Shown piece by piece: positions 1-64,000 of a DNA stretch of 64,000 bases. The translations under genes and the position numbers were made by a program. Within the stretch, counting starts at the first letter, position 1. The number at the start of each line of letters is the position of its first letter. Below the pieces are notes generated by a model. That model was not told the origin of the DNA. It did no database searches and saw only the letters and a list, made by a program, of their open reading frames with translations. The DNA comes from Leptolyngbya sp. FACHB-321 (lineage in GTDB: Bacteria > Cyanobacteriota > Cyanobacteriia > Leptolyngbyales > Leptolyngbyaceae). The DNA is taken from NCBI RefSeq assembly GCF_014695975.1, contig NZ_JACJPI010000090.1, positions 62,001 through 126,000 on the forward strand, read 5' to 3'.

Positions 1-276
1 CAAGTGGGCGATATGACGCTAAATTTGTTGAGCCGTCAGGTTTGGGTGCGAGAGCGGGCGATCGACCTCTCTGCTCGTGAGTTTTTGCTTGCCGAAGTCT
101 TTTTGCGGCATCCGATGCAGGTGCTCACCCGCGAACAACTCCTCGATCGCATCTGGGGCTACGACTACGACCCCGGCACCAATATTGTCAATGTCTACAT
201 CGGGCATCTCCGGCGCAAACTAGGCGAAGACCGCATCGAAACAGTGCGCGGCATTGGCTATCGCCTCAAACTTTAA
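1..276 (+). CDS. OmpR-family response regulator, C-terminal DNA-binding part (5' end outside window)
   Basis: Only the last ~91 codons are present; the frame is open to base 1, so the receiver domain lies upstream of the window. What is visible is a complete OmpR/PhoB-type winged-helix domain: the LSAREFLLAEVFLRHP core, the recognition-helix segment TNIVNVYIGHLRRKL, and the terminal wing ETVRGIGYRL. By family, this is the output half of a two-component regulator that binds promoter DNA when phosphorylated. The target genes cannot be inferred, because the sensor kinase and the N-terminus are not visible. It is followed convergently by the interrupted SnoaL-like gene, whose stop lies 5 bases downstream. 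Confidence 0.9.
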   Translation, partial: QVGDMTLNLLSRQVWVRERAIDLSAREFLLAEVFLRHPMQVLTREQLLDRIWGYDYDPGTNIVNVYIGHLRRKLGEDRIETVRGIGYRLKL

Positions 277-280
277 TTCA

Positions 281-667
281 TCAGTCCATAGAATTCCAAA
301 TTGTTTTTGTATCAGCGAACATTTGGAAACGGCGCACCTTGCGATCAACGAGAGCATAAACGTGTGCGGCGGCAGCACAAAGTGACTTCTGCGTGTGTCG
401 ATCGCAGCCGACATAGGCTCCAATGACAACGACAGAATCCCCTGCATCAAGGTCCTGATCGACGCGAAATGAGAACGTTTCCCATCGCTCATCATTGGAC
501 TTGAGGACTCCTTCAACTACTGAGGCTGCACCTTGATAAGCTGCACCGTGTGGAAAGCCTTCACTCTGAATTCATTCTAGGTCAGTGGTACAAATGTGCA
601 AGAAGGCATCGTAATCTTTCTCGCAGAAAGCTCTGTATAGCTCTTGGCTAATTTCAAGATTTGTCAT
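281..667 (-). pseudogene. NTF2/SnoaL-like protein interrupted by an in-frame TGA
   Basis: Reading the minus strand from the ATG at 667 gives 129 codons with one internal stop, TGA at 574-572 (codon 32), and a natural TGA at 283-281. The rest reads like a small SnoaL/NTF2-fold protein: IQSEGFPHGAAYQG just after the stop, then RVDQDLDAGDSVVVIGAYVG and VRRFQMFADT near the end. In relatives the residue before IQ.EGFPHG is usually Trp (from memory of the family), so a TGG to TGA change is the simplest explanation. The ATG overlaps the TGA of the upstream azoreductase gene (ATGA), so the two were translationally coupled. Alternatives are a sequencing error or UGA read-through. The frame is otherwise undamaged, so the lesion is recent or not real. 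Confidence 0.75.
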
Positions 668-1302
668 GTATTGCTTCCCACTAGTTGCGCTACCTGGGTA
701 CGAGCAGAAGCAATCGACTCTGCTAACTTTTGCCCGCCATATTCATCGTTTTCAACGTGGATAAAGGTGATGTCAGTAATGCCCATAAAGCCGAAAACGG
801 TAACAAGATAAGGGTCGTGATGATTCATCTTTTCGTAGCGTCCGCCCGGTTGAAAACCAGAATCACCCCGAGCTTCAATCACAAACATCTTCTTACCAAG
901 TACTAGCGGTTTGAAAACGTTAGCAGCATCATCTGGTTCAAAAGCAACGGTACGCCCAACTCGCACAATTTGGTCAATATACGCCTTGAAGCTACTGGGA
1001 ACGCTGAAGTTATACATGGGAACACCGATGATATAGATATCAGCTGCCAAAAATTCATCCACCAGTTGATCGCTCAGATGAATGGCTTCCTGCAATTGAG
1101 GAGTGTGTTTTTCTGGCGGTGTAAAAGCAGCAGCAATCCACGGTTCATCGATATGCGGAACCGGATTGCGACCGACATCGCGATAGCTAACAGTATCGCC
1201 AGGATGAACTTGCTGCCATTGTTCAACAAACTCTCTAGTCAGCCGTCGAGACTGCGATCGCTCGCCTCTAGGACTCGAATCAATGTGTAATAAATGTGCC
1301 AT
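664..1302 (-). CDS. azoR: FMN-dependent NADH-azoreductase (AzoR family)
   Basis: The product is a 212-residue flavodoxin-fold oxidoreductase. The N-terminal DSSPRGERSQSRRLT loop is the FMN phosphate-binding segment, and PMYNFSVPSSFKAYIDQI with VGRTVAFEP are characteristic of AzoR/acyl-carrier-phosphodiesterase-type flavoproteins. These cytosolic homodimers reduce azo compounds and quinones with NADH. The start is supported by an AGGAGG sequence a few bases upstream of the ATG at 1302. The stop overlaps the ATG of the interrupted SnoaL-like gene. An AraC-type regulator is transcribed divergently about 230 bp away and is the obvious candidate regulator (inference). Length matches the family. 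Confidence 0.9.
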   Translation of the reverse strand: MAHLLHIDSSPRGERSQSRRLTREFVEQWQQVHPGDTVSYRDVGRNPVPHIDEPWIAAAFTPPEKHTPQLQEAIHLSDQLVDEFLAADIYIIGVPMYNFSVPSSFKAYIDQIVRVGRTVAFEPDDAANVFKPLVLGKKMFVIEARGDSGFQPGGRYEKMNHHDPYLVTVFGFMGITDITFIHVENDEYGGQKLAESIASARTQVAQLVGSNT

Positions 1303-1534
1303 AGTTCCTCCTGCCTAATCATTCTCTCAGCGTAGGGAACTCACATCTGTTTTGCTATCTAATTGTTGTGCCACTGTCAAAATCTTGCGATCAATCTTTA
1401 GGTGGCTTGGCAGAAGTGTTGTGAACGCTCATACAATCAGACTTACAGCGGTTCTATTTGGGCTCATGAGCAAGTTTTTTATAGAAACACCCAGGCAGCA
1501 TCTCGCTCTGATAGGGAATTGAGGCTTGCTAGCG
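1303..1534. promoter_or_regulatory. Divergent intergenic region between azoR and the AraC-type regulator
   Basis: The 232 bp between the two divergent genes must hold both promoters. A TACAAT hexamer at 1432-1437 could be a -10 box for the regulator gene, but no well-spaced -35 box is clear (TTGGCA at 1407-1412 is 19 bp away). GAGG at 1521-1524 is placed correctly as a ribosome-binding site for the ATG at 1535. An AraC operator is expected here but no clear repeated half-site was recognised. Confidence 0.35.
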
Positions 1535-2425
1535 ATGAATTGGATCTACACGAAGAAGTCGATCGCCAATCACCAGCTTGAAACCGCTGGGCAGCCGATC
1601 CTGTCTAGTCAGAAGCACGGTTGGGAAAACATTCTGGTTGAGCAATTCCAACATCCGCCGGGTGAGGCAAACTGCCATTACAGCGATGAGCATACGATTT
1701 GTTTATCGCTTGCCTCCCGTCCAGTCCGCTTTTTGCAAGTTAGAGAAGGGAAAACCTATTCAGGGCTATATGGGAAAGGTGACATTTCCATCACACCAGC
1801 GAAGACACCATTTTTCGCTCGGTGGGATAGTGAGGATCATTACTTGCAGATTCGGCTTGCCGCTCACTTTATCCAGCGCATTGCCCAAGAAATCCTTGAC
1901 CAAAATCTAGAGCACCTGGAATTACTCCCCGAATTTCGGACTCGTGATCCTCAAATTGAGGCAATCGGCATGATGCTGCTGAATGAACTACAACAGGAAA
2001 ATCTAGGCGGTAAGCTTTATATTGAATCGCTAACAAACGTCTTAGCAGTGCGCATACTTAGGCAATATGCAACGACTGAAGCACGCCTGCCAACGTATAA
2101 GAGTGGCTTACCTGAGCGCCAACTGCTGCAAGTTTTGGAATATATCAATGAACATCTAGATGAAGATATCAGGCTGTCAAGTCTAGCTCAATTATTGGGT
2201 ATGAGTCAGTTTCATTTCAGCCATGTCTTCAAGCAGTCGATCGGCACAGCTCCCTATCAATACTTGCTACAACAACGAGTCGAACGGGCAAAACAATTGC
2301 TGAAACAAACCGATCAATCAGTGATGGAGATTGCGTTGCTATGCGGTTTCAACAGCCACAGCCATTTAAGCAAACAGTTTCGACAGCTTACAGGCGTGAC
2401 ACCCACAGCTTACCGAACCAATTAA
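1535..2425 (+). CDS. AraC-family transcriptional regulator
   Basis: The product has about 296 residues. The last ~100 form a double helix-turn-helix AraC/XylS domain: LSSLAQLLGMSQFHFSHVFKQ is the first HTH, and VMEIALLCGFNSHSHLSKQFRQ followed by GVTPTAYR is the second with the family signature. The N-terminal ~180 residues form the effector-sensing half, with no specific ligand motif recognisable. Start choice: the frame is open to a TTG at 1526, but GAGG at 1521-1524 sits 10 bases before the ATG at 1535, which is preferred. It is divergent from azoR and probably controls that operon and itself (inference). Confidence 0.9.
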   Translation: MNWIYTKKSIANHQLETAGQPILSSQKHGWENILVEQFQHPPGEANCHYSDEHTICLSLASRPVRFLQVREGKTYSGLYGKGDISITPAKTPFFARWDSEDHYLQIRLAAHFIQRIAQEILDQNLEHLELLPEFRTRDPQIEAIGMMLLNELQQENLGGKLYIESLTNVLAVRILRQYATTEARLPTYKSGLPERQLLQVLEYINEHLDEDIRLSSLAQLLGMSQFHFSHVFKQSIGTAPYQYLLQQRVERAKQLLKQTDQSVMEIALLCGFNSHSHLSKQFRQLTGVTPTAYRTN

Positions 2426-2440
2426 ACAAGCTTGTTTTTT
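2424..2440 (+). terminator. Short palindrome with T-run after the AraC-type gene
   Basis: AAACAAG/CTTGTTT is a perfect palindrome followed by three further T residues, overlapping the stop codon of the regulator gene. It resembles a weak intrinsic terminator, but it has no loop and a low-GC stem, so this is tentative. Confidence 0.3.
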
Positions 2441-2590
2441 GGAGAAGGGCTAACCCTACGCAGTTGGTTGAAACCCGTAGCCGCAATATCTGCGAAGACA
2501 GACTTAGTTGTAAAGACGCAAACTATAAAACGATCGAACGTTCAAGAGAGCCGCGCTCAGTCGTAACCCAATTTTTCTACACTTACAGCG

Positions 2591-3097
2591 CTACCGCAAA
2601 TCAATTTTCTCATGTTCAGCCGGATTTGCTTTTTCGCCGGTTGTCACTGCTGTTGCAAACCCGATCGCTTTAGCAACCCAGCCTGCTGGAGCATCCCAAT
2701 ATTCTGCCTTTTCTACACTAATCTTTAGTAAGGCAATATCAGGCTCATCTAAACCTTGAGGAAACCAGGCTTTCAAGTCAGGCTGCCACAACTCCTTAAT
2801 TTTGTCGCGATCGGTTTCTAGTGCGGCTGTACCGGATAACGAGACGTATTGCTGTTTATCTGGTGCAGCAAAACTGACATTGACGCGATTTTGGCGCTCG
2901 ATTTCCACCACTTTATGATCACTGCCATAGGTAAAAAACCAGAGACTACCATCTTCCTCAATGTTTCCATTCGTTGACATGGGACGACTGCGGAGGTTGT
3001 CATCATCGTCGATCGTCGTCAACATACAAAAGTAAATGTCTTTCATCAACTCACGTAACTTTTGCACTGCTTGCGCTTGATCGGTCGCCGCTGCCAT
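2591..3097 (-). CDS. Pyridoxamine 5'-phosphate oxidase-like flavoprotein (general stress protein 26 type)
   Basis: The product has 168 residues with the split-barrel FMN-binding fold of the PPOX-like superfamily. MLTTIDDDDNLRSRPMS at residues ~25-42 is the usual strand pair with the Arg-x-Arg-Pro-Met motif. SLWFFTYGSDHKVVEIERQNRVNVSFAAPD follows as in general stress protein 26. QYVSLSGTA and WQPDLKAWFPQG complete the family pattern. Members bind FMN or F420 and reduce or protect small molecules; the substrate is unknown. The gene is divergent from the pirin gene across ~200 bp. It is not PdxH itself, which is longer and carries different PLP-binding residues. Confidence 0.85.
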   Translation of the reverse strand: MAAATDQAQAVQKLRELMKDIYFCMLTTIDDDDNLRSRPMSTNGNIEEDGSLWFFTYGSDHKVVEIERQNRVNVSFAAPDKQQYVSLSGTAALETDRDKIKELWQPDLKAWFPQGLDEPDIALLKISVEKAEYWDAPAGWVAKAIGFATAVTTGEKANPAEHEKIDLR

Positions 3098-3301
3098 CTG
3101 TTGTACCTCGTTGCACGTTGTCTAGAACGATGTTACGCAGAATGAGCACATACAGCGTCTTTCCATAGAATGGTCTTAGAGGATTGTGCGCGATCGCTGC
3201 CTCCACACAAACTCTCGATTTATCCTATAGTCCAGACTAAAATTGCTTTAGCAAAGAGTCGAACGAGTAAATTAATTGTTGATGTTTCCCCAAACCACAT
3301 C

Positions 3302-4198
3302 ATGACTTCTTGCATTCAGCACCTCATTGCACCACACGTTCAAGATCTCGGTGGGTTTCAAGCTCGTCGGTTGCTGCCTTCAGAGGCTGTCACGCTGGTT
3401 GGTCCCTTCATCTTTTTTGATCATCTGGGTCCGGCAGTGTTTCCACCTGGAAAAGGTGTTGATGTCAGACCGCATCCCCACATCAATCTAGCAACCGTCA
3501 CTTACTTGTTTGAGGGCGCTTTTCTGCATCGTGACAGTGAAGGCAACGTGCAGGAAATCCGTCCGGGTGCAGTGAACTGGATGACCGCAGGGCGAGGAAT
3601 TGTCCACTCTGAGCGATCGCCCGATGAAGAGCGCAACAAAGAAGCAACCCTGCATGGCATTCAAACCTGGGTGGCGCTACCCGATGAACACGAAGAAACA
3701 GATCCCTGGTTCCGTCATCATCCGGCAGCCGATCTGCCAATCTGGGAGGAAGCAGGCGTTGCATTTACGCTTATTGCAGGCGAAGCGTATGGTCGTACAT
3801 CTCCAGTGCAAACCTTCTCGCCAATACTTTATTTAGATGTACAACTTGCACCAGGGACGCAGTTCACCTTACCAGGTGATTACAGTGAGCAGGCAGTTTA
3901 CAGCGTTACATCAGGGTTACGGCTGAACGGAGTTACGTTAGAGCAGCATCGACTAGCGGTGCTGGTACCTGGAACATCAGTAGAGATTGCGTCTGACAGT
4001 GCGGCTCGCTGTATTATCGTTGGTGGTGAGCCGATCGGGAAACGTCACAAATGGTGGAATTTTGTCTCCAGCCGTCCTGAGCGCATTGAGCAGGCGAAAC
4101 GCGATTGGCAGGAAGGGCGCTTTGCGGCTGTACCTGACGAAGCAGAATTTATTCCCCTCCCGGAGGAGCCGCTTCGCAAGCCAGAACAACCTCTGTAA
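3302..4198 (+). CDS. Pirin family protein (cupin)
   Basis: From the ATG at 3302 the product has 298 residues. The frame is open to an ATG at 3170, but the extra 44 residues do not look like pirin, and MTSCIQHLIAPHVQDLGGFQ is a typical pirin beginning. RPHPHINLATVTYLFEG and AGRGIVHSE carry the three His and one Glu that bind iron in pirin N-terminal cupin domains; the second cupin domain lies at residues ~165-275. Bacterial pirins include quercetinases and redox-linked regulators, so the substrate cannot be named. The gene stands alone between a divergent flavoprotein and the DNA methyltransferase. Confidence 0.9.
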   Translation: MTSCIQHLIAPHVQDLGGFQARRLLPSEAVTLVGPFIFFDHLGPAVFPPGKGVDVRPHPHINLATVTYLFEGAFLHRDSEGNVQEIRPGAVNWMTAGRGIVHSERSPDEERNKEATLHGIQTWVALPDEHEETDPWFRHHPAADLPIWEEAGVAFTLIAGEAYGRTSPVQTFSPILYLDVQLAPGTQFTLPGDYSEQAVYSVTSGLRLNGVTLEQHRLAVLVPGTSVEIASDSAARCIIVGGEPIGKRHKWWNFVSSRPERIEQAKRDWQEGRFAAVPDEAEFIPLPEEPLRKPEQPL

Positions 4199-4382
4199 GT
4201 GCATTACTCAAGATTGCTATGTTTGGTAACGTCTTGGGATGACTTCACTACCCATAACGGACGATCGCTCAAAGTTTCTCGATCAAAGGCTTGAGGTTGG
4301 GTTAACGTAGCTGAGATGCAATGACAGTCAGGCTTATCCTCTGTTAGTTCAGCCGTCAGCCGAGAGTTTAGCCAGCGTAAAG

Positions 4383-5375
4383 ATGTTGCAAGACAAAGAG
4401 CGTGCGCCCCGTAATCGAACGATCGATTTAAGTGAGGAAGAGCGAAGGGTCTACAAACAAAAGCTTGTTCAACTCAGCCAACTCACTGAGTTAGAAGCCA
4501 TTGTTAATTGTACGATTCATCAAGATTTGCTGACAGCTCTACGCTGGTTGCCAGAGCAGTGCGTTGATTTGCTATTTATTGATCCGCCCTACAACTTAGA
4601 CAAAACGTTTAACGATAGCAGCTTTAAACGAAGAGATTTAGCGGATTATACAGAGTGGCTAGACACCTATTTGCAGAGTCTTGAACCAATACTGAAACCA
4701 ACTGCCTCTATCTATCTTTGTTCCGATTGGCGATCGTCACCTGCCGTTTTTGATGTTATTAAACATCGGTTTCAGGTACGTAACCGCATCACGTGGGAAC
4801 GAGAGAAAGGGCGTGGAGCCGCTCGAAACTGGAAGAATGCCTCAGAAGATATCTGGTTTTGTACGGTCTCTGATACCTACACCTTCAATGTCGAAGCCGT
4901 CAAGCTGAAGCGAAAAGTGATTGCTCCTTACAGAATGGCTGGCAAACCTAAAGACTGGGATCGTACAGACGCAGGTAACTTCCGCCTGACTCATCCCTCT
5001 AACCTGTGGACTGACCTTACGATTCCCTTCTGGTCAATGCCAGAAAATACTGATCATCCCACTCAAAAGCCTGAAAAGTTGGTGGCAAAAATCATGCTTG
5101 CCAGTTCTAATACAGGTGATGTTGTGTTTGATCCGTTTCTTGGTTCAGGCACCACCTCTGTTGTCGCGAAGAAGCTAGGCAGGCGTTATATCGGTGTGGA
5201 ACTGGACGAACTATACTGTTGCTTGGCTGAAAAGCGCCTTGCGATCGCCGACACGGATGCCTCCATTCAGGGCTATGCTGATGGCGTTTTTTGGGAACGC
5301 AACACACTTCACCAGCAAGGGCGTTGCCATGAGCAGCAATATGTTGCTCAACCCGCGACCGAGGCGCAAGCCTAG
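4383..5375 (+). CDS. Orphan DNA methyltransferase, beta class (N6-adenine or N4-cytosine)
   Basis: The product has 330 residues. The catalytic motif IV DPPYNLDKTF sits at residues ~67-76 and the AdoMet-binding motif I VVFDPFLGSGTT at ~243-254, preceded by HPTQKPEKLV (motif X). The order catalytic motif first, FxGxG last, is the beta class. DPPY is found mainly in adenine-N6 enzymes and some cytosine-N4 ones, so the modified base is open. The middle region (residues ~130-215) is the expected target-recognition part. No restriction endonuclease gene is adjacent, so it is probably a solitary methylase. The gene is convergent with the 96-residue zinc-ribbon gene, with a 15-base gap. Confidence 0.88.
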   Translation: MLQDKERAPRNRTIDLSEEERRVYKQKLVQLSQLTELEAIVNCTIHQDLLTALRWLPEQCVDLLFIDPPYNLDKTFNDSSFKRRDLADYTEWLDTYLQSLEPILKPTASIYLCSDWRSSPAVFDVIKHRFQVRNRITWEREKGRGAARNWKNASEDIWFCTVSDTYTFNVEAVKLKRKVIAPYRMAGKPKDWDRTDAGNFRLTHPSNLWTDLTIPFWSMPENTDHPTQKPEKLVAKIMLASSNTGDVVFDPFLGSGTTSVVAKKLGRRYIGVELDELYCCLAEKRLAIADTDASIQGYADGVFWERNTLHQQGRCHEQQYVAQPATEAQA

Positions 5376-5390
5376 CAACGGTGGCTATAT

Positions 5391-5681
5391 TTACAGGTCA
5401 TTAAAAGGGTTGAAAAAACGGGGCGGCGGAATGTCTCGCTCTTTGTTGGCAAGCTCAGAGGGCGGTCGATCGCTGCTCCATGCCCACCACACTTGCGTAC
5501 ATTGGCATTCGTAAAACTCTTGCCATTTGCGACGATGATCTTCGGTGTAAACAGGCGAGCGCCGATTAATCCAGACCCGCGTTGCCGCTTTACTAGATGC
5601 TTGACAGGCAGGACAACAAAATTCTGAGGCGTGAACGGTCGCTTTAGTCCAATCAGGAGGAGTCAGTTCAAACGCTTCCAT
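5391..5681 (-). CDS. Conserved small protein with Cys-rich putative zinc ribbon
   Basis: The product has 96 residues. FCCPACQ (residues ~22-28) and YECQC (~57-61) give two Cys pairs spaced like a zinc ribbon, followed by the Trp-rich stretch VWWAWSSDRPPSEL. The pattern is familiar from unannotated cyanobacterial proteins, but I know of no function. The start at 5681 has little room for alternatives. The gene is convergent with the methyltransferase. Metal binding is inferred only from Cys spacing. Confidence 0.7.
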   Translation of the reverse strand: MEAFELTPPDWTKATVHASEFCCPACQASSKAATRVWINRRSPVYTEDHRRKWQEFYECQCTQVWWAWSSDRPPSELANKERDIPPPRFFNPFNDL

Positions 5682-6072
5682 GCAGACAAATAAGGAGAAA
5701 TATTGCTTCTATTATCAACCTTTTAACCCCCAACCTGCCCAATGACTAAAGAGTGGGCTTCGTGAATCTCAATGGTGAAGATCGCTCATGTCTGTGTCTA
5801 GCTTCTTCCGAAGCAAGCGCGCTACTCCGATAAGTTTTGAAAAATAAGTGAGATTTAATGATTGAAGATGCGCTGAAGTCGTCTACCTTGGGTATGGTCT
5901 TACTGAAGCCTTAATTATAAAGCTATAGACTTTTAGTGCATCACGTTTCAGGCTGTAGTGCGACTGAGACGCTAGAGGGTTGAATCAAACCCTGTGCCTC
6001 ACCACACCACACTACACTGCCGCAGACACCAACAGAATTACTGAAACCGCGATCAGAAGGAACACTCAATCT
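5682..6072. other. Intergenic region upstream of the nucleoside transporter
   Basis: 391 bases with no supported gene. It holds the divergent promoter area for the zinc-ribbon gene and the transporter. The transporter frame stays open to a TTG at 5980, but the AAGGA at about 6057-6061 points to the ATG at 6073. No terminator or riboswitch pattern was recognised. Confidence 0.5.
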
Positions 6073-7779
6073 ATGCCGCTGCTTAATATCATTTCGTTTC
6101 TCGGCATCTTTGGATTGTGCTTTATTGCGTGGCTCTTTTCAGAAAATCGCAGTTTGCGAGTGTTTCCCTGGCGTGTGGTGATTGCGGGTATTCTGCTTCA
6201 GCTTGTGTTGGGCGCGTGTGTGTTTATTCTGCCAGGAACACGGGATGCGCTTCAAATCTTTAGCAATTTGCTGAACAGTGTGTTTGATGCCGCTGACACC
6301 GGAGCACGGTTCGTCTTTGGTCGAAATATTGTGCCCGTACCAGGAACGCCGCCTGATGTAAATTTGGGCTATATCTTTGCCTTTCGGGCACTGCCAACGG
6401 TGATTTTCTTCTCCGGTCTGATGGCGCTGCTCTATAACATTGGCGTGATTCAGGTCATCACCAACGTCTTTGCCAAAGTGTTCTATACCGTGATGCGGTT
6501 GAGTGGTGCAGAAGCACTGAGCGGGGCTGCCAATATTTTTGTAGGTATTGAGGCGGCGATCGTAGTAAAGCCGTTTTTGCCGAAAATGACCCGTAGCGAA
6601 CTGTGTGCCATTCTTGCCTGCTGCTTTGGCACGGCAGCATCGTCTACGCTGGCAATTTACGTCAGCTTTTTGAAGCCTGTGTTTCCCAATATTCTGGGGC
6701 ATCTAGTGTCGGCATCGATTATGGCGATCCCAGCATGCTTTGTGCTGTCCAAAATTTTGGTGCCAGAGACAGAAGTGCCCGTAACCGCTGGTGGTATCCC
6801 GGTAGAGGAGAAGCAAACCAAGGTACGCGATACGGCTGTACAACCTGCTGATGTTGCTGCCGACGCGGACAAGTTTCCCCGTACTCGTATCCAAATGGAT
6901 GATGACGATGATGCGCCAGTCGTACCGCAGGAAACCGTTGGCGGTGAACCGATCGAACGTGTAAGTCCGCTGGATGCCGCGATCGTCGGTGCGCTGGACG
7001 GGGTCAAAATGGCAGTGGCGATCGCCGCTGTGCTGATTCTGATCCTCGGACTTGTTTCCTTAATCAATCAAATCTTTGGCGGACTGGCAGCGTTGCCCAG
7101 CCCTATTGGCGACGTTTTCCAGGTGGTGACGCTAGCAAACATTCTGGGTGTGCTGTTCTTGCCGCTGACTGCTCTCACCGGCGTTTCCCTGAATTGGGAA
7201 GAACTATGGCAATCCTCAGTCATCATTGGACGCAGATTGTTTGAAACCGCGATTCCGCCTTATCAAGCACTGGCGGCAGCAGCAGCATTACCTGAAGGTA
7301 CGCGGGTTATCAGCGATCGTGCCGTTTTAATCGTGAGCTATGCGCTATCGGGCTTTGCTCATCTCGCATCGGTAGGCATTTTTGTGGGCGGCACGATCGC
7401 CCTCATCCCCTCACGCCGCAAAGATATTTCTGAACTCGGTTGGAAAGCACTATTTATCGGCACTTTGGCAACGCTGATGATTGCTTGTGTCGCTGGTGTT
7501 TTTGATACAGGCAATGCCAGCATTCTCGGTGAACAACAGCCCCCTGTGGTAAGCCCAACGCCGACTCCTACTCCTACTCCATTAACCGCCCCTACTGCCT
7601 CACCCACAACAACTGTGTCACCAACGCCGATCGCAGTACCCGCCAAGCCATCTCCACTCGCCACACAGGCAGCTCCACAGCCTTCGCTTAAGCCAACCAC
7701 GACTCCACAGGTTAGAGTAACGCCTGCACAACCGTCTGTTAGCCCCAAGCCTACAGGCGTAAGACAACCTGGGCAGTAA
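6073..7779 (+). CDS. Concentrative nucleoside transporter (CNT/NupC family) with acidic insert and Pro/Thr tail
   Basis: The product has about 568 residues. The start at ATG 6073 is chosen for its Shine-Dalgarno-like AAGGA. N-terminal helices (SFLGIFGLCFIAWLFSENR, WRVVIAGILLQLVLGACVF) are followed by the CNT core: FFSGLMALLYNIGVIQ, then GAEALSGAANIFVGIEAAIVVKP, which is the conserved nucleoside-recognition segment. The family moves nucleosides across the inner membrane with Na+ or H+. Unusual points are a hydrophilic insert of ~75 residues (about 6775-6990), including an Asp run, between membrane segments, and a ~75-residue Pro/Thr/Ser tail (7548-7779). Both are additions to the ~400-residue CNT core. 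The gene appears monocistronic. Confidence 0.85.
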   Translation: MPLLNIISFLGIFGLCFIAWLFSENRSLRVFPWRVVIAGILLQLVLGACVFILPGTRDALQIFSNLLNSVFDAADTGARFVFGRNIVPVPGTPPDVNLGYIFAFRALPTVIFFSGLMALLYNIGVIQVITNVFAKVFYTVMRLSGAEALSGAANIFVGIEAAIVVKPFLPKMTRSELCAILACCFGTAASSTLAIYVSFLKPVFPNILGHLVSASIMAIPACFVLSKILVPETEVPVTAGGIPVEEKQTKVRDTAVQPADVAADADKFPRTRIQMDDDDDAPVVPQETVGGEPIERVSPLDAAIVGALDGVKMAVAIAAVLILILGLVSLINQIFGGLAALPSPIGDVFQVVTLANILGVLFLPLTALTGVSLNWEELWQSSVIIGRRLFETAIPPYQALAAAAALPEGTRVISDRAVLIVSYALSGFAHLASVGIFVGGTIALIPSRRKDISELGWKALFIGTLATLMIACVAGVFDTGNASILGEQQPPVVSPTPTPTPTPLTAPTASPTTTVSPTPIAVPAKPSPLATQAAPQPSLKPTTTPQVRVTPAQPSVSPKPTGVRQPGQ

Positions 7780-7913
7780 GCGTGAGCCTCTTAACGGCTG
7801 CTTGGCAGGTCGTATGACACAAAGTCAAGAGACAGCACACGTACCTTATTTGAATGAGAATGCTACACACCCTTATAGAATAAGTAGCTGGGCGTAATTA
7901 TTTATAAGCTGCC

Positions 7914-8051
7914 TTTCGACTTCGCGCTCGACGTTTCGGCTGAACGCAACGCTGAAGTCTGAGCGCCCTTCGGCTTGAGCGCTCAGGTCGAAAGCGCACA
8001 CTGAAGTCTCAATGCGCTCAGCCCTTGTAGGCAGGTTGAGCGCAGTCGAAA
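7914..8051. repeat. 138-bp palindromic repeat with near-perfect terminal inverted repeats
   Basis: The ends read TTTCGACTTCGCGCTC at left and GAGCGCAGTCGAAA at right; these pair except for a 2-base bulge. The interior has further self-complementary blocks (GAGCGCTC, CTTCGGCTTGAGCG) and two copies of CTGAAGTCT. The composition (TTCGAC/GCTCAG words) is that of palindromic miniature elements common in cyanobacterial intergenic DNA. There is no coding capacity. It occupies most of the 361-base gap between the CNT transporter and the DUF2079 gene, so it may act in termination or be a miniature mobile element. Confidence 0.7.
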
Positions 8052-8140
8052 CCCAGTCTCTAAGTGGTGTTAAGTCAGCTATAGAATAGAATGTGGCACA
8101 TTCTCAAACTGCAAATTGCTCTAACGTAGTGTCTAAGTAA

Positions 8141-9583
8141 ATGGATCAGAAGCTTACTTCACTAGATGCTCTTAATGATCGGTCTGCCTCTGAAGCTAAA
8201 CCCATTTTTTGGTTAGTTGGTGTTAGTGCAGTCGTGCTTTTTCTTGCTAGTAGCATACGCCACATTTTGTTTCATTCGGCTGCGTTTGACCTAGGTTATT
8301 TCGATCAGGCTCTTTATTTAATTAGCCAGGGACAACCGCCGGTTGTCTCTTTTTGGGGCTTCCATTTCTTAGGGGGACATGCAGATTGGATACTGTATCT
8401 GCTAGCACCGCTCTACAAAATCTACCCAAGCGTTTATTGGCTCTTGGCTCTACAGGCGATCGCGCTTTCCTTAGGAGTCATCCCAACATGGCTGTTAGCC
8501 AAACAAGCTGGAGTAAAACCAGGGCAGGCGATCGCGATCGCGGTAGTATATCTTCTCTATCCGTTAGTTTTTAACATTAACCTGTTTGACTTTCACCCTG
8601 AAGTGCTGGCGTTGCCCGTGCTTTTAGCGGTCGTTTTAGCTGCGCGCCAAAACCGACCGCTCTGGTTTACACTGGGTACTCTTTTCATTTTGGGCTGTCG
8701 GGATGCGCTCTCACTGACCGTTGCGGCAATGGGCGTATGGCTCTTACTAGTAGAAAGAAAACGGCTGTGTGGCGCGATCGCTCTTGGCACTGGAACGGCA
8801 TGGTTTTTGCTAGCGACACAGGTTGTGATTCCGCACTTTAGACCGTTTGGAGTTGAAGCCGTCGCTCGGTATGCAGGACTAGGCAACTCCGTTTTAGACA
8901 TTGCCAAAAATATCTTTCTTCAGCCAAACTTAGTCTTAAATCGTCTCTTTTCACTGCCTAATTTAGAATATCTTTGCTTGTTATTCATACCTGTTCTGTG
9001 GGGGCTGTCGCTGAAGCATCTTGCACCATTGCTAGCAGCAGTACCGCAACTGTCGATGAATTTACTCACAGTCTATCAGCCGCAAAAAGATCTAGTTCAT
9101 CAATATTCTGTACCAATTTTACCGTTTCTTTTGTTAGCAATTATTGCTGCTGTAGCAAACGATAAAAGCTGGATTCGGAATCGACGTGGCATGATTTTGT
9201 GGTCACTAATTGCCTTTTTAGCATTAGCAAAGTATGACTTTTTCTTTGGGCGTTATCTGAAAAAATTAGATACCTGGCAGGCAACACGAGAAGCGATCGC
9301 ACAAATACAACCGGCAGCCAGCGTTTTGACCAGTGCTCAAATTGTGCCGCACTTAACACATCGTCCTACAGTGCAATTCGAGCTTAACCACTTTAAAACT
9401 GCGGCATTGCATAATAATTTCAACTACGTTTTATTAGACACTCGCCACCCTGGGATGAGTTGTTCAAAGGAGTGTCTGACTACGTTGCTGAGTCAGCTTC
9501 AGCAGAGTGCAGCTTATCAGCTAGCCTATCAGCGCGATGACGTTTATTTGTTTGTCCAACCTGTTGTTAAAAAGCCTGTGTGA
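8141..9583 (+). CDS. DUF2079 multi-pass membrane protein
   Basis: The product has 480 residues and about nine to ten hydrophobic segments across its length. The N-terminal loop after the first helix reads HSAAFDLGYFDQALYLISQGQPP, then FHFLGGHADWILYLLAP, which is the signature block of DUF2079, a GT-C-like membrane family. An acidic Asp in the first periplasmic loop is the catalytic residue in GT-C glycosyltransferases, so a lipid-linked sugar transferase is possible, but no function is established. The C-terminal ~90 residues are soluble. It is followed after 62 bases by the DUF3318 gene on the same strand. Confidence 0.8.
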   Translation: MDQKLTSLDALNDRSASEAKPIFWLVGVSAVVLFLASSIRHILFHSAAFDLGYFDQALYLISQGQPPVVSFWGFHFLGGHADWILYLLAPLYKIYPSVYWLLALQAIALSLGVIPTWLLAKQAGVKPGQAIAIAVVYLLYPLVFNINLFDFHPEVLALPVLLAVVLAARQNRPLWFTLGTLFILGCRDALSLTVAAMGVWLLLVERKRLCGAIALGTGTAWFLLATQVVIPHFRPFGVEAVARYAGLGNSVLDIAKNIFLQPNLVLNRLFSLPNLEYLCLLFIPVLWGLSLKHLAPLLAAVPQLSMNLLTVYQPQKDLVHQYSVPILPFLLLAIIAAVANDKSWIRNRRGMILWSLIAFLALAKYDFFFGRYLKKLDTWQATREAIAQIQPAASVLTSAQIVPHLTHRPTVQFELNHFKTAALHNNFNYVLLDTRHPGMSCSKECLTTLLSQLQQSAAYQLAYQRDDVYLFVQPVVKKPV

Positions 9584-9645
9584 GCGCCAGCCTTAATGGG
9601 CGTTCGTGCGACAATTCACACAGGTGAAGATATACAGCAACCGCT

Positions 9646-10251
9646 ATGAACCCAGATTTTGAGATGCGCCGCCTTCTGGATGTCATGCCAGCCTCCGGTC
9701 GCATGGCGACAAAGCTTGTCAGCAAGCCTGAACAACGGGTCGTGGTAGACAGCACCTTTCCGATGCCCTGGGTGAGCGATCGCCCAATTTGGATTAACTT
9801 TGACCTTTGGGATCGTCTCTCTCGACCACAGCGCGATTTGCTGATTCTCCGTACGGTGAGTTGGCTGACGGGTGTGAAGTGGTTTCGTCCCAGTCTTTAC
9901 CAGGGTGTAGTGCTGGCGGGTGTTGTCGGGGGCATCGTGGAACTGGTGCAGGGTGATCCCGTTGGCATTATTGCAGCAAGCGGCTTAACTGCAATCGCGG
10001 GTGCCCAAATCTGGCGCGCCAACCGAAGTACTCAAACGGAACTTGATGCCGATGAAGCTGCCCTTCGAGTTGCCCAACGACGTGGTTACGAAGAACCAGA
10101 AGCTGCTCGTCACCTGTTAAGCGCTATCGAAGCGGTCGCTGAAATCGAAGGACGATCGCTTAACTTTATCGAACTCCTGCGATCACAAAATCTCCGCTCG
10201 CTTGCTGGCGTATCCCCCGTCGGAGTACCAGATCGAGTGCGACAAAACTAG
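9646..10251 (+). CDS. DUF3318 family protein (cyanobacterial)
   Basis: The product has 201 residues. The N-terminal part FEMRRLLDVMPASGRM and PMPWVSDRPIWINFDLWDRLSRPQRDLL is the conserved DUF3318 block. A hydrophobic stretch at ~88-122 (YQGVVLAGVVGGIVELVQG, then PVGIIAASGLTAIAGA) forms one or two membrane helices. The C-terminus is soluble and Glu/Arg rich. The family is essentially restricted to cyanobacteria and has no known role. The DLLILRTVSWLTG segment resembles the surroundings of integral-membrane metallopeptidases, but no HExxH motif is present. It is convergent with the glycosyltransferase gene. Confidence 0.85.
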   Translation: MNPDFEMRRLLDVMPASGRMATKLVSKPEQRVVVDSTFPMPWVSDRPIWINFDLWDRLSRPQRDLLILRTVSWLTGVKWFRPSLYQGVVLAGVVGGIVELVQGDPVGIIAASGLTAIAGAQIWRANRSTQTELDADEAALRVAQRRGYEEPEAARHLLSAIEAVAEIEGRSLNFIELLRSQNLRSLAGVSPVGVPDRVRQN

Positions 10252-10264
10252 AAAGTAGGACGGC

Positions 10265-10368
10265 GAAACGTGAGTAAGGAGTAGAGAGAAGGAGCGGCAA
10301 GGCTAAGGATAAAGGCTAAATTAATCTAAAACTTTCATCCTCCATCCCTTCTCCTTCATCCCTCCCCC
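10265..10368. repeat. Purine-rich / pyrimidine-rich low-complexity element
   Basis: A purine-rich half (GTAAGGAGTAGAGAGAAGGAG, 10274 onward) is followed by a pyrimidine-rich half (CATCCTCCATCCCTTCTCC, 10336 onward) containing a CTCCTTC complement, so it can fold as an imperfect hairpin. It lies between two convergent genes and contains the stop codon of the glycosyltransferase gene. It is one of several such elements in this window. Confidence 0.5.
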
Positions 10369-11825
10369 TGATGAATCGTCTTCACCCATTTCAAACGTTT
10401 AGGGCGAATTGAAAGACGGATGGTTGTTACAGAGACCACGGGCAGCCAGTGGAACATATAGATTGTGCCAAAAACAGTATGGAACAGCAGCCGCATCGAA
10501 GAAAGAAGCACTGTGCCTAGTTCAGCACGTTTGGCACGCAACCTTCCACTTTGAGGGAGTGGCTCTTGCTGTAAGTGCCTTGACTGCGATCGAATCTGAC
10601 GCAAACCTGCCACCGTACCTAAAATAGACAACACCAGTGTCAAGGTTGTCAGCGGAGTCACCAACAGCGGACGATTGCGAAGTAACGACATCAAAAGATC
10701 TGGCACAATCGCGGTTGGCAGCAAATACTGAATCACCCAGAACATGAGTAGATCGATCGTTTTGCCCGTGCCCATCTTGTTCTGCACGATCGGTTGCCAG
10801 TAATCAAGATAGCGTTGGTAGCCGCCTTCAGCCCAACGGCTGCGTTGATGCCAGAGCGAGACTGCCTGCGTTACGCCCTCTTCTTCGACGGCTGGTAGCG
10901 CCATAAAGTCCACATCCCACTGGGCAAGATGCAAACGAAACGTGAGATCTAGATCATCCGTAATCGTTGCTTCGTTCCAGCCACCACAAAGTTCTAGCGC
11001 CTCACGACGGACAAACTGACCATTACCGCGCAGTTCACCAATGCCACCGATCGCAATTCGTTGCCGCTGATAGAACGAATCCAGCGCCATTTCTGCAACC
11101 TGACCATACGTCCAGCCATTCTCAAACCCGTTAGACACTGACTTGCGAACCTGAACAGCACCCAGTTCTCTGCGCTTAAAGAGTGGTAAAACTCGCCGCA
11201 GCATATCGTGTGACACCTGGGCATCGGCATCAAACACGGCAATAATCTCACCTTTTGTCAACGGCAAGACCTGATTCAGCGCACCCGACTTACCACCGCC
11301 AGCATTCGCTGGACGATAAAACACCCGTAGCTGCTGATACTGCTGCTCTAGCTGTTTTAGCAAGGCAGGAGTTTGGTCAGTGCTATTGTCGTCAATCACC
11401 CAAAGTTCGTAACAATGGGTCGGATAGTCCAGTGCACAGAGCGTCTTGACCAGTCTGGCAATCACTGCCGCTTCATTTTTTGCCGCTACGAGAATGGATA
11501 CAAGCGGCAAGACATCATCTGCCTCACTTAACAGGGGGGTTGGCGTCGCCAGCGGACGAGCCAGAAAGATCCGTGTCGCCTGGATAGCCATCAGGGTCGT
11601 TAAGCCAACAACAACCCAATAGCCCCAGGTAACAAGGTGCAGCGCGATTGTGCCGCTCCAAATAACAACCAGCGAAATTGCTGCTCTCCGCCGTCGGTTA
11701 TCACCCCGCTCAGGTTGACTTGATGCACTCTCCACTTCGGGGAGATCAGATAGATCGACAAACAACGAGTCAAGCGGTTCAAGCTCGCTGTAAGAATCGT
11801 TTTCGGGCCAGGAACTCTCCGGCAT
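10356..11825 (-). CDS. mgdA: Family 2 glycosyltransferase, probably beta-monoglucosyldiacylglycerol synthase
   Basis: The product has 489 residues. An acidic N-terminal tail (1-43) precedes two membrane helices (~48-88). The GT2 catalytic domain follows, with WVIDDNSTD (DD at 145-146), VFDADAQ (DxD at 199-201), TDDLD at 289-293 and QRSRW at 327-331. Two or more C-terminal membrane helices end the protein. This architecture and the N-terminus resemble the cyanobacterial enzyme that transfers glucose from UDP-glucose to diacylglycerol, the first step of galactolipid synthesis (assignment from memory, not from a search). A general cellulose-synthase-like GT2 is the alternative. Its start overlaps the upstream radical SAM frame by 47 bases, implying co-translation. 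Confidence 0.75.
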   Translation of the reverse strand: MPESSWPENDSYSELEPLDSLFVDLSDLPEVESASSQPERGDNRRRRAAISLVVIWSGTIALHLVTWGYWVVVGLTTLMAIQATRIFLARPLATPTPLLSEADDVLPLVSILVAAKNEAAVIARLVKTLCALDYPTHCYELWVIDDNSTDQTPALLKQLEQQYQQLRVFYRPANAGGGKSGALNQVLPLTKGEIIAVFDADAQVSHDMLRRVLPLFKRRELGAVQVRKSVSNGFENGWTYGQVAEMALDSFYQRQRIAIGGIGELRGNGQFVRREALELCGGWNEATITDDLDLTFRLHLAQWDVDFMALPAVEEEGVTQAVSLWHQRSRWAEGGYQRYLDYWQPIVQNKMGTGKTIDLLMFWVIQYLLPTAIVPDLLMSLLRNRPLLVTPLTTLTLVLSILGTVAGLRQIRSQSRHLQQEPLPQSGRLRAKRAELGTVLLSSMRLLFHTVFGTIYMFHWLPVVSVTTIRLSIRPKRLKWVKTIHQGEG

Positions 11826-12753
11826 AAGTTACTTGATTCAACCACCAATATTTATCTAAACCTTTGAAGAAGCTTGGAATGAGATAACACCAAACCGTGC
11901 AGCCTTCACACACGGATAGCTTACCTTGAGATTGGCGATAGTCTTCCACAACTTCGGACTGCTTGTACAGGTCATACAGTCGTCCTTCGATCGGCAAACC
12001 TGTTTGAGCAAAGTGATAACAGGGCAAAAGCAGTTCATCATTAGGCGAAATAGCAATGACCGCATCAACGGCTTTACAGCGGGGATTGCTGGTATCGTTG
12101 CCGCCTGCTTCAATAAACGCTAAGGCTGCTTTGTTATAGCCCACATTGCTGTAGCGCTTAGCAGCCACTTCGATCGCCGTTACCAGCTCCGGAGTCGGAT
12201 TTTTCTTTGAGTTGTAATTGCTGTGTGCCGTAAATGCCGGGTTGAGCCAGACTCGTGCTTCTAGCTGTTGCCCCAGTTCCGCCACTTCTCCAATACGTTC
12301 GTAGTTTTGGGCAGTCACCGTATGGTTTAAAACCGGATGTTCGCCGAGTGAATGAGCAAGCTGCACTGACTCAACCAACGTGTCAAAAATTTTCACGCCC
12401 CTCGATTGGTCATGCGTTTCAGCATCAGCACCATCTAGCGAGAAGTTCAGAAAATCGACCAACCCCTTCATTTCGTGTGCCCGCTTGGGGTAGAGGATGG
12501 TGTTAGTCGTCATGCTCGTCACAAAGCCTTGCCGCTTAGCTTCAGCAAAAATTTGTCCAACATCGGTTCGCAGTAGTGGTTCTCCACCTGTAAAGTCTAC
12601 ATACTTCACATTCAGCCGCCGCAGATCAGCTAAATTGCGGCGAATGGTGTCAAAATCTGCCTCTTTTTTCGGCTCTAACGCCCAAATGTCACAAAAGTGA
12701 CACCGTGCATTGCAACGGTAGGTTAGATAATAATTTGCAACCAGAGGTGCCAT
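11779..12753 (-). CDS. Radical SAM protein with C-terminal Cys cluster (SPASM-like)
   Basis: The product has 324 residues from the ATG at 12753. The longer open frame to 12810 begins at a non-ATG codon and adds a non-homologous lead. CNARCHFC at residues ~14-21 is the CxxxCxxC motif that binds the catalytic 4Fe-4S cluster. TGGEPLLR (the GGE motif) and LNFSLDGAD follow as in SAM-binding barrels. The C-terminus has spaced Cys residues (NPRCK, LLPCYHF, CEGCTVWC) that could hold an auxiliary cluster. The substrate is unknown; relatives modify lipids, hopanoids or peptides. The reading frame overlaps the start of the glycolipid synthase-like gene by 47 bases, which suggests a shared pathway (inference). 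Confidence 0.82.
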   Translation of the reverse strand: MAPLVANYYLTYRCNARCHFCDIWALEPKKEADFDTIRRNLADLRRLNVKYVDFTGGEPLLRTDVGQIFAEAKRQGFVTSMTTNTILYPKRAHEMKGLVDFLNFSLDGADAETHDQSRGVKIFDTLVESVQLAHSLGEHPVLNHTVTAQNYERIGEVAELGQQLEARVWLNPAFTAHSNYNSKKNPTPELVTAIEVAAKRYSNVGYNKAALAFIEAGGNDTSNPRCKAVDAVIAISPNDELLLPCYHFAQTGLPIEGRLYDLYKQSEVVEDYRQSQGKLSVCEGCTVWCYLIPSFFKGLDKYWWLNQVTYAGEFLARKRFLQRA

Positions 12754-13358
12754 AACTTGTTTAACGTTTAGTCTCCGCTGAGAACTACAGTAGTCTGCTG
12801 AGAACCACAATAGGTCGAACAGTTACAGAAAACAAGCGCCTTGCATACAACATTAGCACCATGCCTCCTACCTGTAGACCTTATTGTGGCAAGTGTGGTA
12901 TCCGATATCAGGCGCGAACCCAAACTCCTTCGCCTTCAGGCTGTCGAGGAACGAAGTCAATGTAGCAGACGGCACTGTTGCAAAAGGAACGGGATCTCAT
13001 TTTATGCAGATCGATTCTTGATTTTGGGCACACTACGGCAGGCAGAAAATCAGTGTGCCTGATCACGGCGAAAGAAACTGGCTTCATCTAGCCTGATGTC
13101 GGTCAACAGCTTATGCTTGCTACCTGTGCTTGCCGATGCGGATACGTGCTGCAAACAGTACCGTCGTTCAAACGACAGTCCAGAGAAATTGGGGCAACAC
13201 GCGTCGGCAGCGATCGCGGTTTGAGTTAAAATCACTGGCAGTCTGAGCATTCCTACTGCCAAAGCTCTTTCGCACAGCATCACAACGCCTTCTCGAAACG
13301 CGCTGAGTCTCCTACCCAACTGCATTTTCCACCTGACAGCACTCTAGGAAGATTGACT
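12754..13358. other. 605-base intergenic region with an inverted repeat
   Basis: No coding sequence is supported; short open frames on both strands show no recognisable family pattern. GGCACACT at 13027-13034 and AGTGTGCC at 13052-13059 form an 8-bp inverted repeat with a 17-base loop, without a T-run. The region holds divergent promoters for the radical SAM operon and the 125-residue gene. AGGAAG just before 13359 is a ribosome-binding site. Confidence 0.45.
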
Positions 13359-13736
13359 ATGTCTATCGACAAACTTCAACCCGCCCCCAACCAGCACGTA
13401 GGCGTTTATGCACCCTACTATCCGCAGGCAGCAAAGCGATCACACCTGCCCCTGGCAATCAGCCTCTACCAAAAAGGTTCGCTAGAAGGTCAGCGCAAAA
13501 TTGAGGGCGGTGAGAGCATCCCCTTCATTGCCACCTGGAATGTGTCGACCTTACCAGCTGACCTGACCCGCTGTCGCATTCAGTTTGACGGCAACTCAGA
13601 ACTCAGCTATGAACTCATGATGGCGAACTTTGAGTTCATTGATTTCCTCATCGACGTGATCCTAAATTTCAAGCGCGTTCACCTTGCAGACTTTTCGCAA
13701 TCGTTTTACCGCAAGTTAATGCGCTATGACGACTAG
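13359..13736 (+). CDS. Conserved hypothetical protein, upstream of Get3d group
   Basis: The product has 125 residues from the ATG at 13359, preceded by AGGAAG at good spacing; a TTG two codons earlier is possible. It has no signal peptide and no membrane helix. It looks like a small compact protein, with FIATWNVSTLPADLTRCRIQF and ELMMANFEFIDFLIDVILN as its most hydrophobic stretches. I do not recognise a family with known function. It is the first of three same-strand genes (this gene, DUF2358, Get3d), with a repeat-rich spacer after it. Confidence 0.7.
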   Translation: MSIDKLQPAPNQHVGVYAPYYPQAAKRSHLPLAISLYQKGSLEGQRKIEGGESIPFIATWNVSTLPADLTRCRIQFDGNSELSYELMMANFEFIDFLIDVILNFKRVHLADFSQSFYRKLMRYDD

Positions 13737-13740
13737 AGAG

Positions 13741-13886
13741 CGCTGGGTGAGGAGTGAGAGGAGAGGAATCAGGAGTCAGGACTCAAGGGAGTTTTTAGTT
13801 GTTAGTTATTAGAAGGAGTCAGGAACGGCTCATGAACTAACAACTAACAACTGGTTCAACTCAAAACTCAAAACCCTCTTCCCCCC
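13741..13886. repeat. Low-complexity repeat with TTAGTTGTTAG-type inverted repeat
   Basis: The sequence starts with purine-rich words (GTGAGGAGTGAGAGGAGAGG), then GTTGTTAGTTATTAG (13798-13812), which pairs with CTAACAACTAACAAC (13837-13851) at 14 of 15 positions. A pyrimidine-rich run leads to the start of the DUF2358 gene. Heptad-like GTTAGTT repeats of this kind are common between cyanobacterial genes. It could form a stable hairpin in the mRNA. Confidence 0.65.
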
Positions 13887-13888
13887 TC

Positions 13889-14275
13889 ATGGACATTCTC
13901 CAAATCCTTAAAGACGACTACCAGCGGTTTCCGGTTGACCAGACTTACAGCATCTACGCTAAGGATGTGTATTTCAAAGACCCGACAAGTGAGTTTCGGG
14001 GGGTCGATCGCTACCAACGCACGATCGCGTTTATCCAAGCCTGGTTTCGCCACTGCAAAATGGATTTGCATAAGATGCAACAAACAGGCAACATTATCCG
14101 CACTGACTGGACGTTGAGCTGGAATACACCGCTGCCCTGGCGTCCTCGCATCACTATTCCTGGCTGGAGCGAACTCACGCTCAATGCGGATGGCTTGATT
14201 GTCTCCCACCTCGACTACTGGCATTGTTCACGTTTGGATGTGTTGAAGCAGCACTTTCTGCCGAAAACTCGATAA
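13889..14275 (+). CDS. DUF2358 family protein (NTF2-like)
   Basis: The product has 128 residues. ILKDDYQRFPVDQTYSIYAKDVYFKDP at the N-terminus and GVDRYQRTIAFIQAWF are the DUF2358 pattern, found in cyanobacteria and chloroplast proteins of plants. The C-terminal LNADGLIVSHLDYWHCSRLDVLKQHF is typical of the NTF2-like cone fold. No catalytic function is known. It lies 41 bases upstream of the Get3d gene on the same strand, so the two are probably co-transcribed. Both are families retained in oxygenic phototrophs, which makes a functional link worth testing (inference). Confidence 0.85.
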   Translation: MDILQILKDDYQRFPVDQTYSIYAKDVYFKDPTSEFRGVDRYQRTIAFIQAWFRHCKMDLHKMQQTGNIIRTDWTLSWNTPLPWRPRITIPGWSELTLNADGLIVSHLDYWHCSRLDVLKQHFLPKTR

Positions 14276-14316
14276 AGTAAAAGAATGTAAACAATTCTCA
14301 GTAGGGTTCGATCGCC

Positions 14317-15507
14317 ATGCGCGTAATTTTGATGACGGGCAAAGGGGGCGTAGGCAAAACCTCTGTTGCTGCTGCCACTGGTTTGCGTTGCGCCGAACTT
14401 GGCTATCGCACCCTGGTTCTCAGTACCGATCCAGCACACTCTCTGGCAGACAGCTTTGATGTGGAACTGGGTCATGACCCCAAACTCGTGCGTCCTAACC
14501 TGTGGGGAGCCGAACTTGATGCGCTCAAGGAACTGGAAGGCAATTGGGGTGCCGTAAAGCGCTACATTACTCAGGTTTTGCAGGCACGGGGCATGGACGG
14601 GGTGCAGGCAGAAGAACTCGCAATCCTTCCTGGCATGGATGAAATTTTTGGCTTGGTGCGGATGAAGCGCCACTACGACGAGGGCGAGTACGATGTGCTG
14701 ATCATTGACTCTGCACCCACGGGAACCGCACTACGTCTGTTGAGCTTGCCAGAAGTTGGCGGTTGGTATATGCGGAAATTCTACAAGCCCTTTCAGGGAA
14801 TTTCTGTCGCCTTACGTCCGCTGGTAGAGCCACTGTTTCGACCGATCGCGGGCTTTTCTCTCCCCGATAAAGAGGTGATGGATGCGCCCTTCGAGTTCTA
14901 CGAGCAAATCGAAGCGCTGGAGAAAGTGCTGACTGATGCGACTAAAACCTCGGTGCGTCTGGTCATGAACCCTGAAAAAATGGTGATCAAAGAATCACTC
15001 CGTGCCCACGCTTACCTGAGCCTGTATAACGTGGCAACGGATATGGTGGTGGCAAACCGTATCCTACCCGATTCTGTCTCTGACCCCTTCTTCCAGCGCT
15101 GGAAGGAACAACAGCAGCAGTATCGTCAGGAAATCCACGAAAACTTCTCACCGCTACCGATTAAAGAAGTGCCGCTGTATTCGGAAGAGATGTGTGGGCT
15201 AGCAGCGCTCGATCGGCTCAAAGATACCCTCTACCCCAACAATGAAGATCCGGCGCAGGTTTACTACAAAGAAACCACGCTGCGAGTGGTGCAAGACAAA
15301 CAGCAGTACAGTCTGGAAGTGTATCTACCGGGCATTGAGAAGCACCAGATTGAACTGAGTAAATCTGGCGATGAGCTAAATATTCGCATTGGCAATCATC
15401 GTCGTAATCTGGTGCTGCCACAGTCGTTAGCTGCCCTGGAACCTGCGGGGGCAAAGATGGAAGATGATTACCTTAAAATCCGCTTTGCGAGTGTAGCCAA
15501 AGTTTAG
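14317..15507 (+). CDS. get3d: Get3d: ArsA/Get3-type ATPase with C-terminal alpha-crystallin-like domain
   Basis: The product has 396 residues. The deviant Walker [10 protein letters not shown] (residues ~8-16) is the signature of the ArsA/Get3 (SIMIBI) ATPases. [12 protein letters not shown] is switch I, and [21 protein letters not shown] is the Walker B/switch II and A-loop region. The last ~90 residues (from ~307) form a small heat-shock-protein/alpha-crystallin-like beta domain ([20 protein letters not shown]). This fusion defines Get3d, a paralogue kept in cyanobacteria and chloroplasts and distinct from tail-anchor-targeting Get3. The client protein is unknown. The Cys pair used for zinc binding in eukaryotic Get3 is not visible. 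Confidence 0.88.
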
Positions 15508-15593
15508 AGATGTTGGAGCGATCGACCTCAACAATTGTCTGGCTGCCTAGTCCATGTTTCACTCGGCAGTTACAGGATGTGCTCTCTAGTAGA

Positions 15594-16775
15594 CTATTGC
15601 CGGGATAAGCGCTGTATTTTTTGACCGCCTAGAAGTGCATGGGTTTCGGCTAGAAGCTGGGGAATTTTGTCGGCGTGGGGACTCTGCGCGAGGCATGGCT
15701 GCAAATTGAGGTCTGCCACCCGATCGCCATTCGCACCCGGAAACCAGTGCCCGCCTTGCCCCAGCAAGTTGTACCGCATCTTGGCATAGTCCACCATGTC
15801 GTAGGCAAGCGCTAGATTTCTTAACCACAGCATCACCGGGATGTTCAGCCCTCCAGGCGTTTCTGCTAGCGTTGGTAGACCAATGTGCCAGGTTTGCATC
15901 CAATCTGCACCAAGACGGTCGATCGCTGCCTGCTCCAACCGCTCTAGGATAGGCGGCAGCACGTCCGAAGCATAATCCAGGTAGGCTAGCGTCTTCAAAT
16001 GTTCATCAAAATCTTGAGGGTTGGCAGCACCAATGCTTAATGTATGCACTTGGGGATGGCTTAAGCAAAACAGGTCATTGAAGACGATCGGACTCAGCGG
16101 TGCACACAGATTTACCAAACGTTGCGGCGGCTTAAAGAGCATTCCACCCTTTTCAGAAGGGCTGATGATAAAAACGCCCATGTCATGCCGAGCCGCAGCT
16201 TCAATCGCAGACCAGTTCGTCTGGTTGATGTAGTACCAATGCAAATTTATGTAGTCGAACTGATTAGTGGCGATCGTCTGCTCAATCACATCAGTGGGTC
16301 CATGCGTTGAGAAGCCGACAAACCGAACTTTGCCCTGCCTTTGCAAAGCACGAACAACATCCAGGCAGCCACCAGGACGGATACAAAAGTCCAGTAGCTC
16401 GGGCGTGTTGATGCCATGCAGCCCCAGCAAGTCAACGTGATCAAGCTTCAGGTACGACAGCGACTGGTCAAACGTACGCCGAAAGGCTTTGGCATCGGCA
16501 ACAGGCGAAATTTTCGTTTGGACAATGAGTTTCTCGCGTGGCAGCGTCGGTAAGATTTGCCCCAACTGCATTTCCGAGGTGCCGTAGCCGCGCGCAGTTT
16601 CAATGTGGTTGATGCCTACGTCGAGCGATCGTCGGATGGTTGCCTCCAGGTTTGCCTGACTATCAGCCGGAATCTGCTTCGGTGAGACATCCTGCCACTT
16701 GTGTTGGTATCTCATGCCGCCACACGAAAAAACAGGCATGGCTAACTCTGTGCGTCCAAACCGACGGTATTGCAT
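15594..16775 (-). CDS. Aldo/keto reductase
   Basis: The product has 393 residues. YRRFGRTELAMPVFSCGGMRY is the typical N-terminus. GINHIETARGYGTSE carries the catalytic Tyr but has Glu where most aldo/keto reductases have the catalytic Asp. IVQTKISP holds the Lys and LLGLHGIN the His of the tetrad. The barrel ends near residue 270. A further ~110 residues (from DVLPPILERL) resemble the C-terminal part of ferredoxin-associated AKR proteins but lack a CxxCxxC cluster motif. NAD(P)H-dependent reduction of a carbonyl is expected; the substrate is unknown. It is followed (upstream on the minus strand) by the glyoxalase-like gene with a 6-base gap, so an operon is likely. Confidence 0.85.
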   Translation of the reverse strand: MQYRRFGRTELAMPVFSCGGMRYQHKWQDVSPKQIPADSQANLEATIRRSLDVGINHIETARGYGTSEMQLGQILPTLPREKLIVQTKISPVADAKAFRRTFDQSLSYLKLDHVDLLGLHGINTPELLDFCIRPGGCLDVVRALQRQGKVRFVGFSTHGPTDVIEQTIATNQFDYINLHWYYINQTNWSAIEAAARHDMGVFIISPSEKGGMLFKPPQRLVNLCAPLSPIVFNDLFCLSHPQVHTLSIGAANPQDFDEHLKTLAYLDYASDVLPPILERLEQAAIDRLGADWMQTWHIGLPTLAETPGGLNIPVMLWLRNLALAYDMVDYAKMRYNLLGQGGHWFPGANGDRVADLNLQPCLAQSPHADKIPQLLAETHALLGGQKIQRLSRQ

Positions 16776-16781
16776 GAGGCC

Positions 16782-17432
16782 TTAAGCAGATACTTCCGCC
16801 ATTTCAATCACATTACCGTCGTAGTCCTTCACCAAGAAATTTAGGGGTTTCTCTTGCCGAATTTTGTGCTTCACGTTTCGCATCTGCACCCGCAAGAGCA
16901 CCTGTTCTAAACAGTCTCGATCAAAGCAGACGTGCCGCTGACGATTCTTCTCGCCCAGACTAGCTCCTGCAATAATGTGCAGTTGGGTATTTTTTTTCAA
17001 CTGATACCACAATCCTTCAGGGGCGCTGGTAGAAGAAAGACCCGATCGCCCAATGCCTGGAGAAAGATAGAGAGGGTCGATCGCTGCCGCACCTAACGAT
17101 TGCTCGTAATTATAGTAATAGTGCAAGGGAATATCAGCCGCTGGCAGCTCTAGCATCCCTTCATAGAGATTTTTTGCTAGCTGCACGTCCGTCACCATAA
17201 TGGTGTGGACCTTCGGCGCACTGGTGAGAAACATCCACATTGCCACTGCGTATGCACCTAACAGCATCACCATAATGCCTTGGGTGGAAAACAATGGATC
17301 TAAGCCCGGAAGAGCGGCTAGCGACAGCGGTTGAGTAAAAGCCAGAATACTACTGATCGATATAGTCATGAGTAGAACAAGGCAAGCGTTGATGAGGGCA
17401 GACGTAGAAGCAGCAGCCTGCTCTAAAAACAT
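16782..17432 (-). CDS. Membrane-anchored glyoxalase/VOC-like protein
   Basis: The product has 216 residues. Two N-terminal hydrophobic segments (INACLVLLMTISISSILAF and GIMVMLLGAYAVAMWMFL) anchor it. After residue ~75 the sequence HTIMVTDVQLAKNLYEGMLELP matches the first beta-alpha unit of the vicinal-oxygen-chelate fold, and HVCFDRDCLEQVLLRVQ with FLVKDYDGNVIEMAE the second. His and Glu positions compatible with metal binding are present. Enzyme activity is not established for this membrane-anchored cyanobacterial type. It is the first gene of a probable operon with the aldo/keto reductase; both could act on reactive carbonyls (inference). Confidence 0.72.
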   Translation of the reverse strand: MFLEQAAASTSALINACLVLLMTISISSILAFTQPLSLAALPGLDPLFSTQGIMVMLLGAYAVAMWMFLTSAPKVHTIMVTDVQLAKNLYEGMLELPAADIPLHYYYNYEQSLGAAAIDPLYLSPGIGRSGLSSTSAPEGLWYQLKKNTQLHIIAGASLGEKNRQRHVCFDRDCLEQVLLRVQMRNVKHKIRQEKPLNFLVKDYDGNVIEMAEVSA

Positions 17433-17723
17433 TCAGAGGTTAAGCGTCCCTCCATTGTATCAAGAAGAAATGCGGTGGAAAGGGGAGCCGCACGTCAGCA
17501 GCTAACAGCTCATGTTAGATGACAAGAGAGGTAGGGGAAGCGGAGGAGGTAAGGGAAGCGGAGGTAAGGGAAGCGGAGGAGGCGATGCAACGTTCCATAC
17601 CCTGTTTCCTACTCCCTCTTGCCAACATTCATTACTGATTTGTGAAAAAACCGTGTCAATTTGCCCAAAACCGCTTATATATTGGAGGTCATTCATTTGC
17701 ACAACTAGCTGGTTACTTGGGCT
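17433..17723. other. Intergenic region with purine-rich GGAAGCGGAGG repeats
   Basis: At 17520-17586 the plus strand is almost all purine, with GGGAAGCGGAGG-type units repeated about four times. Open frames through it encode only Gly/Ser/Lys or Pro/Leu low-complexity runs and are not genes. The rest is the promoter area for the divergent glyoxalase-like and sigma-like genes. Confidence 0.6.
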
Positions 17724-18410
17724 GTGTCCATTCCTACATTTCCTGCAATTCCGTCCTTCCCAGAATGTAACCATCCGGTAGTGAAGGGTTTGACGCACTA
17801 TAGCGATCAAGATTTGCTGACCTTATTTCAGCGCCACCCGGATTCTGGGCAATACTTTACGGCGATCTTTTGTCGCTACAGTCCGATGGTGTACACGCTT
17901 ATTCGGCACTCGGCACGATCGCCCGTCCAGGCAGACTATCTTTTTGCCAATACCTGGCGACATATTTTCCATGAGCTGGGTGGCGTTGATTTGCGTAGTG
18001 GTGGTGAAAATGACGCTGGCATGACGCTACAAAGCTGGCTGATTAACGTAACAGCAATTTGTATTAATCGGGCAGAACTGCCACCCGTGGAAGCAATTCA
18101 ATACAACTTAGAAGCTGCGCCGCCGCCCTTGTGGTGCTATATCGAGCGAGTGTTGGATCAAATGCCGCCAACCCTCCGGCTGATTGTGCTGATGGCGCAA
18201 ACATTTAACTGGAGCGAAACGCGAATTTCAGCGTATCTGCGGGCAGAGGGTGAGGCAATGTCTCCAGCAGAGGTGCGATCGCAGATCCAAGAAGGCTATC
18301 GGTTGCTCGAAACAATGCTGCCAGACGATGTACGAACCATCTATCTAGAAGGGAATGCTAGAAGTGGACTGGGGTTTGGTGCGACCTCAGTAGAAACGAG
18401 CGTTGAATAA
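17724..18410 (+). CDS. Sigma-70-like (ECF-type) regulator
   Basis: The product has 228 residues from a GTG start. HYSDQDLLTLFQRH, FTAIFCRYSPMVYTLIRH and ADYLFANTWRHIFHEL follow the helical pattern of sigma region 2. LDQMPPTLRLIVLMAQTFNWSETRISAYL and the following helices resemble region 4, although with an inserted segment in the HTH. Annotation as a sigma-70-family protein is by pattern, and divergence from true ECF factors is considerable. No anti-sigma gene is adjacent. The next gene, 109 bases downstream, is a secreted TPR protein. Confidence 0.65.
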   Translation: MSIPTFPAIPSFPECNHPVVKGLTHYSDQDLLTLFQRHPDSGQYFTAIFCRYSPMVYTLIRHSARSPVQADYLFANTWRHIFHELGGVDLRSGGENDAGMTLQSWLINVTAICINRAELPPVEAIQYNLEAAPPPLWCYIERVLDQMPPTLRLIVLMAQTFNWSETRISAYLRAEGEAMSPAEVRSQIQEGYRLLETMLPDDVRTIYLEGNARSGLGFGATSVETSVE

Positions 18411-18412
18411 AG

Positions 18413-18453
18413 ACACTCTAGGGCTAGCTGTTCGGCTAGGTCGAGGTGTCTTA
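18413..18453 (+). terminator. Imperfect hairpin after the sigma-like gene
   Basis: AGACACTC at the left and GAGGTGTCT at the right pair with one bulge, and GCTAG/CGGCTAG-type complementarity lies inside. A short TTAATTACC follows but no strong T-run. It may be a terminator or attenuator between the sigma-like and TPR genes. Confidence 0.35.
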
Positions 18454-18519
18454 ATTACCCCTTCTTACTAGCGCCAGGGCTAACGTCGAGCCAGCGCAAA
18501 ATTTTATCGAGGCAGACAA

Positions 18520-19572
18520 ATGAATCGTTGGGTCATGGGCATTCTGAGTCAACCAGTCATCCTTAGTGCCATTGTGGGTGCTGGAATGTCGATCGCGCTG
18601 CTATCACCGCTTGCAGCTAGCGCCACCGAGCTAAATCAGCAGTTGAATGTGCGGGTTAATAACGGCACTCAGGGCGCATCGAGAAATGAAGCCGATCGAC
18701 TCCTACAACTGGGTAAGGATCAAGAGCTGGATGGTTCGTTAGCAGATGCGGTGCAATCCTGGCAGCAGGCGCTCAAGCTCTACCAAGCACTCGTTGATCG
18801 CCCTGGTGAAGCTCTTGCCTACGGCTATTTAGGACTGGCGTATTCCCGTTTAGGACGATCGAACGAAGCAGAAGATGCTCTACGCCGACAACTGGCGATC
18901 GCACGTGATGAACAAGATTTTCAAGGGCAAGTTTATGCCTTGAACAGTCTGGGCAGAGTGCTAGCAAAGCGTGGCGGCATCCAATCAGCAGCAGCTCTCT
19001 TTAACGAAGCGCTCACTATTGCTACCAACATTAAGAGCGCTGATGGCGCTGCCTTATCGCACGATAGCTTGGGGTTGTTGGCGTCTAGTCTAGGTAACAC
19101 TAGCCGCGCTATGGAGGAATACACGATTGCTTTAGCAGAGGCTCGTCGCGCCAGTAGCCCCAAACGAGAAGCCACCACGTTAAACAACATCGGTGCTTTG
19201 TATCAGTCAGCGGGCAACTATCGAGACTCGATGCGGTATTACGGGCTGGCAGTCAAGCTAGCAGATATCAACCGCGATCGCCCCAATCAGTTTCGTGCGA
19301 TCGATGGCATGGTAGCAGCCCTCACTACAACGGGAGGCTACCAGCAGTCGCTTGAGTTGCTCAATCAGCGTCTTCAGGTTGCTCAGATGTTAGAGAACGA
19401 TCGTCAAGAACTCATCTCACTGCAAGCGTTAGGTCAGTTCTACGAAAAACTGGGTGATGTACCTAAAGCACAACAGCGTTATCAACAGGCGATCGAGCTT
19501 GCCCGCAACCTTGACGATACGCAGCAAGAAGGTATTCTGCAAGAACGACTGGTCAGCCTAAAGCGCAAGTAA
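18520..19572 (+). CDS. Secreted tetratricopeptide repeat protein
   Basis: The product has 350 residues. An N-terminal hydrophobic stretch (ILSAIVGAGMSIALLSPLAASA) ends in a signal-peptidase-like site near residue 35. From ~60 to the end it is built of TPR units: ALAYGYLGLAYSRLGRSNEAEDALRRQL, YALNSLGRVLAKRG, ALSHDSLGLLASSLGNTSRAMEEY, TTLNNIGALYQSAGNYRDSMRYY and ISLQALGQFYEKLGDVPKAQQRYQ. TPR arrays bind other proteins; the partner is unknown and no catalytic domain is present. It probably functions in the periplasm. It may be expressed with the preceding sigma-like gene. Confidence 0.85.
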   Translation: MNRWVMGILSQPVILSAIVGAGMSIALLSPLAASATELNQQLNVRVNNGTQGASRNEADRLLQLGKDQELDGSLADAVQSWQQALKLYQALVDRPGEALAYGYLGLAYSRLGRSNEAEDALRRQLAIARDEQDFQGQVYALNSLGRVLAKRGGIQSAAALFNEALTIATNIKSADGAALSHDSLGLLASSLGNTSRAMEEYTIALAEARRASSPKREATTLNNIGALYQSAGNYRDSMRYYGLAVKLADINRDRPNQFRAIDGMVAALTTTGGYQQSLELLNQRLQVAQMLENDRQELISLQALGQFYEKLGDVPKAQQRYQQAIELARNLDDTQQEGILQERLVSLKRK

Positions 19573-19760
19573 TTGTCTTATCTCTATTTGAATAGCGACT
19601 TATTCCCCCCCCTCTTGGGAAGGAACTGTAGCTGACCTACTTAATGATTTAGCGGCATTTATCCATAAACTCTTCACTACAGAATCTTTGCTAGTGCTGG
19701 AGCATTCTATGGTGAGTACTTCTGAACCATGGGCAATACTGCCATAACTGTAACCAACGC

Positions 19761-20615
19761 ATGAAGATCGCCCATCAAACTTCTAACGGCACTTTATTTT
19801 GTGGCGATTCGCTGCAATGGTTAGCAACGTTGGACGAGGCATCTGTTGATCTGGTCTTTGCCGATCCGCCTTACAACCTTAAAAAAGCAGACTGGGATAC
19901 CTTCGCCTCGCAAGACGACTATATCGACTGGTCGATGCAGTGGATTCAGCAGGCAGCAAGAATCCTTAAGCCGTCTGGTTGCCTTTATGTCATGGGTTTT
20001 TCTGAGATTCTGGCAGATCTGAAGCGTCCCGCCCTGCAATACTTCCAAGCCTGCCGCTGGTTAGTGTGGCATTACAAAAACAAGGCTAATCTGGGTCTTG
20101 ATTGGGGACGCGCCCATGAGAGCATTCTGCTGCTGCGAAAGAGTGCCAGAGCTAAGATCAACATCGATCGCATTCGGATTCCCTATGGCAACCATACGCT
20201 GAAGTATCCCGCCCATCCGCAGGCAGCGACCAGTCAGTATGGTGATGGGAAACCCCGCGATCGCTGGTTGCCACACCCGTTGGGCGCAAAGCCAAAGGAT
20301 GTGATCGAGCTTCCCACAACCTGCAATGGCATGGCGGAAAAGACAAAGCATCCTACGCAAAAGCCAGAGGCACTCCTTCGCAAGCTCGTATTTGCTGCAT
20401 CCGATCGTGGTGACACAGTAGTTGATCCGTTCTCTGGTTCTGGCACAACGCTGGTAGTAGCCGAGCAAGCAGGTAGAAAATGGCTGGGCTGTGACCTGAG
20501 CCCCGAATACAATGCTTGGGCGATCGCTCGGCTGCAAAGCACTCCTCACTGGACGGATGCTGCCTGGATAGAGCACGATCGCCAAAACGCTCTCCGTCGC
20601 CAGAGCATTCGTTGA
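19761..20615 (+). CDS. Second orphan DNA methyltransferase, beta class
   Basis: The product has 284 residues. The catalytic motif DPPYNLKKADWD (residues ~35-46) comes first; HPTQKPEALLRKLV and DTVVDPFSGSGTTLVVAEQ (AdoMet-binding motif I) come near the C-terminus. That order is again the beta class. The N-terminal GTLFCGDSLQWLATL is typical of this subfamily. It differs clearly from the 4.4-kb methyltransferase in its recognition region. No endonuclease gene adjoins it, so it is a candidate solitary methylase, perhaps acting at one of the abundant CGATCG/GATC sites (speculative). The modified base cannot be told from DPPY alone. Confidence 0.88.
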   Translation: MKIAHQTSNGTLFCGDSLQWLATLDEASVDLVFADPPYNLKKADWDTFASQDDYIDWSMQWIQQAARILKPSGCLYVMGFSEILADLKRPALQYFQACRWLVWHYKNKANLGLDWGRAHESILLLRKSARAKINIDRIRIPYGNHTLKYPAHPQAATSQYGDGKPRDRWLPHPLGAKPKDVIELPTTCNGMAEKTKHPTQKPEALLRKLVFAASDRGDTVVDPFSGSGTTLVVAEQAGRKWLGCDLSPEYNAWAIARLQSTPHWTDAAWIEHDRQNALRRQSIR

Positions 20616-20719
20616 GCTTTATTGAAGCGCTCACCAAATCTTTCTGCAGGCTCGAAAGTCCGTATGCAAAAGGAAAAATAGAACGGTGATGTCCTGATCA
20701 CTGGGGGCGAAACGCACGC

Positions 20720-22233
<1,514 letters not shown>

Positions 22234-24591
22234 ATGACACAAACGACAGAATTTCTCGCTCATCTCAACCCTTCGCAGCGGCAAGCAGTAGAGCACTACT
22301 GTGGTCCTTTACTAGTAGTTGCAGGCGCTGGCTCTGGCAAAACGCGAGCGTTGACCTATCGCATTGCCAATTTGGTATTGACGCATCGCGTTGATCCTGA
22401 AAACATTCTGGCTGTCACCTTTACAAATAAAGCTGCCAGAGAAATGAAGGAGCGAATTGAGAAGCTCTTTGCCGATCGTGAATCACATAGTCAATTTGGT
22501 AAACCGCTGGATTCATTGCCGCCTTACGACCAAACAAAGCTGAAGTCAAAAGTCTACAAGAATATTACTAAACATCTGTGGATTGGCACTTTTCATGCGC
22601 TCTGTTCGCGGATTTTGCGGCTTGACATTGAAAAGTTTCAGGATGAGAAGGGACGCAGTTGGGATCGTAACTTCTCGATCTTTGACGAATCGGACGCGCA
22701 AAGTCTGGTGAAAGATATCGTAACGAACAGGCTGAACCTGGACGATAAAAAGTTCGATCCTCGCTCCGTTCGCTTTGCCATTAGTAATGCTAAAAACCAG
22801 AGTTGGTCACCGCAAGATCTAGAGCGCGAGCAGCAAAACTATCGTGGACGGGTCATCGCCAACGTCTACAGTATGTATCAAGATGCGCTGGTAGCAAACA
22901 ATGCGCTAGATTTCGATGACCTGATTTTGATGCCTGTCAAGCTGTTTCGCCAAAACGAACAGGTACGTGCCTACTGGCATAGCCGCTTTCGGCACGTTCT
23001 TGTAGACGAATATCAAGACACTAACCGGACTCAGTACGACTTGATTCGTCTGCTGGTAACCAATAGTGATAGCACTCAAACCTTTGACCAATGGGAGTAT
23101 CGATCGGTCTTCGTTGTTGGCGATGCCGATCAGTCGATTTACTCCTTCCGAGCGGCAGATTTCACTATTCTGATGGGCTTTCAGAAGGACTTTGGCGACC
23201 AATTGGCGGATGACGACACCCGCACGATGGTCAAGCTAGAGGAAAACTATCGATCGACCGAAAACATTCTGGCACTTGCCAATCACCTGATTGATAACAA
23301 CACCGAGCGCATCGACAAAGTGCTGAAGCCCACACGGGGTGCTGGTGAAGCTATTTTCTGCTATCGCGCTGACGACGAAAACGCCGAAGCAGAGTTTGTC
23401 GTGCAGCAGATCCGCGTGATGGAAGCGAAGCATCCCGAACTGCATTGGGGCAAATTTGCGATCCTCTACCGCACCAACGCCCAATCGCGCGCCATCGAAG
23501 AAGTGCTGGTGAAGCATGATGTGCCTTACAAAATTGTGGGTGGGCTGCGGTTTTATGATCGCAAGGAAATTAAGGATGTGTTGGGCTACCTAAGGGCGAT
23601 CGCCAACCCTGCTGATACGGTCAGCTTACTGCGGGTGATCAATACGCCCCGGCGCGGCATTGGCAAAGCAACGATCGATTCCCTGGTAAGAGCCTCGCAG
23701 GAGTTGGATGTGCCCCTGTGGGAGATTCTCACTGATGAAACCTCTGTCAAAACATTGTCAGGACGATCGTCAAAAGGTGTGTTGAGCTTTGTCCAGATGC
23801 TTCAGAAATGGCGATCGCAGCTTGATACATTGCCCGCGAACCAGATCGTCCAAGGCATTATGGAAGACTCTGGCTATATGCAGGACTTAAAAATCCAGGG
23901 CACCGAAGAAGCCGAAGACCGCATGCAAAACGTGGGCGAACTTTACAACGCGGTGCTGCAATTTGAAGAGCAGAACACGGACGATCCCAGCCTGATTGGC
24001 TTTCTTTCTAGCGCCTCGCTCTCGTCTGATCTGGATAATTTAGAAGAAGAAGTCACACGAGTTTCACTGATGACGCTGCATTCGTCGAAGGGGCTGGAGT
24101 TTCCAGTCGTCTTCCTGGTGGGGCTAGAGCAAGGACTGTTTCCTAATTTTCGATCGCTCGAAGACCCTGCCGCACTGGAAGAAGAACGCCGTCTTTGCTA
24201 CGTTGGCATCACCCGCGCTCAGGAGCGTTTGTTTGTCTCCTATGCGCGAGAACGCCGACTGTATGGCAATCGCGAACCTGCTAGCCCGTCGCTGTTTTTG
24301 GCAGAATTACCGCGTGAGCTGATGCAGAGCAATGTTGCCACAGCTATTCCTACCCGCTGGACGAAACCGAGCGCTGCCTCAAGCCGGGGTCCCTCTGAAA
24401 CAACTTCTTTACCGGATACCCATGAAGATGATTGGACAGTCGGCGATCGAGTTGTTCATAAAGCCTTTGGCAGCGGTCAGGTAACGCATATTTTTGGTGC
24501 TGGGAATAAGATTTGCCTTGCTGTGAAGTTTGCTGGTATGGGTCAAAAGATTGTCGATCCCAAACTAACGCCCCTACAACGAGTGGAGTGA
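22234..24591 (+). CDS. pcrA: ATP-dependent DNA helicase PcrA/UvrD
   Basis: The product has 785 residues and is a complete SF1A helicase. LNPSQRQAVEHYCGPLLVVAGAGSGKT gives the Q motif and Walker A at the N-terminus. VTFTNKAAREMKER is motif Ia, LVDEYQDTN (~257) motif II, VVGDADQSIYSFRAA motif III, EENYRST motif IV, and LMTLHSSKGLEFPVVFLVGLE with CYVGITRAQERL motifs V-VI. The C-terminal Tudor-like tail (VGDRVVHKAFGSGQV) contacts RNA polymerase in PcrA/UvrD. It unwinds DNA in nucleotide-excision and mismatch repair and in replication-transcription conflicts. It appears monocistronic. Confidence 0.95.
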   Translation: MTQTTEFLAHLNPSQRQAVEHYCGPLLVVAGAGSGKTRALTYRIANLVLTHRVDPENILAVTFTNKAAREMKERIEKLFADRESHSQFGKPLDSLPPYDQTKLKSKVYKNITKHLWIGTFHALCSRILRLDIEKFQDEKGRSWDRNFSIFDESDAQSLVKDIVTNRLNLDDKKFDPRSVRFAISNAKNQSWSPQDLEREQQNYRGRVIANVYSMYQDALVANNALDFDDLILMPVKLFRQNEQVRAYWHSRFRHVLVDEYQDTNRTQYDLIRLLVTNSDSTQTFDQWEYRSVFVVGDADQSIYSFRAADFTILMGFQKDFGDQLADDDTRTMVKLEENYRSTENILALANHLIDNNTERIDKVLKPTRGAGEAIFCYRADDENAEAEFVVQQIRVMEAKHPELHWGKFAILYRTNAQSRAIEEVLVKHDVPYKIVGGLRFYDRKEIKDVLGYLRAIANPADTVSLLRVINTPRRGIGKATIDSLVRASQELDVPLWEILTDETSVKTLSGRSSKGVLSFVQMLQKWRSQLDTLPANQIVQGIMEDSGYMQDLKIQGTEEAEDRMQNVGELYNAVLQFEEQNTDDPSLIGFLSSASLSSDLDNLEEEVTRVSLMTLHSSKGLEFPVVFLVGLEQGLFPNFRSLEDPAALEEERRLCYVGITRAQERLFVSYARERRLYGNREPASPSLFLAELPRELMQSNVATAIPTRWTKPSAASSRGPSETTSLPDTHEDDWTVGDRVVHKAFGSGQVTHIFGAGNKICLAVKFAGMGQKIVDPKLTPLQRVE

Positions 24592-24720
24592 GAGTCTGTT
24601 GTGACTGCCTCCAGTACCAGATCGCGCTCAAGACGATCGCTCACATTAAAAGCGGTAGAGCAAACGAAGCAGGACAGGAACATTTAGCACCCATCCTGCT
24701 ACACTCCGTTTTTAATTACA

Positions 24721-26307
24721 TTAAGCGCGTTGAGCGCCCGGTTGACCATTTTCCACCACAAACGAGGCAAGAGTGCTAATTGTTGCTTGGGGTGCAGCGA
24801 TCGTCGAGACGACGCGATAATCACTCCGCCAACGTTTGCGATTTAGAGCGCAGCGTAGATAGCCCCGCAACGCACCGTTAAAGAACTTAGTATGCGGGTT
24901 GTTAGAAAGCGCTGCCGTTACTGGAGCAATGAACTGGGTGGGAAAGTCTGAGGTGATGGAGGTTGCCACAAACTCAGTGCCCAGCGTTGGCGATCCTGGC
25001 TTGTTGAAGTCACGTTTGATGTCGTGTACCCAACTGGAATGAATATCACCCGCCAGCACAATCGGGTTAGAAACCTTCTGCTGTTCGAGAAACGTCAGGA
25101 TGCGATTGCGGGCTGCCACATAGCCATCCCATTGATCCATATTAAAGAGTTGCACCCCTGGACGTGCATCAAAGTCAAACTGCGAAAACATGACCTGCTG
25201 CGCCAGAATATTCCACTGAGCGGATGATTGCTGCAAGCCTTGAAACAACCAGCGCTCTTGCGCCTTGCCTGTTAGCGTGGCATTAGGGTCAAGTGCTGCA
25301 TCGCAAAGGGGTTTAAGCTCGTCACCACAGGGTTGATCCGATCGATATTGACGTGTATCCAACACATTAAACTGAGCTAAATCGCCATACGTTAAGCGTC
25401 GATACAGCCGCAGATCAGCACCATAGGGTAGGGATGATTTACGCAGCGGCATATGCTCGTAATACGCCTGATATGCTGCTGCGCGCCGTCGCAAGAACAC
25501 GGCGGGATCTTGATCAGGCTCGCCATCAACTTCTGAGATCCCACTAGCGTAGTTGTTTTCTACTTCGTGGTCATCCCATATCACCACCCAGGGGAACGCT
25601 GCATGAGCCGCCTGAAGATTGGCATCGGTCTTATAGAGCGCGTGGCGGTTGCGATAGTCTTCCAGGCTGAAAATCTCAGGACCATTGTGCTGGCGAGGTC
25701 CACCGGGTTGCGGACCATATTCATAAATGTAGTCACCCACATGCACTACCAGATCGAGATCTTCTTCGGCGAGGTGCTTGTAAGCCGTGTAGTAGCCATT
25801 TTGCCAGTCCTGACAGTTAGCCAATGCAAAGCGGAGGCGATCGAGCCTTTCACCACGGGCAGGTGCAGTACGGGTGCGACCGATCGGGCTGACTTCGTTA
25901 CCCGCCTTAAATTGATACCAGTAAGTCTGTCCTGGTTGCAGTCCACGCACGTCTACATGAACTGAATGCGCGAATTCTGGCACGGCAACCTCAGTACCAG
26001 ACTTAACAACGCGTCGCATATTTGCGTCAGCCGCAACTTGCCATTGCACGGGCACGTTGTATGCTGGCATTCCTCCTCCACTTAGCGGATTAGGAGCCAG
26101 TCGAGTCCACAAAACTACGCTATTGGGCAGTGGATTGCCAGAGGCAACCCCAAGTGAAAAGGGATAGCCTGAAAACGCTGGCTGAGCCACTAAACGACGC
26201 GGTAACTGACTGGCGATCGCCAAACCCGTTAAAATGCCAGCGCCCCGTAAAACATCGCGCCGTTTCAACCCTGTCGATGGTAAATGCGAGGACTGATACC
26301 AATTCAT
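24721..26307 (-). CDS. phoD: PhoD-type alkaline phosphatase/phosphodiesterase, Tat-exported
   Basis: The product has 528 residues. The N-terminal KRRDVLRGAGILTGLAIASQ is a twin-arginine signal. A fibronectin-like N-terminal domain (FSLGVASGNPLPNSVVLWTRL) is followed by the PhoD metallophosphatase core: LANCQDWQNGYYTAYKHL, VHVGDYIYEYG, WDDHEVENNYA and LAGDIHSSWVHD, which carry the Fe3+/Ca2+ ligands. By family it hydrolyses phosphate mono- and diesters in the periplasm and is induced by phosphate starvation. A candidate Pho box lies upstream of the ATG at 26307. It is divergent from the ppk operon, so the two phosphate genes share an intergenic region. Confidence 0.92.
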   Translation of the reverse strand: MNWYQSSHLPSTGLKRRDVLRGAGILTGLAIASQLPRRLVAQPAFSGYPFSLGVASGNPLPNSVVLWTRLAPNPLSGGGMPAYNVPVQWQVAADANMRRVVKSGTEVAVPEFAHSVHVDVRGLQPGQTYWYQFKAGNEVSPIGRTRTAPARGERLDRLRFALANCQDWQNGYYTAYKHLAEEDLDLVVHVGDYIYEYGPQPGGPRQHNGPEIFSLEDYRNRHALYKTDANLQAAHAAFPWVVIWDDHEVENNYASGISEVDGEPDQDPAVFLRRRAAAYQAYYEHMPLRKSSLPYGADLRLYRRLTYGDLAQFNVLDTRQYRSDQPCGDELKPLCDAALDPNATLTGKAQERWLFQGLQQSSAQWNILAQQVMFSQFDFDARPGVQLFNMDQWDGYVAARNRILTFLEQQKVSNPIVLAGDIHSSWVHDIKRDFNKPGSPTLGTEFVATSITSDFPTQFIAPVTAALSNNPHTKFFNGALRGYLRCALNRKRWRSDYRVVSTIAAPQATISTLASFVVENGQPGAQRA

Positions 26308-26657
26308 AACTGTAGAGAATTTTGTACAGATAATGAAAAGAACAGTACCAAGCAGTGATTAATTGGCTACGAAGGTTTTGTTAAGGTTTAGTTGGTCAAC
26401 AAGCTTAGGAGCGATCGAATCGCTACGGTTACGCAGCAACTTTCTGCAAGGTGACTGCGACACGTTCTGGCAAGCAGGCTACCGCAACCGCTCACAATGC
26501 CAATGTGATCGACCCTATTCCGTGTGCGATCGTCCCATCATCCAAAGAAACACAATCATTTCGGAGGTTGCTTCACTTTCTTCAGGGATGAGTAATACGA
26601 TGAAGAGGCGAAAGTTTTCTGTCGTGTTGTTTCTATCGCCGATCGTACCAACTGCCC
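26308..26657. other. Divergent intergenic region between phoD and the ppk operon
   Basis: 350 bases with no supported gene. The phoD-proximal part holds the 11-bp-spaced repeats described as a candidate Pho box. The half next to ppk shows no clear promoter hexamers. Short antisense frames here have no family signal. Confidence 0.5.
26373..26391 (-). promoter_or_regulatory. Candidate Pho box (PhoB/SphR site) upstream of phoD
   Basis: On the minus strand CTAAACCT and CAAAACCT occur with a 3-base A/T spacer (TAA), giving the 11-bp periodicity of cyanobacterial Pho boxes (consensus near PyTTAAPyPyT/A, from memory). They match 7 and 6 of 8 positions. A third unit is not convincing. The site lies ~66-84 bases before the phoD start, a normal operator position. 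Confidence 0.45.
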
Positions 26658-26891
26658 ATGAATCGTCCATCGCCTCAAGATATGTCCAGTGACAGTCTCG
26701 CCCGTTACATCGAAGCAACGGACGGCATCACGAAACCCTGGTTGTTGGTACAACTACGACTGAAAAAGCTGCAAGAACGGCGAGACAGCCTCTCCGAGAC
26801 GGAATACATTCAGGCAGTAGAAGATATTCATCAGGATTTGATGAACCTGGGCGACTGGTGGACGGGTAGAGAAGATGAGGTGTTTGGTTAA
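26658..26891 (+). CDS. Conserved small protein directly upstream of ppk
   Basis: The product has 77 residues; an ATG at 26682 (69 residues, starting MSSDSLARYIEATDG) is an equally likely start. It is soluble and helical, with ITKPWLLVQLRLKKLQERRDSLSETEYIQAVEDIHQDLMNLGDWW as the conserved-looking core. No function is known to me. The stop lies three bases before the ppk ATG, so it is co-transcribed and probably co-translated with polyphosphate kinase. Confidence 0.75.
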   Translation: MNRPSPQDMSSDSLARYIEATDGITKPWLLVQLRLKKLQERRDSLSETEYIQAVEDIHQDLMNLGDWWTGREDEVFG

Positions 26892-26894
26892 ACC

Positions 26895-29051
26895 ATGACC
26901 AGGCGCAAAAAAGTTGTAACGGTGAAAGAGGCTCCAACTGAAATTAACCTGACTGAGCCTCAGTATTACTTCAACCGCGAAATTAGCTGGTTAGAGTTTA
27001 ACAATCGAGTATTGCATGAGGCATTTGACCCGCGTACGCCCTTGTTAGAGCGGCTAAAATTCATGGCGATTTTTAGCTCCAACCTGGATGAGTACTTCAT
27101 GGTACGGGTGGCAGCGCTGAAAGAGCAGGTGGCAGCTAAGGTCACACGGCGATCGGCAGATGGCTGCACTGCCCAAGAACAATTAGAGCTAATTGGTCAG
27201 CGCTTGCGTCCCATGGTGGCACAACAGCACCGTCATTTTGAGCAAGCCCTACGCCCTCAGCTTGCAGCAAAAGGGGTGTACCTGCTGGACTACATTGACC
27301 TGAACCAGGAACAACGCCGCTACCTGCAAACGTATTTTGATGAGCAAATCTTTCCAGTCTTGACGCCGCTGGCGATCGATCCAGGGCATCCGTTTCCCTA
27401 CATTTCCAACCTTAGTCTCAATCTAGCTGTTGTCATTAAAGATCCTGCTAACGGTGAGGAACTGTTTGCCAGAGTTAAAGTCCCCAGAATTCTGCCGCGT
27501 TTCTTGCCGCTGCCAGAAGACCTGCGGTTACAGCAAAAAGATGTGCCTGCTGTATGGACAGCCGTACCGTTAGAACAGGTGATCGCTCACAACCTGGAGA
27601 GCCTGTTTCCTGGTCTGACTATCCTGGAGTACTACCCATTTCGGATTACTCGCGATGGTGATCTGGAAGTAGCAGAGGATGAAGCAGATGATTTGCTGCT
27701 GGCGATCGAGCAAGAACTACGGAAACGCCGCTTTGGTGGCACGATCGTTCGGCTAGAAGTCCATGCCTCAATGCCTGAAGTAGTACGCGAGATGCTGCGT
27801 CAGGAGATGGATCTGGGCGAGAACGATGTATATGAAGTTGAAGGCTTGCTCTGCCTCAGCGATCTGTTTGCGCTCACTGGCTTACCATTGCCAGAGTTGA
27901 AAGATCCTGTCTGGCGATCGGCGCTCCCCCCTCGCTTACGGCGCACTATCGAAGGCAGCAGCTCCTTAGAAATAGAAGACGACTTTTTTGCCATCATCCG
28001 CAAACAAGATCTGATGCTGCATCATCCCTATGAGTCGTTTTCCAATACGGTGCAGCGGTTTCTCACTCAGGCAGCACACGATCCAGACGTGCTGGCGATT
28101 AAGACAACACTCTATCGCACCTCTGGCGATTCACCGATCGTCGATGCACTCATTACCGCCGCCGAAAATGGCAAACAGGTATCGGTGTTAGTAGAACTCA
28201 AAGCCCGCTTCGACGAAGAAAACAACATTAATTGGGCGCGTAAACTTGAAAACGTCGGTGTTCACGTCGTCTATGGTTTGGTTGGGCTGAAGACTCATAC
28301 CAAAGTGATGCTAGTTGTCCGGCGCGAAGAGGGGCGCATCCGCCGCTATGTCCACATTGGCACCGGAAACTACAATCCCAAAACGGCTCGCCTTTACACT
28401 GATATTGGGCTGTTGAGCTGCCGTGATGAGTTAGGAGCAGATTTGACTGAGCTGTTTAACTATCTGACGGGCTACTCGCGGCAGCAGACCTACCGCAAAC
28501 TGCTGGTAGCTCCAGTTAATCTGCGCGATCGTATGCTCGCCCTCATTCACCGTGAAAGCGAACACGCCCGAAACGGACTCCATGCCCGCATTGTTGCCAA
28601 AATGAATGCGCTGGTTGATCCTAGGATGATTGTTGCCCTGTACGAAGCCTCTCAGGCAGGTGTAAAGGTTGACCTGATTGTGCGTGGAATGTGCTGTTTG
28701 CGCCCGCAGCTACCAGGCATCAGCGAAAATATCCGCGTTGTTAGCATTGTTGGTCGCTTTTTAGAACACTCCCGTATCCTCTACTTTCATAACCACGGCA
28801 ACGAAGAAGTCTTCATCGGCAGTGCTGATTGGATGACGCGCAACCTGGATCGCCGTGTCGAAGCCGTGGTGCCGATTGATGATCCAGCGATCGCCAAAGA
28901 CCTGCAAGAAATCCTCGGTATCCTCCTTGCCGATAACCGACAAGCCTGGGACTTGCAAGCCGATGGGCATTACATTCAGCGTCGTCCCGCTGTCGGCGTT
29001 ATTGAACAAAGCTCTCAGCGTACGCTCATGGAAATGGCGCGTCAGCAGTAA
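26895..29051 (+). CDS. ppk1: Polyphosphate kinase 1
   Basis: The product has 718 residues, a normal PPK1 length. The N-terminal domain starts YYFNREISWLEFNNRVLHEA. The head domain contains LDEYFMVRVAALKEQ. The two catalytic C-domains hold GLKTHTKVML (the autophosphorylated His region, residue ~466) and FHNHGNEEVFIGSADWMTRN (second essential His region, ~630). HIGTGNYNPKTARLYTD is the conserved ATP-site block. It makes polyphosphate reversibly from ATP. It is co-transcribed with the 77-residue gene and divergent from phoD, which together form a phosphate-storage/acquisition locus. Confidence 0.96.
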   Translation: MTRRKKVVTVKEAPTEINLTEPQYYFNREISWLEFNNRVLHEAFDPRTPLLERLKFMAIFSSNLDEYFMVRVAALKEQVAAKVTRRSADGCTAQEQLELIGQRLRPMVAQQHRHFEQALRPQLAAKGVYLLDYIDLNQEQRRYLQTYFDEQIFPVLTPLAIDPGHPFPYISNLSLNLAVVIKDPANGEELFARVKVPRILPRFLPLPEDLRLQQKDVPAVWTAVPLEQVIAHNLESLFPGLTILEYYPFRITRDGDLEVAEDEADDLLLAIEQELRKRRFGGTIVRLEVHASMPEVVREMLRQEMDLGENDVYEVEGLLCLSDLFALTGLPLPELKDPVWRSALPPRLRRTIEGSSSLEIEDDFFAIIRKQDLMLHHPYESFSNTVQRFLTQAAHDPDVLAIKTTLYRTSGDSPIVDALITAAENGKQVSVLVELKARFDEENNINWARKLENVGVHVVYGLVGLKTHTKVMLVVRREEGRIRRYVHIGTGNYNPKTARLYTDIGLLSCRDELGADLTELFNYLTGYSRQQTYRKLLVAPVNLRDRMLALIHRESEHARNGLHARIVAKMNALVDPRMIVALYEASQAGVKVDLIVRGMCCLRPQLPGISENIRVVSIVGRFLEHSRILYFHNHGNEEVFIGSADWMTRNLDRRVEAVVPIDDPAIAKDLQEILGILLADNRQAWDLQADGHYIQRRPAVGVIEQSSQRTLMEMARQQ

Positions 29052-29286
29052 GGACTAGGGGCTAGGCGAGAGATAAATAGCGATCAAAGCTCAAAGCGTT
29101 TGCGACCGCTAAGGCAACAGTACCTGAAAAAGTTGTCTTCTTTCAGCACAAAATGCGGCAGCAAGGACTTAAGCCCTGTAGGGTCAAACTGGCTGTGATC
29201 TTCTAGCCGTCAAATCAAAATTGACAGACTCCTAGTAGGATGGATCAACAGAAGCAGAACGCTGCAATTTACTAATTCCCATTCCC

Positions 29287-30474
29287 ATGAGCCAGCATCC
29301 AGACAGTATTGCTCCCCACGGTGGGCAACTGATTAATCGCATCGCTAATCCGCAACAGAGGGCAGAGTTTCTCGACAAAGCTGACTTTTTGCCTAGAGTG
29401 AAACTAGATGCGCGAGCGGTTTCCGATCTGGAGATGATTGCGATCGGTGGCTTTAGTCCCCTTACAGGCTTTATGCACGAAGCCGATTACAACGGGGTTG
29501 TCAATGATATGCACCTGGCAAACGGGTTGCCCTGGTCGATTCCCATCACCCTACCCGTATCAGAAGATGTAGCTGCTCCACTGAAAGAAGGCAGCCTGAT
29601 CCGCCTGGACAACCCTTACGATGGCTTTGTAGGCGTTCTGCATCTCACCCAAAAATACCGCTACGACAAGCGTCATGAGGCATTGCTCGTCTATCGCACG
29701 AATGAAGAGAAGCATCCAGGTGTTTCGGTTGTATATCGGCAAGGACCTGTTAACTTAGCGGGTGAAATTTGGCTATTAGAGCGCAACCCTCACACGTTGT
29801 TTCCCACTTATCAAATTGATCCCCTAGAGTCACGATCGCTCTTTCACGGTAAAGGCTGGAAAACGATCGTAGGGTTTCAAACGCGCAACCCCATCCACCG
29901 CGCCCACGAGTACATCATCAAATGTGCGCTCGAAACGGTTGATGGGCTCTTTCTCCATCCTCTCGTAGGCGCAACAAAAGAAGATGATATTCCTGCTGAC
30001 GTACGAATGCGCTGCTACGAGATCATGCTAGAGCACTACTTTCCTAGAGAGCGCGTCATCCTGGCAATCAATCCTGCTGCTATGCGCTACGCCGGACCTC
30101 GTGAAGCAATCTTTCACGCCCTCGTACGCAAGAACTATGGCTGCACTCATTTTATTGTTGGGCGCGATCATGCTGGTGTGGGCGATTACTACGGCACTTA
30201 CGATGCGCAACACATCTTCGACGAATTTGAACCAGCAGAACTGGGGATTGCCCCAATGAAGTTTGAACATGCTTTCTACTGCCTGCGAACCGAATCAATG
30301 GCAACCACAAAAACCAGCCCCAGTACCCGCGAAGAGCGCGTGCATCTATCTGGTACGAAAGTGCGAGAGTTGCTGCGTCGGGGTGAACTGCCGCCACCTG
30401 AATTCTCCCGTCCACAAGTTGCTGCTGAGTTAGCAAGAGCAATGCAGTTGCCGGAGCTTTCGTATGAGATTTAG
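29287..30474 (+). CDS. sat: Sulfate adenylyltransferase (ATP sulfurylase)
   Basis: The product has 395 residues. [10 protein letters not shown], then [12 protein letters not shown] (the HxxH-type ATP site, residues ~197-208), [35 protein letters not shown] and [15 protein letters not shown] are the conserved ATP-sulfurylase blocks. It makes adenosine 5'-phosphosulfate from ATP and sulfate, the first step of assimilation. It has no C-terminal APS-kinase domain, as expected for the short bacterial form. The gene is followed 42 bases downstream by ddl on the same strand after a purine-rich spacer. Confidence 0.95.
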
Positions 30475-30516
30475 TGAGGGCGTGAAGGTAAAGGTGTAAA
30501 GGAGTGAGAGGGTGAC

Positions 30517-31578
30517 ATGACAAAGCGTACGATCGGGCTGCTGTTTGGCGGTTGCTCTGGAGAACATGAAGTGTCGATCGCCTCCGCACGAGCGATCGCC
30601 CAAGCCCTTAGCGCTGGTAGCAATGCCGCCGCCTATACGCTCCTACCCTTTTACATTCAGAAAAACGGGCAGTGGTGCGACAGCGCGATCGCGCAACAGG
30701 TACTTACCTCTGGTCAGCCTCTTTCATCCGATCTTGCCTCTAGCGATCCCGTCGATCGTTGGCACTTGCCTCCAACTGCTGGTGGCGTAGATGTTTGGTT
30801 TCCCGTGCTACACGGTCCGAACGGCGAAGATGGCACTGTACAAGGGCTGTTAACACTGATGCAGACCCCCTTCGTTGGCTCTGGCATCTTGGGGTCAGCG
30901 ATCGGCATGGACAAGCTCGCCATGAAGACGATGTTTGCTCAAGCTGGCTTGCCTCAAGTTAACTACATGGCAGTTAGTCGCTCTCAGGTCTGGTCAAATC
31001 CCTGCATCTATCCCAAACTGTGCGACGACATTGAAGCCCAGCTTGCCTATCCTTGCTTTGTCAAACCCGCTAATCTCGGCTCTTCCGTTGGCATCTCTAA
31101 AGCCCGAAGTCGTGCCGAACTCGAAGCGGCTCTAGATAGTGCTGCTAGCTATGATCGCCGCCTCATTGTCGAAGCAGGCGTAGTCGCACGAGAGGTCGAG
31201 TGTGCTGTACTGGGCAACGAGCAACCGCAAGCCTCGATCGTTGGCGAAATTACTTACCAGAGCGATTTCTACGACTACGAAACGAAATATACCGAAGGTA
31301 AAGCCGACCTCATTATTCCTGCTGCCTTGCCAGAAGCTGTCACTGCTCAAATTCAGACCATGGCAATTCAAGCCTTTACTGCCATTGATGCCGCTGGTCT
31401 TGCACGGGTAGACTTCTTTTACATCGAAGCAACCGGAGATGTTTTCATCAACGAAATCAACACAATGCCAGGGTTTACAGTTACTAGTATGTATCCTCGG
31501 CTTTGGGGAGCCAGCGGCATCACCTTCCCGGAATTGGTCGATCGCCTGGTGCAGTTAGCACTCGATCGCAATGGTTAA
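30517..31578 (+). CDS. ddl: D-alanine--D-alanine ligase
   Basis: The product has 353 residues. [20 protein letters not shown] is the N-terminal substrate-binding loop. [26 protein letters not shown] and [16 protein letters not shown] are the ATP-grasp signatures. [26 protein letters not shown] carries the Mg2+ ligands. It joins two D-Ala for peptidoglycan synthesis. AGGAGTGAGAGGG before the ATG serves as a ribosome-binding region but also belongs to a purine-rich repeat family. It is convergent with the MoaD-like gene. Confidence 0.95.
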
Positions 31579-31654
31579 GAGGTAGAAGGCAAAAGGCATC
31601 AAACAAGAGCCTTAGGGGAATCAGTAGTTGAAACGCCCTCAAGACTTTCATCCC

Positions 31655-31927
31655 TCATCCCTCCACACCGCCACCACTGACTGGAGGAATCAACACCACT
31701 TCATCGCCATCATTCATCAGTGTATCTGGCTCAACAAACTGAAGATTGACTCCAAAACGGGTCAAGTCACGCCACTGAGCAAGCTGTGGGTATTGAGCAA
31801 TAAGGCGATCGCGCACAACCATCACGGCTACACCCTGCTCAACTTCCAACTGCATTTCTGAAACACCACAGGCTTCCTGGTATGCCGCAAACAGCTTGAC
31901 TGTAACCGTGATTGTAGCGGTTGACAT
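31655..31927 (-). CDS. MoaD/ThiS-like ubiquitin-fold sulfur carrier
   Basis: The product has 90 residues. VTVKLFAAYQEACGVSEMQLEV begins the ubiquitin fold, and LMNDGDEVVLIPPVSGGG is the C-terminal strand and tail. Sulfur carriers of this class are adenylated at a C-terminal Gly-Gly; here the Gly run is followed by Val-Glu-Gly, so the tail is not a bare GG unless processed. It could serve molybdopterin, thiamine or cysteine/threonine-linked sulfur transfer. No moaE, thiG or mec gene is adjacent. Placement is convergent with ddl. Confidence 0.8.
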   Translation of the reverse strand: MSTATITVTVKLFAAYQEACGVSEMQLEVEQGVAVMVVRDRLIAQYPQLAQWRDLTRFGVNLQFVEPDTLMNDGDEVVLIPPVSGGGVEG

Positions 31928-32667
31928 AAAAGTAGTTCAGCCTCGTAGAACAGTAACAGGGGCTAAGGCAATAGCAAAAGCAGGCTGTAGAAATCCTTGC
32001 GTAATTTGCAATTAAAGGCAAGATACAATCTATGCCGAAAGATAGATTTGCAACTTTTCTCTCTACTGAATGTAGCTTTAATCAGCTTAAACCCTAAAGA
32101 ATTAGCAATTTCTTATAAAGACAAAAATATAGTATTCAATCATTATCCAGTTTATCGCTTATCTAGATCCCCTACGTTGCGTTCAGACAACCTAGTCATA
32201 CCAACGCTCCCCCATCGCTTGTGTTAGTTAACACTACAAGAAAGTGAAGAGAGAGCTTAACATTGCGCTGTGTCAAGTGATGTTTCTGTAAAGCAGCGCA
32301 GGTGTAGCAGCACAGCTTGTTTGACTCATTCTATATTTAGTGTGTTACGGACTAATTTGAAACGCTTTTCGCTTTACCAACACACATATTCTCAAATGAA
32401 ATTGTCTTGCAGTGCGCTGGTGTACTTCACGAACGATCGTACTTACACAATCGAAACTCCTGATGATGATGCTTAAAGATTCTATCCAGAGCAGCCTACG
32501 TTTCTCGATCGCTGATTGCTAAACCGCTTAACCCTGTTAGCCTCCTTTTCCAAGCAGCAACGACAAACGATCGCCTTTCAGCCAAGAATCTAGTTGAGTG
32601 TTGAGAGCCTTAAGTAGACGACCTGTTTTTAAAAAGTTGACGACTCCATCAATTACGGCTGAAGAAA
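31928..32667. other. 740-base AT-richer intergenic region
   Basis: This is the longest gene-free stretch of the window. Two short plus-strand frames (31997-32227 and 32270-32476) have no recognisable family, no good ribosome-binding site and a composition unlike the neighbours, so I do not call them. HIP1-type CGATCG words are sparse in the first 400 bases. It may hold a small RNA, but no known one was recognised. Confidence 0.45.
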
Positions 32668-33732
32668 ATGACTGAAAAATCTTTAGGATCTATTCTTCTG
32701 AAAAAGCGCTTGACGAATCGAGGTCAACTTGATCGAGCACTGCAGAAGCAACGTCAGCAATCTAGAGCAGCTGGATGGCAGCGTCTTGGACAAACTCTGA
32801 TCGAGGATCGGGCAATTAACATACAAGCGCCGGAAGACACGCTGGCTGAGCAAATACAGCTCAATAAAAGCAACTGCCTACAGCCAGCCAGCCAGCGCAG
32901 CAAAATTAATATCCTTAACCTTGCCATCGACAACTTATCGATGCTTGAGCTTCTGGAGCAACTGCATAGCGGTGTGGTTCTCACCCCTAACGTTGACCAT
33001 TTAATGAAGCTACAGACAGACTCAGACTTTCTTAAAATCTACGCACTTGCTGACTACAAGGTTTGCGATAGTCAGGTTTTGATGTACGCTTCGCGCTTTT
33101 TGGGCACTCCGTTTAAGGAGAAAGTATCTGGCTCTGACTTTTTCCCCAGGTTCTGTGACTTCCATAAAGACAACGATGCCATTACTGTCTTCTTGCTCGG
33201 CGGTGCTGAGGGAGTTGCCGCAAAAGCTGGAAGTAAAATTAACAGCAAAATCAATCGAGACATTGTGATTGGTACACATTCTCCCTCCTTTGGGTTCGAG
33301 AAGGACGAACAGGAGTGCCTGGAAATCGTTGAGATGATTAACCAATCTGGAGCAACCGTGCTTGCAGTAGGTGTTGGCGCGCCGAAGCAAGAGAAATGGA
33401 TTTACAAGTACAAGCACAAACTTCACCATGTCAAGATCTTCCTGGCAGTTGGTGCCACGATCGACTTTGAAGCAGGTGTCACCAAGCGTGCCCCCAAGTG
33501 GATGAGCCAGATGGGCATAGAGTGGTTGTTTAGGATTTATTGCGACCCGCAGCGCCTCTGGAAGCGCTACCTGATTGAAGATCTACCGTTCTTCTGGTTG
33601 CTGCTGCAACAAAAGCTTGGGATCTATCCCCAACCGAGCGTTGAAAGCGTAGGCAGAATGGACACCCCAGTAAATGTTAAGGTCACTAGCAACTGCCTGC
33701 TTCTAAAAAGGCGTGTTACAACCAAAGCCTAA
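32668..33732 (+). CDS. WecG/TagA/CpsF glycosyltransferase with N-terminal MshEN-like domain
   Basis: The product has 354 residues. Residues ~1-65 contain two LG-x2-L-x(n)-Q helical repeats (SLGSILLKKRLTNRGQLDRA and RLGQTLIEDRAINIQ), the pattern of MshEN domains that bind cyclic-di-GMP, although the usual Gly is Arg in both. Residues ~80-320 are a GT26 WecG/TagA domain: TPNVDHLMKLQTD, KVCDSQVLMYASRFLG, VSGSDFFPRF, FLLGGAEGVAAKAG, GVGAPKQEKWIYKYK and AVGATIDFEAGVTKRAPKWM, the last including the conserved Asp/Arg region. The enzyme adds a sugar (ManNAc type) to a lipid-linked intermediate of surface polysaccharide. It is monocistronic; the next feature is the thiC riboswitch. Confidence 0.85.
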   Translation: MTEKSLGSILLKKRLTNRGQLDRALQKQRQQSRAAGWQRLGQTLIEDRAINIQAPEDTLAEQIQLNKSNCLQPASQRSKINILNLAIDNLSMLELLEQLHSGVVLTPNVDHLMKLQTDSDFLKIYALADYKVCDSQVLMYASRFLGTPFKEKVSGSDFFPRFCDFHKDNDAITVFLLGGAEGVAAKAGSKINSKINRDIVIGTHSPSFGFEKDEQECLEIVEMINQSGATVLAVGVGAPKQEKWIYKYKHKLHHVKIFLAVGATIDFEAGVTKRAPKWMSQMGIEWLFRIYCDPQRLWKRYLIEDLPFFWLLLQQKLGIYPQPSVESVGRMDTPVNVKVTSNCLLLKRRVTTKA

Positions 33733-33806
33733 ATAGCAGCAAAACTTCACTGACTTTTTCGCTACAAACCAACCCTTGTTCGTTCAGAGTGATAGAATTG
33801 CAGCCA

Positions 33807-33883
33807 AGCTAGGGGTGCCTGTGAATGCAGGCTGAGATAGTCCCTTAGAACCTGAGACTGGGTAATACCAGCGGAGGGAAGCT
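33807..33883 (+). promoter_or_regulatory. TPP riboswitch (THI element) of thiC
   Basis: All conserved parts are readable in order: P1 AGCT at 33807-33810 pairing with AGCT at 33880-33883; GGGGTGCC; GGCTGAGATA; CCCTTAGAACCTGA; CTGGGTAATACCAG; and GGAGGGAAGCT. It lies 20 bases before the thiC ATG and just before the GAGGAA ribosome-binding site at 33892-33897. With so little space, control of translation initiation by P1 and the sequence after it is more likely than a separate terminator (inference). Confidence 0.95.
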
Positions 33884-33903
33884 GTTTATCTGAGGAATCG
33901 AAT

Positions 33904-35280
33904 ATGCGGACAGAGTGGATCGCTAAACGACGCGGACAAAGCAATGTGTCCCAAATGCACTACGCTCGTCAAGGGCTGGTTACAGAGGAAATGCAGTATG
34001 TAGCGCAGCGGGAAAAGCTTCCAGTAGCCCTTATTCAAGCAGAAGTGGCACGGGGTCGCATGATCATCCCTGCCAACATTAACCATCCAAATCTAGAGCC
34101 AATGGCGATCGGCATTGCCTCTAAGTGCAAGGTCAACGCAAACATTGGTGCGTCACCGAACTCCTCCAACTTACAGGAAGAGGTCGATAAACTGCACTTA
34201 GCAGTGAAGTATGGCGCTGATACGTTGATGGATTTATCTACAGGCGGTGGGGATCTAGATAAGATCCGTACTGCAATCATTGAGGCATCAACGATTCCGA
34301 TCGGCACTGTGCCAATCTACCAGGCTCTAGAAAGTGTGCATGGGACGATCGAAAAACTCACCCCTGACGACTTTCTGCACATTATTGAGAAGCACGCACA
34401 GCAAGGCGTCGATTACATGACGATCCATGCGGGGATCTTAATCGAGCATTTACCACTGGTGCGCGATCGACTAACTGGCATTGTGTCGCGTGGTGGTGGC
34501 ATTATTGCACGCTGGATGTTGCACCATCATCAGCAAAACCCGCTCTACACCCACTTTCAGGACATTATCGAGATCTTCAAGCGGTACGATGTCTCGTTTA
34601 GCTTAGGTGATTCGCTGCGACCTGGTTGCGCCCATGATGCTTCGGATGCCGCGCAATTAGCCGAACTCAAAACGCTAGGACAACTAACCCGTAAAGCCTG
34701 GGAGCATGACGTACAGGTGATGGTCGAGGGTCCTGGGCACGTACCGATGGATCAAATTGAATTCAACGTGCGGAAACAAATGGAGGAATGCTCAGAAGCG
34801 CCCTTCTATGTCCTGGGTCCACTAGTGACGGACATTGCACCAGGTTATGACCACATTACATCGGCGATCGGTGCAGCGATGGCAGGCTGGTATGGTACAG
34901 CTATGCTGTGCTATGTCACCCCTAAAGAGCATCTTGGGTTGCCCAATGCCGAAGATGTGCGGAATGGCTTGATTGCCTACAAGATTGCGGCTCATGCTGC
35001 CGACATTGCACGGCATCGACCAGGGGCACGTGATCGCGATGATGAACTGTCTAAAGCCCGCTATAACTTTGACTGGAATCGCCAGTTTGAGCTATCGCTC
35101 GACCCTGAGCGTGCTAAGGAGTACCACGACGAAACGCTGCCAGCAGACATTTACAAAACTGCGGAGTTCTGCTCTATGTGCGGTCCAAAGTTCTGCCCAA
35201 TGCAGACTAAAGTCGATGCCGAAGCGTTAACAGAACTGGAGAAATTTTTGGCAAAGGAACCCGTAGCAAATGTTCAGTAG
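33904..35280 (+). CDS. thiC: Phosphomethylpyrimidine synthase ThiC
   Basis: The product has 458 residues, the short cyanobacterial form without an N-terminal extension. [71 protein letters not shown] and [15 protein letters not shown] are conserved active-site blocks. CSMCGPKFC near residue 425-433 is the CxxCxxxxC motif for the radical-SAM 4Fe-4S cluster. It converts aminoimidazole ribotide to hydroxymethylpyrimidine phosphate in thiamine synthesis. It is controlled by the TPP riboswitch immediately upstream and ends before a strong terminator. Confidence 0.97.
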
Positions 35281-35378
35281 CAACTAACAGCTAAACGGTA
35301 ACTCCTAAACCCAGTCCAGGGATTCCTCAAACCTCAAATAGCCCTAAGCCAAAAAGCAGGCTATGAGAGTATCGCAAC

Positions 35379-35419
35379 AAAAAGCAGAGGCAGCACGAAC
35401 AGTTGCACCTCTGCTTTTT
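35379..35419. terminator. Bidirectional intrinsic terminator between thiC and the YkvA-like gene
   Basis: AAAAAGCAGAGG (35379-35390) and CCTCTGCTTTTT (35408-35419) form a perfect 12-bp stem with a 17-base loop. T-runs follow the GC core on both strands. It lies between two convergent genes and can serve both. Confidence 0.85.
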
Positions 35420-35465
35420 AAGTTTCTGCAAAAACATGACTAAACTCAGCCGAAAAGCGTCTATT

Positions 35466-35780
35466 CTACTCAGCTGATACAGCATTGACGTCGACCGTTT
35501 TTGTCTCTGATTTATACCCTGGCACAGCCGCATCTGCTGTTTGTACCGTTTCCTCAGCTTTGCGCCCTTTTACTTTTAGCCGCTCCAGTGCCCAAGTTGA
35601 CAGCTCGGCAACCAGGAGGGTAGCAATCAAACCGTCATCAATCCAGCCTACGATCGGAATAAAGTCTGGCGAAATATCGAATGGGCTAATGAGGTAAATC
35701 AACGAACCGGCGATGATCCACCACCGATACTTGGGGTTGCGAATAACGTTGCGATACCAGCCTGTGATCGAGTCCTTCAT
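35466..35780 (-). CDS. YkvA/DUF1232 family membrane protein
   Basis: The product has 104 residues from the ATG at 35780, which is preceded by GAGGAGA; the frame extends 34 codons upstream without a better start. WWIIAGSLIYLISPFDISPDFIPIVGWIDDGLIATLLVAEL (split across residues ~20-62) is the DUF1232 motif, with SPxDxxPD at the end of the first hydrophobic helix. The C-terminus is a charged, then acidic tail. The function of the family is unknown. It is convergent with thiC across a shared terminator. Confidence 0.85.
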   Translation of the reverse strand: MKDSITGWYRNVIRNPKYRWWIIAGSLIYLISPFDISPDFIPIVGWIDDGLIATLLVAELSTWALERLKVKGRKAEETVQTADAAVPGYKSETKTVDVNAVSAE

Positions 35781-36249
35781 CAGTGTGTCTCCTCTAATTA
35801 CATTTAAATCTTGGCAGATCGCCTCAAAGAGTTCTGGTGTGGATAACCTCCCCACATGATGGAGAGCGTCAGTACGGTACAACGATAACGGCAGCGAGCG
35901 TGCTCAGAATCTACCATTGGATAGTCGTAGAGCACCGTGCAGCTTACTCAAGCAAGAGTGTAGGGGCTAGGGCGTACTAAGGTAAGCAAGAACTGCTATG
36001 AGGCGGCTATTCTAACTTGCCTGCTAATACGCTGCTTAGTATCAGCCGCTTATCGGTTAATCCCTCGCCTCACAGACCAGAGTTGCACCCACAACATTTC
36101 GTCTAGTTTTGACTGAAGTTTTATCAGTCTGCTTGAATGAGGTACTAAATCCTTAGAATTGAGTAGCCTCAGATTTGCTAATAAGGCGCTTTACTACAAG
36201 GTAAAGCGAAGTGCTGAGGTAGAGAACCTATTGGAGGGTAGAACAAGCT
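35781..36249. other. Intergenic region between ykvA-like and exbB genes
   Basis: 469 bases with no supported gene. It holds divergent promoters. GGAGG at about 36233-36237 is the ribosome-binding site for the exbB-like GTG start at 36250. No operator (for example a Fur box of GATAAT repeats) was recognised. Confidence 0.5.
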
Positions 36250-36891
36250 GTGAGTGTTGCAGAAATTTTTCAAAAGGGCGGTTCGACAATGCTGCCCTTA
36301 CTTTTTCTCTCGATTCTGGCACTCAGTGTCATTATTGAGCGGACCTGGTTCTGGACGAGTGTACTGCTTAAGGAACGTGAAATTGTCAATCGTGTACTGG
36401 ATGCAGCGCGGCGGGACTGGGGTGCTGCCAAGGATATTGCGCAACAGGCACGTGAGCAACCGATCGGGCGGTTTCTCTACAATCCACTACAACTTGAAAA
36501 TGCCGATCCAGAGATGTTTCGACTGGCATTAGAGACGACAGCAGACGAGGAACTGTCGTCAATGCGTCGGGGCGACAAGGTGCTGGAAGCAGTGATTGCA
36601 CTGTCTCCTTTATTGGGGCTACTGGGCACGGTGATTGGGCTGATTATTTCGTTAGGGTCAATCCGTCTTGGTGATATCGGCACTGCTTCAACGGCAGGTG
36701 TGACAGCAGGGATTGGCGAAGCTCTCATTAGTACAGCCGCCGGACTAATTGTCGCGATTTTGAGTCTGATCTTTTACCGACTGTTTCAAGGTCTCTTGTT
36801 TAACCAGGTGAAGATCTTTCGCAAAGCTGGGAATGATTTAGAACTGCTTTACCGCCAGTACTGGATTGATCAGAGGAGTAAGCACCCGTAG
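36250..36891 (+). CDS. exbB: ExbB/TolQ/MotA-family proton channel protein
   Basis: The product has 213 residues from a GTG start with GGAGG upstream. There are three membrane helices: [22 protein letters not shown] near the N-terminus, then [22 protein letters not shown] and [27 protein letters not shown] in the second half. The [10 protein letters not shown] and [13 protein letters not shown] segments are the TolQ/ExbB signature. With ExbD it forms a proton-driven motor that energises TonB- or Tol-type outer-membrane processes. The next gene, exbD, starts 52 bases downstream. Confidence 0.9.
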
Positions 36892-36942
36892 AACAGCGTG
36901 TTTACATGTGGATTGGGAATGTGATTTCTCTAAGGACTAAAC

Positions 36943-37566
36943 ATGAAAATTAACCTTGATACGCCAGCAGAGGAAGTCCAGATTCAAATTATTCCGTTGA
37001 TTGACGTCATCTTCTGCATTCTGACGTTTTTTATTTTGGCGGCGCTCCAGCTCACTCGTCAGCAAGGCATCAACATCGATCTACCCACTGCTACAACGGG
37101 CACGCCACAGATGCGGCAGATGTTAGTGGTAACAGTAAATGCGGCAGGGCAAACGTTTATTGATAAGCAATTGATCGATCGCACACAGCTTTATCAGCAG
37201 CTACAGGATTATCGCCAGAAAAACCCAGCTGGACTGTTGGTACTCAATGCGTCCCAGACAGCGTTTTATAACGATGTGGTGCAAATTTTGGATGTGATGC
37301 GACAGGTTGGGGGCGATCGGGTCGCACTAGCAACCCAGCCAGCTGAAGCTAATCAGCCTCCTGGCTCAACGCCTGCTCCAACTGCTCCAACAGCTACCCC
37401 CAATACTGTTACGCCGACACCTGATCCGTTTAGCATCTTTAGTACACCCACTCCAAATCAAACGCTTGATCCAGGGCAGTATCAGTTCCCGCCTGCGTCT
37501 GGACAATCTGGACAACCTTCTGGTAACAGCATTCCTGGTACTCCTGCACCCAGGACGAGTCCCTAA
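36943..37566 (+). CDS. exbD: ExbD/TolR-family biopolymer transport protein
   Basis: The product has 207 residues. The single N-terminal helix IIPLIDVIFCILTFFILAALQL includes the conserved Asp of the proton path (PLIDV). The periplasmic domain follows (VVTVNAAGQTFIDKQ; VLNASQTAFYNDVVQILDVMRQVG). Residues ~135-207 are a Pro/Thr/Ser/Gln-rich extension with no predicted fold, longer than the usual ~140-residue ExbD. It pairs with the ExbB-like protein upstream. No TonB or receptor gene is in the window, so the energised partner is unknown. Confidence 0.9.
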   Translation: MKINLDTPAEEVQIQIIPLIDVIFCILTFFILAALQLTRQQGINIDLPTATTGTPQMRQMLVVTVNAAGQTFIDKQLIDRTQLYQQLQDYRQKNPAGLLVLNASQTAFYNDVVQILDVMRQVGGDRVALATQPAEANQPPGSTPAPTAPTATPNTVTPTPDPFSIFSTPTPNQTLDPGQYQFPPASGQSGQPSGNSIPGTPAPRTSP

Positions 37567-37752
37567 GGAAGCGATCCCTAGCTTTCGGCTGCTAAGGATC
37601 TAAAGAGTTAACGTTTAACCGCTAATCTGTTCCTTTGTGTTGAGGTAGGGTTCTTACTCTTGGTACACATCCTTATAGCCTTTCACCATTAATGTTTGAG
37701 TATCGGTGAGCTAACAAGTCTTGCCGCCAAACTAGCTGAGAGGTCACGTGTG

Positions 37753-38277
37753 ATGAATAACGACAACCTTAGAAAAACTAATGAGCCTGATGCCAATCTT
37801 GATCCGCTGACAGGTCAGACAGGTGCTCATCCAGTTGGCACTGGTGTTGGCGCGGCTGGAGCAGGTGCTGCTGGGGCGGCAATTGGTGGCGCAGTCGGTG
37901 GACCAGTTGGTGCTGTGGTCGGCGCAGTCGTTGGCGCAGTCAGCGGCGGGTTAGCAGGTAAAGGTGTAGCTGAACGGGTCAACCCTACAGTCGAAGATGC
38001 TTATTGGCGTGAACACTATGCGTCTCGCCCTTACGTTGAACCAGACCACGACTATACTGACTACGAACCTGCTTATCGCACTGGTTATGAAGGTTATTCA
38101 AGCCATTCTGATCGTGGCTTGACATATGATCAAGCTGAACCTACTCTGCGCCAAAGTTACGAAGAACGTCATGGCGGCAAAGGCTTGGCATGGGAAAAGG
38201 CAAAGCATGCTACTCGTGATGCATGGGATCGAGCAGAACGGGCAATTCCTGGTGACGCAGATCACGATGGCAAATAG
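37753..38277 (+). CDS. Glycine-zipper protein with acidic/aromatic C-terminal half
   Basis: The product has 174 residues from the ATG at 37753, supported by GAGAGG upstream; the frame is open to 37696. Residues ~33-72 are a Gly/Ala glycine zipper (GAAGAGAAGAAIGGAVGGPVG, then AVVGAVVGAVSGGLAG), able to insert in membranes. The remainder carries EDAYWREHYASRPYVEPDHDYTDYEPAYRTGYEG and a YDQAEPTLRQSYEERHGG block seen in other bacterial stress-related proteins of this type. The function is unknown. It is followed by a strong terminator. Confidence 0.8.
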   Translation: MNNDNLRKTNEPDANLDPLTGQTGAHPVGTGVGAAGAGAAGAAIGGAVGGPVGAVVGAVVGAVSGGLAGKGVAERVNPTVEDAYWREHYASRPYVEPDHDYTDYEPAYRTGYEGYSSHSDRGLTYDQAEPTLRQSYEERHGGKGLAWEKAKHATRDAWDRAERAIPGDADHDGK

Positions 38278-38662
38278 AACATCGTTTAACGATCGTAGCT
38301 AGCGAGTAACCCTCGCCCATAGCAGATTGCTGTTAAGCAAGAGACTACTAAACCTCAGTGCGTTTAGTAGTCTTTTTGTTGTGCATTAAAAACAGTTTGC
38401 CCCACGGCTATTGCCTTTGCAGCTATTTAGAGTAGTTAATCTCGCAAACTGCCCACTTTAAACATCTGAATAGGATTCACAATCGTATCTTTATTAACTA
38501 CATTAAGAAACGTTTCGACGCGTGGATGCTACTAGACGATCGCTCTGTCTAATCTGGGCTGTTGCCATACTAGCAACCGTGCCTAGATGACAAAAAGCCA
38601 ATCGTTTTGCTTCTACATTGCGTTGAAACATTACCCAATTGAGTTTGGTGGAGGAGTAACCG
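38278..38662. other. Intergenic region upstream of the cellulose synthase-like gene
   Basis: 385 bases. The first 100 bases contain the terminator of the glycine-zipper gene. The rest is promoter space; GGAGGAG at about 38650-38656 is the ribosome-binding site for the gene starting at 38663. No other element was recognised. Confidence 0.55.
38342..38377 (+). terminator. Strong intrinsic terminator
   Basis: AGACTACTAAAC (38342-38353) pairs perfectly with GTTTAGTAGTCT (38362-38373) around an 8-base loop and is followed by a run of T. It lies 65 bases after the glycine-zipper gene. Confidence 0.9.
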
Positions 38663-41116
38663 ATGGCGATCTCTCAAGTTAAGCATCAAGCTTCAAAAGG
38701 CTTTAAGCAGCAATTTCGTCCTCGTACAGCAACGTTGGTGCTTTTTGGTACGGTCATGCTGGCAGCGGGAGTTTGCGCTGCCTGGTTTGCCAGAGAAGGT
38801 AGCATCGATCGTATCTTTGCTCGACTGAACTGGCTGCAAGAGTCCCCACCGTTGTGGGTGGGTGTGCCGATGCTGGCAATGCATTACCTACTGGCACCAA
38901 CAGTCATCCTCTTGCTAGTCGCTTTAGTGGTCATGCGGGTGTCTCCAGAACCCCGCCGTTGGTCGCGGACGATCGTAGTCGGCATTTTATTGACGTTGAC
39001 GTTTCGGTACATTGCATGGCGATCGCTATCAACCCTCAACCTTGCTGATCCGCTCAATGGCGTGTTTAGTCTGGGCTTGTTTCTGTTAGAGATGCTTATG
39101 TTGGTTGGTGGCATCATTCAACTTTTTTTGATGCTGCGGATTAAAGACCGTCGACGCGAAGCCGATCGTCACGCTGTTGCTGTTTTAGAAGGACGGTTCA
39201 CCCCGACGGTAGCGATTTTAGTACCGACCTATAACGAGCCAGTGTTCATCGTGCGGCGCACAATCATGGGTTGTCAGGCGATGGACTATCCTCACAAGCG
39301 GATTTATTTGCTAGACGACACGCGGCGACCCGAAATGCAGGCGCTGGCAGCATCACTCGGCTGTGAGTACATTGCGCGACCAAACAACCACTATGCTAAA
39401 GCAGGGAATTTAAACTACGCATTGTCAAGCACACCAGAAGGACTGCCTCGGACTCAGGGTGACCTCATTGCCGTATTTGATGCTGACTTTGTACCTACTC
39501 GTAACTTTCTCACGCGCACAGTGGGCTTCTTTCAGGATGGACAGGTTGCCCTGGTGCAAACACCGCAGAGTTTCTATAATCCTGACCCGATCGCCCATAA
39601 TCTTGGGTTAGAAGACATTCTGATACCAGAAGAAGAAGTCTTTTATCGACAAATTCAGCCAATTCGAGATGGGGCTGGGGGCGTGATTTGTGCAGGCACA
39701 TCGTTTGTAGTGCGGCGCAGCGCCCTTCAAGAAGTTGGGGGCTTTGTCACAAACTCATTGAGTGAAGATTATTTCACAGGCATTCGGCTGGCAGCGCAAG
39801 GCTATCAACTACTGTACCTGGATGAAAAACTGAGTGCAGGCTTGGCAGCAGACAATATGGCGGCTCACGCGGCGCAAAGACTCCGCTGGGCACGCGGTAC
39901 ACTCCAGGCATTTTTTATTGAAGCCAATCCCCTGACCATTCCCGGACTCAAACCGCTGCAACGTCTGGCGCATCTGGAAGGTTTGCTGAGTTGGTTTACC
40001 AGCATTTCGCGCGTGGGCTATCTAATGGTGCCGCTAGCATTTTCATTTCTGGGCGTGATTCCATTGCGGGCAACGCTGGAGGAGGTGCTGTATTTCTTCT
40101 TGCCCTACTATGTGGTGCAGCTCACGCTTTTTTCGTGGCTTAACCACCACTCACGATCAGCATTGCTCTCGGATATCTATTCACTGGTATTAACGTTTCC
40201 CCTAGCGATGACGGTGATTCAGGTTATGCTAAGTCCCTTCTCTAAGGGCTTCAACGTGACACCAAAGGGCACTGCGAGCGATCGCTATTCCTTTAACTGG
40301 AACCTGGCATTGCCCCTCATCGTACTGTTTGTGATGACCGCTATTAGCCTATGGCGCAATCTTGGTCTGTGTCTGGTAAGTGGCTGGTCAGTCACCGTTG
40401 CGCCAGAGCTGAAAGGGTTGGGGCTAGGTTGGCTCTGGAGTGGCTATAACCTGGTGATGATCGGAATCGCGCTGCTGATTTTGTTAGATGTTCCTAAACC
40501 TGACCCCAATGACTGGTTTGATTTGCGCCGGACTGTGCGGATGAGCCTGCTGCCGTCGATCGACGAGTATGCAACGACAGAAAGGCAGCCACGTAAGGAT
40601 ATAACCAACATTGCAGCCGGAAACTGGGGAGCATATCCTAGGGCAACCTATGGCGGCGATGCTACAAGTACTCCCATTGCTGCTCACCCGTCTCCCCGTC
40701 CCCTCTCTCTTTCTCCTCTCGCCTCTCCCCTTACCCTCTGGGGCGTTACCACAATGATTTCTGAAGGTGGAGCCGAAGTCGCTCTGACGCAAGCAGGCTT
40801 CCCGACGTTGAGAGCAGAAGACACGCTGCCGATAACGCTAGAAATTATGGAAGTAGGCTTGACGCTGCAAGGTGTAGCAGTTCGCAGCCGTGTCAAAGAT
40901 GAGTTTCCGACGGTGCGGGTTGTGTTTGAGCCGATGAATTTGCAACAGCAGCGTTGTTTAGTGGAAATGTTGTACTGCCGTCCGGGGCAGTGGAAGCGAC
41001 GTAAAACACCTGGAGAGTGGCAATCGTTGCTCCTGCTGTTCAAAATTTTGCTGAAACCACGAGTGTTGTTCGAGCGCACGATCGATGTCCGAGCAATCGA
41101 GGTAGCAAAAGGTTAG
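38663..41116 (+). CDS. BcsA-like cellulose synthase catalytic subunit (GT2) with degenerate PilZ end
   Basis: The product has 817 residues. Membrane helices lie at ~22-42, 68-92, 102-118 and 135-158. The GT2 core has LLDDTRR (DD at 218-219), VFDADF (273-275), SEDYFTG (TED-type motif, 367-369) and QRLRW (405-409), followed by more membrane helices to ~640. This matches bacterial cellulose synthases that polymerise UDP-glucose and extrude the glucan. The C-terminal ~130 residues align with the PilZ position, but the RxxxR and DxSxxG c-di-GMP motifs are not intact (MISEGG). A pyrimidine-rich repeat is embedded just before it. No bcsB partner is adjacent, as is common in cyanobacteria. Confidence 0.85.
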   Translation: MAISQVKHQASKGFKQQFRPRTATLVLFGTVMLAAGVCAAWFAREGSIDRIFARLNWLQESPPLWVGVPMLAMHYLLAPTVILLLVALVVMRVSPEPRRWSRTIVVGILLTLTFRYIAWRSLSTLNLADPLNGVFSLGLFLLEMLMLVGGIIQLFLMLRIKDRRREADRHAVAVLEGRFTPTVAILVPTYNEPVFIVRRTIMGCQAMDYPHKRIYLLDDTRRPEMQALAASLGCEYIARPNNHYAKAGNLNYALSSTPEGLPRTQGDLIAVFDADFVPTRNFLTRTVGFFQDGQVALVQTPQSFYNPDPIAHNLGLEDILIPEEEVFYRQIQPIRDGAGGVICAGTSFVVRRSALQEVGGFVTNSLSEDYFTGIRLAAQGYQLLYLDEKLSAGLAADNMAAHAAQRLRWARGTLQAFFIEANPLTIPGLKPLQRLAHLEGLLSWFTSISRVGYLMVPLAFSFLGVIPLRATLEEVLYFFLPYYVVQLTLFSWLNHHSRSALLSDIYSLVLTFPLAMTVIQVMLSPFSKGFNVTPKGTASDRYSFNWNLALPLIVLFVMTAISLWRNLGLCLVSGWSVTVAPELKGLGLGWLWSGYNLVMIGIALLILLDVPKPDPNDWFDLRRTVRMSLLPSIDEYATTERQPRKDITNIAAGNWGAYPRATYGGDATSTPIAAHPSPRPLSLSPLASPLTLWGVTTMISEGGAEVALTQAGFPTLRAEDTLPITLEIMEVGLTLQGVAVRSRVKDEFPTVRVVFEPMNLQQQRCLVEMLYCRPGQWKRRKTPGEWQSLLLLFKILLKPRVLFERTIDVRAIEVAKG
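40681..40742 (+). repeat. Pyrimidine-rich repeat embedded in the cellulose synthase-like gene
   Basis: About 60 bases are almost wholly C/T on the plus strand, made of CCCGTCTC/CTCTCTTTCTCC-type words. They encode Pro/Ser/Leu residues ~674-693 without shifting the frame. The composition matches the intergenic C/T elements of this window rather than the flanking gene. Confidence 0.55.
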
Positions 41117-41271
41117 GACGATCATCGTTACAAAGGGATACAAAACTAATTTCTCTTCTGAAAAGCTCAGTAAAATCTTGGAGCCGTTCCCTCGGATTGT
41201 GCAGAAATTGCCGACAACACCGTGATCTCACCTAGATGAATGTAAACAATATGGCAGTAAAATAAGCTCCG

Positions 41272-42378
41272 TTGTGCAAATCAGGTCAAAGCAAAAATTT
41301 CGTGCCATATAATTTCATAACTCTTGACGAATCTGCATCGGTAGATTCGTCGTCTGCTTCAGAAGCATTGCCATTTACGTTACAAGACCTGAGAGCAAGT
41401 ATTCCGGCTTACTGTTTTGAACCCTCTGTTTGGAGGTCGCTTTCATACTTCTTTTTAGATTTGGGGATCATTGCCACTCTGTATGCGATCGCCCACGTTA
41501 TCAATGCCTGGTGGTTCTTTCCTTTTTTCTGGCTGGCACAGGGAACCATGTTTTGGGCACTGTTTGTCGTCGGGCATGATTGCGGTCACGGCTCTTTTTC
41601 ACGCCAAAAGTGGCTGAACAGTCTTATTGGGCACCTCTCGCACACGCCCATTTTGGTGCCGTACCACGGTTGGCGGATCAGTCATCGGACGCATCACCGT
41701 AACACAGGTAACCTTGACACCGACGAAAGCTGGTATCCCGTCTCGCAAGCGAAATACGAGCAAATGCCCTGGTACGAAAAGCTGTTTCGCTTTTATTTAC
41801 CGCTACTTGCTTATCCGATTTATCTGTTTAAGCGCTCGTCCGATCGCCAGGGATCGCACTTTCATCCTGCCAGCGATCTCTTTCGGCCGTCTGAAAAATG
41901 GGATGTGCTGACCAGTACGGCACTATGGACGCTCATGCTTGCCTTCTTAGGTGGCTTAACCTATGCGTATGGCTGGCTCTTTCTGGTGCAGTATTATCTC
42001 GCGCCTTACATTGTCTTCGTGATCTGGCTGGATTTAGTCACCTTCTTGCATCATACCGAGCAAGAGATTCCCTGGTATCGCGGTGATGATTGGTTTTTCT
42101 TGAAGGGCGCGCTTTCGACTATCGATCGCGACTACGGCTTCATCAACGCTATCCATCACGATATCGGTACACATGTGGCGCATCACATTTTTCTGAGTAT
42201 GCCTCATTACCATCTCAAAGCGGCAACCAAAGCAATCAAGCCTATTCTTGGTTCCTATTACCGCAAGTCAGATGAATCTATCTGGAGCAGCTTTGTGAAG
42301 TCTTATCGTACCTGCCGCTTTGTGCCAAATGATGGGTCGCAAGTCTACTATCAAAGCTCGGAACATCAGCAAAACTGA
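41272..42378 (+). CDS. desB: Membrane fatty acid desaturase, probably omega-3 (DesB)
   Basis: The product has about 368 residues. Three histidine boxes are intact: HDCGH (~102-106), HRTHH (~138-142) and HVAHH (~301-305), between hydrophobic helix pairs. LPFTLQDLRASIPAYCFEPSVWRSL and DRDYGFINAIHHDIGTHVAHH are typical of the DesB (delta-15/omega-3) branch. It desaturates glycerolipid-bound acyl chains using ferredoxin. Start problem: an in-frame stop TAA at 41263-41265 precedes, and there is no ATG until well inside the protein, so initiation must use TTG at 41272 or GTG at 41302. The DesA (delta-12) enzyme is the main alternative. Confidence 0.88.
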   Translation: MCKSGQSKNFVPYNFITLDESASVDSSSASEALPFTLQDLRASIPAYCFEPSVWRSLSYFFLDLGIIATLYAIAHVINAWWFFPFFWLAQGTMFWALFVVGHDCGHGSFSRQKWLNSLIGHLSHTPILVPYHGWRISHRTHHRNTGNLDTDESWYPVSQAKYEQMPWYEKLFRFYLPLLAYPIYLFKRSSDRQGSHFHPASDLFRPSEKWDVLTSTALWTLMLAFLGGLTYAYGWLFLVQYYLAPYIVFVIWLDLVTFLHHTEQEIPWYRGDDWFFLKGALSTIDRDYGFINAIHHDIGTHVAHHIFLSMPHYHLKAATKAIKPILGSYYRKSDESIWSSFVKSYRTCRFVPNDGSQVYYQSSEHQQN

Positions 42379-42677
42379 GCCTTAGTGCTTAAGTTTTTTC
42401 GCCAGGCGATCGCGTCGTCCTGCTTAAATACGGCGCGATCGTTCCTCTTTAACAGAAACATTCGTTGGATATTGATACGCTTACTTGCGGTTATTACGCT
42501 AGGCTTTTCAGGTTGAAAATGATCGCCCCAAAACAAGCAGAAGCCGCCAAACAACAGGCAGCGAGCTTTCCCATCTTGCTGCCAAAGTGAAGCCTTAGGC
42601 TCAAATTGTAGAGCAGTTGTTGCCACAGGGCGCATGAGTAATGGCTGTTAAGCGCCGTTGAAACAGGAGATTACCGC

Positions 42678-43430
42678 GTGCAGATTACCAAACGCAACGT
42701 TGAACTGCGGGTAGACGATAGCCTAATGCGAATGTATATTGCCGCGCCCAAGCTAGCAGGGCAGTATCCTGGCATTCTCTTCTACAGCGATATTTACCAA
42801 TTAGGAGGCGCGATCGCTCGTCTAGTCGATCGCCTTTCAGGTTACGGCTATGTCGTAGCGGCTCCTGAAATTTTTCATCGGCTAGAACCAGTAGGCACGG
42901 TCATTGAACCAGATGACTTAGGACGCATGAGAGGTAATGATGCAGCACGGCGCACTGCGATCGCTGACTACGATGCTGATGCTCGTGCTGCGATCGACTG
43001 GCTCAAGCAAGACAGCGCTGTACTACCCAAAAAAATTGGCACAATGGGCTTTTGCATTGGTGGTCATCTGGCCCTTCGCGCTGCCTTTCAGTCAGAAGTC
43101 AAAGCAGCGGTTTGCTGCTATCCAACAGGCGTCCATAATGGCAAGTTAGGTCAAGGCACTGCCGACACACTTCAGCGCCTGAATGAGATCAGCGGTGATG
43201 TACTGCTGGTTTTTGGGACACTGGATACCCATGTACCGGAAGAAGGTCGGCAAGCGATCGACCAGGCACTAGCTCATGCTGGCGTAGCGTACAGGAAACT
43301 GTTGTACGAAGCCGAGCACACCTTTATGCGCGATGATGGTTATCGCTATGACTCAGCAGCAGCGGATGCTGCCTGGGCAGAACTTACAGCCTTCTTGGCA
43401 CAGGTTTTTGGCAAGCAAACCGTTAGCTAA
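42678..43430 (+). CDS. Dienelactone hydrolase family protein
   Basis: The product has 250 residues from a GTG start with AGGAG 9 bases upstream. It has an alpha/beta-hydrolase fold: GTMGFCIGGHLALRAAF carries the nucleophile elbow, with Cys in place of Ser as in true dienelactone hydrolases. FGTLDTHVP gives the Asp and YEAEHTFMRD the His. Members hydrolyse dienelactones or similar esters; the substrate in cyanobacteria is unknown. It is convergent with the 126-residue gene five bases away. The preceding 299 bases contain no supported gene. Confidence 0.9.
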   Translation: MQITKRNVELRVDDSLMRMYIAAPKLAGQYPGILFYSDIYQLGGAIARLVDRLSGYGYVVAAPEIFHRLEPVGTVIEPDDLGRMRGNDAARRTAIADYDADARAAIDWLKQDSAVLPKKIGTMGFCIGGHLALRAAFQSEVKAAVCCYPTGVHNGKLGQGTADTLQRLNEISGDVLLVFGTLDTHVPEEGRQAIDQALAHAGVAYRKLLYEAEHTFMRDDGYRYDSAAADAAWAELTAFLAQVFGKQTVS

Positions 43431-43435
43431 GGTGC

Positions 43436-43816
43436 TTACTGAATTTTGGCTTCAAACGAGCGACAGAAATCTTGCATACCGGTTTTCATCGCAAAAATGG
43501 CGACGGGCGTTGCCAACTTAAGCGGCAGCATGGTGTGTTCAGTCAGGGTTAGGAGAAGGTTGCCTGTTAACCCGTCTTCCAGACTTTCTTTCAGGTCGGC
43601 GCGACAAAGAATGTGTCGCCACTGCTTGGCTAACCCTTCGATCCAGCGATCGTTGGTATCCGGTTCCTGACCCACCTGAATTGCCAGCGCGATCGCTGCA
43701 TCTTCCAGGTCGCCTTCACAGTCCTCAATCTCGTTTAGAGCCGTCAATGCATCGGGATAATCAGCCAGATCAACTCGAAATTGCTCAATCTCTTCTGGTG
43801 TCACAGTGATGGGCAT
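43436..43816 (-). CDS. Conserved hypothetical cyanobacterial protein
   Basis: The product has 126 residues. It is soluble and acidic at the N-terminus (VTPEEIEQFRVDLADYP, then ALNEIEDCEGDLEDAAIALAIQVG), with a more hydrophobic C-terminal half (LTGNLLLTLTEHTMLPLKLATPVAIFAMKTGMQDFC). I recognise it only as a conserved unannotated type. It has no signal peptide and no catalytic motif. It is the most downstream of four small minus-strand genes, spaced 80-175 bases apart. Confidence 0.7.
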   Translation of the reverse strand: MPITVTPEEIEQFRVDLADYPDALTALNEIEDCEGDLEDAAIALAIQVGQEPDTNDRWIEGLAKQWRHILCRADLKESLEDGLTGNLLLTLTEHTMLPLKLATPVAIFAMKTGMQDFCRSFEAKIQ

Positions 43817-43897
43817 AGGTCAGCAAACATTACAGCTTGCGCGATCGTATCACTTTAGAGCCTGACGGTAGCTGCTTTGCAAACGCTGGCGCGGCCG

Positions 43898-44272
43898 CTA
43901 TAGCCCAACCAGTTCACGCGATTCTAAACCTGTCAGCTTTTGAGCGATGGTGAGCCGTGTTTCTAGCTTGGCAACGCTGAACTCATTCCGCAAATGTTCC
44001 AGACGTGCCAGAGCATTCGCCTTCTCGGTTGAGATACGGTTGAGTGCATCCAACCCACGTTGATACTCCTGATTCACCTGAAGCACTTCAAAGCGGCGAG
44101 CCTTGCGCTGGTTATCGTTCTTGAGTGCCGTCTCAAAGGCAACGACCATTTCGGCATTGCCTTCCAGTCGCGCAAGGTGCTGACGCACTTCTGCCATCTG
44201 GTACTCAAATTCGTTCACTGCCTGAGCCGCCTGGGCGATCGCGCTGGGATATTGGCTGAGACTAAGTTTCAT
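43898..44272 (-). CDS. Coiled-coil hypothetical protein
   Basis: The product has 124 residues and is almost entirely helical, with heptad-like spacing from residue ~15 to 110 (VNEFEYQMAEVRQHLARLEG; EYQRGLDALNRISTEKANALARLEHLRN). It probably forms a coiled coil. The family was not recognised. The ending LTIAQKLTGLESRELVGL is well defined. It sits between other small unknown genes on the same strand, which suggests one unit. Confidence 0.65.
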   Translation of the reverse strand: MKLSLSQYPSAIAQAAQAVNEFEYQMAEVRQHLARLEGNAEMVVAFETALKNDNQRKARRFEVLQVNQEYQRGLDALNRISTEKANALARLEHLRNEFSVAKLETRLTIAQKLTGLESRELVGL

Positions 44273-44446
44273 AGAAGTATCCTCAAAAAGTAAGGCATAA
44301 CGAAAAGACGATCGATTAGGAGGCTAATAGGTGAAGTGTCGTTGCCGCTAAAATGAAGCAATCACGTCTAACCGCTTGGTCGATCAGCTTTAAATCGGTG
44401 AGCGGACTGCCAGCTCAGTGCTGCAATGTCATCAAACTAAGACTCT

Positions 44447-44719
44447 TCAGGCAACTAACTCCTTCAGTTGAGGCAGCGGCGCACGATTGGGCAATTCAAT
44501 AGCCGCAGCAACCTGCTTTACTTGCTCAACATCAGCTTTCTCCAACACGCTGACTTCAAGCTTGACTGCAATCAAATAGGACCCAGCTTCCCCTCCTACT
44601 GCTTGGGCAACTAAGGCTGCCAGCGCCGGATGCTCTGCCGTAATAGGGTCACGCAGCGTACAACGCTCCCAGTCGTACTTTGCCTTTGGGTCGAGGTTGA
44701 GAATGTAGTGCTTCGTCAT
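44447..44719 (-). CDS. Small conserved hypothetical protein
   Basis: The product has 90 residues (TKHYILNLDPKAKYDWERCTL at the N-terminus). It has alternating hydrophobic strands and helices and no signal. LEVSVLEKADVEQVKQVAAAIELP suggests a small alpha/beta fold. No function was recognised. The plus-strand sequence around 44735-44760 is AT-rich and may hold its promoter. Confidence 0.6.
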   Translation of the reverse strand: MTKHYILNLDPKAKYDWERCTLRDPITAEHPALAALVAQAVGGEAGSYLIAVKLEVSVLEKADVEQVKQVAAAIELPNRAPLPQLKELVA

Positions 44720-44786
44720 GAGACAAAACCTTAATGGTATATATGTACTATTTTAGTGAATTTTCACGAGAGTTTCAAGCGTAGTT

Positions 44787-45140
44787 TTAGGCTGCGATCG
44801 CCCCTGTTGAAACACCACTGCGATAGGCAGTTTGACCATCTTGTGCCACATTCAACTCAGCATCCCGACGATCCCAATAGGCTAGGGTGCGGGCAAGATC
44901 ACTGCGTCCATGCAGTCTGATTTCGTACGGTTGCGGCATCACCTGGCTACGGCGGATTTGAAACTTGATGCCTCTTCTAGCGAGGCTCTGGGCAAACGTC
45001 TGCGCTTGCTTAAATTGATCAAAGCCGAGGTAGCAAACGTCAGGAGCCGCTCGGAAGGGCGATCGTACTACCAGCACTCTGGGCGACAAATACTGCCCGA
45101 CGCGACCTGGCTGAAAGGAGAAAAACTGACCGACTTGCAT
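44787..45140 (-). CDS. Small hypothetical protein
   Basis: The product has 117 residues from the ATG at 45140, chosen over a TTG two codons earlier because AGGA lies 9-12 bases upstream. GQFFSFQPGRVGQYLSPRVLVVRSPF and GFDQFKQAQTFAQSLARRGIKFQIRRSQ suggest a small alpha/beta protein, perhaps with an SPOR-like helix-strand unit (weak). It is the first of the four small minus-strand genes. Confidence 0.6.
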   Translation of the reverse strand: MQVGQFFSFQPGRVGQYLSPRVLVVRSPFRAAPDVCYLGFDQFKQAQTFAQSLARRGIKFQIRRSQVMPQPYEIRLHGRSDLARTLAYWDRRDAELNVAQDGQTAYRSGVSTGAIAA

Positions 45141-45438
45141 TGGCAAAATCCTGAGTAGCGTCTAGTAAGCTGCGGCGTCAATCTGTTTACTGTTTGTAGT
45201 ACAGGCTGCCAGCCTGCGTAAGCACGATGCCCGTCTACAGTGGTTAAGCTTGCGTCACTTCTACTAGTACGATCGTAGTGAAAAAGCACTACTGTTGGGG
45301 GCGACGATCGTGGGTGAAAACCGCTGTCTGAACCAGCTAGTCCAGCAGCCTTTGAGCTTGTAGGTGAGGTTTACCGCACTCCAGCGATCGTGTGTCATCG
45401 CTTGCTTGATGGCGGTTGTACCCGAACGTTAACCGTGA

Positions 45439-46569
45439 TTACAACACGGCTTTGAACCGTGACCAGTGGAAGGCATCTAGTAAGGGGTCGGATTGTTGAT
45501 GCAAGATGCGATCGACAAGCAGTTGCGCGGTTGCTGGCGCTAACAGAATGCCGTTGCGGTAGTGCCCCGTTGCCAGCGTTAGATTGCCGTAAGGGCTAGC
45601 ACCTAGCAGCGGCAACTCATCAGGCGTTGCGGGTCGAAAGCCCCACCAAACCTCTTGTAGCGGCAAGCTGTGTAATGCAGGATAAAGCCGCGTCGCTCGC
45701 TCTAGCAGGGCTTGTACGCCTTCAGGCGTGTTCTCTGGTGTAAAGCCCACTGCTTCGCTAGTCGCACCAATCACAATCCGCCCATCTTGACGCGGCACGA
45801 TATAGATCTCGCTGCCAAACAAAACGCTTTGCAAGGCAAGAGTTGCCCCTGTGGGAACCTGAACCGACAGCATTTGTCCTTTGCGGGGCTGCACAGGAAT
45901 CGGTAGTAAGTCCTGTGACCAGGCACCTGTCGCTAGTACGTAATGCGCGGCTTGAAAGGTGCCGTTTGCGGTTTGCACACCAAGCACGCGATCGCCTCGT
46001 TGCAGAATTTTTTGGACAGTCGTTGATTCTCGCCATGCTACGCCAGCATCGCAAACGGCTGCCCGCAGTGCTTTTGTCAACAACCGATTATCAACCTGAG
46101 CATCGTCAGGATACCACCAACCACCAATGACTTCCTGACTTAAACCGGGTTGGTGCTGGTGTATAGTGACGCGATCGAGCCAATGAGCAGGGGGCGGGGG
46201 TTGGATAGCAGCCAGGTTTGCTGCTGTAGAGGCACAAACATTGGCGTCTGATTCACTCTCGTACACAGGGGCTAGAATGCCACACGACCAATAGCCAGTC
46301 GGTAGTCCGGTAAGTGTTTCCAGCTTCTGCGTCCAGTCTGGGTAGAGCGATCGACTCCGCAGGCAAAGCTCCAACATGGCACCAGGGGGAAGCTTTTCTG
46401 CCTGAGGCGCTAACATACCAGCGGCAGCATGACTGGCTGCTTCATTAAAATTGCGGGTTAGTACAGTAACAGTGGCTCCACGCAAGCGTAGTTCAAGGGC
46501 GATCGCTAGACCGATCACGCCTCCGCCCACAATCAAAACATCAGACCCTGTATCAGACCGTGCAACCAT
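45439..46569 (-). CDS. thiO: Glycine oxidase ThiO
   Basis: The product has 376 residues. DVLIVGGGVIGLAIALELRLRG is the N-terminal FAD-binding dinucleotide fold (GxGxxG). ASHAAAGMLAPQAE is the ThiO/DadA-type flavin loop. GWWYPDDAQVDNRLLTKAL and IYIVPRQDGRIVIGATSE follow, and LTLATGHYRNGILLAP closes the FAD site. It oxidises glycine to dehydroglycine for the thiazole half of thiamine. In some cyanobacteria ThiO is fused to ThiG; here it is free-standing. No THI element lies upstream. It is preceded by a small membrane protein gene 14 bases away. Confidence 0.92.
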   Translation of the reverse strand: MVARSDTGSDVLIVGGGVIGLAIALELRLRGATVTVLTRNFNEAASHAAAGMLAPQAEKLPPGAMLELCLRSRSLYPDWTQKLETLTGLPTGYWSCGILAPVYESESDANVCASTAANLAAIQPPPPAHWLDRVTIHQHQPGLSQEVIGGWWYPDDAQVDNRLLTKALRAAVCDAGVAWRESTTVQKILQRGDRVLGVQTANGTFQAAHYVLATGAWSQDLLPIPVQPRKGQMLSVQVPTGATLALQSVLFGSEIYIVPRQDGRIVIGATSEAVGFTPENTPEGVQALLERATRLYPALHSLPLQEVWWGFRPATPDELPLLGASPYGNLTLATGHYRNGILLAPATAQLLVDRILHQQSDPLLDAFHWSRFKAVL

Positions 46570-46583
46570 CTTCTCTCACCTGC

Positions 46584-46859
46584 TTACCAGCCAGCAGGGA
46601 TAGCTGGCTGCTGGTTAGGCGGCAGAGGAGTCGTTCCAGTAGCAGTACCCGGTTGGGTTTGGTATCGCGTTGATTGTGACACTGTGCCAGTGCCAGACGA
46701 CGTGCCAGTGGAATCAGCACTGAAACCTGTGCTGCGAGTATCGGAAGCTGAGCTATTGAGTTGATTAGACGCATTGCGCTGAAACAAGGAGGAGTTGGAG
46801 AAGCGCAGCCCTGCCAGCACTGCAAATAGAATCAAAACTGCAACGACTATCCGACTCAT
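46584..46859 (-). CDS. Small Ser/Thr-rich membrane-anchored protein upstream of thiO
   Basis: The product has 91 residues. An N-terminal helix (IVVAVLILFAVLAGLRF) anchors it or acts as a signal. The rest is low-complexity Ser/Thr/Gly/Gln (SSASDTRSTGFSADSTGTSS), ending in PPNQQPAIPAGW. The function is unknown. It ends 14 bases before thiO on the same strand, so it is probably co-transcribed, but there is no evidence for a role in thiamine synthesis. Confidence 0.6.
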   Translation of the reverse strand: MSRIVVAVLILFAVLAGLRFSNSSLFQRNASNQLNSSASDTRSTGFSADSTGTSSGTGTVSQSTRYQTQPGTATGTTPLPPNQQPAIPAGW

Positions 46860-46959
46860 AACATTCGCTCCAGCGTTAAGGCTCTATGTTCTGCTTCTGC
46901 TCTATGCACCCTACGATCGCTCGCCTGATCGCCTCTCCAAGCCCTGCAACGGTAAGGCA

Positions 46960-47304
46960 TTAGATCGATTGCTCAGGTGTCCAGGCAACGCGATCGTCCT
47001 GTCCCCAGAAGCCATCATACTTTGTCACCATCAGATCGCCCAAAACCTTCACCTGGCAAGAAAGACGGCGACCTTTTTCAAGGGTATGGGGCGGCAGCGA
47101 CAGGCGTGTTTTCTCACCCCACTCAAGGTCTGAAACGACGCCATGTACCTCTACCGCACACGTACCACACGTGCCGAATCCATGACAGTTCACTACTGAT
47201 GCGGCACCGTTGTAGACATCAATCCCATTGTCGAGCAACACCTGACGTAGGTTTGCACCACTTGCACACGTTATCAGTTTGCCTTCGGCTTTGATCGTTG
47301 GCAT
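46960..47304 (-). CDS. [2Fe-2S] ferredoxin
   Basis: The product has 114 residues. CHGFGTCGTC supplies three of the four cluster Cys (CxxxxxCxxC, residues ~40-49) and RRLSCQ (residue ~83) the fourth, the chloroplast-type [2Fe-2S] pattern. It has longer loops than PetF and a C-terminal tail (MVTKYDGFWGQDDRVAWTPE), so it belongs to a specialised ferredoxin type. It could donate electrons to an unknown acceptor. It is divergent from the citramalate synthase gene. Confidence 0.87.
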   Translation of the reverse strand: MPTIKAEGKLITCASGANLRQVLLDNGIDVYNGAASVVNCHGFGTCGTCAVEVHGVVSDLEWGEKTRLSLPPHTLEKGRRLSCQVKVLGDLMVTKYDGFWGQDDRVAWTPEQSI

Positions 47305-47509
47305 TTCTCAGTTCTCCAGTGCAGGTGTCACCTTCATTGTGATGCCTTTCTGCTTTGGGCGGGTCTCTCTTGAGGTGAAGCCGCGATCGTTTCCGGTCTT
47401 CTCCTCTCTTTTCTCCCTCTCCACCATTTCACAACGCAATTTCAGTCGATCGGTCAAACATTTCCTTAAAATAAATGTTTATCGGTTCAAATCTTCCAGT
47501 TGCTTCCCC

Positions 47510-49252
47510 ATGACCTCAGACACCGCGCACCCTCTCTGGATCTACGACACAACGCTACGTGATGGTTCCCAACGAGAAGGTTTGTCGCTTTCTCTGGAAG
47601 ACAAACTACGCATCGCGCGGCAGCTAGACCGACTGGGCGTACCGTTTATTGAGGGTGGCTGGCCGGGAGCCAATCCCAAGGATGTGCAGTTTTTTTGGCA
47701 GCTACAGGAAGAGCCGTTAACGCAAGCAGAACTAGTCGCGTTTTGTTCCACTCGTCGTCCTGGTATGGCAGCAGCAGACGATCCAATGCTGCAACCGATT
47801 CTGGCAGCAGGTACGCGCTGGGTGACAATTTTTGGCAAGTCTTGGGATTTGCACGTGACAGAAGGACTAAAGACGACGCTGGACGAAAACCTGGCAATGA
47901 TTCAGGACACCATTCAGTATCTTCGCGCTAACGGTCGTCGCGTTATTTATGATGCCGAGCATTGGTTTGATGGCTACAAGCAGAATCCAGCGTATGCGCT
48001 AGAGACCTTGAGAGTGGCGATCGCCGCTGGTGCCGAATGGCTCGTCTTCTGCGATACCAATGGCGGCACGTTGCCTCATGAAATTGCCCAAATTGTGCAA
48101 GAGGTGATCCAGGTATTTGATTCTTCAGCAGAAGTGGAGGCAGACGGCAAACGGCAGACGGCAGACGGAGAGAGCGCAGAAAGAGTAGAGAAGGCTCAAC
48201 TCCCCACTCCTCAATTTCCACTCCTCACTCCCCACTCCTTCCGTTTTGGCATTCACACCCACAACGACTCGGACACTGCGGTAGCAAATGCGCTGGCAGC
48301 TGTCATGCAGGGCGTTCGTATGGTGCAGGGCACAATCAACGGTTACGGCGAACGCTGCGGCAACGCGAACTTGTGTTCCCTCATCCCGAATCTGCAAGCA
48401 AAGCTCGGATTTAGCTGCATTGCAGCTGATCAGTTAGAACAACTCACCGAAACGAGCCGTTTTGTGAGCGAGGTCGTCAATCTTGCCCCGGACGACCATG
48501 CGCCCTTTGTCGGACTGTCAGCCTTTGCTCATAAAGGCGGCATCCACGTTAGCGCAGTGGAGCGGAACCCCCTCACCTATGAACACATTCGCCCAGAGCA
48601 AATAGGCAACCGTCGCCGCATTGTGATTTCTGACCAGGCGGGCTTGAGCAACATTCTGGCAAAAGCGCGTAGCTTTGGCATTGAGTTGAACAAACAAGAC
48701 CCGACCTGCCGTGAAATTCTTCAGCGCTTAAAAGCTCTGGAGAGTGAGGGATATCAGTTTGAAGCGGCTGAAGCTAGCTTTGAGCTACTGATGCGCGAAG
48801 CGCTGGGACAACGCCAAAACGCCTTTGAGGTAAAAGGCTTCCAGGTGCATTACAGCTTGCTATCAGAGACAGATCGCGATCGCGCCACCTCTCTGGCAAC
48901 TGTCAAGCTAGCCGTAGACGGTAAAGATATCCTTGAAGCCGCCGAAGGCAATGGCCCCGTTTCGGCACTCGATGCGGCTTTGCGAAAAGCCCTGATCAGC
49001 TTCTATCCCGAAATTGGCACCTTTTACCTGACTGATTACAAGGTACGCATTCTGGATGGCACGGCTGGAACCTCTGCTAAAACGCGGGTGCTCATTGAGT
49101 CCAGCAACGGTCATCAACGTTGGACGACGGTTGGCGTGTCCGGCAATATTTTGGAAGCCTCCTATCTGGCAGTCGTGGAAGGCTTGGAATATGGGTTGCT
49201 GTTACAAACCCAGGCAAAAGCAGCCCTGGCAGCCTCAGCAACAGCAAAATAA
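47510..49252 (+). CDS. cimA: (R)-citramalate synthase CimA with in-frame repeat insertion
   Basis: The product has 580 residues from the ATG at 47510; the frame is open to 47279 but those codons are not family-like. YDTTLRDGSQREG, LGVPFIEGGWPGANPKD, FCDTNGGTLP and GIHTHNDSDTAVANALA (metal-binding His ~249 and 251) are the HMGL-like catalytic blocks. INGYGERCGNANLCSLIPNL and the C-terminal LeuA-allosteric domain (~430-580) follow. It condenses pyruvate and acetyl-CoA for isoleucine synthesis; 2-isopropylmalate synthase is less likely from the N-terminal pattern. About 38 residues (~206-244) derive from a repeat element inserted just before the His motif strand. Confidence 0.85.
   Translation: MTSDTAHPLWIYDTTLRDGSQREGLSLSLEDKLRIARQLDRLGVPFIEGGWPGANPKDVQFFWQLQEEPLTQAELVAFCSTRRPGMAAADDPMLQPILAAGTRWVTIFGKSWDLHVTEGLKTTLDENLAMIQDTIQYLRANGRRVIYDAEHWFDGYKQNPAYALETLRVAIAAGAEWLVFCDTNGGTLPHEIAQIVQEVIQVFDSSAEVEADGKRQTADGESAERVEKAQLPTPQFPLLTPHSFRFGIHTHNDSDTAVANALAAVMQGVRMVQGTINGYGERCGNANLCSLIPNLQAKLGFSCIAADQLEQLTETSRFVSEVVNLAPDDHAPFVGLSAFAHKGGIHVSAVERNPLTYEHIRPEQIGNRRRIVISDQAGLSNILAKARSFGIELNKQDPTCREILQRLKALESEGYQFEAAEASFELLMREALGQRQNAFEVKGFQVHYSLLSETDRDRATSLATVKLAVDGKDILEAAEGNGPVSALDAALRKALISFYPEIGTFYLTDYKVRILDGTAGTSAKTRVLIESSNGHQRWTTVGVSGNILEASYLAVVEGLEYGLLLQTQAKAALAASATAK
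48130..48240 (+). repeat. Low-complexity repeat inserted in cimA
   Basis: A purine-rich half of GGCAGAC-type units (48138-48168) is followed, after a short spacer, by a pyrimidine-rich half of CTCCCCACTCC-type units (48200-48238). Both word types occur in intergenic elements of this window. The reading frame is kept and encodes a hydrophilic linker before FGIHTHND. It is very unlike ordinary CimA sequence at this place. Confidence 0.7.
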
Positions 49253-49404
49253 GTGGCTACTTGTTACCTCTAGTGAGGTTGGAGCCGAACGTAGGGGAAG
49301 CAGCGGTCTTCTACGCTCTCAGAGTTAGTCTTTTACTGGCACTGAACAACGATCGACGATCGCGTTACGCTGAACAGTAGCCGACTTCCGTGACACGCCT
49401 TGCC

Positions 49405-50949
49405 ATGACTTTGACCGAACAACTGCTGTCTCAGATACCGGGAAACCCGTTGGAAGGACTGAGACACACCGATCGCCTTTGGCAATCTGTGAAGGACGGC
49501 ACTCAACCCGTTCCAACTGTGATTGAAGAGAGCCTGGACGCGATCGCGGTCGAGTGGGATGTTGTTGTTTGCGGTGGAACGCTGGGCATTTTGCTAGGGG
49601 CAGCGTTGGCGCAGCGAGGTTGGCGAGTGGCGCTGCTGGAACGTGGCTTCCTGCGAGGACGCGACCAGGAATGGAACATTTCACGTCACGAGCTGCAAGT
49701 GTTTGTCGAACTGGCACTACTGACTGAAGCAGAGTTGCAGCAGGCGATTGCCACTGAGTACAATCCCGCCCGGATTGCGTTTCTCAACAGTCCTGATGTT
49801 TGGGTGCAAGATGTGCTGAACATTGGGGTTGATCCGGTGTCTCTGCTGGAACTGTTGAAACAAAAGTTTCTGACCTACGGTGGGCAGTTGTTTGAGCAAA
49901 CACCATTTGAAAGCGCGATCGTTCATCCCAATGGTGTCACCGTTAACGCAGGACAACAGTCATTCAAAACGCGCCTGGTGCTGGATGCAATGGGACACTT
50001 TTCGCCGATCGTGCAACAAGCGCGGCATGGTAAAAAACCGGATGCAGTTTGTTTGGTGGTGGGCACCTGCGCGGACGGCTTTCCCGAAAATAGCACGGGT
50101 GATTTGATGGCGACTTTTACACCCATGCAGCAACAGTGCCAATACTTCTGGGAGGCGTTTCCTGCCAGAGATGGGCGCACCACTTACCTGTTTACCTATT
50201 TAGACGCGCATCCCGATCGCCCCAGTCTAGAAGCGCTGTTTGATGACTATTTCCGCCTGATGCCTGGCTATCAAACGGTGTCGCTAGAGCAACTCCAGTT
50301 CAAACGGGCGCTGTTTGGCTTCTTTCCCTGCTATCGCCAAAGCCCGCTTAAACCACGGTGGCAACGCATTTTACCGATCGGTGATAGCAGTGGCAGTCAA
50401 TCGCCCCTCAGTTTTGGCGGCTTCGGGGCAATGGTGCGCCATTTAGCACGGTTGACGGGAGGCATTCATGAAGCGTTACAGAGTGATCAGCTGAGTCGTC
50501 ATGCGTTAGCACGCTTGCAGCCCTATCAACCCAACCTGTCTGTCACCTGGCTTTTTCAACGATCGATGAGCGTCGGCATGAACCAGACGATCGAGCCGAA
50601 CCAGATCAACGACTTGCTGACGAGCGTGTTTCAAACCATGAACATGCTGGGCGACCCAGTACTGAAGCCGTTCCTGCAAGACGTAGTACAATTTCCTGCC
50701 TTACTGCAAACCCTGGCTCAAACAGCGCTTGCCCATCCTCGCTTGATTCTGAAAATCATCCCCCATGTAGGGCTACCGACCTTGATTGCCTGGCTGTTTC
50801 ACTTCACTAGTCTTGCTGTTTACGCTGCTCTTTATCCCTTAGGGCGATCGATATTACCCCAGATCAAACTACTCCCGCCTACTCAACAGTACGATTACCA
50901 TCGTTGGCTAGAGGCACTGGAGTACGGTTCAGGCGGAGACTATAGATGA
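49405..50949 (+). CDS. cruP: CruP: lycopene cyclase-like FAD-dependent oxidoreductase
   Basis: The product has 514 residues from the ATG at 49405 (a GTG at 49390 is possible). WDVVVCGGTLGILLGAALAQRGW is the FAD-binding fold. LDAMGHFSPIVQQARHGKKPDAVC, then QQCQYFWEAFPARDGRTTYLF and LPIGDSSGSQSPLSFGGFGAM, are CruA/CruP blocks. The C-terminal VVQFPALLQTLAQTALAHP and LYPLGRSILPQ also fit CruP rather than CruA (from memory). CruP occurs in cyanobacteria and plastids, limits accumulation of beta-carotene epoxides and has little cyclase activity. It is probably membrane associated. The next gene starts 105 bases away after a repeat-like spacer. Confidence 0.88.
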   Translation: MTLTEQLLSQIPGNPLEGLRHTDRLWQSVKDGTQPVPTVIEESLDAIAVEWDVVVCGGTLGILLGAALAQRGWRVALLERGFLRGRDQEWNISRHELQVFVELALLTEAELQQAIATEYNPARIAFLNSPDVWVQDVLNIGVDPVSLLELLKQKFLTYGGQLFEQTPFESAIVHPNGVTVNAGQQSFKTRLVLDAMGHFSPIVQQARHGKKPDAVCLVVGTCADGFPENSTGDLMATFTPMQQQCQYFWEAFPARDGRTTYLFTYLDAHPDRPSLEALFDDYFRLMPGYQTVSLEQLQFKRALFGFFPCYRQSPLKPRWQRILPIGDSSGSQSPLSFGGFGAMVRHLARLTGGIHEALQSDQLSRHALARLQPYQPNLSVTWLFQRSMSVGMNQTIEPNQINDLLTSVFQTMNMLGDPVLKPFLQDVVQFPALLQTLAQTALAHPRLILKIIPHVGLPTLIAWLFHFTSLAVYAALYPLGRSILPQIKLLPPTQQYDYHRWLEALEYGSGGDYR

Positions 50950-51053
50950 GGGCTAAAGGATGAAGGCTAAATGGGTTTAAGTTTGAATTTATTTTTAGCC
51001 TCTAGTCGTCTTTCTGCTTCTGCGTCAATCTTTACTCCTCTTCTCTCTGCCCC

Positions 51054-51896
51054 ATGAACCGTTCCCTTGCCCGACAGTTGTTTCAGCGCGAAATACAGCA
51101 GCCAGATGAACAGATTCATCTGGAACGAGCAGCACTTTATATAGCCCAGGAGGAATATCCTGAGCTGGAGGTAGAGGCATATTTGAATGCGCTGGAAACG
51201 ATGGCGGCGGATGTCGAAGAGCGATTGCCTATAGAGTTTTATCCGCTCAAGATCATTCAAACGATCAACCGTTATCTTTACGATGATCTGGGGTTTGCAG
51301 GCAACACCACGGATTATTACGACCCACGAAACAGCTTTCTAAACGAGGTAATCGATCGTCGCACGGGTATACCGATCACGCTGTCGTTAGTTTATTTAGC
51401 GATCGCGCGTCGGGTTGGTTTGCCGATGGTAGGCATCAATATGCCGGGGCATTTTTTGATTCGCCCAGACCTAGAGGACGTAGAGATTTGCGTCGATCCG
51501 TTTCATCGCGGCGATATCCTATTTCCGCAGGATTGCGAAGAACGGTTGGCTCAAGTGTATGGTCGTCCAGTAGCGCTTAAACCGTCCTTTTTGCAAGCGG
51601 TCACGACTCGGCAGTATCTAACGCGAATGTTAACAAACCTGAAGGTGACATACATCGATCGTGGCAAGTTTGACAAGGCGTTAGCAGTCGTCGATCGCTT
51701 GCTGTTGCTGGTTCCCAACGCGCCTTTAGAATTGCGCGATCGTGGCATCCTTTACTATCGTCTCGATCGCCCAGTCGACGCACAGCATGATTTAGAAGCG
51801 TACCTTACCCTATCTCCCACTGCCGCCGAAGCACCAGCAATTCGAGAACTGTTGGCAACCATCCGTCAAGCAAACCAGCCTCTAAGTGATGCCTGA
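51054..51896 (+). CDS. SirB1-family transglutaminase-like protein with TPR tail
   Basis: The product has 280 residues. NTTDYYDPRNSFLNEVIDRRTGIPITLSLVYLAIARRVGLPMVGINMPGHFLIR is the SirB1/transglutaminase-like core (described here by position, residues ~85-138, with GIP, GLP and the GHFLIR segment). DVEICVDPFHRG closes the pocket, and the Cys of classic transglutaminases is replaced by the SLVYLAIA segment. Residues ~185-275 form TPR-like helices (TNLKVTYIDRGKFDKALAVVDRLLLLVP). No biochemical role is established. It is convergent with the repeat-rich secreted protein gene. Confidence 0.85.
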   Translation: MNRSLARQLFQREIQQPDEQIHLERAALYIAQEEYPELEVEAYLNALETMAADVEERLPIEFYPLKIIQTINRYLYDDLGFAGNTTDYYDPRNSFLNEVIDRRTGIPITLSLVYLAIARRVGLPMVGINMPGHFLIRPDLEDVEICVDPFHRGDILFPQDCEERLAQVYGRPVALKPSFLQAVTTRQYLTRMLTNLKVTYIDRGKFDKALAVVDRLLLLVPNAPLELRDRGILYYRLDRPVDAQHDLEAYLTLSPTAAEAPAIRELLATIRQANQPLSDA

Positions 51897-51951
51897 TGCC
51901 TGCCCAGAGGTTGCCTTTACACTGCTAACACCCTTTTACTACCCACTCACA

Positions 51952-53211
51952 TTACCGGGTTTGGGCATTCGTGACAGCGCCGCCCCGACACTGTTGTGAC
52001 CAATTTGGTGCCTGCACACGTTTTGCTTGAAGGTTTTGGAGGCGGCTTCTGTAAGAAACCAATTGCGATCGATAGCCTGCTTGACTAGCAGGAGTTGCTG
52101 CGATCGCGGTGTTGACCACCCGAATCGCCTGCTGCCAGTTTTGGGCACAGGTTGCCTGCTGCAACGCTATATCCAGCGACCCCTGTCCAGACCCAGACTG
52201 TAGCGGAGTGGGTGACGCTTGACCATTGCCCGCTGCGGGAGCCGCTGCGCCAGGAGCCGCCTGAGGCGACGTAGGTGTTGCATTCGTCCCCGATTGAGCT
52301 GCACCAGGCTGAGTGGCTCCCGGTTGGGTTGTTCCAGAACGAACCGCTCCTGGTTGCACTGCTCCTGGTTGGTTAACTCCTGGTTGCACTGCTCCTGGTT
52401 GGTTAACTCCTGGTTGCACTGCTCCTGGTTGGTTAAGTCCTGGTTGCACTACTCCTGGTTGGTTAAGTCCTGGTTGCACTACTCCTGGTTGCACTGCTCC
52501 TGGTTGATTAATTCCGGGTTGATTAACTCCGGGTTGGATAGGTGGCACAAAGCCGCCAGTACCCTGAATCACCTGCGGCGGGCTTACAACACTGGTAGGG
52601 CTGGAACTGCCAGAGGCACCGACAGGCGCACCTGTGTTTGTCCCTGCTGGTTGACCATTGGTAGTTGTCGTTGTACCCGTTACGCCAGTCGTTGGAGTTG
52701 TACCCGTTACACCAGTTGTTGAACCAGGTGCAGTCTGTACAGGCTGCCCATTAATTAAGGTTTGAGACGTGCCAGTAGTTGTCCCTGCCGCTTGACCATT
52801 GGTAGTCGTTGTAGTTGTACCTGCGCCGCCAGTTGTTGAGGTTGTGCCGGTACCGCCAGTCGTTGAACCAGGCGCAATCTGTACAGGCTGCCCGTTAATG
52901 CTTTGAGAGGGCGCTTGAACTGCCCCGCCAGTTTGTCCACCCGTCGTTCGGGTGGCACCCGGCGTTTGTACTCCTGCTCCAGGCGTTCCCAGGTTTACAC
53001 CAGGCGTTTGCACTCCCACACCAGGCGTTTGCACCCCTACGCCAGGCGTTCCCAGGTTCGTACCAGGCGTGGAGAGGTTTGGCGACTGACCGACTCCTAC
53101 AGGTGTTTGGCTAACTAATTGGCTGAAAGCGCTGCCAGGTAGCAGAATTGGAGCGATCGCTGCTGCCAGAGAAGCCACTGATAGAGAAGCGGTTAGGCGT
53201 AGGATATGCAT
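51952..53211 (-). CDS. Secreted Pro/Gly/Gln/Thr-rich repeat protein
   Basis: The product has 419 residues. Its N-terminal signal peptide (LTASLSVASLAAAIAPILLPGSAFS) is followed by ~50 residues of TPGVGVQ repeats, a Gly/Thr/Gln-rich stretch to ~210, then NQPGAVQPGV-type 10-residue repeats (~225-295). The last ~75 residues form a compact conserved-looking domain, with two Cys (ATCAQNWQQAIRVVNTAIA and WSQQCRGG) that could pair. The repeats suggest a flexible cell-wall or outer-layer spacer. The function is unknown. It is convergent with the SirB1-like gene. Confidence 0.75.
   Translation of the reverse strand: MHILRLTASLSVASLAAAIAPILLPGSAFSQLVSQTPVGVGQSPNLSTPGTNLGTPGVGVQTPGVGVQTPGVNLGTPGAGVQTPGATRTTGGQTGGAVQAPSQSINGQPVQIAPGSTTGGTGTTSTTGGAGTTTTTTNGQAAGTTTGTSQTLINGQPVQTAPGSTTGVTGTTPTTGVTGTTTTTNGQPAGTNTGAPVGASGSSSPTSVVSPPQVIQGTGGFVPPIQPGVNQPGINQPGAVQPGVVQPGLNQPGVVQPGLNQPGAVQPGVNQPGAVQPGVNQPGAVQPGAVRSGTTQPGATQPGAAQSGTNATPTSPQAAPGAAAPAAGNGQASPTPLQSGSGQGSLDIALQQATCAQNWQQAIRVVNTAIAATPASQAGYRSQLVSYRSRLQNLQAKRVQAPNWSQQCRGGAVTNAQTR
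52336..52530. repeat. Tandem 30-bp-type repeats coding for NQPG/VQPG units
   Basis: Units of the form GGTTGCACTGCTCCTGGTTG-GTTAACTCCT recur about six times with few changes (GTTAACTCCT/GTTAAGTCCT/GATTAATTCC variants). They lie inside the secreted repeat protein gene and encode its Pro-Gly-Gln decapeptides on the minus strand. Near-identity between units indicates recent tandem duplication. They are directly contiguous with no unique spacers, so this is not CRISPR. Confidence 0.85.
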
Positions 53212-53510
53212 TAGGTTGCCCCCTTATTTAAGCTGCGTATTAAAACAGTGATCTAATTAAGTGAGCTTAGACAAGGTGGACAGGTAATACCTCTGTAAAA
53301 AGAGAGATTTGGCAAATGATTTCTAGCACGATCGCCCCTGAGCTAGCTTGCATCCTCTAAACTAAACAAGGCGATCGACCCATTGGGACACAAACTGCAC
53401 CGTAAAGCAGTCATTGAGGACGAAAGGATCTTTACCCTTCTCCTCTATTTGTACTTACCCCGCTCCTCCTCTCAATTCCCGCCCCCTAGATGCTTTAGAT
53501 GATACGTGCA
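53212..53510. other. Intergenic region upstream of the sugar-binding lipoprotein gene
   Basis: About 300 bases with no supported gene. A C/T-rich run (CTTCTCCTCTATTTG and CCCGCTCCTCCTCTC, about 53440-53475) is another low-complexity element next to a gene start. The rest is promoter space for the divergent genes. Confidence 0.45.
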
Positions 53511-54812
53511 ATGAGTCGGACAAAAACCTGGAAACAAATTGGCATTTTTTCGCTGCTGGGCTTCTTGCTCAGTTGGCTGGTGAGTTGTAGTACTGGCGCT
53601 CCACCTGCTGCAAACAATGGGCAAGCAGGCGGCAAGCAAGAAGTCGAATTCTGGACTATGCAGCTCCAGCCCGACTTTACCGACTATTTCAATAAACTCA
53701 TCGCCCAATTTGAGCAGGAAAATCCGACGCTCAAGATCCGCTGGGTCGATGTGCCCTGGGCAGATATGCAGCGCAAAATTTTGACGGCTGTCTCCGCTAA
53801 AACTGCGCCTGATGTCGTGAACCTGAACCCAGATTTTGCTTCGCAACTTGCACAACGCAACGCCTGGTTAACGCTGGATGACAAGGTTCCTCGCGACGTG
53901 CAGCAGCAATATCTGCCAAAGATCTGGAAAGCCAGCACGCTGAACAACCAGAGCTTCGGCATTCCCTGGTATTTAACAACGCGAGTGGCAATCTACAATA
54001 CAGCCTTGTTAGAGCAAGCTGGAGTAAGCAAGCCCCCCGCAACCTATGCCGAACTTGCTCAGGTTGCCAAGCAGATTAAGGCGAAAACGGATAAGTACGC
54101 CTTTTTTACGACGGTTGTGCCAGAAGACTCCGGCGAAGTGTTGGAATCGTTTGTGCAAATGGGGGTCAATCTGGTCGATGCACAAGGCAAGGCAGCGTTT
54201 AATACGCCTCAGGGTAAAGCGGCATTTCAGTTCTGGGTGGACTTATATAAGAATGAACTGATGCCCAAAGAGGCGTTAACGGAAGGGCATCGCCACGCAA
54301 TCAACCTGTATCAGCAAGGGCAAACTGCAATTCTGGCTTCGGGTGCTGAGTTTTTGAATACGATCGCCAAAAACGCACCGACGATCGCCAAAGCCTCTGC
54401 CTCTGCGCCACAAATTACGGGTGACACAGCAAAGAAAAACGTCGCTGTCATGAATCTGGTGATTCCTAAAAACACAGACGTACCTGATGCTGCCCTTAAG
54501 TTTGCCCTCTTTGTCACTAACGATGCCAATCAGCTCTCCTTCGCTAAAGCCGCGAATGTCCTGCCTTCTACGGTGAAGGCACTGCAAGACAGTTACTTTC
54601 AGACAGCACCAGCCAACGCCACGCCTGTAGACAAAGCCCGCATTATTAGCGCCAAGCAAATGCAGGATGCCGAAGTGCTGATTCCAGCGATGAAGGACGT
54701 AAAACAACTCCAAAAAGTGATCTACGATAATTTGCAGGCAGCAATGTTGGGTCAAAAGGGTGTCGATCAGGCGATCGCTGATGCTGCTGACCAATGGAAT
54801 CAACGCAGCTAA
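53511..54812 (+). CDS. ABC transporter sugar-binding lipoprotein
   Basis: The product has 433 residues from the ATG at 53511; the ATG at 53499 adds four residues. The N-terminal helix ending WLVSCS is a lipoprotein signal (lipobox Cys ~26). The mature part is a family 1 extracellular solute-binding protein: VEFWTMQLQPDFTDYFNKLI, APDVVNLNPDFASQLAQ and FGIPWYLTTRVAIYNTALLEQAG, then the GKAAFQFWVDLYKN and AILASGAEFL hinge blocks. It captures a sugar or compatible solute for an ABC importer. No permease or ATPase gene is adjacent, so it either serves a distant one or is an orphan receptor. Confidence 0.9.
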   Translation: MSRTKTWKQIGIFSLLGFLLSWLVSCSTGAPPAANNGQAGGKQEVEFWTMQLQPDFTDYFNKLIAQFEQENPTLKIRWVDVPWADMQRKILTAVSAKTAPDVVNLNPDFASQLAQRNAWLTLDDKVPRDVQQQYLPKIWKASTLNNQSFGIPWYLTTRVAIYNTALLEQAGVSKPPATYAELAQVAKQIKAKTDKYAFFTTVVPEDSGEVLESFVQMGVNLVDAQGKAAFNTPQGKAAFQFWVDLYKNELMPKEALTEGHRHAINLYQQGQTAILASGAEFLNTIAKNAPTIAKASASAPQITGDTAKKNVAVMNLVIPKNTDVPDAALKFALFVTNDANQLSFAKAANVLPSTVKALQDSYFQTAPANATPVDKARIISAKQMQDAEVLIPAMKDVKQLQKVIYDNLQAAMLGQKGVDQAIADAADQWNQRS

Positions 54813-54875
54813 ACCTTGACCCATCGCTTTTAGGTCACAACGTTCGGTAAGAACGACAGCTACTCAAGCAAGACA

Positions 54876-55142
54876 ATGGCGAAACATACCCAGGCACATA
54901 TCACGCGTACGATCGAGTCCAACAAACCAGACTTCTTCAAAACTCGTACCAAAGAGCAGATGCACTACTATATGGGCGCGAAGCTGATCGAAATCGGCAT
55001 TGAACCCAAAGCAGTGCTCTACCGTTGGTCGATGGAACCAAAAGGCAATAGCGAAGTCTGGACGTACAGCGCGTACTGGGGTGACTCTAAGGACAAGTTA
55101 CTTCAGCAAGAAAGCGACTCTCAAACAGGCTCTCATCAGTAA
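54876..55142 (+). CDS. Conserved small cyanobacterial protein
   Basis: The product has 88 residues. KHTQAHITRTIESNKPDFFKTRTKEQMHYYMGAKLIEIGIEPKAVLYRWSMEPKG is the main body (described as residues ~3-57). It is soluble and basic, with several aromatic residues (YYMGAK; VWTYSAYWG). I do not recognise a functional family. It starts 64 bases after the sugar-binding protein gene on the same strand. Confidence 0.7.
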   Translation: MAKHTQAHITRTIESNKPDFFKTRTKEQMHYYMGAKLIEIGIEPKAVLYRWSMEPKGNSEVWTYSAYWGDSKDKLLQQESDSQTGSHQ

Positions 55143-55676
55143 CTCTCAGTTGCAGTCAATAAAGTTGCAGCCGATAAATCTGGCTTAGGGACGAAGAACT
55201 CTTCGTTCTCAAGATTGATGCGTTTGATCGAAACTTGTTGACTAGCCATAAGCAAGTAGAAAACGTACGCTTGGCATAGGACACTTTTCCACTTGTCCTA
55301 TAAGCAGATAGACTCTTGAGCTAATAGCCTATCCACTGTTTCGTTTGCCGCTGTTAGCCTTTCAGGCTCGTTGATTTCGCTACGTCACCAGTCTTAGGGT
55401 AGGTATAATTCTGCTCCTTCAACCGACTTTGCAACGATGTGCCAATTTGTTGCTTGCCCCCTTTAAGCAGCAGCCTCGCTTTTGGCAATTTATTGTAGTA
55501 GGCATCATTCAGGTGTGTCTTTTAACCCTCTGCTCGACCTTCTTTTCAAGTCATATCAAGCGTTACACAATCCAGGGCATGAGATTTTGCGCTCTGGACG
55601 TTACTTGAAAATGAAGCAGTTTGCTAAGGGAACGACCGCAGTGCATCTCCAAAGATTCAACTTTATTGGAGAACTA
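55143..55676. other. 534-base intergenic region with two hairpins
   Basis: ACGAAGA/TCTTCGT at 55191-55206 is a near loopless palindrome. ATAGGACA (55276-55283) pairs with TGTCCTAT (55294-55301) around 10 bases. Neither has a T-run. The PTPA-CTERM frame stays open back to 55482, but those codons do not look like a signal peptide, so I treat them as non-coding. The region is the promoter area of that gene, possibly with a long leader. Confidence 0.5.
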
Positions 55677-56243
55677 ATGATGACCCTGAAACTAAAAGCC
55701 CTTGTGACAGTTGCTGCCATCAGTACCACTGCTGCTTTTGTCACTCATGCCAGCCCAGCATCAGCTGCATCACTGACCTGGAACCTTAATGCTCAGTTTG
55801 TTGGCGGTGGCACAGCCACAGGTTCATTCAACTATGATGCGACCAGTGGGGTACTGTCTCAGTTCAACATTAAAACGTTGGCTGGTACATCTGCACCGTC
55901 TAACTTCCTTTTTCCAGGTGCAACCTATACGGCTGCATCGTCTACTGGAAGCCTACAAGACTCTATTAGATTAGAACTCATTGGCTCCGAGTTCTCTTTC
56001 CAAACGTTGTTCTCTGCACCCTTAACAGAGGCGGGTGGCACAATTTCACTGGTGCCGTCATTTTCCTTTGAAAGACTTCCAGTTTCAGGTGGCGTCGGGA
56101 TTATTCGTGACCTGGCAAGTGGAACAGTTACAGCATCAGCGACGGCGGTGCCAACACCCGCACTTTTGCCCGGTCTCGTTGGTCTAGGGCTAGGCGTTCT
56201 CCGTCAGAAGCGTAAGGCTGCACAGGCTAATCCGCTCAGTTAA
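55677..56243 (+). CDS. PTPA-CTERM sorted secreted protein
   Basis: The product has 188 residues from the ATG at 55677 (or the adjacent one at 55680), with GGAGA at 55668-55672. It has an N-terminal signal (LKALVTVAAISTTAAFVTHASPASA). A beta-rich Ser/Thr/Gly body follows (LTWNLNAQFVGGGTATGSFNYD). The C-terminus reads VPTPALLPGLVGLGLGVLRQKRK: a PTPA motif, a hydrophobic helix and a basic tail, the cyanobacterial variant of PEP-CTERM exosortase sorting signals. The mature protein is probably exported and anchored or cleaved. Its function is unknown. A clear terminator follows. Confidence 0.85.
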   Translation: MMTLKLKALVTVAAISTTAAFVTHASPASAASLTWNLNAQFVGGGTATGSFNYDATSGVLSQFNIKTLAGTSAPSNFLFPGATYTAASSTGSLQDSIRLELIGSEFSFQTLFSAPLTEAGGTISLVPSFSFERLPVSGGVGIIRDLASGTVTASATAVPTPALLPGLVGLGLGVLRQKRKAAQANPLS

Positions 56244-56291
56244 GCTTCGGCTTCTGTTCCTTGTTTCATTGTTACTGTTGCTTGGTGGATC

Positions 56292-56325
56292 ATCCGATCG
56301 CGCTCCTGCGATCGGATTTCTCTTT
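56292..56325 (+). terminator. Intrinsic terminator built on HIP1-type arms
   Basis: ATCCGATCGC (56292-56301) pairs with GCGATCGGAT (56308-56317) around GCTCCT and is followed by TTCTCTTT. The arms contain the GCGATCG/CGATCGC words of HIP1. It lies between the PTPA-CTERM gene and the convergent dnaE stop. Confidence 0.8.
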
Positions 56326-56336
56326 ACAAGCAGCGT

Positions 56337-59300
56337 TTACGCACTCGTCAACGACGCTATCCTTGCGCGAAAGCCTGCTCTTGCCAGCGCGCTGACGACT
56401 AGCTGGTCATCCTGAATGCGAAACTGAGAGCCAAAGCCAACCACACACCGCTGGTTGTAGTTGCTGACAATGCCAATGATGGATACTTTTGCCTTGTCCT
56501 TTTCGCCCTGGTGCTCCAGCAAAACCTCTTTCAATCGCTGCCGCTCTGAAATATCGCTGGCAAGTTTAGGGTCAAGTTCGACCATCACCATGCGGACAGA
56601 CTCGATCGGCTCAGCATCGTCAATGATGAACTGTACCTGATCATCGCGGCGATCGACCTTACCCCAGACCATCAGCCGTGCATCTGCTTGAATATGGTGC
56701 CCAATGCGCTCAAAGGATTTGGGGAACACGACCGCTTCAGTGTGGCCCGTCAAGTCTTCGATCTGGATGATTGCCATGCGATCGCCCTTTTTCGTCACGA
56801 CGGATTTGACGCTGGTAAGCATGACGATCGCGCTAACGCTGGTGCCTTCTTTGTAATCGTTGAGATCGCTCAAGCTGATGGGAGCCAGCACTCGCGCTGA
56901 TTCCCGCAACGCCTTAAGCGGGTGATCAGAAATATAAAAGCCGAGAATTTCTTTTTCTAGCCGCAGCTTTTCTTGCTGAGGAAAATCGGGTGTGGGTGGC
57001 GCTTTGGGAGCCAACGTAAAACTGGCAGGTGCTTCTTTGACTGCTGTACCACCACCGAACAAATCAAACAGGTTGCCCTGTCCGCTGGCTCGATCTTTCG
57101 CGCGCGACTGTGCCCAATCAATGACCAGATCCAGATCTTTGATCAACTGCTGTCGGTTGGGTTCGATCGTGTCGAAGGCTCCGCAGTAGATCAAAGCTTC
57201 CAGGGCGCGACGGTTAACGGTACGAGAATCAACGCGATCGCACAGATCCGCCAGGGATTTGAACGGTCCATCTTGATCACGGGCAGAGAGAAGGGACTCG
57301 ATCGGTCCCATGCCTACGTTTCTCACACCGCCCAGCCCAAAGAGAATGCGGTCTGCCAGTGGCGTAAAGTCTACGCCCGATCGATTTACGTCTGGTGGTT
57401 CTACGCGAATACCCATCGCCATGCAGGAGGCAATATACCGCTGCACTTTATCCTGATCGCCACTGTTGGTGGTTAGCAGCGCCGCCATGTATTCGATCGG
57501 ATAGTTGGCTTTGAGATACGCCGTTTGATACGTCACATACCCATACGCTGTAGAGTGTGATTTGTTGAAGCAATACTCGGCAAACATCACCATTTGCTCG
57601 AACAAATCAGAGGCAACCTTTGCCTTCACGCCATTCTTTTGAGCACCTGCGACAAACATCTCCTGATGCTTTTCCATCTCGGCTTTCTTTTTCTTACCCA
57701 TTGCCCGACGCAGCAGATCGGCTTGACCGAGGGAATAGCCGCCCATGTCCTGCGCAATTTTCATGATCTGCTCCTGGTAGACCATGATGCCGTAGGTTTC
57801 GCTCAGGATGGAGGTAAGAATCTCGTGGGGATAGTCGATTTGCTCCCGTCCGTGTTTGCGGTTGATAAATTTGGGGATTAGTCCGGCATCCAGTGGTCCA
57901 GGACGATACAGGGCAAGCACAGAGGAAATATCTTCCAGACTATCGGGTTTGAGGTCGCGGACAATCTGGCGCATCCCCGAGGACTCTAGCTGGAAGACTC
58001 CTTCCAGTTCGCCCCGTGCCAAGAGTTTGTAGACTTCGGGGTTATCCAGCGGCAGACCATCCATGTCGATCGTCTCTTGCTTTGTCTGCTCGATTAGATC
58101 AACCGTTTTTTGAATCATGGTCAGGTTCTTGAGTCCCAGGAAGTCCATTTTTAGGAGTCCCAGGGATTCGATGTCTTCCATGTAGTACTGGGTGAAGACA
58201 GCACCGTCAGCGTTGCGCTGAAGCGGCACCAGTTCATCCAGCGGTTGCGCTGAAATCACGACTCCAGCCGCATGGATGCCAACACTCTTGTTCGTCCCTT
58301 CAATGCGGATGGCGGTATCAATCCACTGGCGCACGATCGGATCTTTGTCGTACCGCTCTTTGAATTCTGGTGCAGGCGTTTCTGCCGAAATCATCACCTT
58401 CAGCTTGGTCGGCTTACCACGCACCACGGGGATCATCTTCGCCATCTTATCGGCATCGCCGTAGGGAATGTTGAGCACCCGTGCTGTGTCTTTCAGCACC
58501 GCTTTGGAGGTCATGCGGTTGTAGGTAATGATCTGAGCAACCCGCTCGGTGCCGTACTTTTCGGTGACGTACTGGATGACTTCTTCCCGGCGATCGATGC
58601 AAAAGTCCGTATCAATATCAGGCATGGACTTCCGTTCGGGATTCAAGAAGCGCTCGAACAGCAAGCCGTGATGCACCGGGTCAATATTGGTAATGCTCAT
58701 GGCGTAGGCAACGAGGGAACCTGCTGCCGAACCACGCCCCGGACCCACTGGAATCCGGTTGTCTCTGGCGTATTTGATGTAGTCCCACACGACGAGGAAG
58801 TAGGTGGCAAACCCCATCTGCTGCATCATCTTGAGTTCATAGTCCATTCGATCGCGGTAGACCGGCTTGATCTCTTCCCGCGAGTGGCATTTGAACCGTT
58901 CAAGCAAGCCCGCCCAAGCGACGTGCTCAAAATAGGCATCGGCTGTATCAAACCCCTCAGGGATGGGATAGTCCGCAATCCGGGGTTCGCCCAGAATGTG
59001 GTACTCCTCAATTTTGTCGGCAACTTCGAGGGTGGTGGCGATCGCCTCGTCAATTACGTCTTCCGTCAAATGATCCTGGAAGAGTGATCGCATTTCCTCA
59101 GCGGATTTGAGATATTCGGTGCCGCTATAACGCAGCCGCTTGTCTTCGGAGATCAGTTTGCCAGTTTGGATGCACAGCAGCGCATCATGCGCCTCTACGT
59201 CGAAGCAAGAGATGTAGTGCGAATCGTTAGTGGCAATAATTTGAATGTCGAGTTCACGGGCAATGTTGACCAGTTCGACGTTCACGATGCGGTCTTCCTG

Positions 59301-59840
59301 CGACCCGTGATCCTGGATTTCGAGGTAGTAATCGTCGCCAAACCGATCTTTGTACCACTGTGCCACTCGCCGCGCAATTTCCGGTCTGCCCTGAAGAATC
59401 GCCTGAGGCACTTCGCCACCCAAACACGCGCTCGTGACGATCAGTCCTTCGTGATACTCCTCCAACATCTCTTTGTTGATGCAGGGGCGGGCGAACAGCC
59501 CCTTACCTTGAAAGCCTTTGAGGTGGGAAAGAGTCGTGAGTTTGACCAGATTTTTGTAGCCGATGTCGTTCTTTGCCAGCACAATCTGGTGATACTTGGG
59601 GCGGCGCTCCTGCTTAGTGACATCACTATTCATGATGTACATCTCGTTGCCGATGATGGGCTTTACGCCTTTGCCCTTGCACACCTTTAGCAGTTCGATC
59701 GCCCCATACATGACCCCGTGATCCGTCAGGGCGATCGCTTTCATCCCTAGCTCAACGGCGCGATCGACCAGTTCCGGCAACTGACTGGCTCCATCAAGCA
59801 GGCTGTAGTCACTATGAATGTGCAGACCAACAAAGGACAT
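56337..59840 (-). CDS. dnaE: DNA polymerase III alpha subunit DnaE, contiguous and without intein
   Basis: The product has 1167 residues from the ATG at 59840 (the frame opens 4 codons earlier at a TTG). The N-terminal PHP domain ([18 protein letters not shown]) is followed by the polymerase core: [16 protein letters not shown] and [15 protein letters not shown] with the catalytic Asp residues. Then come the helix-hairpin region, the OB domain (~990-1090, [19 protein letters not shown]) and the C-terminal domain. In many cyanobacteria dnaE is split and joined by a trans-splicing intein after EY, before CFN. Here [18 protein letters not shown] is continuous (junction at 57573/57572, Y756/C757). 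It replicates the chromosome. Confidence 0.96.
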
Positions 59841-60043
59841 ACTATTACTCAAGCATCACGCGAATCCAATAAGGTTACTCGATCGCAGGCGCTACGGCTA
59901 GGCTTTTTTGTAAGAATTGACGCTAGATGTGGAGAGTATGCGATCGTTCTAACGGTGAACTGGACAAACGAAAATCACCCTAGTACCAATGTATCAGCAC
60001 TGAGCGATTGTCCGAGTATTTTGTTTTCACCGCTTGCCTTCGC

Positions 60044-60682
60044 TCAAGTGCCTTCTAACGTCCGTAGCGCTTCATCCATGTAGGAGCGATCGCCCAGGAC
60101 TTCTAGAAGTGGACCATGTTCACGAAATTTGACGACGCTGATGGAACCAGCAAGGGCATTGATGCGATCGCGGTAGCGCCCTAGATCAATCCCTAACAGG
60201 CTGCACAAGATAATGCGAATGGTGGCTTTATGTGACACGACCAGTACGTTACCAGTCTTGTGTTTTTGCTCAATTTCAGCGACTACTAATGAGGCACGAC
60301 TGGCGATTTGCACAGAGGTTTCGCCGCCAGTGGGCGCGTTCCAGGCGGGTTCAGCCAGCCAGTGAATATAGTCGTCGGCGTAGTGTTCTTTGACATGCTC
60401 TTGCGTCAGCCCTTCCCATTCGCCGTAGCGAATTTCTTTGAGTCCATCGCGCAACTGCATTTCCAGCCCGATCGCGTCGCAAAGGGGTTTTGCAGTCGCG
60501 ATCGTGCGTTTCATCGGGCTAACGTAGACGGCAGCCCAGTCGATGGTTTTATGGGCAGCAGCAAACGCCTCTGCCATTTTGAAGCCATTTTCTGTGAGTT
60601 CTGCATCTAGATCGCCACAATAGCCACCAGAGCGACTATAGGTGGTTTCACCATGCCGCACAAAATAAAGGGTTAGGGTCAT
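60044..60682 (-). CDS. Histidine phosphatase (phosphoglycerate mutase-like)
   Basis: The product has 212 residues. LYFVRHGETTYSRSGG carries the RHG catalytic His motif. YVSPMKRTIATAKPL, EIRYGEWEG and VLVVSHKATIRIILCSLLG (second His) complete the branch. It is the two-His phosphatase/mutase fold, acting on small phospho-compounds; substrates cannot be told from the sequence. The start overlaps the stop of the 111-residue gene (ATGA at 60679-60682), so it is translationally coupled to it. Confidence 0.9.
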   Translation of the reverse strand: MTLTLYFVRHGETTYSRSGGYCGDLDAELTENGFKMAEAFAAAHKTIDWAAVYVSPMKRTIATAKPLCDAIGLEMQLRDGLKEIRYGEWEGLTQEHVKEHYADDYIHWLAEPAWNAPTGGETSVQIASRASLVVAEIEQKHKTGNVLVVSHKATIRIILCSLLGIDLGRYRDRINALAGSISVVKFREHGPLLEVLGDRSYMDEALRTLEGT

Positions 60683-61014
60683 GAGGCTTGCTTGCTGTCC
60701 TCGTCGTAGTGCATTCGATAAATGGGGTTGTCGAGTCCCAACTCATTCATGACGGTGCGAGCATGGAGGACGCGATCGGCGATCGAGAGCGAGTCGCTTA
60801 AAACGCCAAAAAGCGAAATTTCGGCTTCTAGCTTGCGGATTTCTTGCAGTAACGTTTGCTCAACATCGCCTTCAACGTCGTGCAGCTTGCTCATGAGCGT
60901 ACTCCGCTCAACCTCATAGTGAGAATGAGAGTTTTTGAAATACTCATGGAGTTGCGTGACGAGAGACGCGACGGACTGGTGATCGACTAGAAAATGCGGA
61001 TCTTTTGTTTCCAT
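60679..61014 (-). CDS. Conserved hypothetical helical protein coupled to the histidine phosphatase
   Basis: The product has 111 residues and is strongly helical and charged, with HQSVASLVTQLHEYFKNSHSHYEVERSTLMSKL and VEQTLLQEIRKLEAEISLFGVLSDSLSIADRVL as two predicted long helices (about residues 12-90). The function is unknown. It is the first gene of a two-gene unit with the histidine phosphatase; the overlap ATGA argues for a linked role. The upstream region carries a G-rich repeat. Confidence 0.7.
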   Translation of the reverse strand: METKDPHFLVDHQSVASLVTQLHEYFKNSHSHYEVERSTLMSKLHDVEGDVEQTLLQEIRKLEAEISLFGVLSDSLSIADRVLHARTVMNELGLDNPIYRMHYDEDSKQAS

Positions 61015-61015
61015 C

Positions 61016-61085
61016 GGGAGGTAAGGGGGGAGAAGGCAGGGGGCAGAGGAGGGAAGGCAGGAGGCAGAAGGCAGGGGGCAGAAGG
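61016..61085 (+). repeat. G-rich GGCAGGGGGCAGAAGG-type repeat
   Basis: About 70 bases of GGCAG(G)n and AGAAGGCAG units, with G-runs of 3-6 (GGGGGG, GGGGG, GGG, GGGGG), on the plus strand. A G-quadruplex is possible. It is related to the GGCAGAC repeats inside cimA. It lies in the 226-base gap between the 111-residue gene and glgP. Confidence 0.75.
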
Positions 61086-61240
61086 TAATCCTTTGTCACC
61101 CAATGGTAGTGTTCAGTGACTCAATCGTCTTACATCAGGCGCTAAGGAACTGTTTATTGCTGACGTTATTGCTGACGGTTCACTGCCGACAACGACAAAA
61201 CTCAGAACTCAAAACTCTGCTTTTAGGGCAGAGCGATCGC

Positions 61241-63775
61241 CTAAGCCAAGCCGGTTCCTGCCTGGACGTACTCTTTGAGTTCGACCGCGACGGGTTTGAC
61301 GTACCAGATGTCTTCACAGTATTCGCGAATCGAGCGATCGGACGAAAATTTACCCATCCGCGCCGAGTTGAGAATGGAGAGCCGTGTCCAATACTCCTGA
61401 TCGAGGTATGTCTGACTAACGCGATCCTGGCAGTCGATGTAGGACTGGTAATCTGCCAGCAGCAGGTAGTCATCTTTGTAAAGCAGAGTGCTGACCAACG
61501 GATTGAACAAGTTGGTATCGCCGTTAGAGAAGCCACCAGAGGCAATGCGATCGATCACCGCTTTGAGTGCTAGGTTGCTTTCGTAGTAGTGGTAGGGGTT
61601 GTAGCCTTTGGCTTTTAGCTCGTAGACTTCGGGTGTGGTGAGACCAAACAAGAAGAAGTTTTCGGCTCCTACTTCATCGCGAATCTCCACATTGGCACCG
61701 TCCAACGTACCGATCGTCAATGACCCGTTCATGGAAAATTTCATGTTCCCCGTGCCAGAGGCTTCCTTGCCTGCCAGCGAAATCTGCTCAGACAGGTCAG
61801 CAGCAGGATACACCCGCTGGGCAAACTTCACGTTGTAGTCTTTCAGGAAAACAACTTTGAGGCGATCGCGCACATCAGGATCGTTGTTCACCACATCCCC
61901 TACGGAGTTGATGAGCTTGATGATCAGCTTTGCCATAAAGTAGCCAGGAGCCGCCTTGCCACCAAAAATAAAGGTGCGTGGCGTAATGTGGACATCCGGG
62001 TTCGCTTTGATGCGGTTATAGAGGGTGATGATGTGCAGCACATCTAAATGCTGGCGCTTATACTCATGAATCCGCTTTGCCTGGATGTCGAAAAGCGACG
62101 TGGGATCAACATCTATGCCGTTGACCTGCTTGATGTAAGTGGCAAGGTCCTGCTTAATCGCCAATTTGATGTCTCGCCACTGCTGGCGAAAATCAGCATC
62201 CTCAACAAACGCTTCGAGCTTGCGAAGGTCGTCGAGGTGTTTGATCCAGCCATCGCCAATTTTGCTGGTGATGAGGTTGGTCAGACGAGGATTACTCAAC
62301 ACCATAAAGCGGCGTGGCGTGACTCCGTTCGTCTTGTTGCTAAATTTTTCGGGATAGAGTTCGTAGAAGTCGCGTAGCACGTCCTGCTTAAGGAGTTCGC
62401 TGTGCAGGGCGGCGACTCCATTGATGGCATGACTGCCCACACACGCCAGATGCGCCATACGGACGTAGCGTTCGCCTGCTTCATCAATCAGCGACATCCG
62501 GCTCAGGCGCGCGTCGTCATTGGGAAACTTACGGCGAATGTCGTCCAGAAACTGGCTGTTGATTTCGTAGATGATCTCCAGATGGCGCGGCAGGAGAGTG
62601 CTAAATAGCCCCATGCCCCAGCGCTCTAATGCTTCTGGCAGCAGCGTGTGGTTGGTGTAAGAGAGCGTCTTTTGCGTGATGCGCCATGCAGTATCCCACT
62701 CAATGCCGTGTTCGTCCATGAGCAGGCGCATGAGTTCGGCAACGGCGATCGCAGGGTGCGTATCATTTAACTGCACCGCAAACTTCTCGTGGAACTGCTC
62801 CAGCGGAATGCCCTGACGAATGAGGATCAACATCATGTCTTGCAGAGAGCAGGACACGAAGAAGATCTGCTGAGCAAGGCGTAGCTTCTTACCCTGAGCC
62901 GATTCGTCGTTGGGGTAGAGTACTTTCGTGAGCGTTTCGGAAACGGTTTTCTGCTGCACCGCGCGGAAATAATCGCCAGAGTTGAAGGCGGCAAAGTCAA
63001 ACGATTCGGCGGCGGCGGCGCTCCAGAGACGGAGGGTGGTGGCAGTGTTGGTCTTGTAGCCCAGGATTGGCGTGTCGTAGGGAATGCCCATCACGACTTC
63101 GTGGGGAATCCAGCGGGTACGATTGCGCCCATGTTCGTCGGTGTAGCGTTCGGTATGACCACCCAGCTTCACTTCGACTGCCCATTCGGGACGAGAAATT
63201 TCCCAGGGATTGCCATAGCGCAGCCATTTGTCGGTGCTTTCAATTTGCCAACCGTCGCGGATGTCCTGGTCAAAGATGCCAAACTCGTACCGAATGCCAT
63301 AGCCGATCGAGGGAATATCGAGTGATGCCATGGAGTCGAGGTAGCACGCCGCTAACCGTCCCAGACCACCGTTGCCCAGTCCAGGCTCTTCTTCTTGCTG
63401 GAGCAGCGCGTCAAAATCAAGACCGAGTTCGGTAATTGCTTGCTTGGCTTCGTCGTAGATGCCCAGGCTAATCAGGTTATTGCCCAGGTGGGGACCCATA
63501 AGAAACTCGGCAGAGAGGTAGGCAACGGTGCGTACGCCTTGATGGGTATGAGTTTCGGCAGTAGTGAGCCAGCGTCGCAACAGCCGATCGCGCACAGTGT
63601 ATGCCAGCGCCATGTAGTAATCGTTTTGGGTGGCAATGTTGGCGAACTTGCCCTGAATGTAGAACAGATTGTCTTGAAAGGCGCGTTTGAGCGTTTCGAC
63701 GCTGAGTCCAGTGCGATCGTCCTCGACGACGACAGTTGGCACGCACTCGATCGGTTGATTCGGTACAGTCTGCAT
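61241..63775 (-). CDS. glgP: Glycogen phosphorylase
   Basis: The product has 844 residues from the ATG at 63775 (AAGGA upstream; a TTG at 63793 opens the frame). AYLSAEFLMGPHLGNNLISLGIYDEAKQ, PGLGNGGLGRLAACYLDSMASLDIPS, and EASGTGNMKFSMNGSLTIGTLDGANVEIRDEVG (PLP-Lys region, residues ~675-708) are glycogen phosphorylase blocks. It releases glucose-1-phosphate from glycogen using phosphate and pyridoxal phosphate. It is preceded on the same strand by an EF-hand protein gene with a 21-base gap, so the two are likely co-transcribed. Confidence 0.96.
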   Translation of the reverse strand: MQTVPNQPIECVPTVVVEDDRTGLSVETLKRAFQDNLFYIQGKFANIATQNDYYMALAYTVRDRLLRRWLTTAETHTHQGVRTVAYLSAEFLMGPHLGNNLISLGIYDEAKQAITELGLDFDALLQQEEEPGLGNGGLGRLAACYLDSMASLDIPSIGYGIRYEFGIFDQDIRDGWQIESTDKWLRYGNPWEISRPEWAVEVKLGGHTERYTDEHGRNRTRWIPHEVVMGIPYDTPILGYKTNTATTLRLWSAAAAESFDFAAFNSGDYFRAVQQKTVSETLTKVLYPNDESAQGKKLRLAQQIFFVSCSLQDMMLILIRQGIPLEQFHEKFAVQLNDTHPAIAVAELMRLLMDEHGIEWDTAWRITQKTLSYTNHTLLPEALERWGMGLFSTLLPRHLEIIYEINSQFLDDIRRKFPNDDARLSRMSLIDEAGERYVRMAHLACVGSHAINGVAALHSELLKQDVLRDFYELYPEKFSNKTNGVTPRRFMVLSNPRLTNLITSKIGDGWIKHLDDLRKLEAFVEDADFRQQWRDIKLAIKQDLATYIKQVNGIDVDPTSLFDIQAKRIHEYKRQHLDVLHIITLYNRIKANPDVHITPRTFIFGGKAAPGYFMAKLIIKLINSVGDVVNNDPDVRDRLKVVFLKDYNVKFAQRVYPAADLSEQISLAGKEASGTGNMKFSMNGSLTIGTLDGANVEIRDEVGAENFFLFGLTTPEVYELKAKGYNPYHYYESNLALKAVIDRIASGGFSNGDTNLFNPLVSTLLYKDDYLLLADYQSYIDCQDRVSQTYLDQEYWTRLSILNSARMGKFSSDRSIREYCEDIWYVKPVAVELKEYVQAGTGLA

Positions 63776-63796
63776 AGTTGTGAATTCCTTCAAAAT

Positions 63797-64000
63797 TTAC
63801 GCTTCAGCCAGGTGGAACGCGGCTCCCAGCCCTGCGCCCATTTCTGCTGGTGTAATCTTGCCGTCGTGGTTGATATCGATCGCATCGAAAACGGCATCCG
63901 TGCCCATCCATTCTTCGCGGGTGATGAAGCCATCCCCATCCAGATCGTAAGCGTGGAAGATATCTTCAGCCGCGTGCAACACAAATTCTTCGCCCTCCAG
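63797..64000 (-). CDS. EF-hand calcium-binding protein (5' end outside window)
   Basis: Sixty-seven codons are visible; the frame is open to the window edge, so the N-terminus is missing. DLDGDGFITREEW and DINHDGKITPAEM are two canonical EF-hand loops (D-x-D-x-D/N-G and a Glu at position 12, with the pattern well kept), paired as in calmodulin-like proteins. The end GAGLGAAFHLAEA is hydrophobic. Calcium binding is very likely. It directly precedes glgP on the same strand; a calcium link to glycogen use is speculative. The complete gene may hold more EF-hands or an enzyme domain. Confidence 0.85.
   Translation of the reverse strand: MEGEEFVLHAAEDIFHAYDLDGDGFITREEWMGTDAVFDAIDINHDGKITPAEMGAGLGAAFHLAEA

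Follow-up and report, generated by a model that had tools for sequence, protein, structure and literature searches.

A putative Sll0086-type Get3 ATPase of Leptolyngbya sp. FACHB-321, its recurrent DUF2358 neighbour and an HLR1-like element before the gene

Little is known about the proteins with which Get3 of bacteria and chloroplasts cooperates, or about its clients. A locus of the cyanobacterium Leptolyngbya sp. FACHB-321, in which the gene of a Get3-like ATPase follows a DUF2358 gene and a further small gene, raises the question of whether such neighbours work together. It lies in a stretch of 64,000 nucleotides, referred to here as the window. A sequence-only reading had taken the three genes for a possible photosynthesis-linked chaperone unit composed of Get3d, DUF2358 and a small unknown protein. 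Three open reading frames are indeed found on the + strand at the positions claimed, and the last two are separated by 41 bases. The answer developed below is that a light-released Sll0086-type Get3 would operate with DUF2358 as an accessory protein, and that EbsA, the product of the first gene, would be an accidental neighbour. The probability of this chain as a whole is put at about 0.5.

The third gene (14317 to 15507, + strand) encodes a protein of 396 residues, which matches ArsA_ATPase (PF02374, 366 bits), TIGR00345 (373 bits) and ArsA_HSP20 (PF17886, 81.5 bits). The last of these matches marks an alpha-crystallin (HSP20-like) domain at residues 329 to 390 (15301 to 15486, + strand). The P-loop GKGGVGKT occupies residues 8 to 15 (14338 to 14361, + strand) and its lysines are intact. 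GKGGVGK and DPAHSL, the latter of which we take to be the switch I stretch of Get3, are invariant across 67 aligned homologues, the window protein included. The protein lacks a CXXC zinc motif and contains two cysteines in total. Its score against NF050088, the NosGet3d model, is 198 bits and falls below the equivalog cut-off of 325; the NosGet3d orthologue of the same genome is a different gene, located at G000:C54:179553-180647, which scores 608 bits. Owing to this low score and the intact GKGGVGK and DPAHSL motifs, the window protein was filed as Sll0086-type, a label that follows the description given in PMC10248533 rather than a comparison with the Sll0086 sequence itself. The name Get3d of the sequence-only reading is therefore apt as far as the alpha-crystallin domain is concerned, but does not extend to orthology with NosGet3d/All4481. 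Like Sll0086 of Synechocystis, which is named in PMC10248533, the window protein is very probably the second, better-kept paralogue of its own genome, with the catalytic motifs retained.

NosGet3d (All4481; PDB 3igf and 8egk) and Get3d of Arabidopsis (8elf) are the described proteins of this type (PMC10248533). The window protein resembles them in combining a Get3 core with a C-terminal alpha-crystallin domain, in lacking CXXC and in its cyanobacterial occurrence. NosGet3d is described with a degenerate switch I and a missing A-loop, and co-expression of a tail-anchored protein with AtGet3d or NosGet3d leads to its capture (PMC10248533). A hydrophobic chamber and a closed apo state are further traits attached to Get3d in the broad sense. 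The degenerate switch I of the NosGet3d type is absent from the window protein, in which DPAHSL is intact. In contrast to NosGet3d, the window paralogue has kept switch I and the lysines of its P-loop, shows much stronger conservation, and is accompanied by an HLR1-like element. Across the same 21 genomes, mean pairwise identity is 84% for the Sll0086-type proteins versus 53% for NosGet3d, the P-loop of which is altered in many of these genomes. A search of the PDB with the window protein ranks the archaeal Get3 3zq6 (1e-50) above 3igf (2e-32).

The Sll0086-type Get3 is found in 59 of the 64 Cyanobacteriia listed from a phylum sample of 146 genomes, the five misses all belonging to family f19. 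Since a few families are heavily represented in the phylum sample, a second, more even sample of the class was taken; here the protein is present in 55 of 59 genomes, and the four misses are again f19. Genomes of f19 are small (1.7-2.6 Mb), and the family may therefore consist of marine picocyanobacteria. The window protein is 73-90% identical to the other matches from Cyanobacteriia in both samples. Over the 59 genomes of the phylum sample that carry the protein, 206 of 396 positions are invariant, and identity between families averages 85%. Eight genomes outside the class carry a Get3 homologue at 38-43% identity and, judging by their place in the phylum, would be non-photosynthetic.

The surroundings of Get3 were surveyed by clustering all open reading frames around the gene with no family preselected, mostly over 6 kb per side and over less at contig ends. 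The clustering took in 67 loci, and counts refer to 59 of them, with the eight distant homologues outside the class excluded; the ranking of neighbours disregarded clusters that arose from overlapping frames within Get3 or DUF2358. The commonest neighbour is DUF2358, which is found in 38 of 59 genomes, always upstream on the same strand, at a median distance of 44 bases. A protein designated X (13 genomes) and a DnaN-like protein (10 genomes, read as DnaN by eye) rank next. In the even class sample, DUF2358 adjoins Get3 in 16 of 55 genomes. When the samples are pooled (101 distinct genomes, 13 being common to both), 45 genomes, drawn from 17 of 39 families, have DUF2358 immediately before Get3. 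It is absent from this position in 56, some cases of adjacency possibly being hidden by contig ends. DUF2358 is not found beside Get3 in f34, f42 and f49, the lineages whose Get3 proteins diverge most (73-74% identity to that of the window). Among the 80 best named relatives, a set biased to close kin, three loci were excluded for too short an upstream flank; DUF2358 lies less than 2 kb from Get3 in 48 of the remaining 77, and at 2.0-2.9 kb in four more.

Placed on the weakly resolved Get3 tree, the adjacency label requires 12 changes, compared with a mean of 17.3 for shuffled labels. The adjacency of DUF2358 and Get3 is more than chance. The arrangement occurs widely, having either arisen repeatedly or been lost many times; universality is ruled out. 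The conserved neighbourhood expected by the sequence-only reading, which had named its lack across cyanobacteria as grounds for rejection, is thus borne out for part of the genomes and missing from the larger part. Conserved same-strand adjacency, as would be expected of an operon, likewise holds in part of the phylum only. A functional tie between DUF2358 and Get3 is slightly favoured.

The DNA that separates DUF2358 from Get3 shows striking conservation, largely also where DUF2358 is not adjacent, and reads GATAA.GTAAAtAAATGTAAA.AATTCTCAGgcAGG. Within it lies the reverse complement of HLR1, the binding site of RpaB, given in excerpts of PMC13421787 and PMC11633204 as the 18-bp sequence KTTACAWW-N2-KTTACAWW. 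In the window, this HLR1-like, RpaB-type element (14274 to 14291, - strand) has one mismatch, overlaps the stop codon of DUF2358 and ends 25 nt before the ATG of Get3. Taken alone the window site is unconvincing, because the two matches with up to two mismatches in the 64 kb are unexceptional and equalled in 24 of 100 shuffles. The perfect consensus occurs twice in the 6.7 Mb genome of the window, neither time at Get3, a result that speaks neither for nor against the motif.

Comparison between genomes is more telling. Within 90 nt before the Get3 ATG and with up to two mismatches, a site in reverse orientation is present in 32 of 59 genomes (8 perfect), in 69 of 80 loci of the relatives (32 perfect) and in 18 of 41 further genomes. 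The three f34 genomes are among these 18, with 0-1 mismatches. With either orientation allowed, the counts are 41/59, 69/80 and 19/41, and 23 of 39 families are represented. As controls in either orientation, other open reading frames show a site in 9 of 476 cases (492 minus 16 that were Get3 under another start), and letter shuffles in 0.9%. An extended pattern of the element proved too strict, with hits in 3 of 59 genomes, each of them just before Get3. Upstream of NosGet3d, the reverse-orientation site with up to two mismatches is found in 0 of 21 cases, and the distant Get3 homologues outside the class have an HLR1-like site in 0 of 8. An RNA element in the Get3 leader was also considered and rejected; scanned at gathering score, the window yields a single Rfam hit, to a distant TPP riboswitch.

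The element is neither universal nor uniform. With up to two mismatches and in either orientation, no site is found in 18 of 59 and 22 of 41 genomes. Sixteen of 39 families have none, including f42, f49, f47, f43, f38, f18, f17, f10 and f4, mostly with at least four mismatches. Nine sites in the 59 genomes occur in the other orientation only and at other distances, so the element cannot be called uniform; matches in f11 (two genomes), f13 and f9 are of this other orientation and differ in distance. Nevertheless, the sequence comparisons make it very likely that a conserved element before Get3 is real, and its identification as an RpaB site is a fairly probable prediction. The link to photosynthesis supposed by the sequence-only reading gains support from an HLR1-like (RpaB, high-light) element before Get3.

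The position of the element bears on its predicted effect. According to excerpts of PMC13421787, HLR1 located about 45-66 nt before the transcription start site leads to activation, whereas overlap with the start site leads to repression. In 86 of the 101 loci with a reverse-orientation site of up to two mismatches, the site ends 25-29 nt before the ATG. An activating position would place the start site inside the gene, and for these loci repression in low light, with release in high light, is therefore predicted. This agrees with a -10-like hexamer (GATAAT, GACAAT) seen by eye upstream of the site in many loci where DUF2358 is not adjacent; loci with up to four mismatches within 60 nt were inspected, near-identical ones being merged. 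The Get3 element resembles the HLR1 promoters of the RpaB regulon, as far as excerpts of PMC13421787 and PMC11633204 describe them, in being an 18-bp element near a predicted start site. It differs from the HLR1 consensus in that it is often one or two letters off.

Get3 thus seems to have its own putative promoter, situated over the DUF2358 stop codon. Because of this apparent separate promoter, a simple DUF2358-Get3 operon is regarded as putative. The overlap could also provide another reason for the adjacency to persist, namely that the Get3 promoter and the HLR1-like element over the 3' end of DUF2358 would hold the pair together, since separation would tend to impair Get3 expression, the proteins not cooperating at all. 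Besides the overlap itself, this explanation draws on the remains of DUF2358 at other loci. Of 71 cyanobacterial loci that have no DUF2358 closer than 200 nt, 22 still show a short in-frame piece resembling the DUF2358 C-terminus before Get3, compared with 1.0% when the same search is run on letter shuffles. At these loci the pair was therefore adjacent in the past and was then broken, with the promoter DNA kept while the gene was lost. Such remnants cut both ways, as they point to former adjacency and at the same time to a non-functional reason for its persistence. In addition, HLR1-like sites of their own, in either orientation and with up to two mismatches, are found for 0 of 58 DUF2358 and 0 of 36 X references. 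On the other hand, a short remnant evidently suffices, and a promoter alone needs no whole DUF2358 gene; the element is also kept in many loci without DUF2358 nearby. Moreover, X and DUF2358 stand together away from Get3 in three genomes, and in locus L185 X is found directly upstream of Get3, with DUF2358 absent within 6 kb upstream. Retention of the pair for purely regulatory reasons is hence considered possible, though unlikely.

The reading in which DUF2358 is an accessory of Get3 depends on the nature of DUF2358 itself. In the window it is encoded at 13889 to 14275 (+ strand) as a protein of 128 residues with matches to PF10184 (DUF2358, 126 bits; cut-off 24.3) and SnoaL_2 (35.6 bits). 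References for this family and for X were selected by dropping weak or short matches and merging near-identical ones, which left 80 for DUF2358 and 42 for X. The DUF2358 alignment comprises 69 of the 80 references together with the window protein, and the X alignment all 42. Two types of DUF2358 exist; by eye on the alignment, type A, to which the window protein belongs, is the only one that adjoins Get3, and type B was found beside Get3 in none of the loci fetched. The AlphaFold2 model, built from 70 sequences, has a pLDDT of 93.9 and a predicted NTF2-like fold. Its best Foldseek matches are KSI-like, NTF2-like and LEH structures, with a best E-value of 4.7e-8.

DUF2358 could accordingly be a small-molecule enzyme of the ketosteroid isomerase or epoxide hydrolase type, whose substrate might be a lipid or pigment, for instance, and whose connection to Get3 would be loose. 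Its top fold matches include structures of KSI-like proteins and of limonene epoxide hydrolase, and Asp31 and Asp109 are among the 14 positions invariant in 70 sequences, so an enzymatic role is possible. Many enzymes have the NTF2-like fold, but so do binding proteins without catalytic activity, and none of the listed fold matches exceeds 20% identity. The enzyme remains a tentative alternative, held to be rather less probable than the accessory protein. DUF2358 proteins of plants and algae (At1g65230 / LOC_Os01g68450, PMC9105198; CPL14, PMC8448359) share the domain, and excerpts of these reports tie them to photosynthesis or to light-energy use under stress. The plant proteins are described in excerpts of PMC9105198 as having a transmembrane domain, unlike the window protein.

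Protein X, of about 190 residues, is a further candidate member. Carried by 27 of the 146 genomes, it was not found in that of the window, and no Pfam or NCBIfam model matches it above cut-off. In 16 of these 27 genomes the coordinates put X immediately before DUF2358 (11-862 bases), and the three in which this pair is away from Get3 (G027, G068 and G101) are among the 16. The model of X (pLDDT 81.4, pTM 0.62) resembles the cyanobacterial protein Tll0839 (2plg) and chaperones of the CesT/SycE fold, with 22 Foldseek matches at E-values of 5.7e-5 to 9.1e-4. The fold of Tll0839 and of these type III secretion chaperones is shared over roughly the first 120 residues of X. X differs from the secretion chaperones in its extra C-terminal helices, and a secretion system is not implied.

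The most upstream gene of the locus (13359 to 13736, + strand), listed as small and unknown in the sequence-only reading, encodes the known type IV pilus biogenesis protein EbsA (NF045587, 186 bits; cut-off 33). EbsA of Synechococcus elongatus is part of a complex that also contains PilB and Hfq, and is required for pili, as stated in excerpts of PMC8092324. In a survey of up to 6 kb on each side of Get3, shortened at some contig ends, the window genome is the only one of the 59 with EbsA nearby. It is near Get3 in 4 of the 80 named relatives, all 96-97% identical in Get3; there it lies upstream, at about 0.5 kb in L119, L120 and L127 and at 2.4 kb in L118. Nearly all of the 59 genomes have EbsA elsewhere, in G116 about 12 kb from Get3 on the same contig. 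The shared strand and the upstream position in these four near relatives would fit a single unit of EbsA, DUF2358 and Get3, linking Get3 for instance to the handling of pilins. The proposal is very improbable given that, of the 59 genomes, only the window pairs EbsA with Get3 and that nearly all keep it elsewhere. In the samples, gene order confines the arrangement to the window and four close relatives and speaks strongly against EbsA as a member of the unit; the part of the sequence-only reading that assigned the small upstream gene to a chaperone unit falls with it. By gene order, EbsA is almost certainly an accidental neighbour.

That the ATPase is an arsenite-pump ATPase (ArsA), as the Pfam name ArsA_ATPase might suggest, is rejected on its scores against the ArsA models (NF041417, 145 of 800 bits; TIGR04291, 107 of 650), which are far below the cut-offs, and is further opposed by a single nucleotide-binding domain plus alpha-crystallin domain and by adjacent genes that match no arsenic gene family when scanned.

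Taken together, the preferred reading assigns the following roles. Judging from its family, the Sll0086-type Get3 would use ATP to chaperone or target hydrophobic membrane proteins, probably tail-anchored or single-helix ones. RpaB, presumed to bind the HLR1-like site, would repress Get3 in low light and release it in high light, a condition that calls for the renewal of thylakoid proteins. DUF2358, the linkage of which is observed, would probably be an accessory protein in the same process. The CesT-like X, also by observed linkage, may join the two in part of the phylum. A more far-reaching and rather improbable version is a light-switched GET-like pathway, in which Get3 released by RpaB takes up single-helix or tail-anchored proteins of the thylakoid, with DUF2358 and X as hand-over chaperones. 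Candidate clients would then be high-light-inducible proteins and small photosystem subunits. The Get3d paper of 2023 (PMC10248533) holds that a targeting route through Get3d would need new partners, a place that DUF2358 and X would fill in this version.

The Get3 family is already known; what appears to be new is the association of this Get3 with DUF2358 and X, together with the HLR1-like element. No report of either was found in the main texts of open-licence PMC articles, the range of the search; the main text of PMC10248533 contains neither 'neighbo' nor 'DUF'. The cyanobacterial biochemistry of that paper concerned the less conserved paralogue. The results single out the better-conserved Sll0086-type paralogue for study, with DUF2358 and X as candidate partners and EbsA set aside. 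If the preferred reading is true, Get3 should rise in high light via RpaB.

In five loci (L060, L156, L168, L183 and L187), a full DUF2358 gene lies 1.4–2.7 kb upstream of the window-type Get3 gene, and a second in-frame copy of the DUF2358 C-terminal end is found at the Get3 promoter. The arrangement looks as if an insertion had split this end and duplicated part of it. A DUF2358 paralogue, termed type B, is recognised by the sequence signatures FE.DISYDIY and FWTLRFH and was seen in L105, L198–L210 and other loci; among the loci fetched, it was not found beside Get3.

The predicted HLR1-like element upstream of Get3 is matched in the forward rather than the usual reverse orientation in L069, L073, L086–L088 and L092, belonging to families f11 and f13, with one of these matches being perfect.

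In the window, the only Rfam match at gathering score across the whole 64 kb is a TPP riboswitch (RF00059, 33801–33896, 66 bits). An ORF of 216 amino acids (16785–17432, minus strand) gave no match in Pfam and NCBIfam profile searches at the thresholds used. A radical SAM protein and a PgaC/cellulose-synthase-like glycosyltransferase are encoded by adjoining genes on the minus strand (10356–12810), opposite to the strand of EbsA.

Protein X, represented by L058:4865–5428 and aligned with 41 relatives (alignment A2), is predicted to adopt a CesT/T3S-chaperone-like fold. At locus L229 (G008:C88:125055–136809), the gene of the other Get3 paralogue, NosGet3d, is located approximately 4 kb from X. 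Some of the cyanobacteria show linkage of X with DUF2358 and Get3.

The two Get3 paralogues differ in their P-loop. In the NosGet3d loci L238–L257 and L104, arginine often replaces the second lysine, and in some of these genomes the motif is changed more widely, whereas the window-type paralogue retains its P-loop.
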